In this document: in pieces, positions 1 through 63,004 of the stretch
How positions within the stretch are numbered: position 1 is the stretch's first letter
Layout of the letters: every line of letters begins with the position of its first letter
From: Bdellovibrio sp.
GTDB lineage: Bacteria > Bdellovibrionota > Bdellovibrionia > Bdellovibrionales > Bdellovibrionaceae
Direction of reading: 5' to 3'
Assembly (NCBI GenBank): GCA_020720425.1
Contig: DYOP01000005.1
Location: forward strand, 1-63,004
DNA length: 63,004 nt
The notes under the pieces: generated by a model
Databases searched by the model: none
Seen by the model: only the letters and a program-made list of their open reading frames with translations
Told to the model about the DNA's origin: nothing
Translations under genes and position numbers: made by a program

Positions 1-2
1 AG

Positions 3-479
3 TATATTGATTCCAATGGTTTAGATTTTAACGATGAAATTCGCGAAGAACAAAGTTTGAAGCCGCTCGTCGCAGCCAAAGATATTTCCCTTTAAAAGTT
101 TACAGAAATTTTGAAATCACACAGCGGAGCATTTAGCTACTGCCAGAGAACTCGAAGAACTCAGCAGGAAGAAACGCCACGTAGAGGCTGGATAAAGGCG
201 TCAGCCGTGATGAAGAAGTCTTTGCTGAAGAGGATCTAGTTTATTTCGTTCTCGTCGGCCCTAAAGGGCTTAAAATTCAATTCCGCTTGAAGCACGATCT
301 GAATAAAGACGTCACTCCCGAGGAGTTAACGGCGACAAAGAATTTTTGAGAATAACGTCATTGATTTATCAGAAAAAAGACAAAAAAAATCCGAAGAAGC
401 GTCAGCGACTTCGGAATCTAAAAATTCTAACAACTTGCCCATTCCTAGTTCGCAAGTCGTTGGAATTGGTAGGGGCTGA
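3..479 (+). pseudogene. frameshifted gene remnant beside a tRNA
   Basis: I do not recognise the family. Coding-like stretches follow one another in different frames. Frame 3 is open from the left edge to a stop at 93-95. Another frame reads EHLATARELEELSRKKR from 127. A third, from 191, includes VYFVLVGPKGLKIQFRLK and stops at 347-349. A fourth carries NNVIDLSEKRQKKSEEAS and stops at 477-479, inside the tRNA 3' end. Codons such as CTC, GTC and GGC are more GC-rich than in most neighbours. Reading this as one decayed gene with several frameshifts is an inference. Sequencing error is the alternative. Confidence 0.45.
382..414 (-). terminator. rho-independent terminator after the tRNA
   Basis: CCGAAG at 391-396 pairs with CTTCGG at 409-414. 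On the minus strand the hairpin is followed by a run of T residues (the A run at 382-389 on plus). It lies about 50 bases past the tRNA 3' end and would end transcription of the tRNA, or of an rpoD-tRNA readthrough transcript. Confidence 0.7.
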
Positions 480-543
480 GGGATTCGAACCCCCGATCCG
501 CCGGTTATGAGCCGGCTGCTTTAACCAACTAAGCTAAGCCCCC
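467..543 (-). tRNA. tRNA with CAT anticodon (Met or lysidine-type Ile2)
   Basis: The full cloverleaf can be read on the minus strand. The acceptor stem is GGGGGCT/AGCCCCT with a G-U first pair. The D arm follows, then the anticodon stem GCCGG/CCGGC around loop CTCATAA, then a T arm GGGGG/CCCTC with loop TTCGAAT. The discriminator is A and CCA is encoded at 467-469. It lacks the three consecutive GC pairs (GGG/CCC) next to the anticodon loop that mark initiator tRNA, so it is elongator Met or the Ile2 tRNA whose C34 is changed to lysidine. The loop-proximal GGCTCATAACC resembles Ile2 of Bacillus, which I take as a weak lean only. It lies 27 bases downstream of rpoD. Confidence 0.93.
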
Positions 544-570
544 AGTTTGATAATTACGGTAACTGTATTT

Positions 571-2382
571 CTATTCAAGAAAGGCTTTGAGTCTACCAGC
601 TCTTGAAGGATGTCTCAACTTTCTTAATGCTTTTGCTTCAATTTGTCTGATTCGCTCACGCGTAACGTTAAAGTCTTGTCCTACTTCTTCAAGGGTATGA
701 TCGTTTTCTTCGCCAATACCAAAGCGCATTCTAAGAACTTTTTCTTCGCGAGAAGTGAGAGTAGAAAGCACCCTTCGGGTTTGCTCAGCAAGGTTAAGAT
801 TTACGATAGCTTCGCCTGGGTTAACAATTTTTTTATCTTCAATAAAATCACCCAAGTGTGAGTCTTCTTCTTCGCCCACGGGAGTTTCTAAGGAAATAGG
901 TTCTTTAGCAATTTTCATCACCTTGCGCACTTTTTCAGTCGGCATATCCATTCGTGCTGCGACTTCTTCGGGCGTGGCTTCGCGGCCCAGCTCTTGGATA
1001 AGCTGGCGACTTGTACGAACCATTTTGTTGATCGTTTCAATCATGTGAACAGGGATTCTAATCGTGCGAGCCTGATCGGCGATAGCCCGAGTAATCGCCT
1101 GCCTGATCCACCAAGTAGCGTAGGTCGAAAATTTGTAACCACGTCGATACTCAAATTTATCAACGGCCTTCATAAGACCAATGTTACCCTCTTGAATAAG
1201 GTCTAAAAACTGAAGACCTCGATTGGTATACTTTTTTGCAATCGAAACCACCAATCTTAAATTTGCCTCAACAAGCTCGGATTTAGCAGCATCGGCGGCC
1301 CGCTCACCTTTCCAAATAGCCGTATAGGTGTCGGTTATCCATTGCTGATTCATTTCGGTTTCTTTAAAAATGCGATCGATGCGACTTTTAGAGTCAGCGG
1401 CTCCAACAACGTAAGTTCGGTAACGATTGTAAGAAAGCCCTGTATCTCGGGTCATCTTTATAAGTTCTTTTTCGTTACTTTCAATTTGTTTGAGTCTTTC
1501 AGATGCCAAATGAATATCTTTAGAAAAAGTTCTTTCAAGTCCGTCTTTAATTCGGCGCTTAAGTTCGTTAATCCGATTAACTAGGTTTCTAAATTTTATA
1601 ACTACGCGATTAATTGTTTTGCGATTAAAATTGATACTTTCAAAATTGTCCATCAACGCAATATTTAAAATTTCAAGTTCTTTCCATGCTTTTTGATGAC
1701 TTGCTGTTTTTGTTTCTTCTTTGCGTAGGGTTGCAAATAGTGAAGCTGCCTTTTTTTGATAAATATTAATTTGTTCAATCAGGGCATGGATTTTTTCAAT
1801 ATATTCGCGTTCATCATATTGAGAGTCTTCGTCTTCAAGCCCTCTGAAAATACTTTTTACTTTTATCCTTCCTTCATCGAGCCGTCGGCCAAGGTTAATA
1901 ATTTCAAAAGTGCCGATGGGAGACATCAAAATAGAACGTACAATCTCGCGTTCGCCTTTTTCGATTTTTCGAGCTATTTCAACTTCCCCTTCGCGGGTTA
2001 AAAGCGAAACAGAACCCATTTTGCGTAAGTACATTCTAACGGGGTCAGCCCCTTTTAGGTCTTCGGCAGATAATTTTTCTTCTTCCTCTTCTTCACTTTC
2101 TGAGTCTTCTAAAAAGCCAGAACCGCTTTCGCGCTCTTCGTCTTTGTCTGACTGAACGTGATCTTCAATAACAACTCCAGCTAGTTCTAGGGCCTGCATA
2201 AAAGAATCGATGATAGTAACATCAATAATTTCGGCAGCTAAAAGCTCATCAATTTCTTTAACTGATAATGAGCTTCGTTCTTTGCCAAGTTTAACAAAAC
2301 GAAGGATCTCTTCTTTTACTAAAACCTCTTGTTGGGCTATTGAAAAATGAGTTTTTGATTCGGTTGCAATTTTGTTATTCAT
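571..2382 (-). CDS. rpoD: RNA polymerase primary sigma factor (sigma-70)
   Basis: This is the housekeeping sigma factor, which directs core RNA polymerase to -35/-10 promoters. The 603-residue protein has region 1.1 at about 10-80, an acidic Glu run near 95-101, and region 1.2 beginning [11 protein letters not shown] near 112. A long non-conserved segment follows to about 365. Region 2 carries [32 protein letters not shown] and [15 protein letters not shown] (core binding and -10 recognition). Region 4 ends with [19 protein letters not shown], the -35 helix-turn-helix. The ATG overlaps the dnaG stop in an ATGA arrangement, so the two are translationally coupled in the classic macromolecular-synthesis operon. 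Length and motifs are those of a complete, group 1 sigma factor. Confidence 0.98.
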
Positions 2383-4295
2383 AGCTCTCCTTGAGATAGG
2401 GGGGCGATTAAAAGTTGACCCTTAAAAAGGGACTGTCTTAATTTTTGTAGGTGAGTGAGTTGATGCAATAAAGCTTCTTGAGGCGCTTTTTTTAACTCCG
2501 TTTGTACTTTTGAAATTGAGTTGAGCAGATAGCGGTCTTGAATTTTTTTTGCGATATCTAAAAAATATCGGCTTTGAGTTGAATCACCGCCAGATGTAAG
2601 AGAGCTAATCATATTTTGATCCATAAATAATTTTTCAGGGTTATCAACATAGGTCGTTAACAATCCTAAAACTTTATCAAAAAAAATGCCTTCCTGTCGA
2701 GAAAGAAATTGGGCCTTTTTAAAAATCTCTTGGCTTTGAATTTGCACAAAAGCATTTATTTGATGAGCATTTTCTAAATTCCATCCTTGTTCAAACTGAA
2801 GAATAAACTGCAACCATGAAATATCAAGTGCTGATACTCCTGAAAGACTCAAAACAAGCAGATCTTGAGCTGATGGGGTTGATGTTTCTATAGGAGAGAA
2901 ACCGGAAGGGGATTCATTAGAGCGGCTATTGGTGGTATTACTAAAATACGTTGATTTTGCGGGTGAAGTTAAAGACGACGTGGTGAGTAATTTTTTCCAC
3001 CAATCGGGGTTAACACCAAGCTTCCAAGAGGCTTCTTCGAGATAGAGTGATTTTAATCTTTGATCGCTAATTGTATTTAAAATGGGGGCAAGCTTTTCGC
3101 TAATTTGTATTTTTTCTGAGGCCGATCCCCTGTAGCCCTCGAGCCATTGCCCTAAAATAAGTGTAAATAAGTCAGGTGCTTTTTGAATTAAATTTTGTAA
3201 ATCAGAAGCCCCATATTTTTGAATAAAATCATCGGGATCTAAACCATCTGGCAAAAAAAGACCTTTTGGTATAATGCCGGCAGAGAGCAAAATGGGTAAC
3301 GATTTTATGGCGGCTTTAATGCCCGCCTGGTCACCATCAAAGAGTACGGTTACACTTTTAGTATAACGCATAAGAACTTTGCATTGATCAAGGGTGAGGG
3401 CTGTGCCCATTGGCGCTAAGGCGTTTTGAATTCCCGATTGATACAGTGAAATGACATCCATATAGCCTTCAACAATAATAGCAAAACCTTGAGAGCGAAT
3501 ATGACGACTTGTTTGGTAAAGTCCAAATAGGGTTTTGCCTTTATGAAAAACAGGAGTTTCTGGGCTATTCATGTACTTAGCTTGATCTGTGTTAGCAGGT
3601 GAGTTTTCAGAAGGGGGCTGAATGATCCTTCCGCCAAAGGCAATTGGGTTACCCATGGGATCTAAAATAGGAAACATTAAACGAGAACGAAAAAAATCAT
3701 AATGTCCTGAGCCTTCTGATTTTGGCCTTATTAATTGAGCCTGTACGCCAATATCAGGGGGAATGCCATTTTGAGATAAGTAACGAGTTAACCCTTCCCA
3801 GGATTCGGGAGCATAACCTAATTGAAAAGTTTGGAGGGTCTCAGGTTGAAGTTTTCTTTTTTCAATATAAGAGCCCGCTAAATCTTGATCCAATTTGCTT
3901 TCTCGGCATTTTACAAAATAATTTAAAGCCAATTGATTGGCCTGCAAGATCATAGATTTAAGATCTCTGAGTTTGGGATCAGTTTTGTTTTTAGAGTCTT
4001 TTGGAAGGGCTATATGGGCTTTGTTTGCTAACAGAGTAACAGCATCTAAAAATGTTAAGCCATTATGATCTTTTAAAAAGGTAATCGCATTTCCGCTTTT
4101 ACCGCAGCCAAAGCAGTGATAAACGCCCTTGTGGGGTGAAACCGAAAATGAAGGTCCTTTGTCATTATGATCCGGAAACGGGCAACGCCCCATTAGGCCA
4201 GAGCCCGTGGGTTTAAGCGAGGTGTACTGACCAATAAGATCAGCAATATCTGTTACCTCGATAATTTTTTGAATAAAATCGTCATCAAAGCGCAC
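2379..4295 (-). CDS. dnaG: DNA primase
   Basis: DnaG makes the RNA primers for replication. The N-terminal zinc-binding domain shows [15 protein letters not shown] followed by [16 protein letters not shown] (residues about 38-72), giving the CHC2-type ligands. The Toprim core follows, with [16 protein letters not shown] near 275 and [15 protein letters not shown] near 312, which supply the catalytic acidic residues. The C-terminal part (about 430-638) is helical and should bind the DnaB helicase. Its sequence is less conserved, as is usual. The 638-aa length is slightly above the E. coli enzyme. It sits two bases downstream of yqeY and overlaps the start of rpoD by four bases. Confidence 0.97.
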
Positions 4296-4297
4296 CG

Positions 4298-4747
4298 CTA
4301 TCCCTGCAAAAGAGATTTAATGGTTTCACTCACAAATCGGTTATCCGCAGCTCCTTGAGTTTTTTCCATAACCAGCTTCATAACTTGACCCATTTGTTTA
4401 ATTTGAGTGGCTCCTAGCTCAGCGATGACTTGTTTAATAATTTCTAAAGTCTCTTCTTGCCCTAAAGATTTAGGTAGGAACTCTTCTAAAATTTTAAGTT
4501 CGTTAGCTTCTTTTTGAGCCAGCTCGGGGCGGCCCCCGTTTTGATATTGTTCGATAGACTCTTTTCTTTGCTTAGCAAGTTTTTTTATTACACCCAAAAC
4601 ATCATCTTCCGTTATGGCATTAGGTCTAAGATCAATTTCGCGGTTTTTAATAGCAGACTGAAGAAATCTTAAAGTATCCACTCGAAATTGATCTTTGCTT
4701 TTCATGGCTGTTTTAATTTGCTCAAGTACAAGTTCTTTTAGTGCCAT
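4298..4747 (-). CDS. yqeY: GatB/YqeY domain protein
   Basis: A 149-aa protein of the YqeY family, related to the C-terminal tRNA-interacting tail of GatB. It matches the family along its whole length: IKTAMKSKDQFRVDTLRFL at the start, AITEDDVLGVIKKLAKQRKESIEQYQ in the middle, and GQVMKLVMEKTQGAADN near the end. Its molecular role is not established. A link to tRNA-dependent amidation is inferred from the GatB relationship. A good ribosome site (AAGGAG) precedes the ATG. The rpsU-yqeY-dnaG-rpoD order is common in bacteria. Confidence 0.92.
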   Translation of the reverse strand: MALKELVLEQIKTAMKSKDQFRVDTLRFLQSAIKNREIDLRPNAITEDDVLGVIKKLAKQRKESIEQYQNGGRPELAQKEANELKILEEFLPKSLGQEETLEIIKQVIAELGATQIKQMGQVMKLVMEKTQGAADNRFVSETIKSLLQG

Positions 4748-4763
4748 TGCTTATTCTCCTTTG

Positions 4764-4790
4764 AAAAAAAAAGAGGCGAAGTTCGCCCCT
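4764..4790 (-). terminator. terminator/attenuator between rpsU and yqeY
   Basis: GGCGAA and TTCGCC at about 4775-4787 form a stable hairpin. On the minus strand it is followed by a long T run (A residues at 4764-4772 on plus). It lies between the rpsU stop and the yqeY start, so it should let S21 be made in excess over primase and sigma factor, as known for this operon in E. coli. The operon-level role is an inference. Confidence 0.7.
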
Positions 4791-4834
4791 TTTTAATAAA
4801 CTCATTAGCCAATTTGCAAGCGTTTAGGCTTCAA

Positions 4835-5047
4835 TTATACGGGCTGAGTAAAAGTCTTTTTAGGTAGACCTTTTTTGCTTGCTCGCTTACGTGCCGCAGC
4901 CGATTTTTTTTTGCCTGCAACAGACGGTTTTTCAAAATGCTGACGTTTTTTTAAATCAGATAAGATACCCGTTTTTTCGCAAGATTTTTTAAATTTTCTA
5001 AAAGCGATTTCAAAACTTTCGCCTTCACGAACTCTAATTAATGGCAT
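4835..5047 (-). CDS. rpsU: 30S ribosomal protein S21
   Basis: S21 is a small basic protein of the 30S platform that helps initiation. The chosen start gives [20 protein letters not shown], the standard S21 N-terminus. A longer reading frame starts 14 codons upstream at 5089 but has no ribosome site and no family match there. The product is 70 aa with a Lys/Arg-rich tail ([15 protein letters not shown]), normal for the family. It is the first gene of the macromolecular-synthesis operon and is divergent from tadA across about 70 bases. Confidence 0.95.
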
Positions 5048-5119
5048 ATTCTTCACCCGACCTTTCAATATGTGCCTATTTGCTAACATAAAGAAAAGAC
5101 AAACTCAATCAGGATATTT

Positions 5120-5587
5120 ATGAACGAATTAGACCAAAATCATTTTAAGTGGATAAAAAAGGCTCTGAGATTGGCTCATTGGGCGGCTCAAAGGGACGAG
5201 GTGCCCGTAGGGGCTATCATTTTGTATAAAGGCCGCGTTTTAAGTGTTGGGTTAAATAAAAAAGAGGGATTGCAGTCCCCCTTGGCTCACGCTGAGATGA
5301 TTGCCATTGAAAGAGCCAGTAAAAAATTAAAATCATGGAGGCTCGAAGAGTGCGAATTATATGTAACTCTGGAGCCATGCATTATGTGCTCGGGAGCCAT
5401 TTTGCAATCTCGTTTTAAGAAGGTGATCTTTGGTGCCCTAGACCCCAAAGGGGGAGGGGTGCAGAGCTGTTATCAGCTTTTGCAAGATGGGCGGCTTAAT
5501 CACCGGGTCTTAGATGTTACCCATTGGCCATCAGAAGAGTGTGGCCAGGTGTTGTCTGATTTTTTTAAGAAAAAAAGAATCAAATAA
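5120..5587 (+). CDS. tadA: tRNA adenosine(34) deaminase
   Basis: TadA converts A34 to inosine in the anticodon of tRNA-Arg(ACG), allowing reading of CGU, CGC and CGA. The 155-aa protein carries the zinc deaminase signature. HAEMIAIERA at about residue 57 supplies the His ligand and catalytic Glu. EPCIMCSGAILQSR near 88 supplies the two Cys ligands. KVIFGALDPKGGGV fits the TadA-specific loop. Length is typical. It is divergent from rpsU and convergent with the following nitroreductase. Confidence 0.94.
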   Translation: MNELDQNHFKWIKKALRLAHWAAQRDEVPVGAIILYKGRVLSVGLNKKEGLQSPLAHAEMIAIERASKKLKSWRLEECELYVTLEPCIMCSGAILQSRFKKVIFGALDPKGGGVQSCYQLLQDGRLNHRVLDVTHWPSEECGQVLSDFFKKKRIK

Positions 5588-5612
5588 GCTAAGTCAATAC
5601 GAAAGAAGTCTG

Positions 5613-6215
5613 TTACTCTAAAAAAGTAACACGGCTTTCGGTAACTCTTGGAGCCTTAGGCGGCTCATGGTCGGGGTAACCCAAGGTAATGGCGCATAAA
5701 AGTTCAAGTTCGCCTTTTTTGTATTCGGGCCACTCGGTAACGCCTAAAAACTGATCGACTTGAGTTTTAATTTCAAGTGGGGCGCCCATTGTACAACACC
5801 CTAGTCCTTCGGCAAAGGCTGCCAAATTAATATTTTCAGCTGCCATATAAACGCTACCAACATTGGTTAAGTGCTTTTCGTCAGGAGAGTTGTGAGAGTA
5901 ACAAAAAATAATTACGGGAGCATCTCCCAGTGTATAAAAAAACCGTTCGGTAAATTCGTATAAAGAGGGTTTAAGGCGAGTTTTTAAAATGGGACTCAGT
6001 TTTTGCCAGGCCATTTGAGAATACAAAAGATACTCATTTTTTTTATTGCCACTTAAAACAATAAAGCGCCAATTTTGTCGGTTTTTTCCGCTGGGGGCTT
6101 GCATGGCGCCATTAAGGATGCGTTCAATTATTTCTTTATCAATAGGGGTGTTTTTGTATTTTCGTATCGACCTTCGACGAGTTAATAAATCATAAAACTG
6201 CTTTTTAAATTCCAT
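5613..6215 (-). CDS. nitroreductase-family flavoprotein
   Basis: A 200-aa FMN-dependent oxidoreductase of the nitroreductase superfamily. The N-terminal RRRSIRKYKNTPIDKEIIE and the following AMQAPSGKNRQNWRFIVL are the FMN-phosphate and flavin contacts. The later EGLGCCTMGAPLE and CAITLGYPDHEPPK are also typical. The open frame extends 61 codons further upstream, but only from residue MEFKKQF does it match the family, and the upstream part would overlap the divergent gene at 6238. I therefore start at 6215. The substrate cannot be told from sequence. Confidence 0.88.
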   Translation of the reverse strand: MEFKKQFYDLLTRRRSIRKYKNTPIDKEIIERILNGAMQAPSGKNRQNWRFIVLSGNKKNEYLLYSQMAWQKLSPILKTRLKPSLYEFTERFFYTLGDAPVIIFCYSHNSPDEKHLTNVGSVYMAAENINLAAFAEGLGCCTMGAPLEIKTQVDQFLGVTEWPEYKKGELELLCAITLGYPDHEPPKAPRVTESRVTFLE

Positions 6216-6237
6216 GCCCCTATAATGATTAAGTATT

Positions 6238-6720
6238 ATGATAAAAGCAAATTCGATTTTCTCAATTGATAAGGTCATTTCTATTTTTTTAATATTAGCA
6301 CTCGGGTTAGTGTTAACTCCTTTTGTGCGTGAAAAATTAAAATCAAATAGCGGCAAAGAGCAAATGGCCCAAGTTAAGGGAGATCTAACAGGTGCCATTC
6401 ACCCTAAGGGTCCTTGGATTGATGTGGTTAAGTTTGTTCAGAATAAACAAATTAAATTAAAACTTAAAATAACTCATTTTGATTTAACTCAAGAAGATTT
6501 TTTAGACATTGAGCCTCAAGAGTTTGATCTTGGGCGGGTGCTTGATGCTCACGCTTTAGTTAAAGAGTCTTTGGTTAACTTGGCCTTAGTCAATATTGAT
6601 GATGACCTTTGGCAAGAGTTAATTGTCCCCTTTTATACTCAAGAACTGATACCGAGGCTTTATGTATATAAATATGATCCCCAGATTAGGCAATTTATAA
6701 GACTTAATGATAAAGACTAA
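6238..6720 (+). CDS. small membrane-anchored protein, unknown
   Basis: Not recognised. The 160-aa product has one hydrophobic segment at about 12-28 (VISIFLILALGLVLTPFV), a probable signal anchor or uncleaved signal. A soluble extracytoplasmic domain follows. The tail NIDDDLWQELIVPFYTQELIPRLYVYKYDP resembles the calcium-loop style of FG-GAP/VCBS repeats (acidic loop, then a beta hairpin), but one copy is too little to assign. It lies 65 bases upstream of a histidine kinase on the same strand, so co-transcription is possible. Confidence 0.7.
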   Translation: MIKANSIFSIDKVISIFLILALGLVLTPFVREKLKSNSGKEQMAQVKGDLTGAIHPKGPWIDVVKFVQNKQIKLKLKITHFDLTQEDFLDIEPQEFDLGRVLDAHALVKESLVNLALVNIDDDLWQELIVPFYTQELIPRLYVYKYDPQIRQFIRLNDKD

Positions 6721-6785
6721 TTTTGGTTTTAAAAAAATTAGTCTAGGTTGGTACTAGAAATTAAATTATATGATAGGCTTTTATT

Positions 6786-8414
6786 ATGAATTTAAAAAGT
6801 GTATCCTACTCAGAAAGGCAAAGATTAAAAAGTTTAAAAGAATTAAATATTTTTGAATCTGAACCTGAACTTGATTATGATGAAATAGCAAAACTAGCAG
6901 CCCTTATTTTTAATGCTCCGATGAGTTTTATTTCTTTTGTTGATGAAAAAAAAGTTTGGTTAAAAGCAAAGGTAGGAATTGAGGGTTCTGAATTTTTAGC
7001 AGAAACAAGCATTTGTCACCGGGTACTTTTGCAAGATGATTTGCTCGTTGTTTCAAATGCTCAATTAGACCCAAGATTTGAAAAAAGTGGACAGGTCGTT
7101 GGATCACTGGGAATTCAGTTTTATGCGGGGATTAAAATCATTTCGCCCGATGGTTATCCGATTGGGACCTTATCCGTTATGGATAAAAATTCTAACTCAG
7201 TGAGTGAAAGTCAAAAGGCAGCCCTACAGGGTTTGTCCTATCTGGTAACACGGCTTTTATCATTAAGGCAAATATCAGTTATATATGAGAGAAATATAGA
7301 TGAGCTATTAATAAAAAAAACAGCCTTAGATTATATTGCTGAGGGGGTTGTGTTACATGACAACCAAGGGCGTATTGTAGAGTTTAATCCGGGTGCCCTA
7401 AATACCTTGGGGCTAACCGCTGAAAATTTTTTAGGTAAAACTCAATATGATCCTCAATGGAAGGCGATTTTAGAAGATGGCACACCGATGACAGGAGATG
7501 ATTTTCCGTCTCGAAAATGCTTGGTAACGGCTAAGGCTCAGTTAAACCAAATTATGGGTGTCAATAATAGCCAAAATCAAACAAGATGGTTAAATGTTAA
7601 CTCAGTGCCAATTTTGCGTGAAGATGGATTGGGGGTTAAGTATACTGTTACCAGCTTTAATGATATCACAAATGAAATTAAGCACAGGACTGAAAAGCAA
7701 ATGCTCCAGGCCCAAGTCGCTCAGGCCTCAAAACTTTCAACATTGGGTGAAATGGCAAGTGGCATTGCCCATGAGATTAATAATCCTTTGGCTATTATTC
7801 ACGGGCGCACCATGCTAATAAAAAAGAAATTTAGTAAGCTAAATATCGAGTCATTCGACATCGAGTCAGATTTAAAAATTATTGAAACAACAGTTGACCG
7901 AATCGCGAAAATTGTTGGGGGTCTTCGAACTTACTCTCGTTCGGCCGAAAATGACCCATTTGAAACAGTTAAAATGGCACAAATTATTGATGAAACGGTT
8001 TCGCTAACGGCCGAAAAAATTAAACAATCGGGTGTTGAACTTCGAGTTGTTTGCCCTGAAGATGTAACCGTTCAGGCCCGGTCCGCCCAGATATCACAAG
8101 TGTTAATGAATTTAATATCGAATGCCGAATATGAAGTGCAAAAATATAATGAAAAGTGGATCGAAATTTTAGTTCAAGCTCATGGATCTCGGGTGATAAT
8201 TATGGTAACAGATAGCGGTCAAGGGATTGACCCTAAAATAGTATCAAAATTGATGGAGCCATTTTTTACAACCAAACAAGTTGGCCTTGGAACAGGGCTT
8301 GGTCTGAGTATTTCAAAAAACCTAATTGAGCAGCATGGTGGTAAATTATATTACGATGCGAGTTGTGAGAACACAAGGTTTGTTATTGAGCTACCTTTAG
8401 GTGATTTGGGCTAA
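6786..8414 (+). CDS. GAF-PAS sensor histidine kinase
   Basis: A soluble hybrid-sensor kinase of 542 aa without membrane segments. A GAF domain spans about 15-165 (PMSFISFVDEKKVWLKAKVG, ending IGTLSVMDKNS) and a PAS domain about 180-300 (GRIVEFNPGALNTLGL). The phosphoacceptor segment is LGEMASGIAHEINNPL with His near 329. The ATPase domain shows the N box (LMNLISNAEYEV), a G1 box (VTDSGQGIDP), an F box (EPFFTTK) and a G2 box (GLGTGLGLSIS). All catalytic boxes are intact. No response regulator is adjacent, so it is an orphan kinase. The signal is unknown. Confidence 0.92.
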   Translation: MNLKSVSYSERQRLKSLKELNIFESEPELDYDEIAKLAALIFNAPMSFISFVDEKKVWLKAKVGIEGSEFLAETSICHRVLLQDDLLVVSNAQLDPRFEKSGQVVGSLGIQFYAGIKIISPDGYPIGTLSVMDKNSNSVSESQKAALQGLSYLVTRLLSLRQISVIYERNIDELLIKKTALDYIAEGVVLHDNQGRIVEFNPGALNTLGLTAENFLGKTQYDPQWKAILEDGTPMTGDDFPSRKCLVTAKAQLNQIMGVNNSQNQTRWLNVNSVPILREDGLGVKYTVTSFNDITNEIKHRTEKQMLQAQVAQASKLSTLGEMASGIAHEINNPLAIIHGRTMLIKKKFSKLNIESFDIESDLKIIETTVDRIAKIVGGLRTYSRSAENDPFETVKMAQIIDETVSLTAEKIKQSGVELRVVCPEDVTVQARSAQISQVLMNLISNAEYEVQKYNEKWIEILVQAHGSRVIIMVTDSGQGIDPKIVSKLMEPFFTTKQVGLGTGLGLSISKNLIEQHGGKLYYDASCENTRFVIELPLGDLG

Positions 8415-8485
8415 TAAAAAATTATACGACTCTGTGCAAATCTAGAAATCAAAAAAGTTTAATAAAATTTTTACCAAAAATAAAC

Positions 8486-9862
8486 TCAATAATCCATTTC
8501 ATGAGCTAAGGGGCGGCGATGGGCTCTAAAATATTTTCGAGGTGAATGCTGTAGCAGATCGCTAATTTTGGACATATAAATACAAGCGTATCTTTCGACC
8601 TGAAAGGCAAAATAGCTTTCTTCATTGCCCGCCCTCATAAGCTGTCCCCAGCGATTATTATAGGCTAACTGCTGAAGTTTAATGAGGTGTGAAATTTTAT
8701 GGTCAATATCCGTGATTTGTTTTTGAAGCTTATCAATCGCGGCTTCATTAATCGCATGGTGCCCCTCTATCCGTGTTGTCATTAGCTCAGTTAGCTCGAT
8801 TTCTAGGGGCTCTTTAAGGTTCATGAGTGATTCAATTTCATCAGTTTGAATTTTTGTCAGTTTGTTTGTGGCGATTTCATGAGATAACTCATCAATCACC
8901 ATGGCCGTTCGCCAGCTGCAATCTTTTTTTAAGCGTAGAATATCGCCATAAATATGGTCGCCTACATATAAAATTTCATCAGGTTGTAAGTTAAGATCAT
9001 TAGTTATAATATGAGCGCTGCCGCCTTGATATACCCCGGGTTTGAGTGGGGCATCAAAGTTACTCATGTTACCCGTTTGAGGGTCGATTGATAAAAGGTG
9101 AAGCTTGTCATAAAAAAATCTGGGTTTGTGAGCCATGGTAATAACAAATTCAAATAATTCAGTCCAATCTGTATGTTCTTTTAAATAAGGCTTAATGGCA
9201 TAATCTAAAAGAGCCTTCGTATAAAAAAAATCAGAATTGGTAACAATAAAAATTTTTTTTCCATGTTTTTTAAATTTTTCAAGTCCAAGGGCGACTTCTG
9301 GCTCTTGAATAATGTATTGGCTTAGGTTTGAACGCACGGTGTTTTTAATAGATCCATCGCGGTGGGCCTCATCAAGGGCCGCAAGGACATCATCTGAGAT
9401 AATCGAAAAATCGGGTAACCCTAGCGTTGGGTGGTTTTCTTTTAAGTCAACCAGTTGCGAAAGCATAACGGCATGGCTTATCGAAAAAGTTGTATCAATA
9501 GCTTCAAAATTTGAGTCATTTAAATCAATATAAGTTGATTTGTAAATTTTATTTTGTTCTTTAAACTCAATGGGTGCTAGGCCATGATAAGAAGCTCTAA
9601 TCGCCGAATGGCGATTTAATTTTAAAAGATTTCCGCGTTTTCGATCAATGGCAAGGCCTCTAATGGCAATATTAAAATCAAATTTAAACTCACTTAATTT
9701 TTGTGGGTAGCCTTTTGCAATCAGTTTTTCTTTTATCGAGTTATACGATAAAAGTTCAAAAGCTTCAGAATGATACCGTATAAGGGTATGATCCATGTCA
9801 AACCCTATATATTTTATTCTTTTTAAATTAAGTGTGCGATTGACAAAAACATTATCTTTCAC
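8486..9862 (-). CDS. HAD-IG family 5'-nucleotidase
   Basis: A 458-aa member of the HAD-IG (cN-II-like) 5'-nucleotidase family. The catalytic motif I is IGFDMDHTLIRYHSEAF near residues 20-36, with both Asp residues present. Motif II is KIFIVTNSDFFYT. The acidic motif IV is EILYVGDHIYGDILRLKK, and WRTAMVIDEL follows it. A helical cap fills the interval. The family dephosphorylates purine nucleotides such as IMP and GMP; the specificity here is not readable. It is transcribed alone, convergent with the kinase gene. Confidence 0.88.
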   Translation of the reverse strand: MKDNVFVNRTLNLKRIKYIGFDMDHTLIRYHSEAFELLSYNSIKEKLIAKGYPQKLSEFKFDFNIAIRGLAIDRKRGNLLKLNRHSAIRASYHGLAPIEFKEQNKIYKSTYIDLNDSNFEAIDTTFSISHAVMLSQLVDLKENHPTLGLPDFSIISDDVLAALDEAHRDGSIKNTVRSNLSQYIIQEPEVALGLEKFKKHGKKIFIVTNSDFFYTKALLDYAIKPYLKEHTDWTELFEFVITMAHKPRFFYDKLHLLSIDPQTGNMSNFDAPLKPGVYQGGSAHIITNDLNLQPDEILYVGDHIYGDILRLKKDCSWRTAMVIDELSHEIATNKLTKIQTDEIESLMNLKEPLEIELTELMTTRIEGHHAINEAAIDKLQKQITDIDHKISHLIKLQQLAYNNRWGQLMRAGNEESYFAFQVERYACIYMSKISDLLQHSPRKYFRAHRRPLAHEMDY

Positions 9863-9897
9863 GGCGAGGCCCCCTTAATTATATTAATTAATATAAA

Positions 9898-10107
9898 TTA
9901 TTTTTTAGGTTCTGCTTTTGATTGCATAGGGCAAGTATTAATTCCGAGTAAAGGGTAAAAGGGACAAAATCCAACGGCTCCAACAATTACTAAAATAATA
10001 CCAGCGTATCCCCATGGGGCAAAAAGGCCTGTAGCGGCTAAAGTAATTAAAATTAATCCTACGATCACGCGCGCGCTTCGGTCTAAAGTTCCTGCATTTT
10101 TTTTCAT
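9898..10107 (-). CDS. DUF2892 (YgaP-like) inner-membrane protein
   Basis: A 69-aa protein matching the DUF2892 pattern: NAGTLDRSARVIVGLILI, then a second hydrophobic helix (YAGIILVIVGAVGFCPFYPL) and GINTC near the end. Two membrane segments are visible. In other bacteria this domain forms the membrane tail of the rhodanese YgaP or stands alone, with unknown function. The two Cys residues in GFCPFYPLLGINTC are characteristic of the family. Confidence 0.88.
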   Translation of the reverse strand: MKKNAGTLDRSARVIVGLILITLAATGLFAPWGYAGIILVIVGAVGFCPFYPLLGINTCPMQSKAEPKK

Positions 10108-10186
10108 AAAACCTCCATTGGTTGTACTAGAGAGTCATTGTTTGCTATTTCAGTCAACAAGCAAACAAAATAGAGCAAAAAGTATG

Positions 10187-13100
10187 TTAAACTTCTTGCC
10201 CCTTTTCTTCTGCCTCTGTCAAATCTTGACCAATCATTTCGGCTTGAAGCATGCGAATTCGAGTTCTTCCAATCAGCCAGTAATATAAAGTAGGCACGGC
10301 AAAGCGGCTTAAAATGGTGGCAGCAATTTCGCCAAACATTAAACTAATCGCAAGTCCCTGAAAAATAGGATCTAAAAGCATCACCGAGCTACCCACAACA
10401 ACGGCTGCGGCAGTCATAAGCATGGGTCTAAAACGTAGTACTCCTGCCGAAATAACAGCTTCTTTGAGGGACAAACCTTCGCTTAATTGTTGTTCAATAA
10501 AATCAACAAGAATAATTGAATTTCGAACAATAATCCCCGCGCCTGCAATAAATCCAATCATAGAAGTGGCGGTAAAATAGGCCCCAAAAACCCAGTGGCC
10601 GGGAATAATTCCGATCAAGCTTATCGGAATGGGGGCCATGATAATAAGAGGGATTGAGTAACTTTTAAACCAGCCAATAACTAAAATATAAATGAGGACC
10701 ATAACTACTGCAAAGGCAGCACCTAAATCTCTAAACACTTCGTAAGTGATAAACCACTCTCCATCCCATTTAATTGTTGGTTTTGAGGTATCCCAAGGGA
10801 CTTCGGCTGTTTGCTGAGGGTATTGAATTTTGTTACCCAGTGCCATGATGCCGTAAACGGGGGCCTCCTCTTGGCCCGAAAGTTCACTCATTACAAACTC
10901 AACGGGGGTTAGGTTTTTTCGATAGAGGGTTTGAGTTTCTAAAATCTTTGGCTCTTTTAATGAGGGGTTTAGAGAAACAATCCCTGATTCAAAAGAGGGG
11001 ATATTTTGATAGGCAAAGGGATTTTTAGCACTCCTAAAATCTTGTTTGACGGAAAGATCAACGGTAACATCTTCTGGGCCCGAAACATCAGCTAAGGATA
11101 AAATCGGTGTTTCTGAAAAAAGCAGTGAGCCGGTATGAAAGGCTTGCGAGGCTTTTGCGCCTTGCTGTCCGCCAGTGAGTTGATCAAAATTAAATCGCAA
11201 TCGGGGTCTTGAGGGTCTCATGGTTGTGTCGATATCAACAAAACTGGGTTGATCCGAAAATAGGGATTCAATTTCTTTGGTAACCTTTAAGCGGGCCTCA
11301 TGGGTGGGGCCATAAACTTCAGCAACCATGGTCGCCATGACAGGAGGGCCGGGCGGTATTTCTAGTACTTTGGTTATGGCTTTTGTTTTTTTTGAAAAAA
11401 CCATAATTTGTTTTCTTAATTCCGAGATAACCTCATGGCTGGTTAAATCGCGTTCTGATTTTTCAGTCAATTTTATTTGAAAATCGGCCATATAGTCTGA
11501 CCGTCTTAAAAATGTGTGTTTAACCATTCCGCTAAAAGAGTAGGGAGCGGGTTCGCCCGAAAAAATTTGCACTTTTAGCACGTGGGGATTTTCAGCTATC
11601 TGGGTAGCGAGTTCTTTAGACCAAGCAATATTTTGAGTTAAAGATGTCGTTGTAGGGTAGTCCACTAAAATTTGAAACTCATCTTTATTGTCAAAGGGTA
11701 ACATTTTGACTTTAACAGATTTTGTATAAAATAAACCAGATGCCGCTACCAGTAAGATTAATGTGAAAACGCCAAAGGCAAAAGCATTTTTTCGTTTGCC
11801 TAAAAGCCAATTTACTATTACGCGGTACTGTTTGTCTAAACTGCTTTCTGTTTCGTCTTGGTGACCCTCATGCTTTTTTAGTAACCTTACGGCCGCCCAG
11901 GGGGTAACAATAAATGCCACAAATAAAGATACAATCATGGCTAGGCTCGCGCCGACAGGGATGGGTTTCATATAGGGGCCCATTAAGCCTCTAACAAAAG
12001 CCATTGGTAAAATAGCGGCAATAACTGTAAAAGTAGCTAAAATAGTTGGGTTACCCACCTCGGCCACCGCTCTAATTGTAGATTTAACTAGGCTATCATT
12101 GTGATTAAGTTTTAAGTGCCGCTCAATGTTTTCAACAACCACAATCGCATCGTCAACTAAAATACCAATCGAAAAAATGAGAGCAAATAGTGTGACTCGG
12201 TTGAGCGTGTAGCCCATAAAATAATATATGGCGATAGTTAGAGCAAGTGTCACCGGAATGGCTATGGCAACAACGAGGGCGGCCCGAGTGCCCATGGCTA
12301 AAGCAATTAAAATTGATACAGACAGGGTTGCAATTAAAAGATGTTCAATGAGTTCGATGGTTTTTTCGTTGGCTGTTTTTCCGAAATTTCTAAGAACAGA
12401 AAGCTTAATATCTTTAGGCAGTTTGCCAGAAAAAGTATCAGCATGTTTTAATAGTTTTTCAGCAAGCGTGACAACGTTTGTCCCCTTTTTTTTTGCAAAC
12501 ACAATAGAGACAGCTCTTTGGGCAGGGGAGCCCTTTTCGATTAGTAAAGAGGATTTTGTAATTTCCTCAGGTCCATCGGTAATTTCTGCGATATCACTGA
12601 GTCTAACAATCGAGCCACCTTTTTGGGCTATGGCCATATTTTTTATATCATTGATATTTTCGATGCGTCCTCCGACCTCGACATCAAAGACTTGCTCAGA
12701 GCCCCAGTTTTTACCGCTCGGCCCTAGGGCCTCATTAGCTTTTAAAGATTGTGCGACTTCAGTTAAGGTAACACCTCGGCCTGCTAATTTAATAGGATCA
12801 ACAATCACTCGTATGGCTCTTTTAAGCCCGCCTAAGAGTTCGATTCGGCTTAAATCAGGCGTGCTGGCTAAATCCCGGGCAAGGGGGGCCACAAGAGTGC
12901 GCAGTTCATAATCTGATTTTTCTGCCGAGCTAAATGTTAAAATCATAAATGGCACATCATCAATGCTATACGACTTAATCTGCGAGTTTTGAGCAGACGA
13001 AGGTAACAGAGGCTTGATTTCGGCAAGCTTGTGGTGAACCTTAACAATACTTTGCTCTAAGGCTTGTCCCACATGAAAACGAACAGTTACAACACTTGCG

Positions 13101-13459
13101 TGGGGAGAGCTAGCAGCATAGACATATTCTACGCCTTCAATCCCCCAAACGGCCCGTTCGATAGGCTCAGTGACTTTTCGTTCAACTTCTTTAGGCTCAG
13201 CCCCAGGTAACAGGGTTGTAATATCAATCATGGGTACGGTAATTTGAGGCTCTTCTTCTTTGGGGGTTAGATAGGTTGCGCCAATTCCAATAATTAAACT
13301 TACGAAAATAAATACCAAAGTTAATTTAGAGTTAACAAAAGTTTTAGCAAGTTTACCAGCAAAGCCCTCTTTAATATGGCCTTGAGGTGGGGTTTGGCTT
13401 TGAGTTGGGGGCTGGGGATTATTTTTATTTTCATTCGAGGTATTGTTATTGATACTCAT
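10187..13459 (-). CDS. RND efflux pump inner-membrane protein
   Basis: A proton-driven RND transporter of 1090 aa, about AcrB length. It has the duplicated layout: one membrane helix at about 45-65, a periplasmic loop, six helices, a second loop and six more helices. The first repeat carries the proton-relay Asp pair in ILVDDAIVVVENIERH. The second carries GIIVRNSIILVDFIEQQ, with Arg where AcrB has its relay Lys. A Pro/Gln-rich cytoplasmic N-terminus of about 35 residues is unusual. It starts 10 bases after the tolC-like gene, with an AAGGA site. No membrane fusion protein is encoded nearby. Substrate unknown; drug or solvent export is the usual role. Confidence 0.93.
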   Translation of the reverse strand: MSINNNTSNENKNNPQPPTQSQTPPQGHIKEGFAGKLAKTFVNSKLTLVFIFVSLIIGIGATYLTPKEEEPQITVPMIDITTLLPGAEPKEVERKVTEPIERAVWGIEGVEYVYAASSPHASVVTVRFHVGQALEQSIVKVHHKLAEIKPLLPSSAQNSQIKSYSIDDVPFMILTFSSAEKSDYELRTLVAPLARDLASTPDLSRIELLGGLKRAIRVIVDPIKLAGRGVTLTEVAQSLKANEALGPSGKNWGSEQVFDVEVGGRIENINDIKNMAIAQKGGSIVRLSDIAEITDGPEEITKSSLLIEKGSPAQRAVSIVFAKKKGTNVVTLAEKLLKHADTFSGKLPKDIKLSVLRNFGKTANEKTIELIEHLLIATLSVSILIALAMGTRAALVVAIAIPVTLALTIAIYYFMGYTLNRVTLFALIFSIGILVDDAIVVVENIERHLKLNHNDSLVKSTIRAVAEVGNPTILATFTVIAAILPMAFVRGLMGPYMKPIPVGASLAMIVSLFVAFIVTPWAAVRLLKKHEGHQDETESSLDKQYRVIVNWLLGKRKNAFAFGVFTLILLVAASGLFYTKSVKVKMLPFDNKDEFQILVDYPTTTSLTQNIAWSKELATQIAENPHVLKVQIFSGEPAPYSFSGMVKHTFLRRSDYMADFQIKLTEKSERDLTSHEVISELRKQIMVFSKKTKAITKVLEIPPGPPVMATMVAEVYGPTHEARLKVTKEIESLFSDQPSFVDIDTTMRPSRPRLRFNFDQLTGGQQGAKASQAFHTGSLLFSETPILSLADVSGPEDVTVDLSVKQDFRSAKNPFAYQNIPSFESGIVSLNPSLKEPKILETQTLYRKNLTPVEFVMSELSGQEEAPVYGIMALGNKIQYPQQTAEVPWDTSKPTIKWDGEWFITYEVFRDLGAAFAVVMVLIYILVIGWFKSYSIPLIIMAPIPISLIGIIPGHWVFGAYFTATSMIGFIAGAGIIVRNSIILVDFIEQQLSEGLSLKEAVISAGVLRFRPMLMTAAAVVVGSSVMLLDPIFQGLAISLMFGEIAATILSRFAVPTLYYWLIGRTRIRMLQAEMIGQDLTEAEEKGQEV

Positions 13460-13469
13460 GTCTGTTTCC

Positions 13470-14825
13470 TTAAGGGGCGGTTATGTTTTTGTAATTTAAA
13501 TTTTCTACGCTCGCTTTAATAAGCGCTTCTTCCATTTGATATTTTGCATCAATAATATCAACTCGCCGTGCATAAACTTCTGTTAACTGAAGAGCATTGA
13601 TAAGACCATTGCTGAAAAGCTTTTTTGCAATAAGCGATTGCTTTTCGAGCCATAATAGACTTTGTTCGGCCATTTTGACTTGCTCAAGTAACGCTTTTGA
13701 AATTTCATTATTTTGTTTTTCAACGGCGGCCTGATTTTTTTGCGCCGCCTGAGCTTGATAATTCATTGCATAGGACTGACTTCGAATTTGTTTGATGGCT
13801 CCCCAGCTTGGGATATCAAGCCAATTCCATTTTACAAAAACTCCTACATTGTATGAATCTGACATGGTGGCTTCAGGATTGTTGTACAAATTGCTTTCAG
13901 CAAACACTCCTACTTGGGGAAGGTAGCGCGCCGCCTCGGCATCAGCAAAATAAGAAAGCCCTTGAGCGGCCTTGTTTTGAGCTAATACCGAAGGAGAAAA
14001 GGAATTCTCGGTTTTAGGCTTATGGTCAATCAGTTTAAAAAAAGAAGGAATATCTTTTTCATTAGGGGTCCAGCCTGAGGGGAGATTAGTCATGCTGGTA
14101 ACATGAGTATAAATGGCCTCCTCTTTTGCTTTAATCATAATCAGCTCTCCTTGAATTCGGTGAGCTAGATTTTTTAAGCCCAAAAGTCCTGAATGGCCTA
14201 GTGGGTTTGACTCTTGTCCAATATGGTATCGATCCATAGTTGATTTAACAAGTTCGGCCAAAGGGCGTAGGGCCTCTTCTTGTCTTATCAGGGCAATAAG
14301 GCCTCCGTAGAGTCCTGAGGTTTTTGCATATTCCGAAAGTTCGGCAGCAGTGAGCGCGGCCTGTTTTGATTCAAACAAAATATCTTCGGCTTTGCTGACC
14401 GAGCGCTTGGCTCCGCCTTCAAAAATAAGCCATTCTGCACCTAAGGTGACCCGGTCATGCCTTGAGGCCTCGGGATAATTCATAACCGTGGTGCTCATAT
14501 CAAGCCCTGTCAGGTTTCTTTCTCCGAGTTTTGAAAATAAAATAGTGCCGGGATCATTTGTATAATAGCTTTGCAGTCCAAGGTAACCCCTTGGAAACCA
14601 GTGACGCGAAGCTCTGTCTGAGGCAATTTCTTGAGAAATCAGTTCCTGTTTTGACTTCAGAAGCTGATCTGATTTTTGTTTAACTTGCCCCCATAGCGAA
14701 TCAAGAGAATAAGACTTTTGTTGAGTCCCTTTTGTTTTTTCTGCGGCCACTTGCGCTTTTGCTGAGAGCGAGATAAGCCCTGTACCAAAAATAAATATAA
14801 GTCCTTTTATAATGACTGTGTTCAT
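13470..14825 (-). CDS. TolC-family outer-membrane efflux protein
   Basis: A 451-aa outer-membrane factor with an N-terminal signal peptide ending near LSAKAQ. It has the duplicated coiled-coil/beta layout of TolC. Long amphipathic helices (QVKQKSDQLLKSKQELISQE and QNKAAQGLSYFADAEAARYL) are followed by beta segments such as QVGVFAESNLYNNPEA and YNVGVFVKWNWLDIP. It would form the trimeric exit duct for the RND pump encoded next. It has a strong ribosome site (GGGAGG). It is divergent from a MarR-type regulator across an inverted-repeat region that probably controls it. Confidence 0.88.
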   Translation of the reverse strand: MNTVIIKGLIFIFGTGLISLSAKAQVAAEKTKGTQQKSYSLDSLWGQVKQKSDQLLKSKQELISQEIASDRASRHWFPRGYLGLQSYYTNDPGTILFSKLGERNLTGLDMSTTVMNYPEASRHDRVTLGAEWLIFEGGAKRSVSKAEDILFESKQAALTAAELSEYAKTSGLYGGLIALIRQEEALRPLAELVKSTMDRYHIGQESNPLGHSGLLGLKNLAHRIQGELIMIKAKEEAIYTHVTSMTNLPSGWTPNEKDIPSFFKLIDHKPKTENSFSPSVLAQNKAAQGLSYFADAEAARYLPQVGVFAESNLYNNPEATMSDSYNVGVFVKWNWLDIPSWGAIKQIRSQSYAMNYQAQAAQKNQAAVEKQNNEISKALLEQVKMAEQSLLWLEKQSLIAKKLFSNGLINALQLTEVYARRVDIIDAKYQMEEALIKASVENLNYKNITAP

Positions 14826-14863
14826 TAACTTTTGCCTCCCGTAATTTTGTAACTTGACATTTG

Positions 14864-14902
14864 TTAACTTTGTTACTTAACTTGGTTAACTAACAAAGTT
14901 AA
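14864..14902. promoter_or_regulatory. inverted repeat, candidate MarR operator
   Basis: TTAACTTTGTTA at 14864-14875 is exactly the reverse complement of TAACAAAGTTAA at 14891-14902. Between them lies TTAACTTGGTTAA, itself nearly palindromic, and GTAACTTG lies just upstream. The region separates the divergent tolC-like and marR-like genes. MarR proteins normally bind such AT-rich palindromes in the shared promoter and repress both directions. Binding is inferred from position and symmetry. Confidence 0.65.
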
Positions 14903-14964
14903 GTATTTTTTTTGTCTGTCTTGCTAAATAGATTTAAGGCAAAAGAAAGTCAAGGGTGGGGCCA

Positions 14965-15438
14965 GTGAAAGACCTATTAAAGCTGCAATTTGATTCGAAT
15001 AAAAGAGCTGAGCATCTTGCAACCTATCTTATCCATAGGTTACCTACGGTGATGTTTCATCTTAAGCAAAACTTTTGTGATCAAACCGAATCTGATTTGA
15101 CTTTGCAGCAGCTTAGGATTTTATCACTTTTATCAGAAGGTGAGTGCGAATTTTCATCTGATTTGGCTGAAGCGCTAAATGTTTCGCAGCCAGCCATTTC
15201 AAGATCGACGCATTTTATGGAGCAAGAAGGTTGGATTAAAAAATCAGCCTCTGACCATGATAAAAGACAAAGTAAAATTCAGTTAACAGAGTTGGGTGCA
15301 AAATGTTTAAGGCAGGCATCTCAATGTTCAACCGGAAAGTTATTAGAGCAACTCAATAAGTTATCTGAGAAAGAGTTGAGGGACCTTAAGCAGGGGGTTT
15401 TGGTATTAGAGAGTTTGATCCAGAAAGAATCATTTTAA
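14965..15438 (+). CDS. MarR-family transcriptional regulator
   Basis: A winged-helix regulator of about 157 aa. LTLQQLRILSLLSEGECEFS and DLAEALNVSQPAISRSTHFMEQEGWIKK give the helix-turn-helix. DKRQSKIQLTELG forms the wing, with the DxR pattern typical of MarR. I place the start at the GTG at 14965 because AAGGG sits eight bases upstream. A GTG three codons earlier is the alternative. It probably senses a small molecule and represses the divergent tolC-RND operon. The downstream lipoprotein and second TolC-like gene may belong to the same regulon. Confidence 0.88.
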   Translation: MKDLLKLQFDSNKRAEHLATYLIHRLPTVMFHLKQNFCDQTESDLTLQQLRILSLLSEGECEFSSDLAEALNVSQPAISRSTHFMEQEGWIKKSASDHDKRQSKIQLTELGAKCLRQASQCSTGKLLEQLNKLSEKELRDLKQGVLVLESLIQKESF

Positions 15439-15494
15439 CAAAAAAAGTAACTGTAAAAATAGAATAAAAAACAAAACTTAAAAACGGAGGCAAA

Positions 15495-16094
15495 ATGAAC
15501 AAAACAAATTTAAACTCGATACCAATAAACCATAAAAAGTTTTCAGATCTGATTAAGATCGGAACGACATTATCTGTATCACTTTCCCTGTCATTGATGA
15601 TGACTGCGTGTGGCAAGCCCGCAGGAGGTAGTGAGCAGGCCGAACAAGAAAAAAAGCAACTGCAAAAAGCCGTCGATGAAAAAGAGAACTCATTAACCCC
15701 TTTGGCAGGCCGTTACGAAGGATTTATAAAATCAGCAGTTACCGGAAAAGATGAAAGAGTTGTTTTGGTTCTTGTGTCAACGATCATGATTGTTCAAAAC
15801 CCAGGGCGCAATGATGTTACCGAAATGCCAACTTTAGGCGGCAATATTAATCTAATGCTAGATAAAAATGATGGCGGAGATATTATTCCTATAGCTCAGT
15901 TTACAAGTTCAATTTATGATGCGAAATCGGGTAAAATAAGGTTAACGGGTAGCATTCAAACCGGAACATCCATCGGGGCAGTGATTAATACATTTGAGGG
16001 CCGAGTTGAGGGCAATAAAATTATTGGAAATTTGTTTAACACAAGCCGTGGTGATTTAGGGCAGCTTGAAGTTATTAAAATTTCTGAACAATAA
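15495..16094 (+). CDS. lipoprotein, unknown
   Basis: Not recognised. The 199-aa protein has an N-terminal export signal and a lipobox at LMMTAC (Cys near residue 39), followed by GKPAGGSEQAEQEKKQ, a charged linker. The mature part is beta-rich and Gly/Thr/Ile-rich, with repeated short strands such as LAGRYEGFIKSAVTGKDERV and SGKIRLTGSIQTG. This suggests a small beta-barrel or calycin-like fold. It starts after a strong site (GGAGG) and is 15 bases upstream of a TolC-like gene, so the two form an operon. Confidence 0.8.
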   Translation: MNKTNLNSIPINHKKFSDLIKIGTTLSVSLSLSLMMTACGKPAGGSEQAEQEKKQLQKAVDEKENSLTPLAGRYEGFIKSAVTGKDERVVLVLVSTIMIVQNPGRNDVTEMPTLGGNINLMLDKNDGGDIIPIAQFTSSIYDAKSGKIRLTGSIQTGTSIGAVINTFEGRVEGNKIIGNLFNTSRGDLGQLEVIKISEQ

Positions 16095-16109
16095 ATAAAA
16101 GGGGAAAAA

Positions 16110-17438
16110 ATGAAAAATAAATTTAATCTATTTCAAATTCTAGCTCTTACTTTAGCTCTAGTTACTTGGAGCTGTGAAGAAGAAGAACTACAAAATGTTT
16201 TATACGGTCAAGTTTGCCCAAGCGGAGTTAAAGCTCCTAAAAATATTGGCAGTAAAATGCTGGTAACACCTGATACGTTGAGGGATCAACTGTTTCACTC
16301 AAACACTTCAATTTTGTTGGGTTTAAACAAAGTGCATCAGGCCAAGGCCGAAATTAATGTGGCGAGGGCTAACCTTTACCCCAGCCTTAACTTGGGGGCT
16401 TTGTTGTTTTCTGCTGGTAAACCCACTTTTACAGCTTCAGCGGTTGAAGTGCTGTTACCATTTTTGGTGCCTTCAAAGTGGGTTGATTATGATCAATCAA
16501 AAGATCAGTTTCTTTCGCAAATGCATGCTCTCAAAGCCATCCGATTAAATAGCTACGCCTCGGCCTATTCGGTTTATCAAATGATCTTATCTGATCTAAA
16601 ATTATATCGAATCCTACAAGACGAGATAAAAGATTTAGAAGATATTCAAAACACAGTCCATAAACTTTACCTGGCTGGTTTAACTTCTAAGTCAGATTTT
16701 GATAAGGCCACGGGATATACTCAAATGGCAAAGGCAGGTATTTCAAAGGTGGAAGGCATTATTGCTAAAGAGCAGTCGGGCCTTAGGCATGCGATGGGTT
16801 TAGATTCAGATGTTCAATTTACATGGCAAGAGGCCGCAGTTAGTTCGTCTCCTTATGAGTCAGCCCCTGTTAAACAAGTTGTTTCGCAGGCTCTAAAGTT
16901 ATCTCCTGAAATGTCTCAAATAAATGCCATGTACAAGGCAGCCCAAGAAGAGGTGTTTTCGAATGAATACGCTTTTATTGGTGGAGGATCGATACAGTCT
17001 CCAAGCTTAACTTCGGGTAACTCGAGTGTTGCTTTTGATAATGTTAATATTGGTTTAAATTTTAATATTGGGTATGCACAAGTGGCAATGGTTGAGCTTT
17101 CCGAAGAAAGAGCTAAAGAAATTGAAATTCGAAAACAAGAAATTAAATACGAGCTTGCCGATCGCAGTGAGTACTCTCAAAAATTAGTACAAGAGGCAAT
17201 TAACAGGCAAGAGTTGTCTTTGTCTGCTGAAAAAGCTTTTAAATCTGTATACGAAAGAGAATTGATAAAATATAAATATGGTTACCTGGATGTGCTCACC
17301 CTGCTTCAGTCAAGATCTAAGTACCGAGAGGCTACCATTGAAGTTTTAAAAGCTAAAACTGAACTTGATTTAAGCCGAATTGTTTTGCATCGATTGCTTT
17401 TGTCAGATGAGTTTTCTGAAATTAAAAATTGTTACTAA
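16110..17438 (+). CDS. TolC-like outer-membrane factor lipoprotein
   Basis: A 442-aa protein with a signal peptide and lipobox-like LVTWSC (Cys near 22). Its body has the outer-membrane-factor pattern. Helical coiled coils include LGLNKVHQAKAEINVARANL and VHKLYLAGLTSKSDFDKATG. Beta stretches include NVNIGLNFNIGYAQVAMVEL. The closing segment, KYKYGYLDVLTLLQSRSKY, is typical of TolC/NodT proteins. The lipidated N-terminus is normal for the NodT-like branch. No transporter gene is in this operon. It could serve the adjacent RND pump or a system elsewhere. Confidence 0.8.
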   Translation: MKNKFNLFQILALTLALVTWSCEEEELQNVLYGQVCPSGVKAPKNIGSKMLVTPDTLRDQLFHSNTSILLGLNKVHQAKAEINVARANLYPSLNLGALLFSAGKPTFTASAVEVLLPFLVPSKWVDYDQSKDQFLSQMHALKAIRLNSYASAYSVYQMILSDLKLYRILQDEIKDLEDIQNTVHKLYLAGLTSKSDFDKATGYTQMAKAGISKVEGIIAKEQSGLRHAMGLDSDVQFTWQEAAVSSSPYESAPVKQVVSQALKLSPEMSQINAMYKAAQEEVFSNEYAFIGGGSIQSPSLTSGNSSVAFDNVNIGLNFNIGYAQVAMVELSEERAKEIEIRKQEIKYELADRSEYSQKLVQEAINRQELSLSAEKAFKSVYERELIKYKYGYLDVLTLLQSRSKYREATIEVLKAKTELDLSRIVLHRLLLSDEFSEIKNCY

Positions 17439-17540
17439 TTTAAGGGATGATTTTAAAAGATATCTAATGAGTCATCATGACGGATAAAAATTGAAACAGT
17501 AAAATTAAAAATAAACAATTAAATCTATATAAACAAAATA

Positions 17541-17563
17541 GTGGGAGCTTACCCACTTTTTTG
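17541..17563 (+). terminator. rho-independent terminator
   Basis: GTGGG at 17541-17545 pairs with CCCAC at 17552-17556 around a six-base loop, followed by a T run. It lies about 100 bases past the TolC-like stop and closes the lipoprotein-TolC operon. Confidence 0.8.
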
Positions 17564-17632
17564 TTTTGAATGGGTATAGTTTGATAGCTTTTTTGATGTG
17601 TTAGTATTAAAGGTCGATCAACATTGTAAATA

Positions 17633-17660
17633 TTGACACTTATGCGGATCTTGTTAAGCT
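17633..17660 (+). promoter_or_regulatory. possible sigma-70 promoter
   Basis: A perfect TTGACA at 17633-17638 is followed after 16 bases by TAAGCT, a weak -10. The small frame at 17667 begins almost at the predicted start point, so the transcript would be leaderless or would serve the superoxide dismutase gene further down. This is a pattern reading only. Confidence 0.35.
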
Positions 17661-17666
17661 TAAGCT

Positions 17667-17801
17667 ATGTCTGCTGATAAGAACTATGAATATTTTAAAC
17701 AAAATTTGCTAGCCTTCCTTAAAGACCACAGGGGCCAGTTTGTAATAATCAGAAATGAGAAGAAATTAGGTTATTATTCAAATCTTGAAGATGCGCTTTA
17801 A
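17667..17801 (+). CDS. 44-aa protein, possibly a truncated small conserved domain
   Basis: The frame gives MSADKNYEYFKQNLLAFLKD followed by HRGQFVIIRNEKKLGYYSNLEDAL and a stop. The pattern (an initial helix, then GQFVIIRN-x-KxLGYY, then a helix) recalls small DUF5678-type proteins of about 60-90 aa, so this copy looks short. A second coding-like piece (NINYNGPAGFISIAD, 17836-17883) lies in another frame. A frameshifted gene is therefore possible. No clear ribosome site precedes it. The rest of the 17439-17937 gap holds the terminator, the possible promoter and AT-rich sequence. Confidence 0.4.
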   Translation: MSADKNYEYFKQNLLAFLKDHRGQFVIIRNEKKLGYYSNLEDAL

Positions 17802-17937
17802 AGTTTTAATCGGAAGAGACTTGATGGCGTCCTAGAATATTAACTACAACGGTCCAGCAGGATTCATTTCTATAGCAGACTAATTAAAACAATATAAATA
17901 TTGCGTCTTTGTACGCAGTTAACAAAAGGAGAAATAA

Positions 17938-18636
17938 ATGTTTAGTAAATCAGTATTTTGGGGATTGATTTTATTTTCAGCAGTCAGTTTTGGGGCTAGC
18001 CTTAAGGAGCTTGGCCAGCTTAAATCGCCCTTTGTTTTGCCTGAGTTACCTTATGCAGAAAATGCTTTTGAGGCGGTTATTGATTCTCAAACAATGAATA
18101 TTCATCATAAAAAACATCATCAGGCATATGTTGATAATACAAATAAGGCCCTAGCAGCAGCGAGTGAAGTTAAAACCTTAGATGAGATTTTTAAAAATGC
18201 ATCAAAGCTTGATCCTAAAATTAAAAACAATGCAGGTGGGCACTGGAATCATAGTTTCTACTGGACAACAATGTCTCCCAAAGAAAGTGACCACACTCTT
18301 TCAAAACCTTTGATAAAAGCTATTGAAAAAGATTTTCAAAGCGTCGAATTATTTAAAGAGCAATTTGTTCAAGCGGGTGTTACCCATTTTGGCTCAGGTT
18401 GGGTATGGTTAATTGTTGATGCAAACAAAACGTTAAAAATCACAACAACTTCTAATCAAGATAATCCATTGATGGATTCTGCGGCGGTTCAAGGTACTCC
18501 AATTTTAGGAGTCGATTTGTGGGAGCATGCCTACTATTTAAAATATCAAAATAACCGAGCTGCTCATTTAAAAGCCCTTTGGTCTATTATCAACTGGAAG
18601 CAGGTTGATAAGTACTATAAAGAAGCAAAAAAATAG
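17938..18636 (+). CDS. exported superoxide dismutase, Mn-type residues
   Basis: This Fe/Mn superoxide dismutase converts superoxide to peroxide and oxygen. The metal ligands are visible: His56 in NIHHKKHHQAY, His in GGHWNHSFYW, and the Asp and His of DLWEHAYYLKY. Gly in NNAGGHWNHS together with Gln in TSNQDNPLM is the pattern of Mn enzymes (Fe enzymes have Ala and a Gln at the first site). Unlike most, it starts with a signal peptide (about residues 1-20, ending SFGA), so it should act in the periplasm. A strong AAGGAG site precedes the ATG. It is apparently monocistronic. Confidence 0.93.
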   Translation: MFSKSVFWGLILFSAVSFGASLKELGQLKSPFVLPELPYAENAFEAVIDSQTMNIHHKKHHQAYVDNTNKALAAASEVKTLDEIFKNASKLDPKIKNNAGGHWNHSFYWTTMSPKESDHTLSKPLIKAIEKDFQSVELFKEQFVQAGVTHFGSGWVWLIVDANKTLKITTTSNQDNPLMDSAAVQGTPILGVDLWEHAYYLKYQNNRAAHLKALWSIINWKQVDKYYKEAKK

Positions 18637-18675
18637 TATTTTTTTAAAGATGGTAAGCTTGAATATTTTGGCAAT

Positions 18676-19212
18676 TTATAAAATTAAATCTGAGTTCTCA
18701 CTCCATACCAATTTTATTTGAGGAAGGTTTGTCCCCTGGGAGTAGTCTAATATAAATAATGCGAGGGGTTTTGCTTCGCTTTTTCCAGGGGCTAAATGAA
18801 AGGCTTCGATAGCCATGGGTTTTGAGCTTCCACTGTTTGTGAGTGTTCTAAATAAAAGTTCACGTTGGTTAAAAAAACCAATTTGACTATTGATAAGCTC
18901 AGAACTTTGTTCAATATAAAGTTTTATTTGGTAAGTAAATTCATGTGTCTTTTTTAGTGGTGATATTAAATGAGAGTATTGGTCTGAGTGTGTATGAAAG
19001 GCCTCAATCAGTGCGCTGGCCTGTTTGTCAGCCTGCCAGGCCTGAAGTTGGCTCGCTGAAAATGGTAAGCTCTGTAAATATAAATGAGAACATTTAATGG
19101 TCTGAACTTGTTGCCTGCTGTAAGTGTTAGCTAAGGCACTCCTTTGTGTAGCCAGTGTAAATAAAGCCAAAGTAACCAATAAAGTTAAGTTAACTTTGTT
19201 TGATAATCTCAT
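18676..19212 (-). CDS. secreted protein, unknown
   Basis: Not recognised. The 178-aa product has a signal peptide (hydrophobic 8-24, likely cleavage after SALA) and no lipobox. The mature part is mixed helix and strand, with a helical first half (CSHLYLQSLPFSASQLQAWQ) and strands such as PLALFILDYSQG near the end. A good site (AGAGG) precedes the ATG. It is convergent with the dismutase gene, and no operon partner is visible. Confidence 0.72.
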   Translation of the reverse strand: MRLSNKVNLTLLVTLALFTLATQRSALANTYSRQQVQTIKCSHLYLQSLPFSASQLQAWQADKQASALIEAFHTHSDQYSHLISPLKKTHEFTYQIKLYIEQSSELINSQIGFFNQRELLFRTLTNSGSSKPMAIEAFHLAPGKSEAKPLALFILDYSQGTNLPQIKLVWSENSDLIL

Positions 19213-19562
19213 TTTTTCCTCTTGCGCGTATTTTTGCGCTCTGCTGAAGTACTATTTATAAATTGCGATTAGTTTAGTCAGTATCAATTTGGCTGGCTGC
19301 CGCATATTGTTCTAAAATAATCTTCCGAGCATGAGTATACATAAGACGGAGTTTTTCTCGTAATGTTAAAAATTAGCCATGTAAAAAGTTTAATTGTCTA
19401 TCGATCAAGCCTAATGGGGTGGATAAATCTTATGGTTTTTCTTAAAATGCGCGCACAAAAAATCAGCGTATGTGATTCTGACGGGCTCCCCCAAAAGCGC
19501 AACTGTCGTATTTATCAGAAAATCTAAGAACTAAGAACTAAGAACTTATTAGCCGCAAAGTT
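19213..19562. other. 350-base gap without a supported gene
   Basis: No open frame with coding character, tRNA or convincing terminator was seen. It contains a triple tandem CTAAGAA (19524-19544) shortly before the stop of the next minus-strand gene, and otherwise AT-rich sequence that must include the promoter of the secreted-protein gene only if that is transcribed from here. Confidence 0.5.
19524..19544. repeat. three tandem CTAAGAA units
   Basis: Three exact 7-base copies in tandem, in intergenic DNA. Most likely replication slippage. No function is suggested. Confidence 0.85.
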
Positions 19563-20066
19563 CTACTGAGAGCTTTCTTTAACAAAAAGTGTAAAGTGAT
19601 AGCGTAAAATACTATCTTGAGTGACGACTTTATCTTGGAAAGTCCATTGAACATCTCCATAGGGGCTCATTTGCGCCTGAAGTAAATGTTCTTCAACAGA
19701 AGATGTATTATGTTGAGAGGCAGGCACGGCAGCAAGAGGGCCTGAAACAATAAAATTATAACGAACAGAAATGCTGCCTGCGGCTTTCATTGAAAAGACC
19801 ATTTTAAAGCCATTTCTAAAAAGCATAAAATCGCCGTGAGTTTTTGCAATGCCATAAACCTTAATTCGTCCATTGGGAGAGCTTTTCCACTGGTTAAAGG
19901 CTGTGGCTGACTCGATAAATGAATTTTTAAGATGAGTTAATAACCTTAAGGTATGCTCAACCAATATTCGTTCTGAGTTTAAAACGACTTGGGGGTCAAT
20001 AAGGCCTGTTTCTTCGGCTTGATTTTCGAATTGTGCTAAATCTTTAATCCATTCTAAGCGTGACAT
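19563..20066 (-). CDS. cytosolic protein, unknown
   Basis: Not recognised. About 167 aa. I start at MSRLEWIKD because GGGGGA lies six bases upstream. A start five codons earlier lacks a site. No signal or membrane segment is present. The N-terminal half is helical (NSERILVEHTLRLLTHLKNS). The second half reads as antiparallel strands (GRIKVYGIAKTHGDFMLFRN, AAGSISVRYNFIVSG, ILRYHFTLFVKES). It stands alone on its strand. Confidence 0.72.
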   Translation of the reverse strand: MSRLEWIKDLAQFENQAEETGLIDPQVVLNSERILVEHTLRLLTHLKNSFIESATAFNQWKSSPNGRIKVYGIAKTHGDFMLFRNGFKMVFSMKAAGSISVRYNFIVSGPLAAVPASQHNTSSVEEHLLQAQMSPYGDVQWTFQDKVVTQDSILRYHFTLFVKESSQ

Positions 20067-20260
20067 ATTTCCCCCACTCATATTTTTGTAAATACGAACA
20101 CTCTACAATTCATTTTTTGTCTTGCGGGCAGCTATTGTCAAGATCATTCAAATTTATTTAAGCCTAAATAGAGGGGAGAGGCTCTGAGGGGTGATTAAAT
20201 ATAGGAATAGATATAACAACAATTATCAGACACACAATCATTAGACATACAATCTACAAT

Positions 20261-23206
20261 CTAAAATCTAAAGCCTAAATTCCATGAGTTGCCTTCAGGA
20301 GAAAGCCTTGAGCTGGGCTGATAATACAGACCTAACACAAGTTGAAAATTAAAATGATAGCCAAGATTTGCATTTAATACACCCTCAGCCCCCCAACTTT
20401 GAAAAATTTCATCGGCTTGAATGCGTTGGTAGGACTTAGTTTTTGATTGAACTCCATACCCATTGGCTGCAATAAAATCGCTTACAAACCCAACAAATAA
20501 TTGTTTAGCATAAAGAGGGGTCATTCCCCAATCCCAGTCGACTCGCATGGCGGGCAGCCAGTACTCAATACTGCCAATGGCTAAGCGAGGGGCAAAAAAT
20601 CCGCCGGTGGGGTAACCTCGAGCTACAAATGAGGATGTTGAATTTCCGACAATCCAGCTTTGGGTGCTTAAGTAGTTGGTAACCAGTGATGTTTGATCAA
20701 GGTAAAATCCTGAAAGTTCAAACTTAATCGAGCCATCAGCAAGATAAGAAGTATCAAGATATTGATTAAAATTAAAATCAATTTGCCAAATGGGGTTTAA
20801 TACAGGCTCTTGAGATTGAATGTAAGAGGTGCGAAAGTAACCGGATCGTCCCTGGGTGGGGATATAGTTTCGATTTGATTTTTGAGCATTAGAAAAGCTG
20901 GCTAAAGCAAAAAGATCGTATTGTTGGGTCAGGCTTGATGGATAATCTTTTGAAACATTTGAAATTCCAAAAGCAAACGAATAGTCAGTGTTATTTGTTA
21001 AATGAGGAAGCAATGATAAACTTGTTTGACGAGTTATTGTTTTTTCGGCGGGGCTTGATAAATAAGAAGTCAGTTCTGAATATTGGATTTGAAAAGGGAC
21101 AGAGTAACTTTGGTTAAGATAAGACAGTGAAGGGCTAATAGACTCGGTTACCTCATCTATCAGCAAGTTGGCCGTGTACGAATGTCTATGAAGCGGGTCA
21201 AAGCCGTTTGTAGTAATTAAAAGCGCCGTTGATTTATCTGAGGTGTAAAAAAAGGGAAGCCAGTATTGAGGGGTTAAGTAGCCAAAGGGTTGATAATCAG
21301 AAGAGAAGGCCTCTATAGAGCTTGGGTTAAACGAGTTTGAATCAAAAAAAGAAGTTGGGATGGGGTATCGGGTTTCAAAAATCTTTTCAATTTTGGGTAA
21401 CCTCTCATAGGGGGCTGGGTTTAAAGTAACATGGGCCAAAGAATATCCGCTCGATGTGGGTGTGCTTATTAATGCCTGCGAGAGATCGGAATATAAATCA
21501 AAAGTCCAAGACCCTATTTCAAGATGGGTTAAGGCTTCAATTGAATTTATATTAAGGTCAGAATTGATTTGAAATAAATTAAAAACACCATTGTAGCCAC
21601 AAACAAAATAGACTTTATTGTTTTTAAACTGGGTGAGCCCTCCTTGATGGCAAAGATTAAAGAGTGAGACTTGCCGAGAGATATTTTGATTTTGAATATT
21701 ATATATAATTAAATCAAAGGACTGAGGGGCTTTTGAGGTGATAATAATTTCCGAATCCGAAATCCATGTGGGCCAGCTTAAAACTTGATCTGCTAACTCT
21801 AAAACCGTAGATATTTTTTTGGTTTTTAAAGACACCAGGCCCAGTCCCGTTTGGTTTTTTTTAAGCTGAATAAAACTAACTAAATCACCATTAGGGCTCA
21901 CTGAAGGCTCCCGGGCTCTTAAATTGCGAGTTAATCTTTTATATTTTTTCGAGTTAACTTGATAAAACCATAAATCTGAACGTGTTTCGTAAGGATTAGG
22001 CTGATCAATTCGGTCATATATAAAACCGCTCGAGTTGGGCAACCAGCTGATTCGATTCATTGAGCCAGCGGGTGGGCCATCGGGCCTTGGTAACGAAAGT
22101 CCTGCACTATCAGCTGATTCTTCGGCCGTTTGTAAGCTTTGAAGATCGGAGTCTTTAAAGGGTAAGCTGACCGAGTTACGCTTTAATAAAAATAAGGATT
22201 TAAAATCGTCATTGTTTCGCGCGATAAACGAAAGCATTAGGCCATTAGGCGAAAGCGAGGGGGAGTGGGCCTCTTTCCAAAAAGGGCTATTTAAATACGT
22301 AAGCTGAGTTGGGAGATCTTGATTAAGCAGCTCGAGTTGATTTTGAACTTGAGATTTAATTTGGCCTTTTGTTTTTTCAAAGATGGTTTGAATAGATTGA
22401 TTAGCTGTGATTTTTTTAACACTTGAGTTTAAAGTGTAAGGAGCCTTACCTCCCGTTAATAAATGTAAATCTCCCTGAGACTTGCTCCCTGACTGCTCAT
22501 AAAGTTCACTCCAAAATAAACTGCCATAAAAATAGGGACGGCTTCCATAGGGCCAATAAGGCATATCAGATTCGTTGATCGAACCAATGGTAACAGCCGA
22601 AAGTTTGTCGTCTTTTTCGAGAGCCCTGACAAAAGCATCCTGATAAAAAGAACGCAGTCGGCCGCCGCTTGAGTAGCGAGTCTCATGGTCAACGGCGACG
22701 CCCTCAAGCCACCAACGAGGTAATAATAAATTGGGCGAAATAATGTTTCCAAAAAGAGGTTTGATAAACTTAATGGCCCCTTGTCTTTGCTCTAGGGTAT
22801 AAATATGAGTGAGTTCATGTAGGCAGAGCTCATAAAGCCAGTCACTATTTTCAGAGATGGACTCTAAAGGTGAGGGCGGAACAGGAAATATAACGATATG
22901 GGCGTAAGGGATAAGCGTTGCGTAACCATTAGGCTGGTCTGTTTCTTCGCGGATGACGACAGTCAGTGGGTAACGTGGCAAGTCGGGCCAATTTCGAATT
23001 AAATAAGTCCTCGCCTTTTCGAGCCGGACCAATGTCTTGATTGCCAAATCAGATGAGTTATTTGAGTGGATAACTACAAAGTGTGAAGAATTAAGGCTGA
23101 GCCATTTTGATTGAGGGGGCGGGGCTGATTGCCCGTGAGCAAAAGGTGAGCCCAAAGGGCTAAAAAAAATAAGGCTAAATAATAACAGTTTTTTAAATAA
23201 TAACAT
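20261..23206 (-). CDS. secreted peptidase-MA-like/TolB-propeller protein
   Basis: A very large exported protein of about 981 aa. The signal peptide is MLLFKKLLLFSLIFFSPLG onward. I use the ATG at 23206 instead of an upstream TTG. Near residues 130-185 comes LHELTHIYTLEQRQG followed by WWLEGVAVDHE, an HExxH zinc site with the downstream glutamate of gluzincin-type peptidases. The middle third has repeated SPSLSPNGLMLSFIAR-like motifs typical of TolB/PD40 beta-propellers. The last third is Tyr/Ser/Asn-rich alternating strands ending in SWNLGFRF, a terminal aromatic typical of outer-membrane barrels. Surface exposure is inferred. Substrate unknown. Confidence 0.82.
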   Translation of the reverse strand: MLLFKKLLLFSLIFFSPLGSPFAHGQSAPPPQSKWLSLNSSHFVVIHSNNSSDLAIKTLVRLEKARTYLIRNWPDLPRYPLTVVIREETDQPNGYATLIPYAHIVIFPVPPSPLESISENSDWLYELCLHELTHIYTLEQRQGAIKFIKPLFGNIISPNLLLPRWWLEGVAVDHETRYSSGGRLRSFYQDAFVRALEKDDKLSAVTIGSINESDMPYWPYGSRPYFYGSLFWSELYEQSGSKSQGDLHLLTGGKAPYTLNSSVKKITANQSIQTIFEKTKGQIKSQVQNQLELLNQDLPTQLTYLNSPFWKEAHSPSLSPNGLMLSFIARNNDDFKSLFLLKRNSVSLPFKDSDLQSLQTAEESADSAGLSLPRPDGPPAGSMNRISWLPNSSGFIYDRIDQPNPYETRSDLWFYQVNSKKYKRLTRNLRAREPSVSPNGDLVSFIQLKKNQTGLGLVSLKTKKISTVLELADQVLSWPTWISDSEIIITSKAPQSFDLIIYNIQNQNISRQVSLFNLCHQGGLTQFKNNKVYFVCGYNGVFNLFQINSDLNINSIEALTHLEIGSWTFDLYSDLSQALISTPTSSGYSLAHVTLNPAPYERLPKIEKIFETRYPIPTSFFDSNSFNPSSIEAFSSDYQPFGYLTPQYWLPFFYTSDKSTALLITTNGFDPLHRHSYTANLLIDEVTESISPSLSYLNQSYSVPFQIQYSELTSYLSSPAEKTITRQTSLSLLPHLTNNTDYSFAFGISNVSKDYPSSLTQQYDLFALASFSNAQKSNRNYIPTQGRSGYFRTSYIQSQEPVLNPIWQIDFNFNQYLDTSYLADGSIKFELSGFYLDQTSLVTNYLSTQSWIVGNSTSSFVARGYPTGGFFAPRLAIGSIEYWLPAMRVDWDWGMTPLYAKQLFVGFVSDFIAANGYGVQSKTKSYQRIQADEIFQSWGAEGVLNANLGYHFNFQLVLGLYYQPSSRLSPEGNSWNLGFRF

Positions 23207-23234
23207 TTTTTTATTGGAACATGCCTTCAAGCAA

Positions 23235-23269
23235 TTGACAATGGGCTAGACTCTCGTAACACTTGTCAA
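23235..23269 (+). promoter_or_regulatory. probable promoter of the pal operon, with inverted repeat
   Basis: TTGACA at 23235-23240 is a consensus -35. No good -10 is visible at 17 bases (AACACT). TTGACAA (23235-23241) and TTGTCAA (23263-23269) form an inverted repeat, which could be an operator. A very strong ribosome site, GAGGAGG, follows before the pal ATG. Confidence 0.4.
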
Positions 23270-23285
23270 AAAGAGGAGGAAAGTA

Positions 23286-23789
23286 ATGAAAAATAGATTT
23301 CGTCTTTCAGGTATCGTATTAGGATTAGTTGTGGCCCTTTCATTTGGTTGTTCTTCAAAAAAGAAAGTTGAAGATCAAAACTTATCAGATGCAGGTCCTG
23401 CAGTAGAAAGTACGCCTATTGGTTTTGATTCTTTAGGGTCAGACTCGGGCAAAATTCAAGGATTAAACTCGGTTTACTTTGAATATGATAAAAGTACTTT
23501 AACTTCAAGCTCAGCGTCTGTATTAAATGAAAATGCAACTTGGCTTAAGGCAAACCCTTCTGTGACCCTTCAAGTAGAAGGTCATTGTGATGCGCGTGGG
23601 TCTGTTGAGTACAATTTGGCATTGGGAGAAAGAAGAGCAAAATCTGTTAAAGCGTTTCTTGTAAAAAGTGGAGTCGCAGAGTCTCGATTATCAATTGTTA
23701 GCTATGGTAAAGAGCGCCCATTGATTGATGCAGAAACAGAAGAAGCTTATTCAAAAAATCGACGAGCTAATTTTGTACCCTTAAAGTAA
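23286..23789 (+). CDS. pal: peptidoglycan-associated lipoprotein Pal
   Basis: Pal is the outer-membrane lipoprotein of the Tol-Pal system and ties the outer membrane to peptidoglycan. The 167-aa protein has a signal peptide and lipobox ending in FGC (Cys near 22). Its OmpA-like domain starts SVYFEYDKSTLTSSS. The peptidoglycan-binding stretch is VEGHCDARGSVEYNLALGERR with the conserved Asp and Arg, and VSYGKERPL follows. It heads a plus-strand operon with a DUF4398 lipoprotein and a CpoB/YbgF-like protein. tolQRAB are not in this window. Confidence 0.95.
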   Translation: MKNRFRLSGIVLGLVVALSFGCSSKKKVEDQNLSDAGPAVESTPIGFDSLGSDSGKIQGLNSVYFEYDKSTLTSSSASVLNENATWLKANPSVTLQVEGHCDARGSVEYNLALGERRAKSVKAFLVKSGVAESRLSIVSYGKERPLIDAETEEAYSKNRRANFVPLK

Positions 23790-23799
23790 GAGTGCATTT

Positions 23800-24111
23800 A
23801 TGAAATTAGGGGGCATTGTTACCGCAACTATTTTAGTTATTTTAAGTCAGGGTTGCGTAAGTACCAAGGCCCCCGTAGAAGAATTTAATTTAGCAGTCGT
23901 AGCACTTGATGCGGCCAAAGAAGTTCAGGCCGCAAAATATGCGGGTGGTTACTATCATAAAGCAGAAGAGTCGCTTAGGAGAGGTCAAATTCTTTTTCAG
24001 AATCGTGAATACGATAAAGCAAGAGAAGAGTTTGACATAGCCCGAAAAGAGGCCGAAAAGGCAGAAAATGCCGCACGAGTTATCCGATGGAAAAATGGAG
24101 AGGTCTTGTGA
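23800..24111 (+). CDS. DUF4398 lipoprotein
   Basis: A 103-aa lipoprotein (lipobox ILSQGC, Cys near 19) with a helical domain: VVALDAAKEVQAAKYAGGYY followed by KAEESLRRGQILFQNREYDK and AREEFDIARKEAEKAE. This A/E/K-rich repeat is characteristic of DUF4398, which is often found beside OmpA-family or Tol-Pal genes. Function is unestablished; a structural envelope role is inferred. Ten bases separate it from pal, and its stop overlaps the GTG of the next gene. Confidence 0.85.
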   Translation: MKLGGIVTATILVILSQGCVSTKAPVEEFNLAVVALDAAKEVQAAKYAGGYYHKAEESLRRGQILFQNREYDKAREEFDIARKEAEKAENAARVIRWKNGEVL

Positions 24112-24782
24112 AAAACAAAATCAAGTTAAGTCGATTTTTAATTTTATTTTTAATATTTTTTAAAATGGGATGTCTTCAAACGAGGGCAGAACTTAATGAT
24201 AAAAATAACTATCAAGCCTCCCATTCTCAAACGGCTCAAATGCAACAGTCGCATAAAGTCCAGCAAGACTTACTTAATCGCCCTCAGGAGCTCGAAGAGA
24301 GTATGAGAGTTTTGATGGGTAAAATTGGCGAAATGGAACATCGAATTGATAAACTTGAGCAACAATCAGAGGGATTGTTAAATCAATCCAAAAAAATTCA
24401 AGAGTTATCGGAATCAGCTAAAAAGGTTGATGATCTGACTGACGAATTAAAAAATCAAAAATTGAAAATAGAAATTTTAGAAGAGAAAATGTCAAAACCT
24501 ATCGAGACAAAAGAGCCAGCTGTTACCAAATCAAGTTGGGATTCGGCTGAGGCCTTATTCGAAAAAAGTGAGTATCAAAAAGCAATTTTAGAATATCAAA
24601 AATATCGCGAACAAAATCCGAAATCAAAAAAGTTAGCCGAAGCCACTTATAAAATTGGATATTCTTTTGAAAAGCTAGGAATGAAGGCCGAAGCAAAAAG
24701 TTTTTATCTTGAGGTTACCGAAAATTATAAAAAATCGACTGAAGCTAAAAAAGCTCAAATACGTTTAAAAAAAATTAAGTAA
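24108..24782 (+). CDS. cpoB: Tol-Pal system protein CpoB/YbgF-like lipoprotein
   Basis: A CpoB-type factor that links Tol-Pal activity with peptidoglycan synthesis in species where it is known. I start at the GTG at 24108: GGAGAGG lies just upstream and it overlaps the previous stop. The open frame itself reaches seven codons further. The lipobox is FFKMGC. A trimerising coiled coil (EESMRVLMGKIGEMEHRIDK, then LEQQSEGLLNQSKK) is followed by C-terminal TPR repeats (ALFEKSEYQKAILEYQKY; AEATYKIGYSFEKLG). A lipid anchor is unusual, since E. coli CpoB is soluble in the periplasm. Confidence 0.87.
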   Translation: MKNKIKLSRFLILFLIFFKMGCLQTRAELNDKNNYQASHSQTAQMQQSHKVQQDLLNRPQELEESMRVLMGKIGEMEHRIDKLEQQSEGLLNQSKKIQELSESAKKVDDLTDELKNQKLKIEILEEKMSKPIETKEPAVTKSSWDSAEALFEKSEYQKAILEYQKYREQNPKSKKLAEATYKIGYSFEKLGMKAEAKSFYLEVTENYKKSTEAKKAQIRLKKIK

Positions 24783-24811
24783 TATAACTCTCTCAAAGTG
24801 AAACCAAAATT

Positions 24812-25858
24812 GTGAAATCAGCTTGTGGCCCCTATATTTTAGCTATCGAAACAAGTTGTGACGATACAAGTGTATCGCTGGTCAACCAAGAGGGCTATGT
24901 GCTTTGCCAGGTAACCGCTTCGCAAGATTTAAAGCATCAAATTTTTGGTGGTGTTGTCCCTGAAATTGCAAGTCGATTGCATGCTGAGGTTTTGTTGCCC
25001 CTGATTGATACCACACTTAAAAATAAAAACATTTCACCCCAAGATCTTAAGGCGATTGCGGTAACAAATAGACCAGGATTAATTGGTTCGCTCATCGTAG
25101 GGGTTGTTACAGCTAAAACATTAGGGCAAGTATGGGGTTTGCCTGTTTATGGAATAAATCATCTCGAGGGGCATATTTTGGCTCCGTTACTTTGGGATGA
25201 CCTGCATGAAAAAAATGAGTTGCCGCCTTTTAATTGGTTAACTTTGGCTGTGAGTGGTGGACACACCAGTTTGTACTTGGTGCATAGTCTTGCAAAATAT
25301 CAGTTACTTGGTAGTACGCGTGATGATGCCGCGGGAGAAGTTTTTGATAAGTTTGCCAAAATTCTTAACTTAGGCTTTCCAGGCGGAGCATTAGTAGATC
25401 AAGCCGCTCAGCGGGGGGCTAAAGGAAGGTATGAATTTCCGGTTACCAAGCTTGACGGATATGATTTTTCGTTTTCAGGGCTAAAAAGTGCCGCCGATAG
25501 ACTTGTTCGGCAGATACCAAACTTAGAGTTTGAAAATAATATTAATAATTTATGTGCTGATTTTCAAAGCGCTGTAATTGAAAATCTTTTTTATCAGCTT
25601 AAAAAAGCTTACCAAGATTATCATCCTCAGGTCGTAATGCTTACAGGTGGTGTGAGTGCGAATTCAGAGCTTAGGGTTACTGTTAAAAATTGGGCTCAAT
25701 CTAAAAAGATCCCTTTTTATATGCCGGCACTTAAGTATTGCACCGATAATTCAGCGATGATTGCTCTAGCCGCTTGGAAAAAGATTGAATTAGGGGTTGC
25801 GCCCCAAAATGCCAGTTTAATTGCCCAGCCTAACTCTGAAGTCGGTGATTTTATATGA
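24812..25858 (+). CDS. tsaD: tRNA N6-threonylcarbamoyladenosine synthase TsaD
   Basis: TsaD transfers threonylcarbamoyl to A37 of ANN-decoding tRNAs. The 348-aa protein begins at a GTG and shows AIETSCDDTSVSLV, then the metal-binding HLEGHILAPLL, then LAVSGGHTSLYLV and FSFSGLKSAADR. Near the end MLTGGVSANSELR and YCTDNSAMIA complete the ASKHA nucleotide site. Length is standard. The stop overlaps the ATG of rsmA by four bases. Confidence 0.97.
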   Translation: MKSACGPYILAIETSCDDTSVSLVNQEGYVLCQVTASQDLKHQIFGGVVPEIASRLHAEVLLPLIDTTLKNKNISPQDLKAIAVTNRPGLIGSLIVGVVTAKTLGQVWGLPVYGINHLEGHILAPLLWDDLHEKNELPPFNWLTLAVSGGHTSLYLVHSLAKYQLLGSTRDDAAGEVFDKFAKILNLGFPGGALVDQAAQRGAKGRYEFPVTKLDGYDFSFSGLKSAADRLVRQIPNLEFENNINNLCADFQSAVIENLFYQLKKAYQDYHPQVVMLTGGVSANSELRVTVKNWAQSKKIPFYMPALKYCTDNSAMIALAAWKKIELGVAPQNASLIAQPNSEVGDFI

Positions 25859-26724
25859 GTTCAATAGCAAGTTTCGAAAATAAAATTGAATTGTTACCTG
25901 CCAGAGAAAGATATAAAATAAGGCAAGAGGCCCTAGGCAAGTTTGCAAAAAAATCTCTAGGTCAAAATTATTTGGTTAATGACCATGTTATTTTAAAAAT
26001 CATCAGATCCGTTATCGAGCAAAATCCTCAAAATATAATCGAAATTGGCCCAGGCCTTGGTGGCCTAACGGATGGGCTATTGCAGTTAAAACCTAATAAG
26101 TTTGTGGTGATTGAGCTTGATAAAACCTATGCTCATTTTTGGAGGCAGGTAGAACAATTAGAAGTGCATGAGGATGATGCTTTAAAATGGGATTGGAGCC
26201 AGACTGTTCAACTTAAGGACTTAGTTCTTGTTAGTAATTTGCCATATCAGATTTCATCTTCGGTAGTGGTCGAAAGATGTATTGATGACCTAAGCGAGCT
26301 TAAAGCGATGGTGCTTATGTTTCAGAAGGAAGTTGCTATTCGAATAAGGGCCGAGCATGGAGCAAGTGAGTACGGATTTTTATCTGTATTATCTCAAACA
26401 TTTTGGTCGATCAGTAAGGTTTGCGATGCCGGCCCAAAAGACTTTGATCCGGCCCCTAAAGTAGCAAGCCGAGTTTTATTATTTAAGAAAAAACCGAGTT
26501 CTGAGATTGAAAATAAAAAAAAGTTTTTAAAATTTCTTAAAGCCGCGTTCTTGCACCCTCGAAAAACAATGATGTCAAACTTAGTCAGCTTAGGGGATGT
26601 TCAAAAATCAACTCTGGAGTTGGTTTTTAAATCAAATCAATGGGATTTCATGATTCGACCTCATCAAATTTCAGTTGTTCAATTTGCTCGTCTATATAGA
26701 CAAATCTACTTTGATCGTGAATAA
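25855..26724 (+). CDS. rsmA: 16S rRNA dimethyladenosine transferase
   Basis: RsmA (KsgA) dimethylates A1518 and A1519 of 16S rRNA. The 289-aa protein has FAKKSLGQNYLVNDHVILKI at about 25-45, the SAM motif NIIEIGPGLGGLTDGLL near 60, and the catalytic NLPYQISSSVV near 133. The C-terminal domain carries FDPAPKVASRV. The first 24 residues form a short family-variable extension. Translational coupling to tsaD is indicated by the ATGA overlap. Confidence 0.96.
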   Translation: MSSIASFENKIELLPARERYKIRQEALGKFAKKSLGQNYLVNDHVILKIIRSVIEQNPQNIIEIGPGLGGLTDGLLQLKPNKFVVIELDKTYAHFWRQVEQLEVHEDDALKWDWSQTVQLKDLVLVSNLPYQISSSVVVERCIDDLSELKAMVLMFQKEVAIRIRAEHGASEYGFLSVLSQTFWSISKVCDAGPKDFDPAPKVASRVLLFKKKPSSEIENKKKFLKFLKAAFLHPRKTMMSNLVSLGDVQKSTLELVFKSNQWDFMIRPHQISVVQFARLYRQIYFDRE

Positions 26725-26731
26725 TACATAA

Positions 26732-27211
26732 ATGACAACTGACGGAATTTTGATTGTTTCAGAAAATAAAAAAGCTAGGCACGATTTTACAATTGTTGAG
26801 GTATTTGAGGCCGGATTGGTGCTAACGGGTAGCGAAGTTAAATCGATTCGCGACAGAAAAGTGCAGCTTAAAGATTCTTATATTTTATTTAAAGGCTTTG
26901 AAGCTTATTGGATGAAGGGGCATATTGCTGTATATATGGCCAGCTCCTACAATAATCACGAACCCGAAAGATCACGAAAGCTGTTACTCAATAAATCAGA
27001 GTTAAGTGAGCTAAGAGCCTCTGTCGATCAAAAGGGGATGACCTGTGTGCCCCTTAAGCTTTATTTTAAACGAGGGCGGGCTAAGCTTGAAATTGCTCTT
27101 GTAAAAGGAAAAGATCTTTACGATAAACGTCAGGATATTAAAGATAAGCAAGTTAAGCTTGAGATGAAAAGAGCAATGAGCCATTCACGAAAAGGTAGCA
27201 AGTATGAATAG
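26732..27211 (+). CDS. smpB: SsrA-binding protein SmpB
   Basis: SmpB binds tmRNA and brings it to stalled ribosomes for trans-translation. The 159-aa protein shows ENKKARHDFTIVEVFEAGLV and LTGSEVKSIRDRKVQLKDSY, then YNNHEPERSRKLLL. The C-terminal tail DKRQDIKDKQVKLEMKRAM inserts into the A site. The tmRNA gene (ssrA) was not found in this window. It lies eight bases downstream of rsmA and overlaps the following lipoprotein gene by eight bases. Confidence 0.97.
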   Translation: MTTDGILIVSENKKARHDFTIVEVFEAGLVLTGSEVKSIRDRKVQLKDSYILFKGFEAYWMKGHIAVYMASSYNNHEPERSRKLLLNKSELSELRASVDQKGMTCVPLKLYFKRGRAKLEIALVKGKDLYDKRQDIKDKQVKLEMKRAMSHSRKGSKYE

Positions 27212-27917
27212 GATAAAAAACTTTCGAAGCGTTAAAATAAGAGTTTTATTTTTTAAACTATTTTTTTTAAATCTGCTTTTTTTTAATCTTCTTTTTTTGG
27301 GATGCGTTCAAGTTGAAAAAGCTCCTGAGCGTTTTAAACCCGAACTATCAGATCAACAGGCGCCACTTGTGCATGATCAATATCGCCTTAGCAAAGATCG
27401 AACTTATTTAGACGAGCTCAGAAAAGATACTCCAAGCCAAGTTAAAGTTGAAAATGATGAACTTGCTTTTTTAGATGATTACTTTTTAGACCTCGAAAAA
27501 GATCAATCAAAAATGAGAGAATCATTTCAGAAAAAGTTAAGTAAAAAACGGGAGTTTTTTCAGAATGATTTAAAAAAAGAACGGGAGCAGTTTACTAGGC
27601 AAGAAAGAAAACAAAGAGAAGAGTTTTTAAAAGAACAGGATAAATCTCGAAAGAAAATTAAATCCGAAGGGCAAAACAAAGAAATGATAAAAGAGCATTT
27701 TGCAGAATTGGATTTAAAAAGAAAAAATTTTTTCTCTCAATTAAGAGAGCATAGGGACGAGTATGAGTGGGCGGTACGAGAGAGACGAAAAAGTTTTGAA
27801 GACTACCTTAAAGATAAAAAGGATCAATTTAATGACCGCATGAAAATTTTTATCGAAAAGCAAAAGCAATATAAAAATGAAAAAAAGAAAAAAGCCCAAG
27901 AAGCCCAAGGGGCTTAA
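27204..27917 (+). CDS. charged coiled-coil lipoprotein, unknown
   Basis: Not recognised. A 237-aa protein with a very hydrophobic signal and lipobox (LLFLGC, Cys near 37). An acidic linker with DDYFLDLEKDQ leads into a long, almost uninterrupted Lys/Glu/Arg-rich helix. It is built of repeats such as KKREFFQNDLKKEREQF and RKQREEFLKEQDKSRKK. Such sequence should form a long single helix or coiled coil reaching through the periplasm. A spacer or peptidoglycan-contact role is a guess. Its 3' end overlaps the convergent rsmD by four bases. Confidence 0.75.
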   Translation: MNRIKNFRSVKIRVLFFKLFFLNLLFFNLLFLGCVQVEKAPERFKPELSDQQAPLVHDQYRLSKDRTYLDELRKDTPSQVKVENDELAFLDDYFLDLEKDQSKMRESFQKKLSKKREFFQNDLKKEREQFTRQERKQREEFLKEQDKSRKKIKSEGQNKEMIKEHFAELDLKRKNFFSQLREHRDEYEWAVRERRKSFEDYLKDKKDQFNDRMKIFIEKQKQYKNEKKKKAQEAQGA

Positions 27918-28465
27918 GATAGGCTGCTTAAAAAAACAGATAAACTTTTATCACCAAAAGATTTAGTTTTTAAAAGTGTAAGGTTTGGGTAACTTTCATC
28001 TAAAAATTCATGTTTTGACCATTCAATTGCCACTCGTGTTGAAGGTCCTAAAGCTTTTGATTGTGATAAAGCTAAAAGAGTTGAATGGGCCAATTTTTTT
28101 GTAAAGGGTGGGTCTATTAAAATAATATCAAAAGGATTTTCAAATTGACCGGATAAAAATTCAAGACTGTCAGATTTGATAATTTCAAATGAATCTTTAA
28201 TGCTTAGCTTTTGTAGATTTTTTTTTAAAATCATGATGGATGCGGGATGGCTATCTACAAAGGTAACACTTAACGCGTTTCTTGAAAGAGCTTCAATGCC
28301 GAGATTTCCCGTGCCCGAATAAAGGTCTAAAATGTGACTGTTTTCAAATTCAAATTGAAACATATTGAAAATGGCTTCTTTAACTCGGTCTGTGGTCGGG
28401 CGAATGTGGGGTTGGTTGAATGAGCTAAGTGTTTGGCCTTTATATTTTCCTGATATAATTCTCAT
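27914..28465 (-). CDS. rsmD: 16S rRNA (guanine(966)-N(2))-methyltransferase
   Basis: RsmD methylates G966 of 16S rRNA. The 183-aa protein begins MRIISGKYKGQTLSS and continues with RPTTDRVKEAIFNMF, the family hallmark. HILDLYSGTGNLGIEALSR is the SAM site and IILIDPPF is the catalytic DPPF motif. It is the last gene of a long minus-strand operon and abuts the PilZ-like gene with no gap. Confidence 0.94.
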   Translation of the reverse strand: MRIISGKYKGQTLSSFNQPHIRPTTDRVKEAIFNMFQFEFENSHILDLYSGTGNLGIEALSRNALSVTFVDSHPASIMILKKNLQKLSIKDSFEIIKSDSLEFLSGQFENPFDIILIDPPFTKKLAHSTLLALSQSKALGPSTRVAIEWSKHEFLDESYPNLTLLKTKSFGDKSLSVFLSSLS

Positions 28466-28813
28466 CTATTTTTGTCCAATTTTAACGATAAACCTTAGTA
28501 TTTCGTTAGTCAGAATATCAGAGGGGTGAGAAAAATGCAATTCTGCCAGTAGCTCTTTGCCAAAAGTGCCATCACTGTTAGGTATCATTTGATCATATGT
28601 TTTAATGACTTTACAGGTAACGGTGTGTTGGCTTACCTCTGCGGGAAGTTTAAAGCTGGCTTTTAAATGATGCCCCACTTTGAGGTGATCGACTGTGGTT
28701 TCTTTGACAATAAAACCAATGGGGGTCATTTTAAGAATAGAGCCTTCGATCACTTTGTTTTGATCTTCTATCAATAAGGAGACAAAAAACGGATAAGGCT
28801 TTACTTTATTCAT
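28466..28813 (-). CDS. PilZ-like domain protein (tentative)
   Basis: A 115-aa soluble protein whose pattern fits a PilZ beta barrel. VIEGSILKMTPIGFIVKETT is followed by LKVGHHLKASFKLPAEV and VTCKVIKTYDQ, then ELHFSHPSDILTNEILRFI. The usual c-di-GMP-binding RxxxR near the N-terminus is not evident, so it may not bind the nucleotide. It overlaps the response-regulator gene by four bases, which suggests a shared signalling or motility role. Confidence 0.55.
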   Translation of the reverse strand: MNKVKPYPFFVSLLIEDQNKVIEGSILKMTPIGFIVKETTVDHLKVGHHLKASFKLPAEVSQHTVTCKVIKTYDQMIPNSDGTFGKELLAELHFSHPSDILTNEILRFIVKIGQK

Positions 28814-29172
28814 TTTGATGTTTCTAAGATGAGTTGTGGTAACGCTAATACATTTTCAAAGGGCTTATGTAGAAAGTGAATTTGAGTGAGGTCATTTTCA
28901 AAGGCTTGGTTAGCTGTATAGGCTGACATGAGATAAATAATTTTATTTTTTTTAAGTGATTCGGGTATCATTTTAATAACCTGTGGACCGGTCAGGTGAG
29001 GCATTATTACGTCAATTAAAATAACATCGGGTTGATTTGCCATCCACATATCATAACCCTCTTGGCCATTAGATGCTTCTAAAACATGATGATTGCCATG
29101 TCTAAGAAAGGCTCTTGATAAGGCCTTTCTTAGCAAAACTTCGTCGTCTACAATAAGTATGGTTTTTGTCAT
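28810..29172 (-). CDS. single-domain response regulator
   Basis: A CheY-like receiver of 120 aa without an output domain. The acidic pair is in ILIVDDE (Asp9/Asp10). The phosphoacceptor is Asp54 in VILIDVIMP. Ser83 lies in YLMSAYT and Lys103 in FLHKPFEN. It lies 14 bases after a histidine kinase gene, its likely partner, and overlaps the PilZ-like gene. It could act by protein contact, for example on the flagellar or envelope machinery nearby. Confidence 0.92.
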   Translation of the reverse strand: MTKTILIVDDEVLLRKALSRAFLRHGNHHVLEASNGQEGYDMWMANQPDVILIDVIMPHLTGPQVIKMIPESLKKNKIIYLMSAYTANQAFENDLTQIHFLHKPFENVLALPQLILETSK

Positions 29173-29186
29173 GTGTGTCCTTTATG

Positions 29187-31154
29187 CTATTCGATTGTAT
29201 CCCAATTGGGTAACTGAATTATAAATTTGGCCCCTTTTCCCAATTCAGATTGAGCATAGATGCGTCCGCCCCAGTCCTCAATTAATTTTTTACTTAAACT
29301 CAGACCAAGACCTGTTCCTTCACCCCTTTTTTTTGTTGTAAAAAGGGGATCAAATATCTTATCAATATATTCACTATTTATTCCTGGGCCATTGTCTTGG
29401 ATTTCAATCATGTAAGTCGTGGGCGTTTGCAAAACATTAATTGAAATTTGCCCTTTAAAGTCCATGGCTTGTGCTGCATTGTGGATTAAGTTAAAAATGA
29501 CTTGTTGAAATAATTCGGGTTGAAAATTTGAAAAGCACTTATCCTTTGGATAGGCTTTACTTAAGTTAATTGTTCTTAATATGCTTTTTGCAAACAATAT
29601 GGCTGTTTCAATATTTTCAATTAAATCAGCTTTTGATGTTTGGGTTGAGTTTTGGTTGGTAAATTGAAGTAATGATTTGATTATTTTTTCGGCTCTTCTT
29701 GCGGCCATTTCAATTTCAATAAGATCAGCCTTGGTCACTGCTGGCATGTTACTTTCAGAAGAAAGCCATTGGGTCAGAGCAATAATTCCTGAAAGAGGAT
29801 TGGTCAGCTCATGAGCAATATGCCCTGCTAAATCAGCTAAAATAGCCATTTTTTGGTTAAAAATTGTTTCTACATAGTCTTGGTGTTTTTGAGTGATATC
29901 TGAAAGGCTTACCAAATAAAAAAGACTATTTTTTGAGTCTTTAAACTCAATTACATTGGGCAGAAAAAGTTTTTTTTCAAACTCGATGGCATCATCTAAA
30001 CCTTGGGGAGGAGTAAAATTTGACTTACAATATTGTTGAGCTAAGCTTGAAGCCAGCTGTAGTAGCTGATTATTATTACCCTGTACCAAATTTAAATTTT
30101 TATCAAAAATATAAAGTGGTAAATTAATATGTGTAAATGCTTGATTCCATGATTTGACAAGCTTTTTAAGTAAAAGCTGATTGTAAACTTTTTGGTAACT
30201 GATAGAAATAACGGGTGCTAAATTGATTATTGGATCAACAAATTGAGGGTCCGAATTTTCATGAAAAACAAGTAACAATTGTTGATTTGATTTTATTGGT
30301 TTGCCAATTGGTATGACGGTTAGATTGTTAATAGTTTCTTTTAGAAATGAGCAAATCATAGATTTAAACTTGTTATCATTAATGTGTACGCCATAAATTT
30401 CTGGTATGCCCGTAGAATGAAATACCTGAATTTCATCACCATATTTAGAAAAGACAATACCTGTATTAGGTGATTGTTGTTGAAATATATAAAGAGATTG
30501 AATCGGGTGAGGTAACAATGATGATTTAATAACAAGGTCAATTAAATCACTTGGGTGGTTAGATGATTCGCTTTGAGAGATAAAATAAATAAAGCTTCGA
30601 AACTTTTGGTTAAGTTGCTTAAGCTTTAAATAGACCTCTTCTTTTTTTGAAGTGGCCTCTTTAATGTTTTGTTCGAGGGCTAATTGTTCGCGTTCTTGAG
30701 TGCTTTGGCTTAGTCTAACTGTTTTGCTAGATAAATAATTTGACCATTTTTGCTTAAATGAGTTCCACTCTTTTTGGACTATAATTGTATTTATATTATC
30801 TCTGTTTTTAGCTAATAATAATGTAATATTATGTTCTTTGGCTTTATTAAGGTGATTAATTGTAATCTCGTTAGGTTCAATGAGTAGGATAATTTTTTTA
30901 TTAATTGAGTAAATTAAATCTTCGTTGGTTATATGATTTAAATGATTAAAACCTTCTAAAATATAAAATCCCTGACCGCTTAAATGGGAGAGTTTTTTTG
31001 AATAACTTAAATTGTTAATTTTTTTAAAATTTGTATTGGGTAAATTCGTTGTCCAACGAATGAGTTGGTCATTAATATTTTTAGTATCTTCAACGACAAT
31101 TGTGGATAGTAAATTAAAACTAGAATCTTGAATCATTTTTTTTTGATAATTCAT
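29187..31154 (-). CDS. soluble sensor histidine kinase
   Basis: About 655 aa. The start is uncertain: ATG at 31154 or 31136, or a TTG at 31169. The first 140 residues (EDTKNINDQLIRWTTNLP onward) look like a degenerate receiver-type fold. A coiled coil (LALEQNIKEATSKKEEVYLK) leads to GAF/PAS-like regions. The phosphoacceptor is LADLAGHIAHELTNPLSG, His near 448. The ATPase boxes are IFNLIHNAAQAM, IEIQDNGPGIN, DPLFTTKK and GEGTGLGLSLS. No membrane segment is present. It overlaps the preceding gene by about 35 bases. Confidence 0.88.
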   Translation of the reverse strand: MNYQKKMIQDSSFNLLSTIVVEDTKNINDQLIRWTTNLPNTNFKKINNLSYSKKLSHLSGQGFYILEGFNHLNHITNEDLIYSINKKIILLIEPNEITINHLNKAKEHNITLLLAKNRDNINTIIVQKEWNSFKQKWSNYLSSKTVRLSQSTQEREQLALEQNIKEATSKKEEVYLKLKQLNQKFRSFIYFISQSESSNHPSDLIDLVIKSSLLPHPIQSLYIFQQQSPNTGIVFSKYGDEIQVFHSTGIPEIYGVHINDNKFKSMICSFLKETINNLTVIPIGKPIKSNQQLLLVFHENSDPQFVDPIINLAPVISISYQKVYNQLLLKKLVKSWNQAFTHINLPLYIFDKNLNLVQGNNNQLLQLASSLAQQYCKSNFTPPQGLDDAIEFEKKLFLPNVIEFKDSKNSLFYLVSLSDITQKHQDYVETIFNQKMAILADLAGHIAHELTNPLSGIIALTQWLSSESNMPAVTKADLIEIEMAARRAEKIIKSLLQFTNQNSTQTSKADLIENIETAILFAKSILRTINLSKAYPKDKCFSNFQPELFQQVIFNLIHNAAQAMDFKGQISINVLQTPTTYMIEIQDNGPGINSEYIDKIFDPLFTTKKRGEGTGLGLSLSKKLIEDWGGRIYAQSELGKGAKFIIQLPNWDTIE

Positions 31155-31746
31155 GTGAAATCTTATCAAACAATTCAGCCCAGCTTTGAAGTGAGTTTGC
31201 TAAATCATATTCTATGATTTCTGAAAGAAGATCTGAGTTTTTTGATTCAGCGGCGCTTAGGGCTTGGCCTACGGCGCTGGCCAGTTGTTGTTCATTAATA
31301 TTCCAGCTTGGGACTTCAATTAAGTTCATGGGTGTTAACACAACATGAAGTGATATCAAAGATTGAACTAGCATTTGGCAAGATTCAATGACTTGTATAA
31401 AGTCTACAAGATTGTTTTCAAATCCATCAGAATTTATTTTTGTAGCTAGCTGATCTGTTTTAATAATTATCTGCGGAATTTCTTCGCGCCAATTATTTAT
31501 AATTTCATGAAGTAGGTGATCAGGGTTTTCATAGAATATCTTAATTTTTTCGAGTTCCACGGTATTTATATCCTGAAGACGATGTTCATCAGACTCGGAT
31601 AGCTTCATATCATTAATTACAAACTGACATATAACATAACCCTTGTTTTGATACTCATCTTCGACAGCTTTAACTAGATCACCAACGGTTTGACATTTTG
31701 ATTTCAGTTGGCTGATTTCAGAGGCTGAGTAATCATGCTGTTTCAT
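31120..31746 (-). CDS. unknown cytosolic protein in the signalling operon
   Basis: Not recognised. About 208 aa from MKQHDYSAS, chosen because GGGAG lies upstream. A longer frame starts seven codons earlier without a site. Residues about 20-70 (GYVICQFVINDMKLSESDEH, then VELEKIKIFYEN) read as strand-helix-strand, in the manner of a small beta-grasp domain. The rest is helical and acidic. It overlaps the end of the glycosyltransferase gene by 14 bases and the kinase start by about 35, so its expression is tied to both. Confidence 0.72.
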   Translation of the reverse strand: MKQHDYSASEISQLKSKCQTVGDLVKAVEDEYQNKGYVICQFVINDMKLSESDEHRLQDINTVELEKIKIFYENPDHLLHEIINNWREEIPQIIIKTDQLATKINSDGFENNLVDFIQVIESCQMLVQSLISLHVVLTPMNLIEVPSWNINEQQLASAVGQALSAAESKNSDLLSEIIEYDLANSLQSWAELFDKISHELSKKNDSRF

Positions 31747-33220
31747 TTTGATTGTTCTCCCGAGCATTTGCTGTATTTAAATTTTCAGTTTGATTAAAAA
31801 TATGTAAAATTAAATCTGAAAGTAAAAACTGAACCTTTAAAGTGGCTTCTAAAATATCTTCATGTGATCCTGGGCCAATTCGCAACTTTTCGGTTAAGTA
31901 CCAATCAATGATAGGTCGAATATCGCTGTTAACGCGGTAAAGGGCTTGAACAATCTCTTCGCTTCGATTAATAAACTGCGCCACATCTTCAAGCGGTGAT
32001 CCGGCTTTAACTTTATTGAGAAGTTCAATCATAAATTCATTAACATCGCGAAGCTGATTAAGAGCTGTTAAAAATTGAGAGTCAAACTGGGTAGGCATCA
32101 CCCCCCCTTGGTACATGGATTGAATTAATTCCCAGCGCGTATTATTTAACTCTGTATGATTGGGTAAATAGCTCGGAGTTCCTGTTGTTGTATAAAATCC
32201 ACTGGCGCTTATATTTTTATCAGTAAGCAATTCGAATATTGTATTCGCAATTTCGCTAAACTGAATTTGATTATCGTTAATTATAAATACAAAGCTACCA
32301 GGTGCGCGAGGGCCTGTTTCCCAGAAGTTTACAAAATTAGAATGGCTGAGTTGCAAGGTCCTTGTTTGGGTTAAGCTTGCAATATGGGTCAAACTACTAT
32401 CTGGGCAAACCAAAAGTGAAGATTGTTTGATTATCGAAAAAACCTGAGTCAGTGCGGTTTTGCCAACAAGATTAAAAATTTTTGGATGAGTGGTGCTAGA
32501 TAAAATGGTTTCAGCTTTTGCTAGTTCCGATTTATGCCCCAGTAGCACAATCGGAATTTTTATTAAGTTACCTAAATTTGAAAGTAAAAAACTTAAAGCG
32601 CTCGCTGAAAGAGTTTTCTGATCATTTGAAGCTCCCACTTGGAGAGCAATAAAAGGTGATTCAATGCCTTCTAAATGATAATCAATAAAATGATGAGTCT
32701 CCCAGTGCTTGGGTTGAACATCAACGCCCATAAGGGTCCCAAATATCTCGGCCAAATGAAAGCGATTGGGTCTATCGGTGCCGACTTGTGCATAAAAATA
32801 GGCCGACATATCATCAGGGATACTTAAAAAACCGTCAGAGGTTCGTGAGTAACCACAAATATTTGATAGAGAAGGTGAGTGTGAAGATAGGTAATAAGAT
32901 ATCCATGAGCTAAGGGGTGAAAATGATAAATTAATTATCTGATCAAATCCCTTTTGAACCAGGTCATTTAGCCATACTGTCATTCTGTTTTCTGACTCTT
33001 CGGTATTAGCGATATCAGATATTAAAGGCTCTAAAATGTGTTTGATGGGTAACTCAATAACTTCATTTACGGCGTCAAGTCCATATACAGCCTCACTAAA
33101 TTTTTGTCTTACAATAAGTGTAATCTCTGACTCAGGGTGAGCTTGTTTATAAGCCCTGAGAGCTGGCCATGTTTGGTAAATATCACCGAGTCGGGCGATT
33201 TGTATTACGGCTATTTTCAT
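31733..33220 (-). CDS. glycosyltransferase family 9 protein
   Basis: A GT9 (heptosyltransferase-like) enzyme of 495 aa. The N-terminal Rossmann half starts MKIAVIQIARLGDIYQTWPA. The sugar-nucleotide half carries IALQVGASNDQK and SLLVCPDSSLTHIASLTQTR, both GT9 hallmarks. The last 150 or so residues are a helical extension not found in WaaC/WaaF. Placement next to the FliD/FliS/FlaG genes, instead of lipopolysaccharide genes, suggests protein or surface glycosylation, such as flagellin. That is an inference. It has a strong ribosome site (AAGGAG). Confidence 0.85.
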   Translation of the reverse strand: MKIAVIQIARLGDIYQTWPALRAYKQAHPESEITLIVRQKFSEAVYGLDAVNEVIELPIKHILEPLISDIANTEESENRMTVWLNDLVQKGFDQIINLSFSPLSSWISYYLSSHSPSLSNICGYSRTSDGFLSIPDDMSAYFYAQVGTDRPNRFHLAEIFGTLMGVDVQPKHWETHHFIDYHLEGIESPFIALQVGASNDQKTLSASALSFLLSNLGNLIKIPIVLLGHKSELAKAETILSSTTHPKIFNLVGKTALTQVFSIIKQSSLLVCPDSSLTHIASLTQTRTLQLSHSNFVNFWETGPRAPGSFVFIINDNQIQFSEIANTIFELLTDKNISASGFYTTTGTPSYLPNHTELNNTRWELIQSMYQGGVMPTQFDSQFLTALNQLRDVNEFMIELLNKVKAGSPLEDVAQFINRSEEIVQALYRVNSDIRPIIDWYLTEKLRIGPGSHEDILEATLKVQFLLSDLILHIFNQTENLNTANARENNQNETA

Positions 33221-33371
33221 TTGGTAATTGCTCCTTTATGAGTTCAAGTAGTGAGGATAATACGATAGTAGATGAATTTAAGGTTTGGGGATGCTCTTGC
33301 AAGCGTTCCAATTGTTTTTTCTCAATTTGGCTTTTTGCAATTTCAAGATAATTCCAAAGTGTTTGACTCAT
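33183..33371 (-). CDS. 62-aa protein, unknown
   Basis: A small gene that I accept because AAGGAG lies nine bases upstream, its ATG overlaps the TPR gene's stop (ATGA), and it fits the operon. The product is soluble and mostly helical (LWNYLEIAKSQIEKKQLERL; STIVLSSLLELIKEQLPNE). Its end overlaps the glycosyltransferase start by 38 bases, which implies tight coupling. No homology is recognised. Confidence 0.6.
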   Translation of the reverse strand: MSQTLWNYLEIAKSQIEKKQLERLQEHPQTLNSSTIVLSSLLELIKEQLPNENSRNTNRPTR

Positions 33372-34276
33372 TGATTTGACTCCTTAATTTTATTTTCAAT
33401 GGCGTTATAAATTTCTAAATAACTAGGGTTATTTGGTTCTAGCAAAAGGAGTTTAAAAGATTCAGCTTGGGCTAATAGGAGTAAGTTATACTCAGTTGCC
33501 TTTTGAATGAGAACTAATGAAATTTCTTTGTCGTCAAAGTTAATTTCTTGATAGTTTACAAGTCTTTCAATCGCTTTTGCTGATAGGTTGTTTAACCATG
33601 ACGTGTACATAAGTAATGCTGTTCGGTTACTTGGGTTTAGATCTAAAGCATATTCAAGATTGGCGATGGCTAACGAATAATCACCTAAATTTTGATGATA
33701 AATGGCAAGCCCTGTCCAGGCTTTGTCATTATTTGGGTTCAGTTCGATTGCTTTTTTAAAATACTGCTGAACCAGGTCCCAATTGTTTCCCTGAATGGCA
33801 AGTATTCCTAAATTAACAAGTAATCGGCTTGAATTGGGGCTAATCGTAAAGGCCTTATGGTAGTTTTCTTTGGCCGATTCCATATCGTTTAATTTTAAAT
33901 AGGAATTGCCTAAACTTTTATAAAGTTCATATAAGGCCTTTGTATTTTCATTCTGAACCTCGAGTAATGCTTTTTCAAAAAATATAACAGCTTTTTCGGG
34001 TAACTGCAGATCGTCAAATATCCATGCTAATAGCGAATAGCTAGTGGCTGAGGGGTAAATTTCTGCTAGTTTTACGGCAATAGTTACTTTTGCCTGAGAG
34101 GTTTTATAATAATAACTTTCAGATCGAGACAGAGCCATTTTTAAATAAATGGGGTCATCGGGTGATACGCTAAGAGCATCAAATATACTCGAAGTGCTAA
34201 TGGCCTTGGGCATACGTTTTGACCTATTTAAAGTTGGATAGGTCAAACTTTCAAAAACAGTGGAGAGTTGTTCCAT
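33368..34276 (-). CDS. tetratricopeptide-repeat protein
   Basis: A 302-aa cytosolic protein with about five TPR units between residues 70 and 240. Examples are ALYELYKSLGNSYLKLNDME, SRLLVNLGILAIQGNNWDLV and KAWTGLAIYHQNLGDYSLAI, each followed by the acidic ALDLNPSN-type turn. No signal peptide is present. TPR proteins are scaffolds. Beside a GT9 gene it recalls the TPR-coupled glycosyltransferases, but no catalytic domain is present. It is the first gene of the eight-gene operon. Confidence 0.9.
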   Translation of the reverse strand: MEQLSTVFESLTYPTLNRSKRMPKAISTSSIFDALSVSPDDPIYLKMALSRSESYYYKTSQAKVTIAVKLAEIYPSATSYSLLAWIFDDLQLPEKAVIFFEKALLEVQNENTKALYELYKSLGNSYLKLNDMESAKENYHKAFTISPNSSRLLVNLGILAIQGNNWDLVQQYFKKAIELNPNNDKAWTGLAIYHQNLGDYSLAIANLEYALDLNPSNRTALLMYTSWLNNLSAKAIERLVNYQEINFDDKEISLVLIQKATEYNLLLLAQAESFKLLLLEPNNPSYLEIYNAIENKIKESNQ

Positions 34277-34469
34277 ATTTATTTAAATCCTTTTTGGTAA
34301 CTTCTTGTACAAAGGTTAAACAATGCAACTGAAGTGCCAGAAATAAAGGACTAGGCTTAGGACCTGTTACCATCCTCAAATCAAATTGAATAAAGCTGGA
34401 GGTAACTTAAATTTATATGAGACAATAGTAGAGTAAATTATTTGGGGCTTAAAAACAAAACAGTGTCAC

Positions 34470-35663
34470 TTATTTGACGCTATTAGGGTTAGCTATTTTT
34501 TTTAATTCATTAAGTTTTATTTGAACTTCTTCTGGTAGAAAAGTGCCACGGCTGCCTGTGTAGCCTAGATATAAACTTTTTTCGAGAGCCTCATAGCATT
34601 TTGCGGCCCACTTCGAAGCGGGTAGGCGCTTAATACATGTTTCATAGTAACCTTCGTGGAGTGACCATATCGCAATGTCTTTTGTTTGCTCATAGCTTGT
34701 GCCAAGTAAAAAAAGTTCTTCACCTAAGCGGTCATTGTTTTTTTCGCTGGCAATAATAGGGTTAAGCAAAGCCTGAATTCGAAACATTTCAATTTCGTTA
34801 AATTGGCCTTTATTTGAGGGAGCCTGAGTTTGCTCAAATAATTCTTTAGCCGCATCAAAAGGCTCTTTATAAATTTTTAGATTGGCTTGGCGAGACCAGC
34901 TTTTTGCTTTGATAAGCCAAGACTGGCTTGCTGCTTTTAAATAAAATGGGATATTGGGAGCCTTTGATAAAGCTGTGATCAGTTGAATTGTTTGCTCAGG
35001 ATTTTGGTTAAAGCGCACACTGATCATAAGCCCCAATCTGACGGCTCGATCTAAATCAAAAACATTTATTTTATCGCTTAGCCCCTGAGATAAAATTGAA
35101 TTGATAGTTTTAAGAGCAAGATCAAACTGTCTTGTTGCCACTAGGTAATCGATTTGATCAATCAATCGAAGAGATTTCCAAGTCGAGTCAATTTTGTCAG
35201 TTGCAAAGCTAGGACCACTTTGAGTGCGGGTATGACATTCAATGCAATAGGCGGTAACATTTAAAAGTGATAATCGGGAATATTCCATGTGACCATTTTT
35301 ATAAGAATCAAAACTCCTTTTAAGCTCATCTTCAAACCCTATAGATAAAAATTCTAAAATAGGATCTGTACCCATGATTGATGGAACATGACTTACCGTT
35401 TGTCCAATTTGAGATAGAGTGAGCAGGCGTTGCTCAATCGTTTTTTGATTCTGCGGATTGTGAAACTGTTTAGGGCTAACAAGGTAGGGTAAAATTTGAT
35501 CTAATTCGTATTTAAGACGTACCATAGAGACGGTGACTTGGGCATCAGGAGCGGCTGCCGTTGATGAGTCTATTATGTCAACCCGATGAGGCGACGAGGG
35601 TTGACATGCGGTAACAAATGAAAACGCCATAAGGGTAACTAAAAATAAATTTAATTTCTTCAT
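34470..35663 (-). CDS. lipoprotein with a single haem-c motif
   Basis: A 397-aa protein with lipobox FVTAC (Cys near 20). Near residue 137 lies AYCIECHTRTQSG, a canonical CxxCH haem c attachment site. The surrounding region (FDSYKNGHMEYSRLSLLNVT) is helical, as in small cytochromes. The remainder is alpha-helical and repeat-like (LVATRQFDLALKTINSILSQ), perhaps a TPR-type solenoid. A distal Met ligand cannot be assigned. Covalent haem binding in the periplasm is inferred from the motif and the export signal. Partner and substrate unknown. Confidence 0.75.
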   Translation of the reverse strand: MKKLNLFLVTLMAFSFVTACQPSSPHRVDIIDSSTAAAPDAQVTVSMVRLKYELDQILPYLVSPKQFHNPQNQKTIEQRLLTLSQIGQTVSHVPSIMGTDPILEFLSIGFEDELKRSFDSYKNGHMEYSRLSLLNVTAYCIECHTRTQSGPSFATDKIDSTWKSLRLIDQIDYLVATRQFDLALKTINSILSQGLSDKINVFDLDRAVRLGLMISVRFNQNPEQTIQLITALSKAPNIPFYLKAASQSWLIKAKSWSRQANLKIYKEPFDAAKELFEQTQAPSNKGQFNEIEMFRIQALLNPIIASEKNNDRLGEELFLLGTSYEQTKDIAIWSLHEGYYETCIKRLPASKWAAKCYEALEKSLYLGYTGSRGTFLPEEVQIKLNELKKIANPNSVK

Positions 35664-35744
35664 ACTTAAAAGTATAAGACAGCTAATATAAAATACAACA
35701 GCCCTCTTGACACACGGGGCAAAGTTGCATTTTAAAATAAAGTA

Positions 35745-36158
35745 TTAAACCTTCTCACTGAGTCTAACAGTATTGTCTTTAGAGTGATATCCCTTAATGG
35801 CAATTTTACCCTTTTTAATATCTTGAAGCTCTTTAATGATTAAGCTTTTTGCCTGGTCTATTAAAGATAAAATTTGAACATCTTGATCAAGGATTTGATA
35901 AATATACTGATTTTTTATATGCAGTAGGTTTTTAACATTGTCTCGGTCGTTGGTTTGATAATCAAAATTTTGTTTTGTGCACTCAGATACTTGAGTATCA
36001 ATATATGAAATAACATTTAGCATTTCATCTCTTTGAGTATAAAACTCGTCTAACGAATCAATTTCACCTTGCTTAAGTAAGCTTAATTGCGTTTCGTTTA
36101 AGGTTAAATATTTTTCCAGATAGTGATTTTTTTGCTCTAACAATTGTATTAATCTCAT
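35745..36158 (-). CDS. FlgN/FliT-like flagellar chaperone (tentative)
   Basis: A 137-aa, entirely helical soluble protein. MRLIQLLEQKNHYLEKYLTL followed by EIDSLDEFYTQRDEMLNVIS has the heptad style of flagellar export chaperones of the FlgN or FliT type. It lies 43 bases downstream of fliS, which supports a filament-assembly role (known FliT binds FliD). A very strong site (AGGAGGGG) precedes it. Sequence similarity alone is weak, so the call rests mostly on context. Confidence 0.55.
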   Translation of the reverse strand: MRLIQLLEQKNHYLEKYLTLNETQLSLLKQGEIDSLDEFYTQRDEMLNVISYIDTQVSECTKQNFDYQTNDRDNVKNLLHIKNQYIYQILDQDVQILSLIDQAKSLIIKELQDIKKGKIAIKGYHSKDNTVRLSEKV

Positions 36159-36201
36159 GACCCCTCCTAGATCGAATTTTGTTAAAATCAGTTAACTCCT
36201 G

Positions 36202-36597
36202 TTACCCTTTTTGTTGCGAATCTGCTTTCAATTTTTCAACGGCGCCTTTCCAGCCACCGTAAAGTGTCTCTAAAATTTTAAGTGCATCTTTAAGCGGCTG
36301 CGAATCTCCGCTAATGTTGGCTTTGGTATATTGATCTGTAATAAACATATAAAGCTGCTCAAGCCGTTCCGAAATTTCTCCGCCGACTTTGTGATCTAAA
36401 GTATTATTTAGCTCAACAACAATATCATAAGCTCGGCCTAAGTGAGTGCACTTTTCGGCAATTTTTTTATCTTCATTTGCCTTTAAAGCAAGTTTAGTAA
36501 ATTTAATTGCTCCTTCATAAAGCATAAGCAAGATCTGCTCTCTTGAAGCACTTACAACTTGAGTCTCTCGATATTTAAAATATGCATTTTTACTCAT
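36202..36597 (-). CDS. fliS: flagellar export chaperone FliS
   Basis: FliS binds the flagellin C-terminus and keeps it from polymerising before export. The start at 36597 (MSKNAYFKYRETQVVSASRE) has GGAG five bases upstream. A frame eight codons longer is open but does not match the family. EQILLMLYEGAIKFTKLAL is the FliS signature, and LYGGWKGAVEKL near the end is also typical. The length of 131 aa is standard. It lies about 90 bases downstream of fliD. Confidence 0.93.
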   Translation of the reverse strand: MSKNAYFKYRETQVVSASREQILLMLYEGAIKFTKLALKANEDKKIAEKCTHLGRAYDIVVELNNTLDHKVGGEISERLEQLYMFITDQYTKANISGDSQPLKDALKILETLYGGWKGAVEKLKADSQQKG

Positions 36598-36690
36598 AAA
36601 GCTCCACGCGCCTGTTCGCACACTTTTGCATTAATTTACTCCTCTAATTTTAAAAATCGGATGATTCTTAAAAAATTAAAGTCTAGTTTT

Positions 36691-38055
36691 TTATCCGGCT
36701 GGTTTGACCATACCTGCCAGCGAAGCGCCTTGAGACTGAAGTTTAGACATCTTAGTTTCTAAGTCTGCAAACTTTCGTCTTAAAGACTCTTCTTTTTTAA
36801 CGAGTTGATTTTCTTTTCTTTCGATACGTTCATCTATTTGTTTAATTCGATCCTGAATCCCTTTTCTTCGTGTGCCAAGGGGGCCCGAGGTGCTATTGTT
36901 TAGAGAGCCAACCACGTTTTTAACCATAGGAATAAATCCTGAAGTAAAACTGTTACCTCTTAAAAATTGAACCACCTCTTGAGGCTGGCTGGTTAAAACC
37001 TTATTAAATTTTTCTTGATTAAAATTAAGAGTTCCATTTCGAGTAAATTCAATCCCTAATTGTGAAGCTCTTTGAATCGATCCCGCTGTGCCGACAGATG
37101 AGTTTTGAATCACTTGTCTAAGTTTACTTTCAATTGACCTAAGTAAACTATCCCCTCCCATAGGGCCAAGGCGTTGCCGTCCACCTTTGTCTTTAGATAA
37201 TTTGGCTTGATTTTGAATCCAGCTCAGGGCCCCATTATAAGCATCTACAAACTCTTTAATTTTTCCGCCAATAACTTGAAAGTCTTCTTTAACCGAAATA
37301 AGTATGGGACGACCTTGGCTAAGTTGTTTAATTTCTAAATTAACGCCTGGGATAATGTCTTTAGCTGAGTTTTCGGCAAGTTCCATTTCAAATCCATCTA
37401 ATTTAATTTTTGCATTTTTTGCAGAAATTTTTTGATCAAATTCAAAATCTTCTTCGCCATCAAGCAAGTAGACATAGGGGAATTCAATATCTTTTTTGTT
37501 ACCGGTATCAATTCCGGTTATCATAAGTCGGTAAGGGGCCTCGTTGTCCGATGAGTTTTCGACAACTTGAGCGGTAACACCATGACCTGATTTATTTATC
37601 GCTTGAGCGACCTGTTCAAGTGTCGAATTTTCTCTTTTAATATAAACTTCTTTTTCGCCATTTTTAGTGTTGAATTTAAAATATCCAGCTCCAAGCAAAG
37701 TCTCATTTTTATCCGGAAACCCATTGCTTACAACGCCGGGCTTTTGAGCTAACTGAAGAACTTCAACCTGCCATTGTCCATTTATAGCTTTATCTGGGTC
37801 AACGACTCCATTAATGACATTAGCATCTCCTGAATTAAAAATATTATTTTTAAAGCCTTTAATGCCAACAAGTTCTTCAACGGCTTTTGGTATTGATGAA
37901 ATCTTTTCTGATATTTCGCCAACAAGTTTTAATTTTTCTTCGTCTTGAAGTTTTTTGTCATTCATTTGTCTTACGGGGATACGCTCAGCCTCCATTATCT
38001 GTTCGACAATGTTAGGCGGTAAACCTGATGCCATACCTGTAATTCTCATTCCCAT
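36691..38055 (-). CDS. fliD: flagellar hook-associated protein 2 (filament cap)
   Basis: FliD caps the filament and assists flagellin folding at the tip. About 454 aa. I start at MGMRITGMASGLPPNIVEQI, the usual FliD opening. An upstream ATG at 38100 adds 15 residues that do not match. The N-terminal domain includes SISSIPKAVEELVG-like helices and residues VEVLQLAQKPGVVSNGFP. The C-terminal FliD domain includes QLGIEFTRNGTLNFNQEKFN and ends in a coiled coil (IKQIDERIERKENQLVKKEE). FliS follows and FlaG precedes it, the normal order. Confidence 0.93.
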   Translation of the reverse strand: MGMRITGMASGLPPNIVEQIMEAERIPVRQMNDKKLQDEEKLKLVGEISEKISSIPKAVEELVGIKGFKNNIFNSGDANVINGVVDPDKAINGQWQVEVLQLAQKPGVVSNGFPDKNETLLGAGYFKFNTKNGEKEVYIKRENSTLEQVAQAINKSGHGVTAQVVENSSDNEAPYRLMITGIDTGNKKDIEFPYVYLLDGEEDFEFDQKISAKNAKIKLDGFEMELAENSAKDIIPGVNLEIKQLSQGRPILISVKEDFQVIGGKIKEFVDAYNGALSWIQNQAKLSKDKGGRQRLGPMGGDSLLRSIESKLRQVIQNSSVGTAGSIQRASQLGIEFTRNGTLNFNQEKFNKVLTSQPQEVVQFLRGNSFTSGFIPMVKNVVGSLNNSTSGPLGTRRKGIQDRIKQIDERIERKENQLVKKEESLRRKFADLETKMSKLQSQGASLAGMVKPAG

Positions 38056-38131
38056 GTAACTAGTATGGCAAAAATTATGAGCCATGTGTGAGTCAATCAA
38101 TTGGCATCACTAGGCTATTATCAAGTCATCA

Positions 38132-38509
38132 TTAAGCGACTTTCGATACGAGGTGCCCTTTTTGAGACTCTTGGTTTTCTAAGAGGCTCCATAAGTCTTG
38201 GAGTTCAATTTTTTTAATTATTTGCCCATCACTTCCGATGACTTGAACTCCAAATAAATACCCTCTGGGATCTACGACGATTGTCCACTGGCTTTGCACA
38301 ACGGCTTCTAATTTTTTTAATCTATCAAGGGCTAAATCAAATTCTTCAGGGGTCATCAGTCGATGTTTTAAGTTTTTTTTATATGGGCTTTGGCCGTGCC
38401 CCTCTCGATCTTCAGTTAAATTTGTCTTAGTTGCTTTAACCTGAGTTTGCCCACTCGATTTTAAAAGGGGAGATATAAATGGAATTTTGAAAACATTTTT
38501 AATATCCAT
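38132..38509 (-). CDS. flaG: FlaG-family protein
   Basis: A 125-aa protein. Its C-terminal part (SQWTIVVDPRGYLFGVQVIG followed by SDGQIIKKIELQDLW) matches the FlaG fold, which influences filament length in other bacteria. The N-terminal third is a low-conservation linker. A perfect GGAGG site precedes the ATG. Its place directly before fliD supports the call. Confidence 0.8.
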   Translation of the reverse strand: MDIKNVFKIPFISPLLKSSGQTQVKATKTNLTEDREGHGQSPYKKNLKHRLMTPEEFDLALDRLKKLEAVVQSQWTIVVDPRGYLFGVQVIGSDGQIIKKIELQDLWSLLENQESQKGHLVSKVA

Positions 38510-38780
38510 AAACCTCCCTCTAATTAGGCATCGGTAGGGATAAGTAAATAAATAATCAAATTCAACAAATTTAGTCTTTAGTCAATTTTGTCATTAAGCC
38601 CCGAGCGGGACTAAATGAGATTAATTCTCTTTCGCCGCTTTAACTCTAACTTGTTGTCAAAATTGTCTAATCAATTTTATCAAAAGTGTGATTAATTTAT
38701 ATGTCCAAACTCTGTACATTGAACAATTATATAAATAGGTCTACCTTTCGCTATTAAGACAAAAAAAAGAGAGGTAAGTA

Positions 38781-40979
38781 ATGGCGTATTTTAAATGGAG
38801 TTACAATTTAAAATTCGAAAAGTTATTACTCAGATCAATTTTAAATATTTTTATTTTTACATTAGTTTTGCCAATTGTGGCCCTAGCGGCGGAGCGCGAA
38901 AATAGCACCAGCAATAGCGATGCGGGTTTGGGTAGCCCAACTTTAAATTTACCAGCATTTCCTTTGCCTTCAAGTAGCTCGGTTGGAGGAGGGGGGGCTG
39001 GGCGTGCATCGGGTAACTCTATGGCCTCCATTGGGCAAAGTTCGTTTCCAGGCATGACCTGTCCTTTGACCGAAAATAGACCTTATCAAGACTTAGTTCG
39101 AGCTATTCAAAATTTGGCAAGAGTTGTTGTGATTACTCCTGAGTGTAAAAATGATTCTGATTTGCTAGCCATGCAAAAAGAATTAGAAGAAATATTAAAA
39201 TCTGGACAAAACCTAGTTGGAGTTTGGAACTCAGCTAATCAAAGTCCATCCCTTGGTGCTCAGGAAATTGGAAACTTTCAATCCGATATTACGACTGTTA
39301 TTGCGGGAATTAATAACATCACAAATACTTTTCAAAATAATTCATTTTTAGAAGGTCAGTGCGGTGGAAAGCTTATGACGGGATCGGGTGTTTTAATGGC
39401 CGTAAGTGATTTGGTAACAAGCATTGCCCCATTTGCCTTAATTGGAGCTTCAATGAACCCCAGTTTAAAAATTGCATTACCTTATATTTTGGGTATCACA
39501 GGGGTGGGTAGCGTTGCTAAAATTATTAAAGGAATGCACGATAAAAACACTCTTGATATGAATCGCTTTGAGCACAGGCAAGCTGTCTTAGATAATGTAT
39601 GTGAATTTTCTAGAATATCTCAACGGGTGAGATTTTTAAAATTGGCCCAATCGGGTCAAATAAACATTATCAATGATGAGTTGATAAAGATGGAAGTCAC
39701 TTATCACAGTAAATTAAAAGAAGAATATAGCCATAGAACTTTTGAAATAAAAAAAATAAATGACGAATATGGTTCTAAAATGAAATCACTTAAAAATGCT
39801 CTATTTGAAATAAAAAATTCGCACCAGATATTTGCAACTGACATGAAAAATGTTTCAAATGAACTTTTTTGTTCGGTAACTCAATCCTTAATTGAGCAAT
39901 CAAAACAAAGTACTTACCCCTTAGCTGTGGGCCATTTATTTACGTCCATCCTGTCTCTTCAGGTAGAGGGCACCCCCTATCAAAAAAGTTTATTAAAAGT
40001 TTACAGCAGTTTAGTAAAAGATTTTTCGATTAGTAGTAAGGCAAGCTCAGTTGATTGCTCATCTAAAAGTAGAGCCTTTTTAGAGGTGATCAGTAAAATT
40101 ATCGAGCATTCTTTTTTAACCCTCGACCTATTAGACCAGTCTTTACAAAAGCAATGTTCTGCGGACCCAGATTATAGGTCTTTATCAGCCAAAAATAAAA
40201 ACGTGGTACATGAAGTTGAATTTTTAACAAAAGTAAAAGATCTTTTAACTCAACTAAATTCAGACAATGCTTTACTTGATAAAATGGAGCTTGATTCGAC
40301 CATTTATTTACTTAATCAATCATTATTTGGAACACCTAACGGTATTATTTTTATTCGTGGAGCTTCGCCCGCAATGAGCTGGCTCGAGTTTGTGTGGGAA
40401 AACCATTTAAGATCTCTTAATAATTTTAAAAATGACTATCAACAATTGGCTAATGAGTTATTTAAAAATACTCCCGCCTATCATTTAGATTATATTATGA
40501 AAAATAAAAAGGGTGAGGTGATAAAAGATATTTTTGGTAATCCTGTTAAATACAATAGTAATCCCCTTCGATTTAATGATTTTGATATACAAAAGGCCTA
40601 TAAAAATGACTACCTTGCGGCTCAAAACTTATCATTAATTAGGCCACAAGAAATCCCTGAAGGAACACTTCAACATACTCGAGCTTGCCGAAGGCTCGAA
40701 AATTTATGGATTTCATGGTCTGCCGCTATTGATCACTTAGGTGCTACCCAGTTTTTTTGTGAATATATTTCCGAATTTTTTTCGCCTGCGACTGAAAAAA
40801 GCATATTGCAGAGGTGCCAAGGGCAGCAAGATATTTACGGTCAGGTTATTAAGTTATCAGACATCGAACAGACCCTTTTATCTTTATCCCAAAATGGGTT
40901 AAAAGAAAAAGCAAATTACGTCAGTGTTAAAATGAAACAAATGAACTGCCCTATGCCAACTATGGATGTGCTCAAGTAG
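38781..40979 (+). CDS. large exported protein, unknown
   Basis: Not recognised. 732 aa with an N-terminal signal (hydrophobic 22-36, IFIFTLVLPIVALA). A Ser/Gly/Pro-rich linker (SSVGGGGAGRASGNS) follows. Residues about 205-245 contain two hydrophobic helices (VLMAVSDLVTSIAPFALIGA and LPYILGITGVGSVAKIIKG). A long helical region with about a dozen Cys residues follows; Cys pairs such as TCPLTENR and ITPECKND may form periplasmic disulfides. No catalytic motif is seen. It has its own strong ribosome site and terminator, so it is monocistronic. The 271 bases upstream hold its promoter and that of flaG. Confidence 0.78.
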   Translation: MAYFKWSYNLKFEKLLLRSILNIFIFTLVLPIVALAAERENSTSNSDAGLGSPTLNLPAFPLPSSSSVGGGGAGRASGNSMASIGQSSFPGMTCPLTENRPYQDLVRAIQNLARVVVITPECKNDSDLLAMQKELEEILKSGQNLVGVWNSANQSPSLGAQEIGNFQSDITTVIAGINNITNTFQNNSFLEGQCGGKLMTGSGVLMAVSDLVTSIAPFALIGASMNPSLKIALPYILGITGVGSVAKIIKGMHDKNTLDMNRFEHRQAVLDNVCEFSRISQRVRFLKLAQSGQINIINDELIKMEVTYHSKLKEEYSHRTFEIKKINDEYGSKMKSLKNALFEIKNSHQIFATDMKNVSNELFCSVTQSLIEQSKQSTYPLAVGHLFTSILSLQVEGTPYQKSLLKVYSSLVKDFSISSKASSVDCSSKSRAFLEVISKIIEHSFLTLDLLDQSLQKQCSADPDYRSLSAKNKNVVHEVEFLTKVKDLLTQLNSDNALLDKMELDSTIYLLNQSLFGTPNGIIFIRGASPAMSWLEFVWENHLRSLNNFKNDYQQLANELFKNTPAYHLDYIMKNKKGEVIKDIFGNPVKYNSNPLRFNDFDIQKAYKNDYLAAQNLSLIRPQEIPEGTLQHTRACRRLENLWISWSAAIDHLGATQFFCEYISEFFSPATEKSILQRCQGQQDIYGQVIKLSDIEQTLLSLSQNGLKEKANYVSVKMKQMNCPMPTMDVLK

Positions 40980-40999
40980 CCCCCTATTAAGGGCTTTTT
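40978..40999 (+). terminator. rho-independent terminator
   Basis: AGCCC (40978-40982), which overlaps the stop codon, pairs with GGGCT (40991-40995). A T run follows. The stem is short, but the position is right for ending the 732-codon gene. Confidence 0.65.
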
Positions 41000-41031
41000 G
41001 TAAAGGGTCCATCGTACATTAATTTATTGTG

Positions 41032-42018
41032 TTACTCATCAAGAATATATAATAACGGGTTTCGCGGGATTCCGCCAACTCTGACTTCATAGTGTAGATG
41101 AGGGCCTGTCGATCTACCTGTGTTACCAACGGAGGCGACCACATCAAAACGTTTTACTGCTTGTCCTACTCGGGCAAATATTTGTGAACAATGAGCGTAT
41201 CTTGTTGTTACCCCGTAACCGTGATCAATTTCGAGAACTTTTCCATAACCTTCTTCGTAGGTAGCATTAATAATAACCCCATCAGCAGGGGCAATGATAG
41301 GTGTTCCCACATTAGATGCTATATCAAGTCCTGCGTGTAAAACAGTTTTTCCGGTAAAGGGATTAGGCCGGTAACCAAATAGGCTACTTGTCCACCCTTG
41401 TGCGGGCCTTAAGCTGGGAGTCGAAGACAAAAGGGCCTGGCGTTCCGAAAGGAGCTGCCAGAGGTCAGACATACTTTGTTCAGATAAGTGAGTCTCATCA
41501 ATGGCCCGATCAATACGAATCGACAAAGTAGAATAATCACGGTTTGAAGCCGATTCAATCTGAGTGAAGTTTTCTTTTTGGTTTAAATGGCTAGAGGGTA
41601 ACAAGTGCTCTTGAGATAAGGGTTCTTCACTTGGCTGATCAAAAGAAGCACTATCGGGCACAGATTCTACATTGGTTTGGCCCATTTGAAGGGTTCTTTG
41701 CGGGTCATCAATATTTGTTATAACTTTGAGTTTAGTGATAAATGATTTTGCTTTTTCAAGATTAAACTCAAGTGCCGATAGCTTTCCTTCAACAAGACCC
41801 AGTTGTTGTTTAAGGACTCCGTTTTCAATAAGGAGCCGTTTTTTTTCAAGTGAGTCGATAAATAAACTACTGTAATCAATAAAAAACGTAATAAGAACCC
41901 CTAAGGAAAATAAGAGAGTGACCAGACTTATAAATATAGATTTCCATGAAAAGCTAAACCGAAGGGGTATGGCATTATCGTGAGTTGAAAGAGTCAGGGT
42001 GATATGTTTATTTTCCAT
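41032..42018 (-). CDS. M23-family peptidoglycan endopeptidase
   Basis: A 328-aa membrane-anchored protein. One transmembrane helix lies at about 30-50 (FISLVTLLFSLGVLITFFID). A coiled coil follows (GVLKQQLGLVEGKLSALEFN), and the C-terminal M23 (LytM) domain lies at about 200-325. The zinc site is complete: HAGLDIASNVGTP, then RYAHCSQIF, then GPHLHYEVR. A catalytically active endopeptidase is expected, unlike the degenerate EnvC/NlpD activators. It follows the PP2C gene by two bases, so the two are one operon. Confidence 0.93.
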   Translation of the reverse strand: MENKHITLTLSTHDNAIPLRFSFSWKSIFISLVTLLFSLGVLITFFIDYSSLFIDSLEKKRLLIENGVLKQQLGLVEGKLSALEFNLEKAKSFITKLKVITNIDDPQRTLQMGQTNVESVPDSASFDQPSEEPLSQEHLLPSSHLNQKENFTQIESASNRDYSTLSIRIDRAIDETHLSEQSMSDLWQLLSERQALLSSTPSLRPAQGWTSSLFGYRPNPFTGKTVLHAGLDIASNVGTPIIAPADGVIINATYEEGYGKVLEIDHGYGVTTRYAHCSQIFARVGQAVKRFDVVASVGNTGRSTGPHLHYEVRVGGIPRNPLLYILDE

Positions 42019-42020
42019 TG

Positions 42021-42734
42021 TTAACTAACACTTAAATACATGACGGTCACATTATCAAGTCCCCCGGCCTGAAGCGCGGCTTCAACGCATTGACTAACAA
42101 CCTGTTCGGGGCGTGTGGAGTTTAAAATCTGTAAGGTGTGTTCATCATTAACAAGGCCGCAGAACCCGTCTGAACACAATAAAAAATGATCCCCTTTCAT
42201 AAGTGGTCGCTCAAGAATGTCGGGTATAACATCTCGTTCAAAGCCAACGCTTCGTGTGATTACATTCTTACCCACGCTGATTTGTTCTGGTCTAACCCCT
42301 GATTTCAGTTGTTCATTGACGAGCGAGTGGTCCTCTGTGACCTGCCATAGATAAGGAGCTCTAAACATATAAGCACGCGAGTCTCCAACGTTACCAATGT
42401 ATAAGTTGTTTTTCCATTGATAGGCTAAAACCATAGTCGTGCCCATTCCCTCAAGCTCGGGGTTGTCATATTTAGCTTTATCAAAAATAATATGACTCGA
42501 TTCTAAATAGGCATAATTTAAAAGATCTCGGGGCCTTTGCTGAGAGCGAGCATTTTTTTTAATAAATTTATGAGTTGATTCTACGGCTAATTGCGAGGCA
42601 ACCTCTCCGCCTAGGTGGCCACCCATTCCGTCGGCAACAATATATAGACCAAGGTCTTGATCAATTAAAAAAGCATCTTGGTTTGAGCTTCTTTTTAATC
42701 CTGTATCTGTATGGCACCAAGCAGAAATTTTCAT
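42021..42734 (-). CDS. PP2C-family protein serine/threonine phosphatase
   Basis: A soluble 237-aa phosphatase of the bacterial PrpC/Stp type. The metal-binding acidic residues appear in SNQDAFLID, YIVADGMGGHLGGEVAS, LLCSDGFCGLV and GGLDNVTVMYL. GNVGDSRAYMF is another family motif. No Hanks-type kinase is encoded nearby. Its co-transcription with an M23 peptidase suggests that it may control cell-wall work through protein dephosphorylation. That is an inference. Confidence 0.92.
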   Translation of the reverse strand: MKISAWCHTDTGLKRSSNQDAFLIDQDLGLYIVADGMGGHLGGEVASQLAVESTHKFIKKNARSQQRPRDLLNYAYLESSHIIFDKAKYDNPELEGMGTTMVLAYQWKNNLYIGNVGDSRAYMFRAPYLWQVTEDHSLVNEQLKSGVRPEQISVGKNVITRSVGFERDVIPDILERPLMKGDHFLLCSDGFCGLVNDEHTLQILNSTRPEQVVSQCVEAALQAGGLDNVTVMYLSVS

Positions 42735-42830
42735 CCTAGGCCAAAGGTTAATACGACTTAAATAGCATCACAACAAAAAATAAAAAATCTAGCCTTTATT
42801 TATTGGCTCTAGGTTCCGAGTAAAGTTTTT

Positions 42831-43736
42831 ATGAGGCGATTTACAATAGGGTCATTGTCCCTGCATCTAATATTATTTCTAATAATGATTTTGATTGCTC
42901 AAACTCAAAAAACGTTACCACAAATTCAGGCCCCGTCTCATGAGGTTATTTATTTTGATATAAAAAAAAATCAAGAGCCTAGTCCTAATAACGATCAAAA
43001 AAAAGTAAAACATAAAGAAAAGACTAAAAATCAGGTGGTGGATCAAAACGAAAAACCATTAAATAATGAGACTGATCCTGATGCGAGCTTATTAAGTGCT
43101 AATAACCAAAAAGTCGTTCATCAAACGATTAGCAAAAACCGCGGGGAGTTTAAAAATATTTTAAAGCCCTCTTTATTTCCTAAACAACAAGCCTCAAACA
43201 CGAGTCATCAAAAAGATAAGTGGGCAAGATTTCAAGTTGAGTTACCAAATAATGGATCTGCATCTGCGCAAGCTTCTCTTAAGCCTTCTGATAAAAAAGA
43301 ACATTCAGCAGAGGATCAAGGTACAGCTTCGCATTCAGAGCAAAGTGCAACCCTTGATTATATCGACTCAATTGATCAAGGGCTTGAAACTATGCTGAGT
43401 ACAAAGGAGTTTCAATTTTATACTTTTTACCGACGTATTAGAAATCAACTTAACGAGCATTGGACTCCGCGAGTTAAGACTTCAGTTATAAGTGTCATCA
43501 AAAAAGGTCGAAGGATTGCTTCTGATCAAGACCTTACGACTCGGGCTATTGTTATTTTAGATCAAAAAGGGAAGCTAGTAAAAGTGCAGATTATCGGAAA
43601 ATCAGGTCTTTCAGAGCTTGATCATGCCGCCTTAGATGCTTTAAAGGCGGCCACACCCTTTTCTAACCCGCCGCGAGGAATGATAGACCCCGATGGTCTC
43701 ATTCGAATACGTTGGGACTTTGTTATCGAAGGATAA
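42831..43736 (+). CDS. TonB/TolA-like energy-transducer protein
   Basis: A 301-aa protein with one N-terminal membrane helix (SLHLILFLIMILIAQTQ) and a long polar, Lys/Gln/Ser-rich periplasmic linker. The C-terminal TonB-type domain reads AIVILDQKGKLVKVQIIGKS followed by HAALDALKAATPFSNPPRGM. This domain normally contacts outer-membrane receptors or Pal/TolB, driven by ExbBD or TolQR, neither of which is encoded here. It is divergent from the PP2C gene, and its 3' end overlaps the convergent aceE-like gene by 14 bases. Confidence 0.82.
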   Translation: MRRFTIGSLSLHLILFLIMILIAQTQKTLPQIQAPSHEVIYFDIKKNQEPSPNNDQKKVKHKEKTKNQVVDQNEKPLNNETDPDASLLSANNQKVVHQTISKNRGEFKNILKPSLFPKQQASNTSHQKDKWARFQVELPNNGSASAQASLKPSDKKEHSAEDQGTASHSEQSATLDYIDSIDQGLETMLSTKEFQFYTFYRRIRNQLNEHWTPRVKTSVISVIKKGRRIASDQDLTTRAIVILDQKGKLVKVQIIGKSGLSELDHAALDALKAATPFSNPPRGMIDPDGLIRIRWDFVIEG

Positions 43737-46449
43737 TTTCTTCTTCGCTTGTCATTTCTAGACCTTTTAAGCAAGCCTCTACAACCGAATCTTCATCAAT
43801 ATGATGAAACTCGTAAACATCCTTTGGTAACCCGCATCTTGAATGCTTACGTACGGCAAGGGATATTTGCTTTACGCCAACAACAGAGCCAAGGTTATCA
43901 AGTAGGCCTGGTTCTCCATCATGAACCGATATAATAGGGGTTCTGCGTCCTGCAATCAGTTTAAGCTCTCTTGCATCCGCCGTTCTTTCGGCTTTAAAAA
44001 ATAAATGACCGTTGATGCCTAACTCTTTGGTTAGGTAGCTGTAGTCGTTTTCATGTGCAAGGTTACCTAATAATAAATCAGTAGAGGTAACGCATATGAT
44101 ATTTGCGTAAATACCTTTTTGTAAAAGTTTTTCAGAAGCGGCAACGGCTTCAGTTGTAAGGGCGCCAAGAGCAAAGATGTTAACAACATTATCACCAGGG
44201 GAGTAATTGGCGTAACCTCTATAGTCTATTAAATAATAGGCACCTTTAAGTACGCTGTGACGAAGCTGCTCTAAGATCATTTCATCTGAAAGCGGGGGGA
44301 CAAGGGATTGGTCTTGAGCTCCCGATATTTCAAATCCTGTGGGGTGCAAAAGTACGTCATTTGTAGATTTAAAACGAAGTTGCGTTTTAAGATGGCGCAA
44401 TAAGTTTTTTTGTTCAACGCCTCTGGTAACACATCTAATGTGCACCCCTGATCGACCATAATTGTCATCAAGCATGTGGCGTTTAATGGCATCAGATAAA
44501 ATCCAATCTAATTCAATTGCAAAATAGGGCTCCCAAGTTATTTGATTTGGAATTTGAAAATCAGATTTCCATCCGTGCTGGGCGCCTTCGGGAGATAGGG
44601 TAACACCAGCAGGGGTTCCTACTAAAATAAAACTCGATTTCCAGTAGATATTGTAAAAATGCTGATCTAAGGCGCGTTTAATAAAAAAATCATAAACGGT
44701 CATAAGTGGTAAAATCGGAACGCCAATAATATCGCGCATTTTGCCGAAAGAGCCCATACAGGACATGGTATTGGCTTCAGCAATTTCAAAGCGAATAAAC
44801 CGATCGGCAGGGTCTTGGCCTGGTACAAGATCAGGAGTTTTTGAATCTTTAACCCCATGGGTTTTTTCGTAATCTGAAGTGATGGGTACGCCAAATATTT
44901 TTCCATCCATTAACGAATTTAAATTGGTTGAAGTTCCCACATCAGGGGCCATAGCTACCATAAGCTCAGAAGGGTGTTTCCATGCCGCTTCACTGGGGTT
45001 AAGGGGTTTAAACCCGTCAGGTAGTTGGGCGCCCGTTCCATAAGGCGTATTAGCACAACGATTTAATTTGGCATTAATTTGGCCCAGCATCCACTGTGTG
45101 TGTGGGTAACTTGCCATTTTAAGGTTAATGCCAACCTCAGTCGGGATGGGGCCTAGCTCATCAAACAATTTGGCAAAAAACTTTTTATTTTCAATTTTTA
45201 ACTCTTCTTGTTTTAAAGTTTCAGAATAAAGGGACTGACTTCGTTGCATTAAAAACAACTGTTCAGAAGAGTTCTTATCAAAGCGAGCAAATAGTGTTTC
45301 GGAGCTTAACCCTTGTTCTTTTTTTAGCCTTTCAACATCTTCTTGGTCTGGTATAATATTGTGATTATTGGGAACAGCTTCTGTGTTTAAACCCCAGCCT
45401 TTGACCGTATGGGCAATGATAAGTGAGGGGCGGTCGGTAACTTTTTTTGTTTCGAGCATGGCTTTAGCCAGCATTTCAATATCGTGTCCCCCTAAATCAC
45501 GTAAGATCAGGTGAAACTCCTCATCTGTCAGGCCATTTAAAAAATTATTAAGTTTGGGGTAACTTTTGGTAATTCCTTTTTTTAGAGCCTTCATATCCTT
45601 GATTAAAAGCAGCGATTGTAACTCATAATCGAGAAGCTCTTTTTCTAAAAAGTTTTTAAACAGCTCGCCATCGGGCCGTTTAAAAGCAGCTAGGCGTTTT
45701 TGTCCATGTCTAATTTGGATAACATGCCAACCATTGGCTTTAAATGTTTTTTCAATTCGGTCATTGTCAGAGCCATCCATAATTTTGTGGTTGGTTATCC
45801 TGTGGCCATCAAGCGATTGCCGATTATAATCCAAAATCCAGGTCAGGTTACCGATTTGTCTTTCTGCAAACTCAGGTAGGGCTTCAAATAGCGACCCTTC
45901 CCTAAACTCACTATCTCCCCCGATGGCCCAGAAATGAGCATCGGGAACCTTGTAGTCATGATCTTTTGCGTAGCGATAAGCAAGGGCTAAGTAACCAGCG
46001 TTAACCGGCGGAATTCCGACAGTACCTGTGGGTAACACATTGTGATGGTCAGGATCTAAAGCCGAATGGTAACTCTGAAAAACGGTTTGCCCTTCGGTAC
46101 TAAACTTTCTAAGTCCCAGCATGGCCTCGTTAGCCTCTTCAAGGCTGAGTCGTGAATGGTTTTGTTTTAAAAGTAGATCTAATAAATAATTATAGGCATG
46201 ATCTGTAGGTGAGGCATGGGGTTTACTTACAATAAAATCAAACCCCGTTTTAACTAATAAGTGAAGAGCCCCAGATATGTGGATCGAAGAGGCTGCTGCC
46301 GAGGCATGCCCCCCTACTTTGGGGTCACCTTTTTGTTTGTCTCCGCGGTGATTGGCTTGGTAAACCATTTGAGTCGCTAAATAGTGGGCCCTTTTAACAA
46401 TCGAATTAAGTGTGTCCTCAGAAACATGAGGGTTTCGTTTTGCTGTCAT
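43723..46449 (-). CDS. aceE: pyruvate dehydrogenase E1-like (AceE-type) protein
   Basis: A 908-aa thiamine-diphosphate enzyme of the homodimeric 2-oxoacid dehydrogenase E1 family. The cofactor motif is AIGGDSEFREGSLFEALPEF, followed by TWILDYNRQSLDG, matching the GDG-N pattern (here GDS). GGHASAAASSIHISGALHLL in the N-terminus and LIIAHTVKGWGL are also typical. The transketolase-like middle domain shows APDVGTSTNL. Conversion of pyruvate to acetyl-dihydrolipoyl-E2 is the family role. No E2 or E3 gene is adjacent. The GDS variation and the missing partners leave room for another 2-oxoacid or transketolase-like substrate. Confidence 0.75.
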   Translation of the reverse strand: MTAKRNPHVSEDTLNSIVKRAHYLATQMVYQANHRGDKQKGDPKVGGHASAAASSIHISGALHLLVKTGFDFIVSKPHASPTDHAYNYLLDLLLKQNHSRLSLEEANEAMLGLRKFSTEGQTVFQSYHSALDPDHHNVLPTGTVGIPPVNAGYLALAYRYAKDHDYKVPDAHFWAIGGDSEFREGSLFEALPEFAERQIGNLTWILDYNRQSLDGHRITNHKIMDGSDNDRIEKTFKANGWHVIQIRHGQKRLAAFKRPDGELFKNFLEKELLDYELQSLLLIKDMKALKKGITKSYPKLNNFLNGLTDEEFHLILRDLGGHDIEMLAKAMLETKKVTDRPSLIIAHTVKGWGLNTEAVPNNHNIIPDQEDVERLKKEQGLSSETLFARFDKNSSEQLFLMQRSQSLYSETLKQEELKIENKKFFAKLFDELGPIPTEVGINLKMASYPHTQWMLGQINAKLNRCANTPYGTGAQLPDGFKPLNPSEAAWKHPSELMVAMAPDVGTSTNLNSLMDGKIFGVPITSDYEKTHGVKDSKTPDLVPGQDPADRFIRFEIAEANTMSCMGSFGKMRDIIGVPILPLMTVYDFFIKRALDQHFYNIYWKSSFILVGTPAGVTLSPEGAQHGWKSDFQIPNQITWEPYFAIELDWILSDAIKRHMLDDNYGRSGVHIRCVTRGVEQKNLLRHLKTQLRFKSTNDVLLHPTGFEISGAQDQSLVPPLSDEMILEQLRHSVLKGAYYLIDYRGYANYSPGDNVVNIFALGALTTEAVAASEKLLQKGIYANIICVTSTDLLLGNLAHENDYSYLTKELGINGHLFFKAERTADARELKLIAGRRTPIISVHDGEPGLLDNLGSVVGVKQISLAVRKHSRCGLPKDVYEFHHIDEDSVVEACLKGLEMTSEEEIILR

Positions 46450-46553
46450 TTATTTTATCCTTAAATTGGGTTTTATCGTGTTAATATAAGTATGCCTAAT
46501 ACGAAAAAAGTTTAATGAGTTTAATTGTTATATGAAAAGCAAAAGACTATCAA

Positions 46554-48128
46554 CTATAAATCAGTAGTTTTAGGCTTGATCAAAAACATCTTAGATTGCC
46601 CATGCTGACTATGGCTTAGCTCATAATCTAAATCAGAGGGCAAAGGCAAAACTGTGTGAAATGGCAAATTTTTTATAATTTTTTTATGAAGTTCTAAAAT
46701 ATCTTGAGCTTCTAAATTGCACGAAAAATAAAGTTCGCCACGAGGAGCTAGGGCTTTTTGACATAAGTTAAGTAACATTTCTAAATCTTTTTCTAATCTA
46801 AAAACGCCCTTTTCGGTTCGCGCAAAAGTAGGAGGGTCACAAATAATAATATCATAACGATTAACCATTGAGCCTTTTGTTTGCGGGGGTTTTAGGGAAA
46901 GTTTTTTTAAAAACTCAATCGAATCCACTTTAAACCACTGCGTGTTTTCAAGCGAAAAGTGATTGAGTAAAAAATTTTCTTTACCCCATTCGAGATAGGT
47001 TTTGCTAATATCAACATTGGTAATCAATTGGGCTCCGGCTTTGGCGGCATTCAGGCTAAAGCCAGCTGTATAGCAAAATAAATTGAGTACAGTTTTATTT
47101 TGGCTGGCTTGTTGAACCCTAAGCCTATTAGCTTTTTGATCTAAAAACAGACCATAGCTAGCACCTTGCTGACTTTTTAATAAATAATTCACAGAATTTT
47201 CTGTAATCGTCCAACTGTTTTGAGTGGGCGGCGGGCCCCCCATCCATACAATATCAGAAAATAAATTTTTGCCGCGATTAGGTCTTAACTGAAGGGCCAG
47301 GGGCCTGCCTAAAAGTTGAGATATAAACAACAAACGGTTTAACTGATCGGGGCTAGCAGCCGAATCACTAAAGGCATGTACCCATAGGTAAGGGCCTAAA
47401 ATATCTAATACCCAAAGTGTATTTTTGTCTGTCCATGTGGCCCCCCTAAGGGCCATTTTATTGTTTTCAGATTTTAAAAATTGAAATACCCGTTGAGTGC
47501 TGTCAAGTGAGGATAATAACGAAATAAGAATAGGATCATTTAAAAGCCCAAGTCTTTCAAAAAAAATAGGCGGCGCAGATTTAAAGGGTTCTAGGCCCGG
47601 TAACTCAAGTGACTCTGAATGCAAGCAAATTTGTGAAAAGGGACTGCCTCCGTACAAAGTATCACCTAAAATAGGTAAACCAATCGATTGGGCATGAAGC
47701 CTAATTTGGTGGGTCTTTCCGGTTAAGGGCACGGCTTCCCAAAGTTCAGCATAAGCATTTCGTTTAATTCTTTTAAACAAGGTGTGGCTTGATTTTGAAG
47801 GCCCTGGGCTAAAGTCGAAGACTTTTTTGGATTGAGTGATTTCACCGTGAACTTCAAATTGATCTGATTGACTATTTCGATCAGTTAAAAAAAGGTATCG
47901 CTTTTTTATTTGTCGAGCTTCAAAAAGTTGACGGAGCTGATCAGCGGCATCGGGATTTGCCCCAAAAACAAGGGTTCCCGAGGTGGTTTTATCTAACCTA
48001 TGGGCTACAAAATACTTTTTATTATGTTTTTGAGAAAGATACTCACACCAGCCAAGCTGTCCTGGGTCACTTCGGTGAGTGGATATTCCATTTGGCTTAT
48101 CTGTAAAAATAAAGTCATTTGTATTCAT
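46554..48128 (-). CDS. RluA-type pseudouridine synthase fused to RlmI-type methyltransferase
   Basis: A two-domain protein of 524 aa. Residues about 1-195 are an RluA-family pseudouridine synthase: FVAHRLDKTTSGTLVFG carries the catalytic Asp46, and TGKTHQIRLHAQSIGLPI and GDTLYGG complete the fold. Residues about 215-524 match the RlmI/RlmK class of 23S rRNA methyltransferases: GLFLDQKANRLRV, NLFCYTAGFSLNAAKAGA (SAM site) and IICDPPTFARTEKG (catalytic). Both active sites look intact, so the protein should isomerise a uridine and methylate a base, probably in 23S rRNA. It stands alone, divergent from the L,D-transpeptidase gene. Confidence 0.88.
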   Translation of the reverse strand: MNTNDFIFTDKPNGISTHRSDPGQLGWCEYLSQKHNKKYFVAHRLDKTTSGTLVFGANPDAADQLRQLFEARQIKKRYLFLTDRNSQSDQFEVHGEITQSKKVFDFSPGPSKSSHTLFKRIKRNAYAELWEAVPLTGKTHQIRLHAQSIGLPILGDTLYGGSPFSQICLHSESLELPGLEPFKSAPPIFFERLGLLNDPILISLLSSLDSTQRVFQFLKSENNKMALRGATWTDKNTLWVLDILGPYLWVHAFSDSAASPDQLNRLLFISQLLGRPLALQLRPNRGKNLFSDIVWMGGPPPTQNSWTITENSVNYLLKSQQGASYGLFLDQKANRLRVQQASQNKTVLNLFCYTAGFSLNAAKAGAQLITNVDISKTYLEWGKENFLLNHFSLENTQWFKVDSIEFLKKLSLKPPQTKGSMVNRYDIIICDPPTFARTEKGVFRLEKDLEMLLNLCQKALAPRGELYFSCNLEAQDILELHKKIIKNLPFHTVLPLPSDLDYELSHSQHGQSKMFLIKPKTTDL

Positions 48129-48172
48129 TTGTGCTTGTCAGAATTCATATTATTTATTGAAAATAGAAACAT

Positions 48173-49150
48173 ATGCTAAAAACTCACTTAAGGCCAATAA
48201 GAAATGCTAAGTTCTATTTTTTTCTAAAAACGCTTATTATTATTTTTTTTAGTCCATTTGGCTTTGCTGCTGAGGCGGTGATTCAATATCCGCAAAATAT
48301 TCTATTGAACAAGCAAAATAATGTTTTTTTGGTCGATAAAACAAATCGTAGGCTCAGTGTATATCAGCCAGGCCCTTTACCCGTTAAATTGGCTGAACAG
48401 CCAGCTGATATCGGTAAAAAATTAGGAGATAAGCAAAAACGAAATGACTATCGAACACCTGAGGGGGTTTACTTTTTAGAAAAAAAATTAACCCCTCCCG
48501 AAATTCCCTATGATTTATATGGTCAAATGGCATTTACATCAAATTATCCTAATTTATTTGATCGATTGGCAGGTAAAACGGGCGATGGAATTTGGCTTCA
48601 TGCGGTTCCCGAATCTATACCGCTGACCAGGGGGTCAAGAGGCTGCGTGGTTGTTGATAATAAAGTTATTTCTAGCCTTCAAAACTTTATTGAGCTTAAA
48701 GCTACCCCTCTTATTATCGTGTCACAAACTCAGTGGGTAACATCTGAGCAAATTGAAAAACGAAAAATTCGGGTTGAAAATGCCTTTGAGCAGTGGCGAA
48801 AGCTATGGGAATCTCAATCTTTAGAGGCTTATGCGGGTTACTACCATCCCCAGTTTCAAGGCGGGGGAATGGATAAAAGGGCATGGCTTAATCATAAAAA
48901 TAAAATTAAAAGCAAATACTCTCAGATTAAAATCGATCTTAATCCGCAATTAATTTTAAGCTTTAATAATCAATTTATTTTTCAGGTTTATCAAAATTAT
49001 CAGTCAGATCAGTACCAAGATAAAGGTGTTAAAACTATACAAGGTTACCTTGATATTGATACGAATGGTGCCCAAGGGATACTCATTTTAAGCGAAGAGT
49101 GGACTCCTGTTAATAGTAATCAAACAGCGACTAGCCAAGAGGGTGTTTAA
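48173..49150 (+). CDS. L,D-transpeptidase (YkuD) with NTF2-like tail
   Basis: A 325-aa exported protein with a signal peptide (hydrophobic about 13-27, ending GFAAEA). The YkuD catalytic domain covers about 35-185. NNVFLVDKTNRRLSVYQ opens it, and GDGIWLHAVPES with TRGSRGCVVVDNK supplies the His and the catalytic Cys (motif SRGC in place of the commoner SHGC). Residues about 195-320 resemble an NTF2/SnoaL-like domain (EQWRKLWESQSLEAYAGYYH). The enzyme forms 3-3 crosslinks or attaches amino acids to tetrapeptides. In Bdellovibrio such enzymes are known to modify prey wall. Self versus prey action cannot be told here. Confidence 0.9.
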   Translation: MLKTHLRPIRNAKFYFFLKTLIIIFFSPFGFAAEAVIQYPQNILLNKQNNVFLVDKTNRRLSVYQPGPLPVKLAEQPADIGKKLGDKQKRNDYRTPEGVYFLEKKLTPPEIPYDLYGQMAFTSNYPNLFDRLAGKTGDGIWLHAVPESIPLTRGSRGCVVVDNKVISSLQNFIELKATPLIIVSQTQWVTSEQIEKRKIRVENAFEQWRKLWESQSLEAYAGYYHPQFQGGGMDKRAWLNHKNKIKSKYSQIKIDLNPQLILSFNNQFIFQVYQNYQSDQYQDKGVKTIQGYLDIDTNGAQGILILSEEWTPVNSNQTATSQEGV

Positions 49151-50345
49151 CTTTTTCTAATAGCATGGCCACTCCCTGGCCGCCGCCAATACAGGCGCTT
49201 CCTATGGCATACTGTTTTTGGGTTTGACTCAGTTCAATGGCAAGATGATTCATAATTCGAGTTCCCGAGGCCCCAAGGGGGTGTCCCAAGGCAATAGCGC
49301 CTCCGTGGGGATTGGTCAATTCGCGTTTTAATCCTAATTCTTTTTCGACAGCTAGGTATTGGGCCGAGAAAGCCTCATTCACTTCTATATGATCAATATC
49401 GTTAAGGGTCAGTTTTTGTTTTTCAAGCAAAAACCGGATGGCATTGGCTGGCCCAATGCCCATAATTTTAGGATCGCAGCCGACAACATGGTAACCCTTT
49501 ATTTTGGCAAGTGGCTTAAGTCCCCACTGGGTAACAAATTTTTCAGAGGCAATTAAAGTTGCCGCTGCCCCGTCAACAATTCCGCTAGCGGTTCCGGCGG
49601 TAACAAGACCTTCTTTTTTAAAAAGAGGTTTTAGTAAATTAAGCTTTTCGATCGTGGTATCAGCTTTAGGGTGCTCATCTTTTGTTAAAAAATTAGGACT
49701 GTTACCAGATAGAGCGCTTTTATGGTTTGGCAAAGCTATAGGCGTTATTTCACGTTCAAAAATTTTTTGTTCTTGAGCCTTTTGGTAACGGGCCTGTGAC
49801 AAAAGGGAGTATTCGTCGCATTCAGCGCGTGAAATTTGGTATTGCTCTCCCAGCCTTTCTGCCGTCATGGCCATTGGCATTTGAGCATATTCATCAAATA
49901 AAGCCGCTGTTAAAAGGTCATCAAGATGCAGATGCCCCATTTTGCTTTCAGAAAATCTAACTTGGTTGGCCAAATAAGGAATTTGAGACATGCTTTCGAC
50001 GCCGCCAGCCAAAACGCAGTCGGCTTCACCAAGAGCAATCATTTGGGCGGCTTCAATCCAACTCTGAAACCCGCTCCCACAAAGCCTGTTAACACTATAA
50101 GCGGGGCGATCCATAGGGACCCCGGCATTTAATCCCACATGGCGGGCTAAATAGGCCGAATCTTTATTAGCTCCAACCACTTGTCCAAAAACGATGTGAT
50201 CGACTTCTGAGGGCGCAAAAGCAAGCCCCTCAAATAAAGACTGGCTAACCATTGTGGCTAAGCTTGTTGCAGAGATATTTTTTAAAGAGCCGCCAAAGGC
50301 CCCAAAGGGTGTTCGTTTTGCACTAATAATATAAATATTTTTCAT
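49131..50345 (-). CDS. acetyl-CoA C-acyltransferase (thiolase)
   Basis: A 404-aa thiolase of the biosynthetic/degradative type. The nucleophilic Cys is in [13 protein letters not shown] (near 89). [12 protein letters not shown] and [20 protein letters not shown] supply the active-site His. [13 protein letters not shown] supplies the second Cys. It condenses two acetyl-CoA or cleaves 3-ketoacyl-CoA; the direction is not readable. The 3' end overlaps the L,D-transpeptidase gene by 20 bases on the other strand. Confidence 0.93.
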
Positions 50346-50429
50346 ATGATGAGTGTTTCATGGATTTAAAAGATGTAAAACAAAGACTCCCGTTTGACAC
50401 TTTGTGCATTAAATGACTAATCTTGAAGT

Positions 50430-51188
50430 ATGATTTTTGGACAAACGACAAATCGCTTTTATACATTTATTTTATCCTTCTTTTTGGTTCTTTTTTTAGG
50501 GGCTTGCTCGACCGACGAAAAAAAAGCCCAAACAGCAGAAGATCTTTTTAAATCAGCTCAATATTTTGAAGAAAACGAACGCTTTGAAGAGGCCATTCGT
50601 CGATTTAATGAAGTTAGGCAAAAGTTTCCGTATTCAAAAGTAGCCATTGATGCCGAGCTAAAAATTGCTGATGTCTATTACAAGCAAGAAAGTTTTGCCG
50701 AGTCTCAAATTGCCTATGAAGCCTTCAGGGAGCAGCATCCCCAACATGAAAAAGCAGACTATGTTACTTACAAAATTGCTCAAAGTTATTTTGAACAATT
50801 ACCGACAACAATCGATCGTGATTTAAGCGTAGCCCCCCAAGCATTGGCCAATTTTAAAGAATTAGTAAAAGACTATCCCGAGTCTGAGTTTGTCGCTGAT
50901 TCGCAAAATAAAATAATATCCATTCAGACAAAGATGGCCGAAAAAGTTAAATACATTGCTGAGTTTTATTATAAAAAAAAGGCCTATTTAAGCGCACTTG
51001 AGCGCTTTGAGGAGCTGCTTATTATGGGGATATCAGCCACTCAAGAACAAGAGGTTTTAATTAAAGCTATCGATGCGGCCAAAAAAATTGGAGACATTGA
51101 AAGAGCAAAAAGGCTTGAAAGTCGCATTAAGGCTTCCAGCTCCTCATCTTCTGAAAAAAACGATAGTAACAAGGGGATTTCTTTGTGA
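50430..51188 (+). CDS. bamD: outer-membrane assembly lipoprotein BamD
   Basis: BamD is the essential lipoprotein partner of BamA in outer-membrane protein assembly. The 252-aa protein has lipobox FLGAC (Cys near 26). TPR repeats follow: AQYFEENERFEEAIRRFNEV, KIADVYYKQESFAESQIAYE and YKIAQSYFEQLPTTIDRDLS, the last being the hallmark BamD segment (DRDxxxxxxA). The C-terminus is Ser-rich and disordered. It heads a plus-strand operon; its stop overlaps the GTG of the following TPR gene. Confidence 0.92.
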   Translation: MIFGQTTNRFYTFILSFFLVLFLGACSTDEKKAQTAEDLFKSAQYFEENERFEEAIRRFNEVRQKFPYSKVAIDAELKIADVYYKQESFAESQIAYEAFREQHPQHEKADYVTYKIAQSYFEQLPTTIDRDLSVAPQALANFKELVKDYPESEFVADSQNKIISIQTKMAEKVKYIAEFYYKKKAYLSALERFEELLIMGISATQEQEVLIKAIDAAKKIGDIERAKRLESRIKASSSSSSEKNDSNKGISL

Positions 51189-51916
51189 GCCAAGAGATCA
51201 ATGAAATTTTTGAAGAGGCTAAAACCTATTTTATAGATGGTAACTATAAAATGGCTGAAAGTATTTTAAATCAAATGATTTTAAATCACACAAGAAACTT
51301 AGAAGTCTTTCAAATGCTGGCCACTATTTATTATGACCGTGGACAATTTAATAAAGCGATTCGTTTTTTTAAAAGGGCTTTAGAGATTGACCCTACCTAC
51401 ACGGATGCAAGCGTTGGTCTTTCTATTATTCTTAATGATATTGGCCGTTATGACGAAGGCAAACAGGTTTTCGATGAAGCGCAAAAGCTTTTAGACAAAA
51501 GAAAAAATCAATCAGACCCCTTTTTAGACGAAAAATTAGCTTCTAAGCACGAAGAATTAGCTGATTTATATTTTCAGTATAAGCGTTATTCGGAGGCTTT
51601 AGATCAATTACTAAAGGCTCAAAAGCTTTCGGCTCGAAAGCCCGAAATTACAATGCGCCTTTCTGAGTGTTACTTAAAAATGGGCGATCAGCAAAAGGCG
51701 ATCAGGGATTTAAAAAATCTAATTAAAGAATACCCTAATTTTTTAACAGCGCGGATGAAGTTGGCCCATGTTTTTTATGACTCTAATCAATTGGTTGAAG
51801 CTACCGAACTATGGGAGTCTGTACTGGCCAGAGATCCTCATCATCAGGAAGCAAAAAAATGGATAAAAATGGCCCAGGCCGTAGGTGTTACCTATTTAAA
51901 TGAATCAACTATGTGA
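51185..51916 (+). CDS. tetratricopeptide-repeat protein
   Basis: A 243-aa cytosolic TPR protein starting at a GTG overlapping the bamD stop. Repeats run along its length, for example YFIDGNYKMAESILNQMILN, YDRGQFNKAIRFFKRALEID and LKMGDQQKAIRDLKNLIKEY. No signal peptide or catalytic domain is present. It probably acts as a scaffold; the partner is unknown. The context (bamD, hpt) does not define its role. Confidence 0.88.
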   Translation: MSQEINEIFEEAKTYFIDGNYKMAESILNQMILNHTRNLEVFQMLATIYYDRGQFNKAIRFFKRALEIDPTYTDASVGLSIILNDIGRYDEGKQVFDEAQKLLDKRKNQSDPFLDEKLASKHEELADLYFQYKRYSEALDQLLKAQKLSARKPEITMRLSECYLKMGDQQKAIRDLKNLIKEYPNFLTARMKLAHVFYDSNQLVEATELWESVLARDPHHQEAKKWIKMAQAVGVTYLNESTM

Positions 51917-51922
51917 GGTTGT

Positions 51923-52441
51923 ATGTCTTTAATTAAGGATGATCTTTCTTTATATTTAACGCACGAAGAAATTCAAAATGTGGTCGTTGAGTTAGCAAAT
52001 CGTATTGAGGCTGACTATGCAGGAAAAGAGCTGATTTGGATTTGCCCCTTGCGCGGTTCGATCCATTTTATTGCGGATATTGTAAGATGCATTCATTTGC
52101 CTCAGCAGGTTGAGTTTGTTCAACTCAAATCACTCAGTAAGGGTGGGGCTATAACCATTCAAAAAGATATATCTACCGAAATTAAAGGTAAGCATGTTTT
52201 GGTAGCTGAAGAAATTATAGATTCTGGCCGGGGACTTTCTTTTTTGATTCGTCACCTTGAGGCATCAAGACCCGCATCTTTAAAAGTGGTAACCCTGTTA
52301 GATAAGCCGGCTCGAAGAGATCTGCCACTCAGGGCAGACTATATAGGACGAGTGATTGAAGATCGTTTTGTGGTAGGCTACGGCATGGATTACGAAGAGC
52401 TGGGCCGAAACTATAAAGATATTCACTACCTTAAAAATTAA
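51923..52441 (+). CDS. hpt: hypoxanthine phosphoribosyltransferase
   Basis: A 172-aa type I phosphoribosyltransferase of the purine salvage pathway, making IMP/GMP from hypoxanthine/guanine and PRPP. WICPLRGSIHFIADIVR is the N-terminal loop. The PRPP motif is HVLVAEEIIDSGRGLSFLIR, a slightly altered EDIIDTG. VTLLDKPARRDLPLRADYIG and FVVGYGMDYEELGRNYKDI are typical of HPRT. Length is standard. It follows the TPR gene by six bases. Confidence 0.9.
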   Translation: MSLIKDDLSLYLTHEEIQNVVVELANRIEADYAGKELIWICPLRGSIHFIADIVRCIHLPQQVEFVQLKSLSKGGAITIQKDISTEIKGKHVLVAEEIIDSGRGLSFLIRHLEASRPASLKVVTLLDKPARRDLPLRADYIGRVIEDRFVVGYGMDYEELGRNYKDIHYLKN

Positions 52442-52444
52442 TAT

Positions 52445-52537
52445 ATGTTACCCAAACAATTTGCTTATTTTATTGTTACGGCAGTGCTACTTTATTTTGT
52501 AGTCAATGTTTTAGTTGTTTATTTGGGAAAGGCTTAA
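52445..52537 (+). CDS. 30-aa single-helix membrane peptide
   Basis: A short frame between hpt and the reductase-like gene. It encodes MLPKQFAYFIVTAVLLYFVV then NVLVVYLGKA, a positively charged start, one hydrophobic helix of about 20 residues and a basic end. Such tiny membrane proteins are often real but cannot be verified by eye. There is no clear ribosome site before the ATG. Coding could be by chance in AT-rich DNA. Confidence 0.4.
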   Translation: MLPKQFAYFIVTAVLLYFVVNVLVVYLGKA

Positions 52538-52548
52538 AAGGAATATTT

Positions 52549-53865
52549 ATGAATCATGATTTTGTCGCTGTTCGAAAAATGCCAAATACTCCTAGTTTGA
52601 TAAAAGGACCAAAAGATACTCTTGTTTTATTTGGTGAACTTTTTCAAAGGGGTTATGCCAATGGCCTTGTAGAGCAGGCCCAAAAGCAAGGAGCTAAAAT
52701 AATCACAGCTACAGTAGGTCGGCGTGATGGGGGGAGTAGTAATGAGGGTAACTTTGGTGAGTTAAGACCTTTGACCCCGCAAGAGTTAGCCCTTATACCG
52801 TTTGAGTGTATTAATGTGCCACTCGAGGCGGGATTTGATCGCGAAGCGGCTAGCGATGGGCTTAATGTTTTAGATCGTCTTAAAAATGTAAAACTGAGCA
52901 ATTGGGATTCGGCCCTAATGGATTGGCCGCTTATAGAGGAAAGTCAAAAATTAGCGAAGCTCAGATTTCGTAATAACGTTAAATTATTTTTTAATGAGCT
53001 TTCAAATAAAGTTAACCCTGAGGGAAATGTTATTATTTCTCATTTAATGGCGGGTGGGGTGCCCCGACATAAAATTGTATTGGCCCTGCTGAGCCGCACG
53101 GTTAAAGGGGTTGGAGAAAAATATTTTTCTAGTCAAAAGCTTTGGGAGTCAGACTTAGGCAAACTTATTGCTCGCAATTTTTTAGAGGTAACAGCAGAAA
53201 CTTTTAACATTTTACTTCAAGAAGCCGATGGGTTTATAAAAAACCATAAAGGCAAGGTGGCTTTTACTGCCTATGGTTACCATGGTACGGAAGTTTTTAT
53301 TGAAAATAAATTAACTTGGCAAAGTTATACACCCTACTTGCAGGGTTGGGCAAAAATTGCCCTTGAAAATTATGCTAAAGAGCATGCCCAAAAGGGTTTG
53401 GCTTGCACAGTTTACAACTGTCCTGAAATTTTAACCCAATCATCTTCTATTTTTCAAGGGGTTGAAATTCCACTTTATCCTTTACTTAATGCTTTTAAGT
53501 TACTGGCACCCACTTCTAAAACAACATTGCAGCTATGGCAATCGTCTCAAGGCAAGCTTAAAGATGGAGTTAATCTAGATGAGCTATTAAAAACTTGTGA
53601 TTATGTATTACAAGACAAAGACATTAAAGAGCTTAATTATTTTGATCTTTGGCCTCAGCATAGCTCAGCAAAGCAGCTTGAAAAAATTTTAGTTGCGAGT
53701 GATGCCATGTTAAGCGCCCATAAGGATTTTAAAGACGTTATGACAAATGATTTAAGTGAAATTATTTTTCAGGCAACCGGAAAGGTCATTCTTGCTCATG
53801 CGGGGCAAGCCAATCAACCTGTGGTATGCCTAGGGCATGATGTTGTGGTTGATGCCTCCCTCTAG
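52549..53865 (+). CDS. enoyl-ACP-reductase-like protein (FabMG-type, tentative)
   Basis: A 438-aa NAD(P)-binding protein. The first 60 residues look like a Rossmann fold, with LVLFGELFQRGYANGLVEQA where SDR enzymes have the glycine-rich loop. Near 265-290, TPYLQGWAKIALENYAKEHA aligns with the Tyr-x6-Lys and following helix of FabI-type enoyl-ACP reductases. The protein is much longer than FabI (about 260 aa). I associate it from memory with the FabMG family described for Bdellovibrio-related sequences; this has not been checked. It would complete fatty-acid elongation and could explain an absence of FabI. AAGGA precedes the ATG. Confidence 0.5.
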   Translation: MNHDFVAVRKMPNTPSLIKGPKDTLVLFGELFQRGYANGLVEQAQKQGAKIITATVGRRDGGSSNEGNFGELRPLTPQELALIPFECINVPLEAGFDREAASDGLNVLDRLKNVKLSNWDSALMDWPLIEESQKLAKLRFRNNVKLFFNELSNKVNPEGNVIISHLMAGGVPRHKIVLALLSRTVKGVGEKYFSSQKLWESDLGKLIARNFLEVTAETFNILLQEADGFIKNHKGKVAFTAYGYHGTEVFIENKLTWQSYTPYLQGWAKIALENYAKEHAQKGLACTVYNCPEILTQSSSIFQGVEIPLYPLLNAFKLLAPTSKTTLQLWQSSQGKLKDGVNLDELLKTCDYVLQDKDIKELNYFDLWPQHSSAKQLEKILVASDAMLSAHKDFKDVMTNDLSEIIFQATGKVILAHAGQANQPVVCLGHDVVVDASL

Positions 53866-54310
53866 AATTTTATCCTCATCTGTGGCGACCGTACTGGGAG
53901 TCGGAAAAATAAAGCCCGCTTCAGGCACCTGGGGTACGCTTGCCGCTGTTCCTTTGGCTTTACTCATTATGCCTCTACCTTTTTTGCATATGTTAATCTG
54001 CCTAGTTCTTTTTTTTGTCGCTGTTTGGGCCTCGCACGAGCACTCCATTTTTTTAAACCAAAAAGATCCTTCTGAAATCGTAATTGACGAATATTTAGGT
54101 TATCTCATTACGATGGTTTGGCTTCCTCTCAGTTGGAAAACCATTTTATTGGGATTTGTGCTGTTTAGGTTACTTGATATTTTTAAACCCTCTTTGATTG
54201 GATGGATTGATAAAAAATCTAAAGGTGGTTTTGGTATTGTCGCTGATGATGTTATTGCAGGCATCATTGCCAATATTTTTATGCAAGTGATTGTTACTTA
54301 TTATTCTTAA
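53837..54310 (+). CDS. pgpA: phosphatidylglycerophosphatase A
   Basis: A 157-aa inner-membrane lipid phosphatase that makes phosphatidylglycerol. KIKPASGTWGTLAAVPLALL, EIVIDEYLGYLITMVWLPL, FRLLDIFKPSLIGWIDKKSK and GGFGIVADDVIAG are the PgpA motifs, including the acidic metal site. Four hydrophobic segments are present. The N-terminus is uncertain: Met1, Met2 and Met6 are candidates. It overlaps the end of the reductase-like gene by 29 bases. Confidence 0.9.
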   Translation: MMLWLMPPSRILSSSVATVLGVGKIKPASGTWGTLAAVPLALLIMPLPFLHMLICLVLFFVAVWASHEHSIFLNQKDPSEIVIDEYLGYLITMVWLPLSWKTILLGFVLFRLLDIFKPSLIGWIDKKSKGGFGIVADDVIAGIIANIFMQVIVTYYS

Positions 54311-54352
54311 GGCATGGCCATCCTTGGCCCATTTAGTGCTGTAAGTATAGAC

Positions 54353-55570
54353 ATGAAAATAAAAAGACGAGTTAAATTTAATTTAATGAGATCTAAGATT
54401 AAAGCAGGTGACGTATTTGGTATAAGTGTACTTATTTTATACACGTTACTTGTTTCGTCATTGAGTTTTGCCAGCACCGAACCGCTACGTAATGCAAAGC
54501 TGCTTATGGACGCGCAAAGAAGTAGGTTTTACAACTTAACTCAAGCCAAGGTTGTTGTTGCTAACTATGAGCTTTTGCGCAAAGACTTTTCTCACCTTAA
54601 GCATTTTTCAAATGAGCAGTGGGATCAATGGCTTATTAAAAATGCAGGGTATATTTCGACTGAGCAACAAAAACAAACATATGTGAACACTCAAATTCCG
54701 GCAAATTTAGAGCAGTATAAAATGGGGCTTAGGCCCATGGCCTACCGAAGAGCCGCTATATTTAGAGGTGATAATAATGAAATGCTAGATATCAAAGGGG
54801 TCGGCACACAGGATGCCCCGGGTCCCTTGGGAAAAGATCACTCCAATGGTCTTTTATCTGTTGGCGAGGGAATAAGGGAGTTTTTATACGAAATGGTTGT
54901 AGATAAAATATTTCAGCACTCCCAATCGGGTTTTGAAACCGTGGGTAACTATGCAGTTTTATCCGCGGGATTTGAAATTAAAAATTTGGATGGATCTTCA
55001 TCTCCTGCTGGGTTACTTGTTAGGCAGGCTCATAAGCGAAGCGAGTACCCCTTGCAAATGCTATCTGATTCAGCTTCTATCGCCGTTGAAAAAATTATTA
55101 GACTCTATGGGCTGACATCGGCCGGCGCCCATCATTTAAAGTATCAATTTGACCTGATGAATGTTCAGGGATCAAGTTCGGGAGCCGTCATTGATTTTGG
55201 AGGTTTTTTAAGCCTAGATCATTTTGTTAGGCCACTAACTCCTTTTGCATTAGGCTGGAAGCCAGAAGCAAAATTTAGTAAAGAATACCTTATGATTTAT
55301 CAGCCCGATGTGCGATTGCGTTTGAGCCCTGAATTGTGGGGGCAAACTGTTACCAAAAAACCAGATCCCGCGTTTGATAACCCTTGGATATGGTCTCACG
55401 ATCTTGCGAGAGCTTATGCCAATGGTCAAGCAGATCAGGATGCTGTGAAAAAACATATCGATACGATGACCTCAGATTTTTTTAAAAAACTTCAACTTAA
55501 TCAGTTGAGCCCCTATCAGCTTTCAATTTTACCAATGAGATGTCATAGTGTGTTTAGACTGCGAATTTAA
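54353..55570 (+). CDS. exported SelO-like (pseudokinase-fold) protein
   Basis: A protein of about 405 aa. I use the Met at 54353; one at 54386 gives a neater signal peptide ending SLSFA. Its centre resembles SelO protein adenylyltransferases. LDIKGVG and VGEGIREFLYEMVVDKIF parallel the family's KGAG and RxxIREFL segments. AGLLVRQAHKR parallels the following strand. YQFDLMNVQGSSSGAVIDFG parallels the NTDNxSxxGxTIDYG catalytic/metal loop, retaining Asp in DFG but not the preceding TDN. SelO proteins are normally cytosolic or mitochondrial, so a signal peptide is odd. Activity is doubtful. Confidence 0.5.
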   Translation: MKIKRRVKFNLMRSKIKAGDVFGISVLILYTLLVSSLSFASTEPLRNAKLLMDAQRSRFYNLTQAKVVVANYELLRKDFSHLKHFSNEQWDQWLIKNAGYISTEQQKQTYVNTQIPANLEQYKMGLRPMAYRRAAIFRGDNNEMLDIKGVGTQDAPGPLGKDHSNGLLSVGEGIREFLYEMVVDKIFQHSQSGFETVGNYAVLSAGFEIKNLDGSSSPAGLLVRQAHKRSEYPLQMLSDSASIAVEKIIRLYGLTSAGAHHLKYQFDLMNVQGSSSGAVIDFGGFLSLDHFVRPLTPFALGWKPEAKFSKEYLMIYQPDVRLRLSPELWGQTVTKKPDPAFDNPWIWSHDLARAYANGQADQDAVKKHIDTMTSDFFKKLQLNQLSPYQLSILPMRCHSVFRLRI

Positions 55571-55703
55571 AATAGGATACACTTAATATAAGCAGCGATC
55601 ATCTAGGCCCCACAACTTTATGTCCTATGTTCAGATTACGTTTTTTTAGACAAAAAATGTTTAGAGCGCGACTATAATTTTATAATTTAGGAAAGCTTAT
55701 ATT

Positions 55704-58388
55704 GTGAATCAAAGTACTGATCAAACCCTTTCCGGAATTGTTGAAAGGGTTACTTACCACAACGAGCAAAATGGCTGGTCCGTTTTAAAGGTAAAATCTT
55801 TTCGTGACCCATCAAAGCTAACTACCGTTTTGGTTCATCAAGTTAAAGTTTTTGCCGGAGCCACAATGGAGTTTCGCGGTCAGTGGGTCAACCATCCCAA
55901 ACATGGTGAACAATTTAAAGCCTCATTTTGCTTAGAAAAAAAACCAGCATCGGCGGCCGCGATTGAAAAGTATTTAGGCTCTGGTCTTATTAAAGGGGTT
56001 GGGCCCGCAACGGCTAAAAGAATTGTGACCTACTTCAAAGCTAATACGCTTGAGGTTTTTGAAAACAATATCGAGCAATTGATGCAAGTGCCAGGGATTG
56101 CTGAAATTAAACTCAAGCAAATTAAAACTTCATGGTTAGAGCATGCGGCCATTAGACAGGTTATGCTGTTTTTGCAAGGGTACGGAATTAGCACTTTGTT
56201 TGCTGCAAAAATTTATAAAACCTACGGTGATAAAGCCATTGAGATTGTTACCGAAAATCCCTACCGCTTGGCCCATGATATTTATGGAATTGGTTTTTTT
56301 TCGGCTGATAAAATTGCTTTAGCCATGGGTTTTCAAAAAGACGGCCAAAAAAGAATTGAGGCTGCGATAAGACATGTTCTATCGGCAAGTCGTGACGAGG
56401 GGCACTGTTACTTAACGAGAGAGCAAATTCAAAATGAAATCTTAAATTTGTTGCGTGAGCCAATTAATGAAACGGTTATAGATACGATATTAGTTGATTT
56501 AGATATTTCAAATCAGATCAAATCAAGGTGGCTCATTTCTGAGTTAAATCGAGAAAGTGATTTACAAAGCGAGTTTAAATCAATCTCAGAACCCAGATCA
56601 AAATCTATCGCCGAATATCAGCCCGAATCAAAACTCGATTCTAAATCAGAGGCTCAATTGGCGGCAATTGAACCTAAACAAATTAAGTGTTACTATTCAA
56701 AAAGTTTGTATTTTGATGAGTTAGTAACAGCAAATCAGGTTAAAAAAAGATTAGAAATTAAAATTAATTCAGATCCTGAGCGAATTTCAAATTGGATAAC
56801 AAAATATTCAGAAAAAAATAATATTTCTTTAAGTGAAGAGCAATTTTTAGCGGTTCGTGCGATTGTGGGCCAGTCATTTTCGGTTTTAACAGGCGGGCCT
56901 GGGTGCGGTAAAACAACGTGCACAAAGGTTCTTGTTCAATTGTTAAAAGCCATGGGTAAAAATGTGTTACTCGCAGCTCCTACGGGCCGAGCCGCGCAAA
57001 GAATGACAGAAGTTATTGGGTTAGAGGCAAAAACAATTCACAGACTTCTCGAGTGGGAGCCCAGTAAAAACGGATTTAAGCGGGATAAATCATTTCCCCT
57101 TTTCGTTGATTTTTTGATCATTGATGAAGCTTCAATGCTAGATGTTTCTTTAACGGCAAGATTATTTGAAGCTACACCAATCGAGTCGCAAATTGTACTG
57201 ATCGGTGACCCCGATCAGCTCCCATCGGTTGGCGCAGGTAACGTTTTATCTGACCTTTTGAGTTCTAAAAAAATACCAAGACATCGGCTTACAAAAATTT
57301 TTAGGCAAGCTGAGGCTTCTTCGATTATTAAATTTGCTCACCAAATAAATTCAGGTATTGTTCCGGCTATCTATTCACCTATTGCTAAGCCTCAAGCTTT
57401 TTCAGAGGGCCACGACTGTTTGTTTTTTGATACGGATGAAGCCACTCAAGATCAAATGAAATTTATAAAAACGGCAAAATGGATTGTGAGCCAGTCGGCC
57501 CAACAAGCTGACAAGCATTCTCCAGACATTGATGGTTTGAGCCAAAAAAATAAAAATAAGATACCAGATGAAACAGAGATCAATGACCCTGTTACTTTAG
57601 AATCTTGCTTTAGGCCACAAAACGTTGATCGAGAGGCTCTAAGGTTAGATGGGTGGACGATTCCCGAAAAGTTTAAGCATGTCGATCTCAATAAGCTAAA
57701 TAATGCGAATACTCCAACCGAAGAGTTAAAATCCGTTCTTAAAAAAGTTCACCCATGGTCTAGTATCAATTATGGTTACTCAGCTATGGATACACTTTTA
57801 AGAATTTACACAAAAACAGTCCCCCAATGGTTGGGTGGTCCACAAGAAATTCAAATTCTTACGCCCCAAATTCGAGGGACCATGGGGAGTCTTAATTTAA
57901 ACGAATCTTTACAAAGAGTTTTTAATCCCGAATCGCCCTTGAAAAGTCAAATTCAATATGGTTCTAAAATAATTCGAGTTGGGGACCGAGTCATTCAGAC
58001 TCGAAATAATTATGACCTGGGCGTTTTTAATGGGGACATAGGTCATGTTACCCACGTAGACAATCACGATATGATTTGTCAGGTTCAGTTTTCTGGTCAC
58101 GAGGCTCGCCATGTTGAATATCAAAATGACAATCTTAATGATTTATCCTTAGCCTATGCGATTACCATTCATAAATCTCAGGGGAGCGAATTTCCTGTGG
58201 TCATTATCCCTGTGTTTTCGCAGCACTATAATATGCTATTTCGAAACTTAATTTACACAGCCCTGACTCGAGCTAAAAAATTAGCTATATTTGTTGGTAA
58301 CCGTAAAGCCTTTTCCTATGCCGTAAGCCAAGTCGACAATAGACAAAGGCAAACTCAGCTTACAGAATTAATTGATGGGGAAGTTTAG
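55704..58388 (+). CDS. recD2: RecD2-type DNA helicase
   Basis: An 894-aa SF1B helicase. It starts at a GTG with AGGAAAG upstream. The N-terminal region (residues about 8-100) has the OB-like fold of RecD2, then a helix-hairpin-helix region (SGLIKGVGPATAKRIV; MQVPGIAEIKLKQIK). Walker A is GGPGCGKTTCTKVL near 398. Walker B is FLIIDEASMLD. Later motifs are LIGDPDQLPSVGAGNV, DRVIQTRNNYD and the C-terminal LAYAITIHKSQGSEFPVV. Two Ser/Lys-rich insertions (about 275-325 and 590-660) make it longer than typical RecD2. RecD2 unwinds DNA 5' to 3' without RecBC. Confidence 0.92.
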   Translation: MNQSTDQTLSGIVERVTYHNEQNGWSVLKVKSFRDPSKLTTVLVHQVKVFAGATMEFRGQWVNHPKHGEQFKASFCLEKKPASAAAIEKYLGSGLIKGVGPATAKRIVTYFKANTLEVFENNIEQLMQVPGIAEIKLKQIKTSWLEHAAIRQVMLFLQGYGISTLFAAKIYKTYGDKAIEIVTENPYRLAHDIYGIGFFSADKIALAMGFQKDGQKRIEAAIRHVLSASRDEGHCYLTREQIQNEILNLLREPINETVIDTILVDLDISNQIKSRWLISELNRESDLQSEFKSISEPRSKSIAEYQPESKLDSKSEAQLAAIEPKQIKCYYSKSLYFDELVTANQVKKRLEIKINSDPERISNWITKYSEKNNISLSEEQFLAVRAIVGQSFSVLTGGPGCGKTTCTKVLVQLLKAMGKNVLLAAPTGRAAQRMTEVIGLEAKTIHRLLEWEPSKNGFKRDKSFPLFVDFLIIDEASMLDVSLTARLFEATPIESQIVLIGDPDQLPSVGAGNVLSDLLSSKKIPRHRLTKIFRQAEASSIIKFAHQINSGIVPAIYSPIAKPQAFSEGHDCLFFDTDEATQDQMKFIKTAKWIVSQSAQQADKHSPDIDGLSQKNKNKIPDETEINDPVTLESCFRPQNVDREALRLDGWTIPEKFKHVDLNKLNNANTPTEELKSVLKKVHPWSSINYGYSAMDTLLRIYTKTVPQWLGGPQEIQILTPQIRGTMGSLNLNESLQRVFNPESPLKSQIQYGSKIIRVGDRVIQTRNNYDLGVFNGDIGHVTHVDNHDMICQVQFSGHEARHVEYQNDNLNDLSLAYAITIHKSQGSEFPVVIIPVFSQHYNMLFRNLIYTALTRAKKLAIFVGNRKAFSYAVSQVDNRQRQTQLTELIDGEV

Positions 58389-58443
58389 CTGATTGCCTTT
58401 GAGTCGAGCAAAAATGGAAGATGAAATGGTTAAAAAATAAGAT

Positions 58444-58514
58444 GACAGAGTCTCTCGAAAACAAGAGGGACAGAATCGCTCAAAAATAAAATAGGGACAA
58501 AATCGTATCAAAAT
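58444..58514 (+). repeat. three imperfect direct repeats of about 25-27 bases
   Basis: Units begin at 58444 (GACAGAGTCTCTCGAAAA), 58469 (GACAGAATCGCTCAAAAA) and 58496 (GACAAAATCGTATCAAAA). They share GACA-A-TCGxTCAAAA. They lie in the 227-base gap between recD2 and the hydrolase gene. Function is unknown. The array is too short and variable for CRISPR. Confidence 0.6.
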
Positions 58515-58630
58515 CACACGCCTTAAGCAGAAATGAAATATCTTCTCGATGGTTTTAAGTTAAAGGTGTATCATAAATCTTATCTGGTTTTAATAAGAGG
58601 GGTGTCTTTTTAAATTTGGGGTGGGAAAAG

Positions 58631-60655
58631 ATGAGTTTTTTTAAAAGATATTATCTAATTGGTATAATTTTTATATTTTCAATGGTTGCATTTAATAATT
58701 GCAGCTCATCATTTTTAGCTAATCAAGACACACTACCTCAAAGTCTTGCTGAACTATCCCAACAAGAGCAAACCGAAGTTGAAGAGCTAAAAGACGAAAT
58801 TAAAAATTTACCATATAAATCTGTTCAAGACTTTGAAAGCGATTTGGGAACCCCAACTCTATGTCAAGTTGATGGTAACTTCCCCCTCCGAACTCACTAT
58901 AAAAAAAATGTAGGGCCATTTATTGGGGGTTTTGATCTTCCTGATCTATTCAACGCACGGGCTGATTTGCAGGCGTCCCAAGGAGAGAAGTATGTTTTAA
59001 ATTATACTCTCCCCCTGCCTAGCGTGGATAACTATATAGCCAATCGATATGATCATTTATTATTTTCTGATGCTGAGATTAAAAAAGTTCTGCAACTTCT
59101 GTGTTCAAAAACCAGCGACCGCATTGTTTTAATTCAGCCAGACAAAGAAATATTTAATATGGCCGATTTAACACAAATTATTAAAGCCAATCAAAATTAC
59201 TATCAGGTCATTCATGGGTTAGTTTATAAATCAAACTTATTTACTATTGTTGTGCCGCCACTTTGGAATAGTAACAATAATTATTCGCTCGTAATTAACG
59301 GTATGTACTCACTTAACAGCAGCCTTGTTGATAAAGTGGGATCTTCTCTATACCAGATATTAAAGGCGGTAAGAGCCGCAAACCAAAAAGGGGCGATCGG
59401 AGTATTATGGAATGGCGGAGGGGCCATCGGCTCTCGCACTGTAAACAACAAAGCTTATCAAGACCTAAATTTATTTTTAAATATGGTCGTGCCAGCTGTA
59501 AATATTGATCCTAATCGCGTGGTTACTTTTGGTGAGTCACGCGGTGGTGTTACGGCATTAAATATTGCTTCACACCCATTGGTAACCTCTGTGCGCGTGG
59601 GGCTGGCATACGCCTCGGTGCCCCCTTCTGATTTAAATTTAATAAAAAAATTAGTTACACCAACTGTGCCCGCCTTGCTCGATGCTAATGATTGGTCAAC
59701 CGGATTTGTGGGGTCATGGGACAGTCGATTTGTTATGCCAGATGGGGTGACAACAGGTCAAAGTCAGCACCTAAAAGTTTTAGCAGGTACAGATAATGCC
59801 CAGTTTATTGCCGATGAAATTAATTTATCTGCGCCCAAAAAACTTAAAAAGTTACTAAAAAATAAAACATCAATTGTTTTAGAAATCGGCTCTCATGATT
59901 TTATTGTTCCTTTTATTGATCAATTAAACTTACTCAATATTTATAAAAATAATCAGGTTCGAGTTCATGGTAAAATTAACTATATCGGAGGGCATCTCTC
60001 TTTTCAAAAGCCAATGATGCATATGCTTTATTCTGCAGTTTTACAGATGGAATCTGATCCTGATCAGGCGCTTTCACAAATTCACGTTGATCCTAGTAAA
60101 ACTGATACTTTTTTGATTGATCATTCTTTGGGTAACTCACCTATGCCTTGGAAAATCGATTATAATTCAAGTCCACTGACCTTAGAGTTTCCCAAATATA
60201 TGGTTAATCATATGCCAGCTCAAATTCTTGTTTCTGGCGTGGCAGGTAAATCATATGCCATTATTGCTCAAAACTCACTCGGAGATTATTATTTACATGA
60301 GTTTACTATACCCAATGAACGCATATTAATTTCTGAATTTGACCATCTTGATATGCCAGAAGGAGATATTAAATTGCTTCATCTTTTTGAAGTTGGTCCA
60401 TCGGGGCCTATTAATAAAATTAATTTCATATCAAGCGTTACCGGTAAAAGTGAAGAAATTAAAATTAATCGTTTTAAAGGCGAGGGCGCAGATGATCCTG
60501 TCAGGTTAGGAAGGGCTGCCACTTCTAAGGTTTTAGAGGCCATTTATGCAGGGCAGTCATTTGTGAGTTCGGGAGTTAACTATGGCCTTCTTGAAGTAGG
60601 ACTATTGCCTTTAACTCAAGATGAAATTGAACTTTATAAAAAGCTTAAGCAGTAG
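58631..60655 (+). CDS. alpha/beta-hydrolase lipoprotein
   Basis: About 674 aa from the ATG at 58631, preceded by GGGTGGGA; a TTG five codons upstream also exists. A lipobox lies at FNNC (Cys near 24). The central region shows VVTFGESRGGVTALNIA, the GxSxG nucleophile elbow of a serine hydrolase. An Asp (LEIGSHDFIVPF) and a His (YIGGHLSFQKP) are spaced as in prolyl-oligopeptidase or esterase folds. The C-terminal domain is beta-rich. The substrate is unknown; a surface esterase or peptidase is likely. It lies 11 bases before the pncC gene. Confidence 0.82.
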   Translation: MSFFKRYYLIGIIFIFSMVAFNNCSSSFLANQDTLPQSLAELSQQEQTEVEELKDEIKNLPYKSVQDFESDLGTPTLCQVDGNFPLRTHYKKNVGPFIGGFDLPDLFNARADLQASQGEKYVLNYTLPLPSVDNYIANRYDHLLFSDAEIKKVLQLLCSKTSDRIVLIQPDKEIFNMADLTQIIKANQNYYQVIHGLVYKSNLFTIVVPPLWNSNNNYSLVINGMYSLNSSLVDKVGSSLYQILKAVRAANQKGAIGVLWNGGGAIGSRTVNNKAYQDLNLFLNMVVPAVNIDPNRVVTFGESRGGVTALNIASHPLVTSVRVGLAYASVPPSDLNLIKKLVTPTVPALLDANDWSTGFVGSWDSRFVMPDGVTTGQSQHLKVLAGTDNAQFIADEINLSAPKKLKKLLKNKTSIVLEIGSHDFIVPFIDQLNLLNIYKNNQVRVHGKINYIGGHLSFQKPMMHMLYSAVLQMESDPDQALSQIHVDPSKTDTFLIDHSLGNSPMPWKIDYNSSPLTLEFPKYMVNHMPAQILVSGVAGKSYAIIAQNSLGDYYLHEFTIPNERILISEFDHLDMPEGDIKLLHLFEVGPSGPINKINFISSVTGKSEEIKINRFKGEGADDPVRLGRAATSKVLEAIYAGQSFVSSGVNYGLLEVGLLPLTQDEIELYKKLKQ

Positions 60656-60666
60656 GACATAGTCGC

Positions 60667-61161
60667 ATGTTTGATATCGAAAAATTAATACAAGTTCTTA
60701 TTGATAAAAAATTAACAATTGGTTTTGCCGAGTCTTGTACGGGTGGTTTAATCAGCTCACTTGTTACCCAGCACTCAGGAGTATCAAAAATTTTTTATGG
60801 ATCAGTCGTTAGCTATTCAAATGATATAAAACAAAAATTACTAGGCGTGCTTCCTGAAACCTTAAATGCCCACGGAGCCGTCAGCCAAGAAGTAGCCTTA
60901 GAAATGGCTATGGGAGCCAAAAATTTACTAGGTGTAGACATTGCTCTTTCGGTTACAGGAATTGCCGGCCCAACAGGGGCCACAAAAAATAAACCCGTGG
61001 GTCTGGTTTATTTTGCCTATGTCTACCAAGTACGAAATTCCCCATTCAAGCTTGAGCAAAAATCATGGTCAGCGCATTTTTCAGGTAACCGAAAAATTAT
61101 TCAAGAGCAAAGCGCCTTTCACGGGCTTAGCGCCGTTTACAAGCTGTTAAGTCCAGAATAA
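60667..61161 (+). CDS. pncC: CinA C-terminal domain protein (NMN amidohydrolase PncC)
   Basis: A 164-aa stand-alone CinA C-terminal domain. The nucleophile segment is GFAESCTGGLISSLVTQHSG, and SVVSYSNDIKQKLLGV and SVTGIAGPTGATKNKPVGLV are the other family motifs. It converts nicotinamide mononucleotide to nicotinate mononucleotide in NAD salvage. The N-terminal domain of full-length CinA is absent, as in E. coli PncC. It ends at a strong terminator. Confidence 0.92.
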   Translation: MFDIEKLIQVLIDKKLTIGFAESCTGGLISSLVTQHSGVSKIFYGSVVSYSNDIKQKLLGVLPETLNAHGAVSQEVALEMAMGAKNLLGVDIALSVTGIAGPTGATKNKPVGLVYFAYVYQVRNSPFKLEQKSWSAHFSGNRKIIQEQSAFHGLSAVYKLLSPE

Positions 61162-61165
61162 AAAA

Positions 61166-61192
61166 AGCCTGCATTTTGAGCAGGCTTTTTTA
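61166..61192. terminator. bidirectional rho-independent terminator
   Basis: AGCCTGC (61166-61172) and GCAGGCT (61180-61186) form a perfect seven-pair stem. There are six T residues on the plus-strand side and A residues before it on the minus side. It ends both pncC and the rpsI transcript. Confidence 0.93.
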
Positions 61193-61216
61193 TAAAATTC
61201 AAAAACAAATAATAAA

Positions 61217-61609
61217 TTATCGTTTTGAGTATTGGCCTCTTCGGCGAGCACCACGAAGGCCGTACTTTTTTCGCTCAACTTCTCTGGGGTCACGTTTTAG
61301 TAGGCCCAAGTCCTTAAGTGCTTTACGTAATGTCTCATCATAAGCAGTCAGGGCTCTTGCGATCCCTAAAGAGATAGCTCCCGACTGGCCAGTTTCTCCG
61401 CCGCCTTTAACGGTAACATTAACATCAAATTTTTTGCCAGTAACAGCATTAAGGGCTCTTTGAGCTAAAAATTTTGATTGAATCCGTTTTAGGTAGTCTT
61501 CAAAGGTAAGACCATTGATAGTAATAAGACCTTTGCCGGGTTTTAAAAAAACTCGTGCTGTGCTGGTTTTTCTTCGTCCTGTTCCGTAATATATTTTTTC
61601 TGCTGCCAT
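61217..61609 (-). CDS. rpsI: 30S ribosomal protein S9
   Basis: A 130-aa S9 protein, whose basic tail reaches the ribosomal P site. YYGTGRRKTSTARVFLKPG opens it. VKGGGETGQSGAISLGIARA is the core motif. The C-terminus GLRGARRRGQYSKR is the invariant tail. Gene order rplM-rpsI is universal in bacteria. About 17 bases separate it from rplM. Confidence 0.98.
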   Translation of the reverse strand: MAAEKIYYGTGRRKTSTARVFLKPGKGLITINGLTFEDYLKRIQSKFLAQRALNAVTGKKFDVNVTVKGGGETGQSGAISLGIARALTAYDETLRKALKDLGLLKRDPREVERKKYGLRGARRRGQYSKR

Positions 61610-61626
61610 GACTTTTTATCCTCTTG

Positions 61627-62061
61627 TTATTTCGTCAATGAAAGGGCTACTGGGTTTTGAGCTTGATGCGGATGCTCAGCGCCTTTGTAGAGCTTAAGTT
61701 TAGTAATCAGCTGAGTTGATAAACGATTTTTAGGTAACATCCCCTCGACAGCCTCTTTTAAAATAAAAGTAGGATCTGACTCAAGCATTTCTTTAGCTGT
61801 ATTTTCTTTAAGAGAGCCAAAAAAGCGTGAATGTCTGTAGTATTTCTTTTCGCTCCATTTGTTGCCAGTAAAAACAACTTTTTCGGCATTAATGACCACC
61901 ACAAAATCACCCTGATCAGAGTTGGGTGTAAATGTTGGCAGATTTTTGCCTCTTAAAATATTGGCAATTTGAGTCGCTAAGCGACCTACGGTTTGTCCAT
62001 TGGCGTCGATTAAAACCCAATTACGTGTGGCACTGTCTTTATTAAGATAAGGAGTCATCAT
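61627..62061 (-). CDS. rplM: 50S ribosomal protein L13
   Basis: A 144-aa L13 protein, an early-assembly 50S protein. NWVLIDANGQTVGRLATQIA, GDFVVVINAEKVVFTGNKW and EGMLPKNRLSTQLITKLKLY are all family motifs. AGAGG lies six bases before the first ATG, which I therefore use instead of the adjacent second ATG. It follows truA by about 30 bases on the same strand. Confidence 0.97.
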   Translation of the reverse strand: MMTPYLNKDSATRNWVLIDANGQTVGRLATQIANILRGKNLPTFTPNSDQGDFVVVINAEKVVFTGNKWSEKKYYRHSRFFGSLKENTAKEMLESDPTFILKEAVEGMLPKNRLSTQLITKLKLYKGAEHPHQAQNPVALSLTK

Positions 62062-62090
62062 TTTATACCTCTTTAAACTGAAGGACTTTT

Positions 62091-63004
62091 TTAGAGTTTT
62101 ATCAGCTGTATGTCAAGTTTCTTTGGATAATAAACTTTTAGTAAAAAAAGCCCCTGCGCCGGAGCCGTAGGACCAGCCTTTTTTCGGTTTTTACTATTAA
62201 GCACTTCTTGTACCTTTTGCGGGTCCTTATTTTTTTCAAAATCATCTATAATCGTCCCCACAATATTACGAACCATTTGCTTTAAAAACCCAGACCCTGT
62301 GATTTGAAACTCAACTAAATGGGGCGAGCGCTGCCTCCACTGAGCCTTATATATGGTGCGAACGGTATGAGACACGGGTGTTCCGACGCTCTGAAAGCTT
62401 GCAAAATCATGCTTTCCGATTAAAGGCTTTGTCAGTTCATTAAGCCGTTCAATATCCAAAGGCCTTCTTAGCCACCAACTATAGCGAGCCAATAACGCTG
62501 TAGGGCGAGGGTTGTTCCAAATTAAAAACCGGTAAGTTTTATGAGTCGCTGAAATGGTCGAATGAAAGTCATCAGGCGCAAGCCATGCCTGTTTAACCGA
62601 AATTGAGACTGGCAGTTTAGCCTTAAGTGCCCAGCAAATATCTTTAGGCAGTGGCTTATTATTACTATTATCATTATTATTATAAATTCTAAAATGACAA
62701 ATTTGCCCTTGGGCATGCACACCCGCATCTGTTCGCCCTGATGCGCTCACTGATATTTGTTGTTTAAAAATACTTTCTATGGCGCTTTCGAGAGTGCCCT
62801 GAATACTCGGCTTTTTAGGCCCAAGCGCATGATCTTTTTGTTTTTGCCAACCGCAATAATCAGTTCCGTCATAGGATATCAATAGAACAACTTTTTTGAA
62901 GTTTCCCTCGGGGCGGGAGATTTTGTTGAGTGATTTGTCGGGTGATTTATCGCGTGATTTGTCAGGTGATTTATCAGGTGAATTATTGGGTGAATTATTG
63001 GGTG
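62091..63004 (-). CDS. truA: tRNA pseudouridine(38-40) synthase TruA, partial at the right edge
   Basis: TruA makes pseudouridine at positions 38-40 of many tRNAs. The catalytic SASGRTDAGVHAQGQICHF is present, with VLLISYDGTDYCGWQKQ before it and HDFASFQS and GSGFLKQMVRNIVGTI after. The frame has no ATG or GTG before the conserved part. It stays open to 63004 through a repeat-encoded segment of (N/D)(N/K)S(P/R) units. The true start therefore lies outside the window, unless a TTG at 62882 is used, which would leave out the first strand (KKVVL). An N-terminal extension of at least 41 residues is unusual for TruA. Confidence 0.88.
   Translation of the reverse strand, partial: PNNSPNNSPDKSPDKSRDKSPDKSLNKISRPEGNFKKVVLLISYDGTDYCGWQKQKDHALGPKKPSIQGTLESAIESIFKQQISVSASGRTDAGVHAQGQICHFRIYNNNDNSNNKPLPKDICWALKAKLPVSISVKQAWLAPDDFHSTISATHKTYRFLIWNNPRPTALLARYSWWLRRPLDIERLNELTKPLIGKHDFASFQSVGTPVSHTVRTIYKAQWRQRSPHLVEFQITGSGFLKQMVRNIVGTIIDDFEKNKDPQKVQEVLNSKNRKKAGPTAPAQGLFLLKVYYPKKLDIQLIKL
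62929..63004 (-). repeat. 12-bp tandem repeat encoding tetrapeptides
   Basis: Six consecutive 12-base units (plus strand GGTGATTTATCA-like, starting 62929, 62941, 62953, 62965, 62977 and 62989) with a partial seventh. Units differ at a few positions. Read in the TruA frame on the minus strand, they encode S-P-D-K and S-P-N-N type tetrapeptides with no stop. The array continues past the right edge. Confidence 0.92.

Follow-up and report, generated by a model that had tools for sequence, protein, structure and literature searches.

Introduction

To our knowledge, the known flagellin glycosyltransferases fall into few classes, namely Maf, FlmG and FgtA-like enzymes. FlmG of Caulobacter crescentus, as described (PMC7591256), combines a TPR module with a GT-B glycosyltransferase and serves flagellin O-glycosylation in the cytoplasm. 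TibC/BAHT are presented (PMC4358343) as protein heptosyltransferases in which a GT9-like fold acts on proteins.

Here we describe a gene cluster in a stretch of 63,004 nt from Bdellovibrio sp. (contig DYOP01000005.1; hereafter the window) that probably encodes a flagellar glycosylation module. The term ‘glycosyl’ is absent from the text of a paper on Bdellovibrio flagellin (PMC2791853), the main text of a Tn-seq paper (PMC6561027) contains neither ‘bd061’ nor ‘glycosyl’, and a literature search on Bd0612–Bd0617 and Bd0618–Bd0623 returned only the identity of fliS with bd0612, the rest being unrelated. In B. bacteriovorus, fliD corresponds to bd0611 and fliS to bd0612 (PMC9140294).

Results

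Layout of the cluster and its putative promoter

As the original prediction held, the cluster at 27914–34276 comprises eight genes; their ORFs lie on the minus strand and encode a TPR protein, a 62-aa protein (S62), a GT9 glycosyltransferase, a 208-aa protein (U215), a kinase, a receiver, a PilZ-like protein and RsmD (Table 1). Overlaps of 4–38 bases had been claimed throughout; read from ORF coordinates, they are present at five of the seven junctions (TPR/S62, 4 nt; S62/GT9, 38 nt; GT9/U215, 14 nt with ATG 31746 or 35 nt with ATG 31767; U215/kinase, 35 nt, with the kinase ATG at 31154; receiver/PilZ-like, 4 nt), whereas kinase and receiver are separated by a 14-nt gap and the PilZ-like and rsmD genes abut. 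Among the proposed neighbours FlaG, FliD and FliS, the last two were recovered with Pfam, but ‘FlaG’ gave no Pfam match at E 0.1. A FliT-like gene, under the Pfam cut-off, and a putative lipoprotein gene lie between FliS and the operon.

The label ‘PilZ-like’ proved weak: three of 13 aligned members of the 115-aa family match PilZ (PF07238; best E 0.026), and since the window protein has no match at E up to 1 we rejected its membership. RsmD, housekeeping by family, is probably an unrelated downstream gene; it closes the cluster in nearer relatives, and none was found in the loci of families f12 and f26, where NAD-kinase-like and RecN/SMC-like genes follow in those checked.

The sigma54-type motif TGGCACTTCAGTTGCA has its sole exact match in the window before the TPR gene, 2.14 matches being expected by chance at up to one mismatch. 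With at most one mismatch it precedes the TPR gene in 48 of 58 loci (21 exact; about 0.5% in shuffles), although these 58 rows are not independent because they take in near-identical relatives and weak TPR matches (L097, L115). Across the loci, no motif with zero or one mismatch was found upstream of GT9, U215, HK, FliD, FlaG, X, RsmD, FliS or CytLip. The eight-gene operon may be transcribed from this putative promoter.

Table 1. Features of the cluster and its flanking genes in the window
Feature	Position	Strand	Match or remark
FliD filament cap (context)	36691..38055	-	FliD_C 2.2e-48, FliD_N 2.8e-14
FliS flagellin export chaperone (context)	36202..36597	-	PF02561 5.2e-35
FliT/FlgN-like small protein (context)	35745..36158	-	FliT 0.0011, FlgN 0.0007, both under Pfam cut-off
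sigma54-type -24/-12 promoter motif TGGCACTTCAGTTGCA (GG-N10-GC)	34324..34339	-	47 nt before TPR start
TPR protein, 302 aa, first operon gene	33368..34276	-	Pfam TPR_1 2.9e-24
S62, conserved 62-aa protein	33183..33371	-	no family above cut-off
GT9 glycosyltransferase, 495 aa; GT-B core ~1-340, helical C-terminal extension ~360-494	31733..33220	-	PF01075 2e-12
U215, 208 aa; alpha/beta N-domain 1-74, four-helix bundle 75-207	31120..31746	-	alternative start 31767
Sensor histidine kinase	29187..31154	-	HATPase_c 2.9e-25, HisKA 4.1e-8
Stand-alone receiver, response regulator without output domain	28810..29172	-	Response_reg 1.4e-17
115-aa conserved protein, PilZ-like at most	28466..28813	-	no family above cut-off
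RsmD-type 16S rRNA methyltransferase	27914..28465	-	Cons_hypoth95 2e-51

GT9 and its active site

The GT9 assignment holds, with 47.4 bits against Pfam PF01075 (cut-off 22), a GT-B fold in the model (pLDDT 90.6, pTM 0.87) and conserved active-site residues; the helical extension of about 150 residues noticed earlier reappears in the model as helices 361–371 and 381–494. The best structural match of the model is 3tov (Z 27.8, 302 aligned, rmsd 2.6), and WaaC (2h1h) is matched with Z 26.8 over about 300 residues. Residues D13, K202 and D274 are invariant in 35 of 35 sequences, K202 also being kept in at least 90% of a second set of 19, and they align with WaaC positions that we take to be the active-site residues D13, K192 and D261, in number and in role. 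As modelled, the enzyme combines the GT-B fold with an active site resembling that of WaaC and a tail of helices. A phmmer search of the window GT9 against the PDB returned nothing at 0.01, but a profile search did match. The NCBIfam equivalogs of LPS heptosyltransferases stayed below their cut-offs (TIGR02193, 63 bits versus 185.3; TIGR02195, 31.4 versus 134.6). At E up to 0.001 the genome carries one GT9 only, that of the window, and the ADP-heptose synthesis domain (rfaE domain II) is found in 58 of 59 genomes, this one included.

U215, S62 and the TPR protein

It had been proposed that the 62-aa and 208-aa proteins belong to no known family, and indeed neither reaches a Pfam or NCBIfam cut-off, while both are conserved. 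The model of U215 (pLDDT 90.6, pTM 0.74) has a mixed alpha/beta N-terminus (strands 2–5, 38–44, 47–49 and 68–73, with helices), predicted in a form compatible with a beta-grasp, followed by four long helices. Foldseek gave no match to it at E up to 0.001, and the best VIA matches (Z 14; FAT domains and designed bundles) are generic four-helix bundles that hardly cover the N-terminal alpha/beta part. In two relatives (L073 and L083) the C-terminal helical part of U215 is fused to GT9. All 19 named loci (L031–L049) carry S62, whose invariant residues E47 and Q48 are encoded outside the 38-nt stretch shared with GT9. The presence of TPR does not follow that of the glycosyltransferases: loci of genus g3 without a GT block keep it, and f12 loci with glycosyltransferases lack it.

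Kinase and receiver

Both signalling proteins carry the residues of a two-component system, namely the H and N boxes of the kinase (phospho-acceptor H453 in 47 of 49 aligned sequences, N564 in 49 of 49) and D54 and K103 of the receiver (46 of 46). By eye, the kinase N-terminus looks receiver-like, with the receiver motifs lost. All three loci with neither glycosyltransferase nor U215 (L096, L101 and L109) keep the two genes, and four loci with TPR-GT9-U215 (L132–L135) lack them, which leaves the earlier claim of a signal-controlled system unsupported. Since they belong to the operon yet also occur independently of the GT block, control of glycosylation by kinase and receiver is no more than a possibility.

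Gene order and distribution across the phylum

Conservation of gene order had been set as a check on the original prediction, and its loss would have spoken against it; this did not occur, since the order FliD-FliS-FliT-TPR-GT9-U215-kinase-receiver is kept across the phylum far above chance. One of the underlying counts took in only loci with FliS on the contig (n=61 including the window). FliD-FliS-FliT-(TPR)-GT-U215 is shared by near relatives and by the distant families f12, f26 and f27. Loci were chosen by GT9 match (L050–L089), mostly by absent or weak GT9 (L096–L115) or by U215 match (L124–L143), so that proportions within this set do not stand for rates in the population; whole-genome counts are separate. 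By the latter, U215 occurs in 211 of 368 genomes of the phylum and in none of 33 without flagellin. Flagellin is present and U215 absent in 14 of 14 genomes of genus g3, and a GT block is missing from both g3 loci that were checked, which shows that the block is dispensable for the flagellum.

Most relatives add a second GT9 (GT9b) and a protein, X, that resembles the Maf N-terminal domain. Both are absent from the window, and the module of this genome is reduced in that respect. Of 15 X members, eight match Maf_flag10_N, which forms the N-terminus in a family of flagellin glycosyltransferases, at E up to 1, and one of them, among seven X proteins of relatives compared in one search, exceeds the Pfam cut-off; the matches are weak, and methyltransferase-like Rossmann folds score as well. 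A phylum-wide PF20157 search recovers X independently, with 15 of 358 genomes over the cut-off, true Maf frames included.

The idea that GT9 and GT9b have homologous helical extensions was dropped because hhalign gave a probability of 1. In three U215 loci (two of genus g25, one of family f20) an unassigned protein holds the GT9 position; these proteins of 450, 454 and 488 aa (L105, L106 and L131) showed no detectable relationship to GT9 (hhalign probability 4.7), and the two tested, from L105 and L131, have no Pfam family. Among 22 flagellins picked by motif from 60 loci (L050–L089 and L096–L115), Ser/Thr content did not differ clearly between those with and without the block.

Discussion

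We consider it fairly probable, from sequence and context, that the operon is a flagellar glycosylation module built on GT9 and its partner U215, with flagellin or another exported filament protein as target. The reading draws on the fold and active-site residues of GT9, the gene order, the sigma54-type motif, the restriction of U215 to genomes with flagellin, the partial GT9-U215 fusion, the likeness of X to the Maf N-terminus and the near-universal ADP-heptose domain. Most likely, GT9 adds a sugar to flagellin, or to a different filament protein destined for export, while it is still in the cytoplasm and before it is exported beside FliS and FliT. The role of U215 would be to hold GT9 or the substrate, and TPR and S62 may serve as adaptors. 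That the acceptor is a protein, that it is flagellin, that ADP-heptose is the donor and that there are adaptors at all is what we infer.

It is unlikely that GT9 acts instead on LPS, be it the LPS core or the sheath LPS. Its closest solved relatives are LPS heptosyltransferases, no other GT9 was found in the genome, and a review (PMC7175336) states that sheath LPS of B. bacteriovorus differs from outer-membrane LPS; yet the partner U215 is confined to flagellin-bearing genomes, a Maf-N-like gene lies within the operon of relatives, the flagellated genus g3 does without the block, and the TIGR02193 score is far from its cut-off. Another filament-associated or surface protein, for instance a pilin or FliD of the filament cap, is a distinctly unlikely target. 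The operon does lie close to fliD, and acceptors of glycosyltransferases are not readable from sequence, but having FliS and FliT as neighbours suggests late substrates of the filament at large.

We regard it as very improbable that the locus is primarily a two-component signalling unit of TPR, kinase and receiver controlling flagellar assembly, with the GT block as an inserted accessory. Such a unit without GT or U215, preceded by an exact sigma54-type motif, is seen in L096, L101 (genus g3) and L109, but in f26 and f27 loci GT9-U215 adjoins fliDST with neither kinase nor receiver present, and in f12 it does so in the absence of TPR, so that neither the signalling nor the glycosyltransferase part is simply host of the other.

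Beyond the glycosylation module itself, we tentatively raise the possibility of an undescribed phylum-wide machine of one or two GT9 heptosyltransferase-type subunits plus U215, mostly with a free-standing Maf-N-like domain, placed in near relatives under a sigma54 promoter and likely using ADP-heptose. If true, this would be a route of flagellin glycosylation beside Maf and FlmG. A GT9-based class with a dedicated partner, spread across a phylum that includes predatory bacteria with sheathed flagella, would be added to those described, and conserved unassigned genes would gain roles. Flagellin glycosylation would also become testable in Bdellovibrio, and the flagellated genus without the block offers a natural comparison.

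Among the described systems, Maf (PF20157 plus PF01973) is resembled in its N-terminal domain by X of the relatives; its MptE-like domain PF01973 occurs in two of 59 genomes and has no match in this one, and Maf proper was rejected on that ground. X itself is absent from the window. A nonulosonic acid donor was likewise set aside for this genome: its one NeuB (PF03102) match is weak and partial (4.6e-10, positions 57–146 of 241), whereas full-length matches in other genomes reach 1e-40 or better, which makes pseudaminic acid unlikely. TibC/BAHT resemble GT9 in fold (Z 16.2), but in the window GT9 the GT domain is not preceded by an N-terminal beta-barrel, and the protein, with two cysteines, has no four-cysteine iron finger. 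Like FlmG, the operon brings together a TPR module and a GT-B glycosyltransferase in a flagellar setting, and O-glycosylation of flagellin in the cytoplasm is the outcome proposed here; TPR and GT9 are nevertheless separate genes and not one chain, so that a FlmG-like fusion was rejected, and relatives' GT loci without TPR exist. WaaC/WaaF and other LPS heptosyltransferases of GT9 share with the window enzyme the fold, the N-terminal GD motif and the DxxxxH region; unlike these, it carries a helical extension of about 150 residues, has U215 as a regular neighbour and lies in a flagellar locus.

Operon layout and promoter

We show that the eight-gene operon beside flagellar genes is borne out, and more strongly than the original prediction had it, in the 2.6 Mb genome that holds the window (G000, contig C127). 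Genes overlap at five of the seven operon junctions, and a 14-nt gap separates kinase from receiver. Upstream, the identities of FliD and FliS were confirmed, a FliT/FlgN-like gene scored below the profile cut-off, and the ORF originally labelled FlaG gave no hit in a Pfam search. A putative lipoprotein gene, seen in 8 of 61 annotated sequences, separates the FliT-like gene from the operon; in one relative (G001), three ORFs of 307–756 aa lie between the FliT-like gene and TPR (L066:1475-5827).

Features of the operon and its upstream region in the window
Feature	Coordinates	Strand	Length	Remarks
Operon, TPR to RsmD	34276 down to 27914	−		ORFs
TPR		−	302 aa	First in operon
62-aa protein		−	62 aa	After TPR
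GT9		−	495 aa	After 62-aa gene
U215		−	208 or 215 aa	After GT9
Histidine kinase	29187-31154	−		After U215
Stand-alone receiver		−		After kinase
115-aa protein (weakly PilZ-like)		−	115 aa	After receiver
RsmD		−		After 115-aa gene
Putative lipoprotein	34470-35663	−		CxxCH motif; Cytochrome_CBB3 scores weakly (0.05, under the cut-off)
TGGCAC-N5-TTGCA (GG-N10-GC), exact	34324-34339			47 nt upstream of TPR

The promoter motif, which from the known consensus we take to be of the sigma54 type, has its only exact match in the window at this position; the whole genome holds five TGGCAY-N5-TTGCW sites, this one included, and another precedes a gene read by eye as FliL-like. Upstream of TPR the motif is exact in 21 of 58 loci and has one mismatch in 27 more, a level reached in about 0.5% of mononucleotide-shuffled upstreams, and the scanned upstreams of nine further sets of genes from these loci gave no match within one mismatch. 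Two loci of genus g3 that lack the GT block (glycosyltransferase gene or genes plus U215) retain the exact motif.

Conservation among relatives

The order FlaG-FliD-FliS-FliT-TPR-(X-GT9b)-62aa-GT9-U215-kinase-receiver-(PilZ-like)-RsmD recurs across 40 loci selected by a GT9 hit; in most relatives X (about 200 aa) and a second GT9 (GT9b) follow TPR and precede the 62-aa gene. Every named relative in which GT9 was found is listed as a Bdellovibrio-type bacterium (Bdellovibrionaceae, Pseudobdellovibrionaceae, Bdellovibrionales, Bdellovibrionia, Oligoflexia), and in the first relative set, own genome counted, GT9 matched at E up to 0.001 in 50 of 59 genomes, part of these being short GT9-superfamily matches only. 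Of 61 loci whose contig also carries FliS, a selected set that gives no population rates, 55 have a glycosyltransferase and 49 have it together with U215; six have it without a separate U215 (two partial fusions, two truncated at the contig end), three carry U215 without GT9 but with an unassigned 450–488-aa gene at the GT9 position, and three have neither. Unassigned proteins of 348–488 aa stand at the GT9 place in L105:10785-12137, L106:14617-15981, L131:10198-11664 and L109:4595-5641, adjoining TPR, with U215 alongside in three of the four; none of three tested reached the cut-off for a Pfam family, and a relation to GT9 was undetectable in three aligned.

Within the phylum, flagellin occurs in 335 of 368 genomes and U215 in 211. 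All 33 flagellin-less genomes (20 by listing, 13 by complement) also lack U215; family f4 accounts for 15 of them and f12 for five, families whose flagellated members do have U215. Flagellin is present and U215 absent in 14/14 genomes of g3.

GT9, U215 and X

Residues 1–337 of the GT9 model (pLDDT 90.6, pTM 0.87; 19-sequence alignment) match 3tov (Z 27.8, rmsd 2.6, 302 aligned) and WaaC (Z 26.8), and TibC is a more distant match (Z 16.2), all three covering GT9 outside its helical extension (361–494). D13, K202 and D274 are conserved at the positions of WaaC active-site residues. Since an ADP-heptose synthesis domain was found in 58 of 59 genomes searched, own genome among them, and the NeuB superfamily gave a single weak, partial hit in the own genome, ADP-heptose would be the likelier sugar donor.

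U215 was modelled (pLDDT 90.6, 16 sequences) as an alpha/beta N-domain with four long helices, and fold searches matched generic helical bundles only. In L073 and L083, which have no separate U215, the GT9 tail matches the final part of the U215 profile (best domain 21.7 and 15.3 bits, against a best of 4.9 bits for 1000 shuffled tails). From gene order and this partial fusion, we argue that U215 probably acts together with GT9.

Of 15 X members, eight hit the Maf N-terminal domain at E up to 1; the best E, 2.6e-5, passes the cut-off. A phylum-wide PF20157 search matched 34 of 358 genomes, 15 over cut-off; by coordinates, all eight matches inside fetched loci are X, and a further seven share a contig with U215, about 4 kb upstream of it. 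X also draws weak scores from class I methyltransferase models, so its apparent relation to Maf is suggestive only. The f28 Maf_flag10_N hits (L149-L152, L154, L159-L167), in frames of 535–710 aa from one distant family, are probably true Maf proteins; FliD was present in two of nine fetched f28 stretches (L163, L166). Neither X nor GT9b was seen in the window or the L061, L069 and L114 loci, nor a second GT9 elsewhere in the own genome at E up to 0.001.

Regulators and overall reading

Among the receivers, D54 and K103 are conserved in 46/46 sequences; among the kinases, the H box is conserved in 47/49 and N564 in 49/49. Kinase and receiver are retained in L096, L101 and L109, where the GT block is absent, and are missing from four TPR-GT9-U215 loci of families f26/f27 (L132-L135). 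Because regulators and GT block thus occur apart, the signal control of glycosylation originally proposed is possible but gains no support from co-inheritance. TPR is absent from f12 loci with two glycosyltransferases. By eye, the N-terminal 130 aa or so of the kinase are receiver-like, with the aspartate pocket lost in the window and intact-looking in a relative (L074:12885-14912).

In the open-licence PMC literature, no paper on the operon was found by locus tag, by GT9 with flagellin glycosylation or by flagellin with heptosylation; for flagellin glycosylation in Bdellovibrio, neither term stood in the titles or abstracts of papers found. We suggest, with moderate confidence, that the operon is best read as serving flagellar protein glycosylation, its target, sugar and regulator role being predicted at most. 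FlmG (PMC7591256) and TibC (PMC4358343) are among the comparison systems. Whereas the window GT9 has no such stretch, GT9b of relatives (e.g. L055:7602-9179) carries, by eye, a four-cysteine stretch (CAPC...C...C) that recalls the iron finger of TibC.
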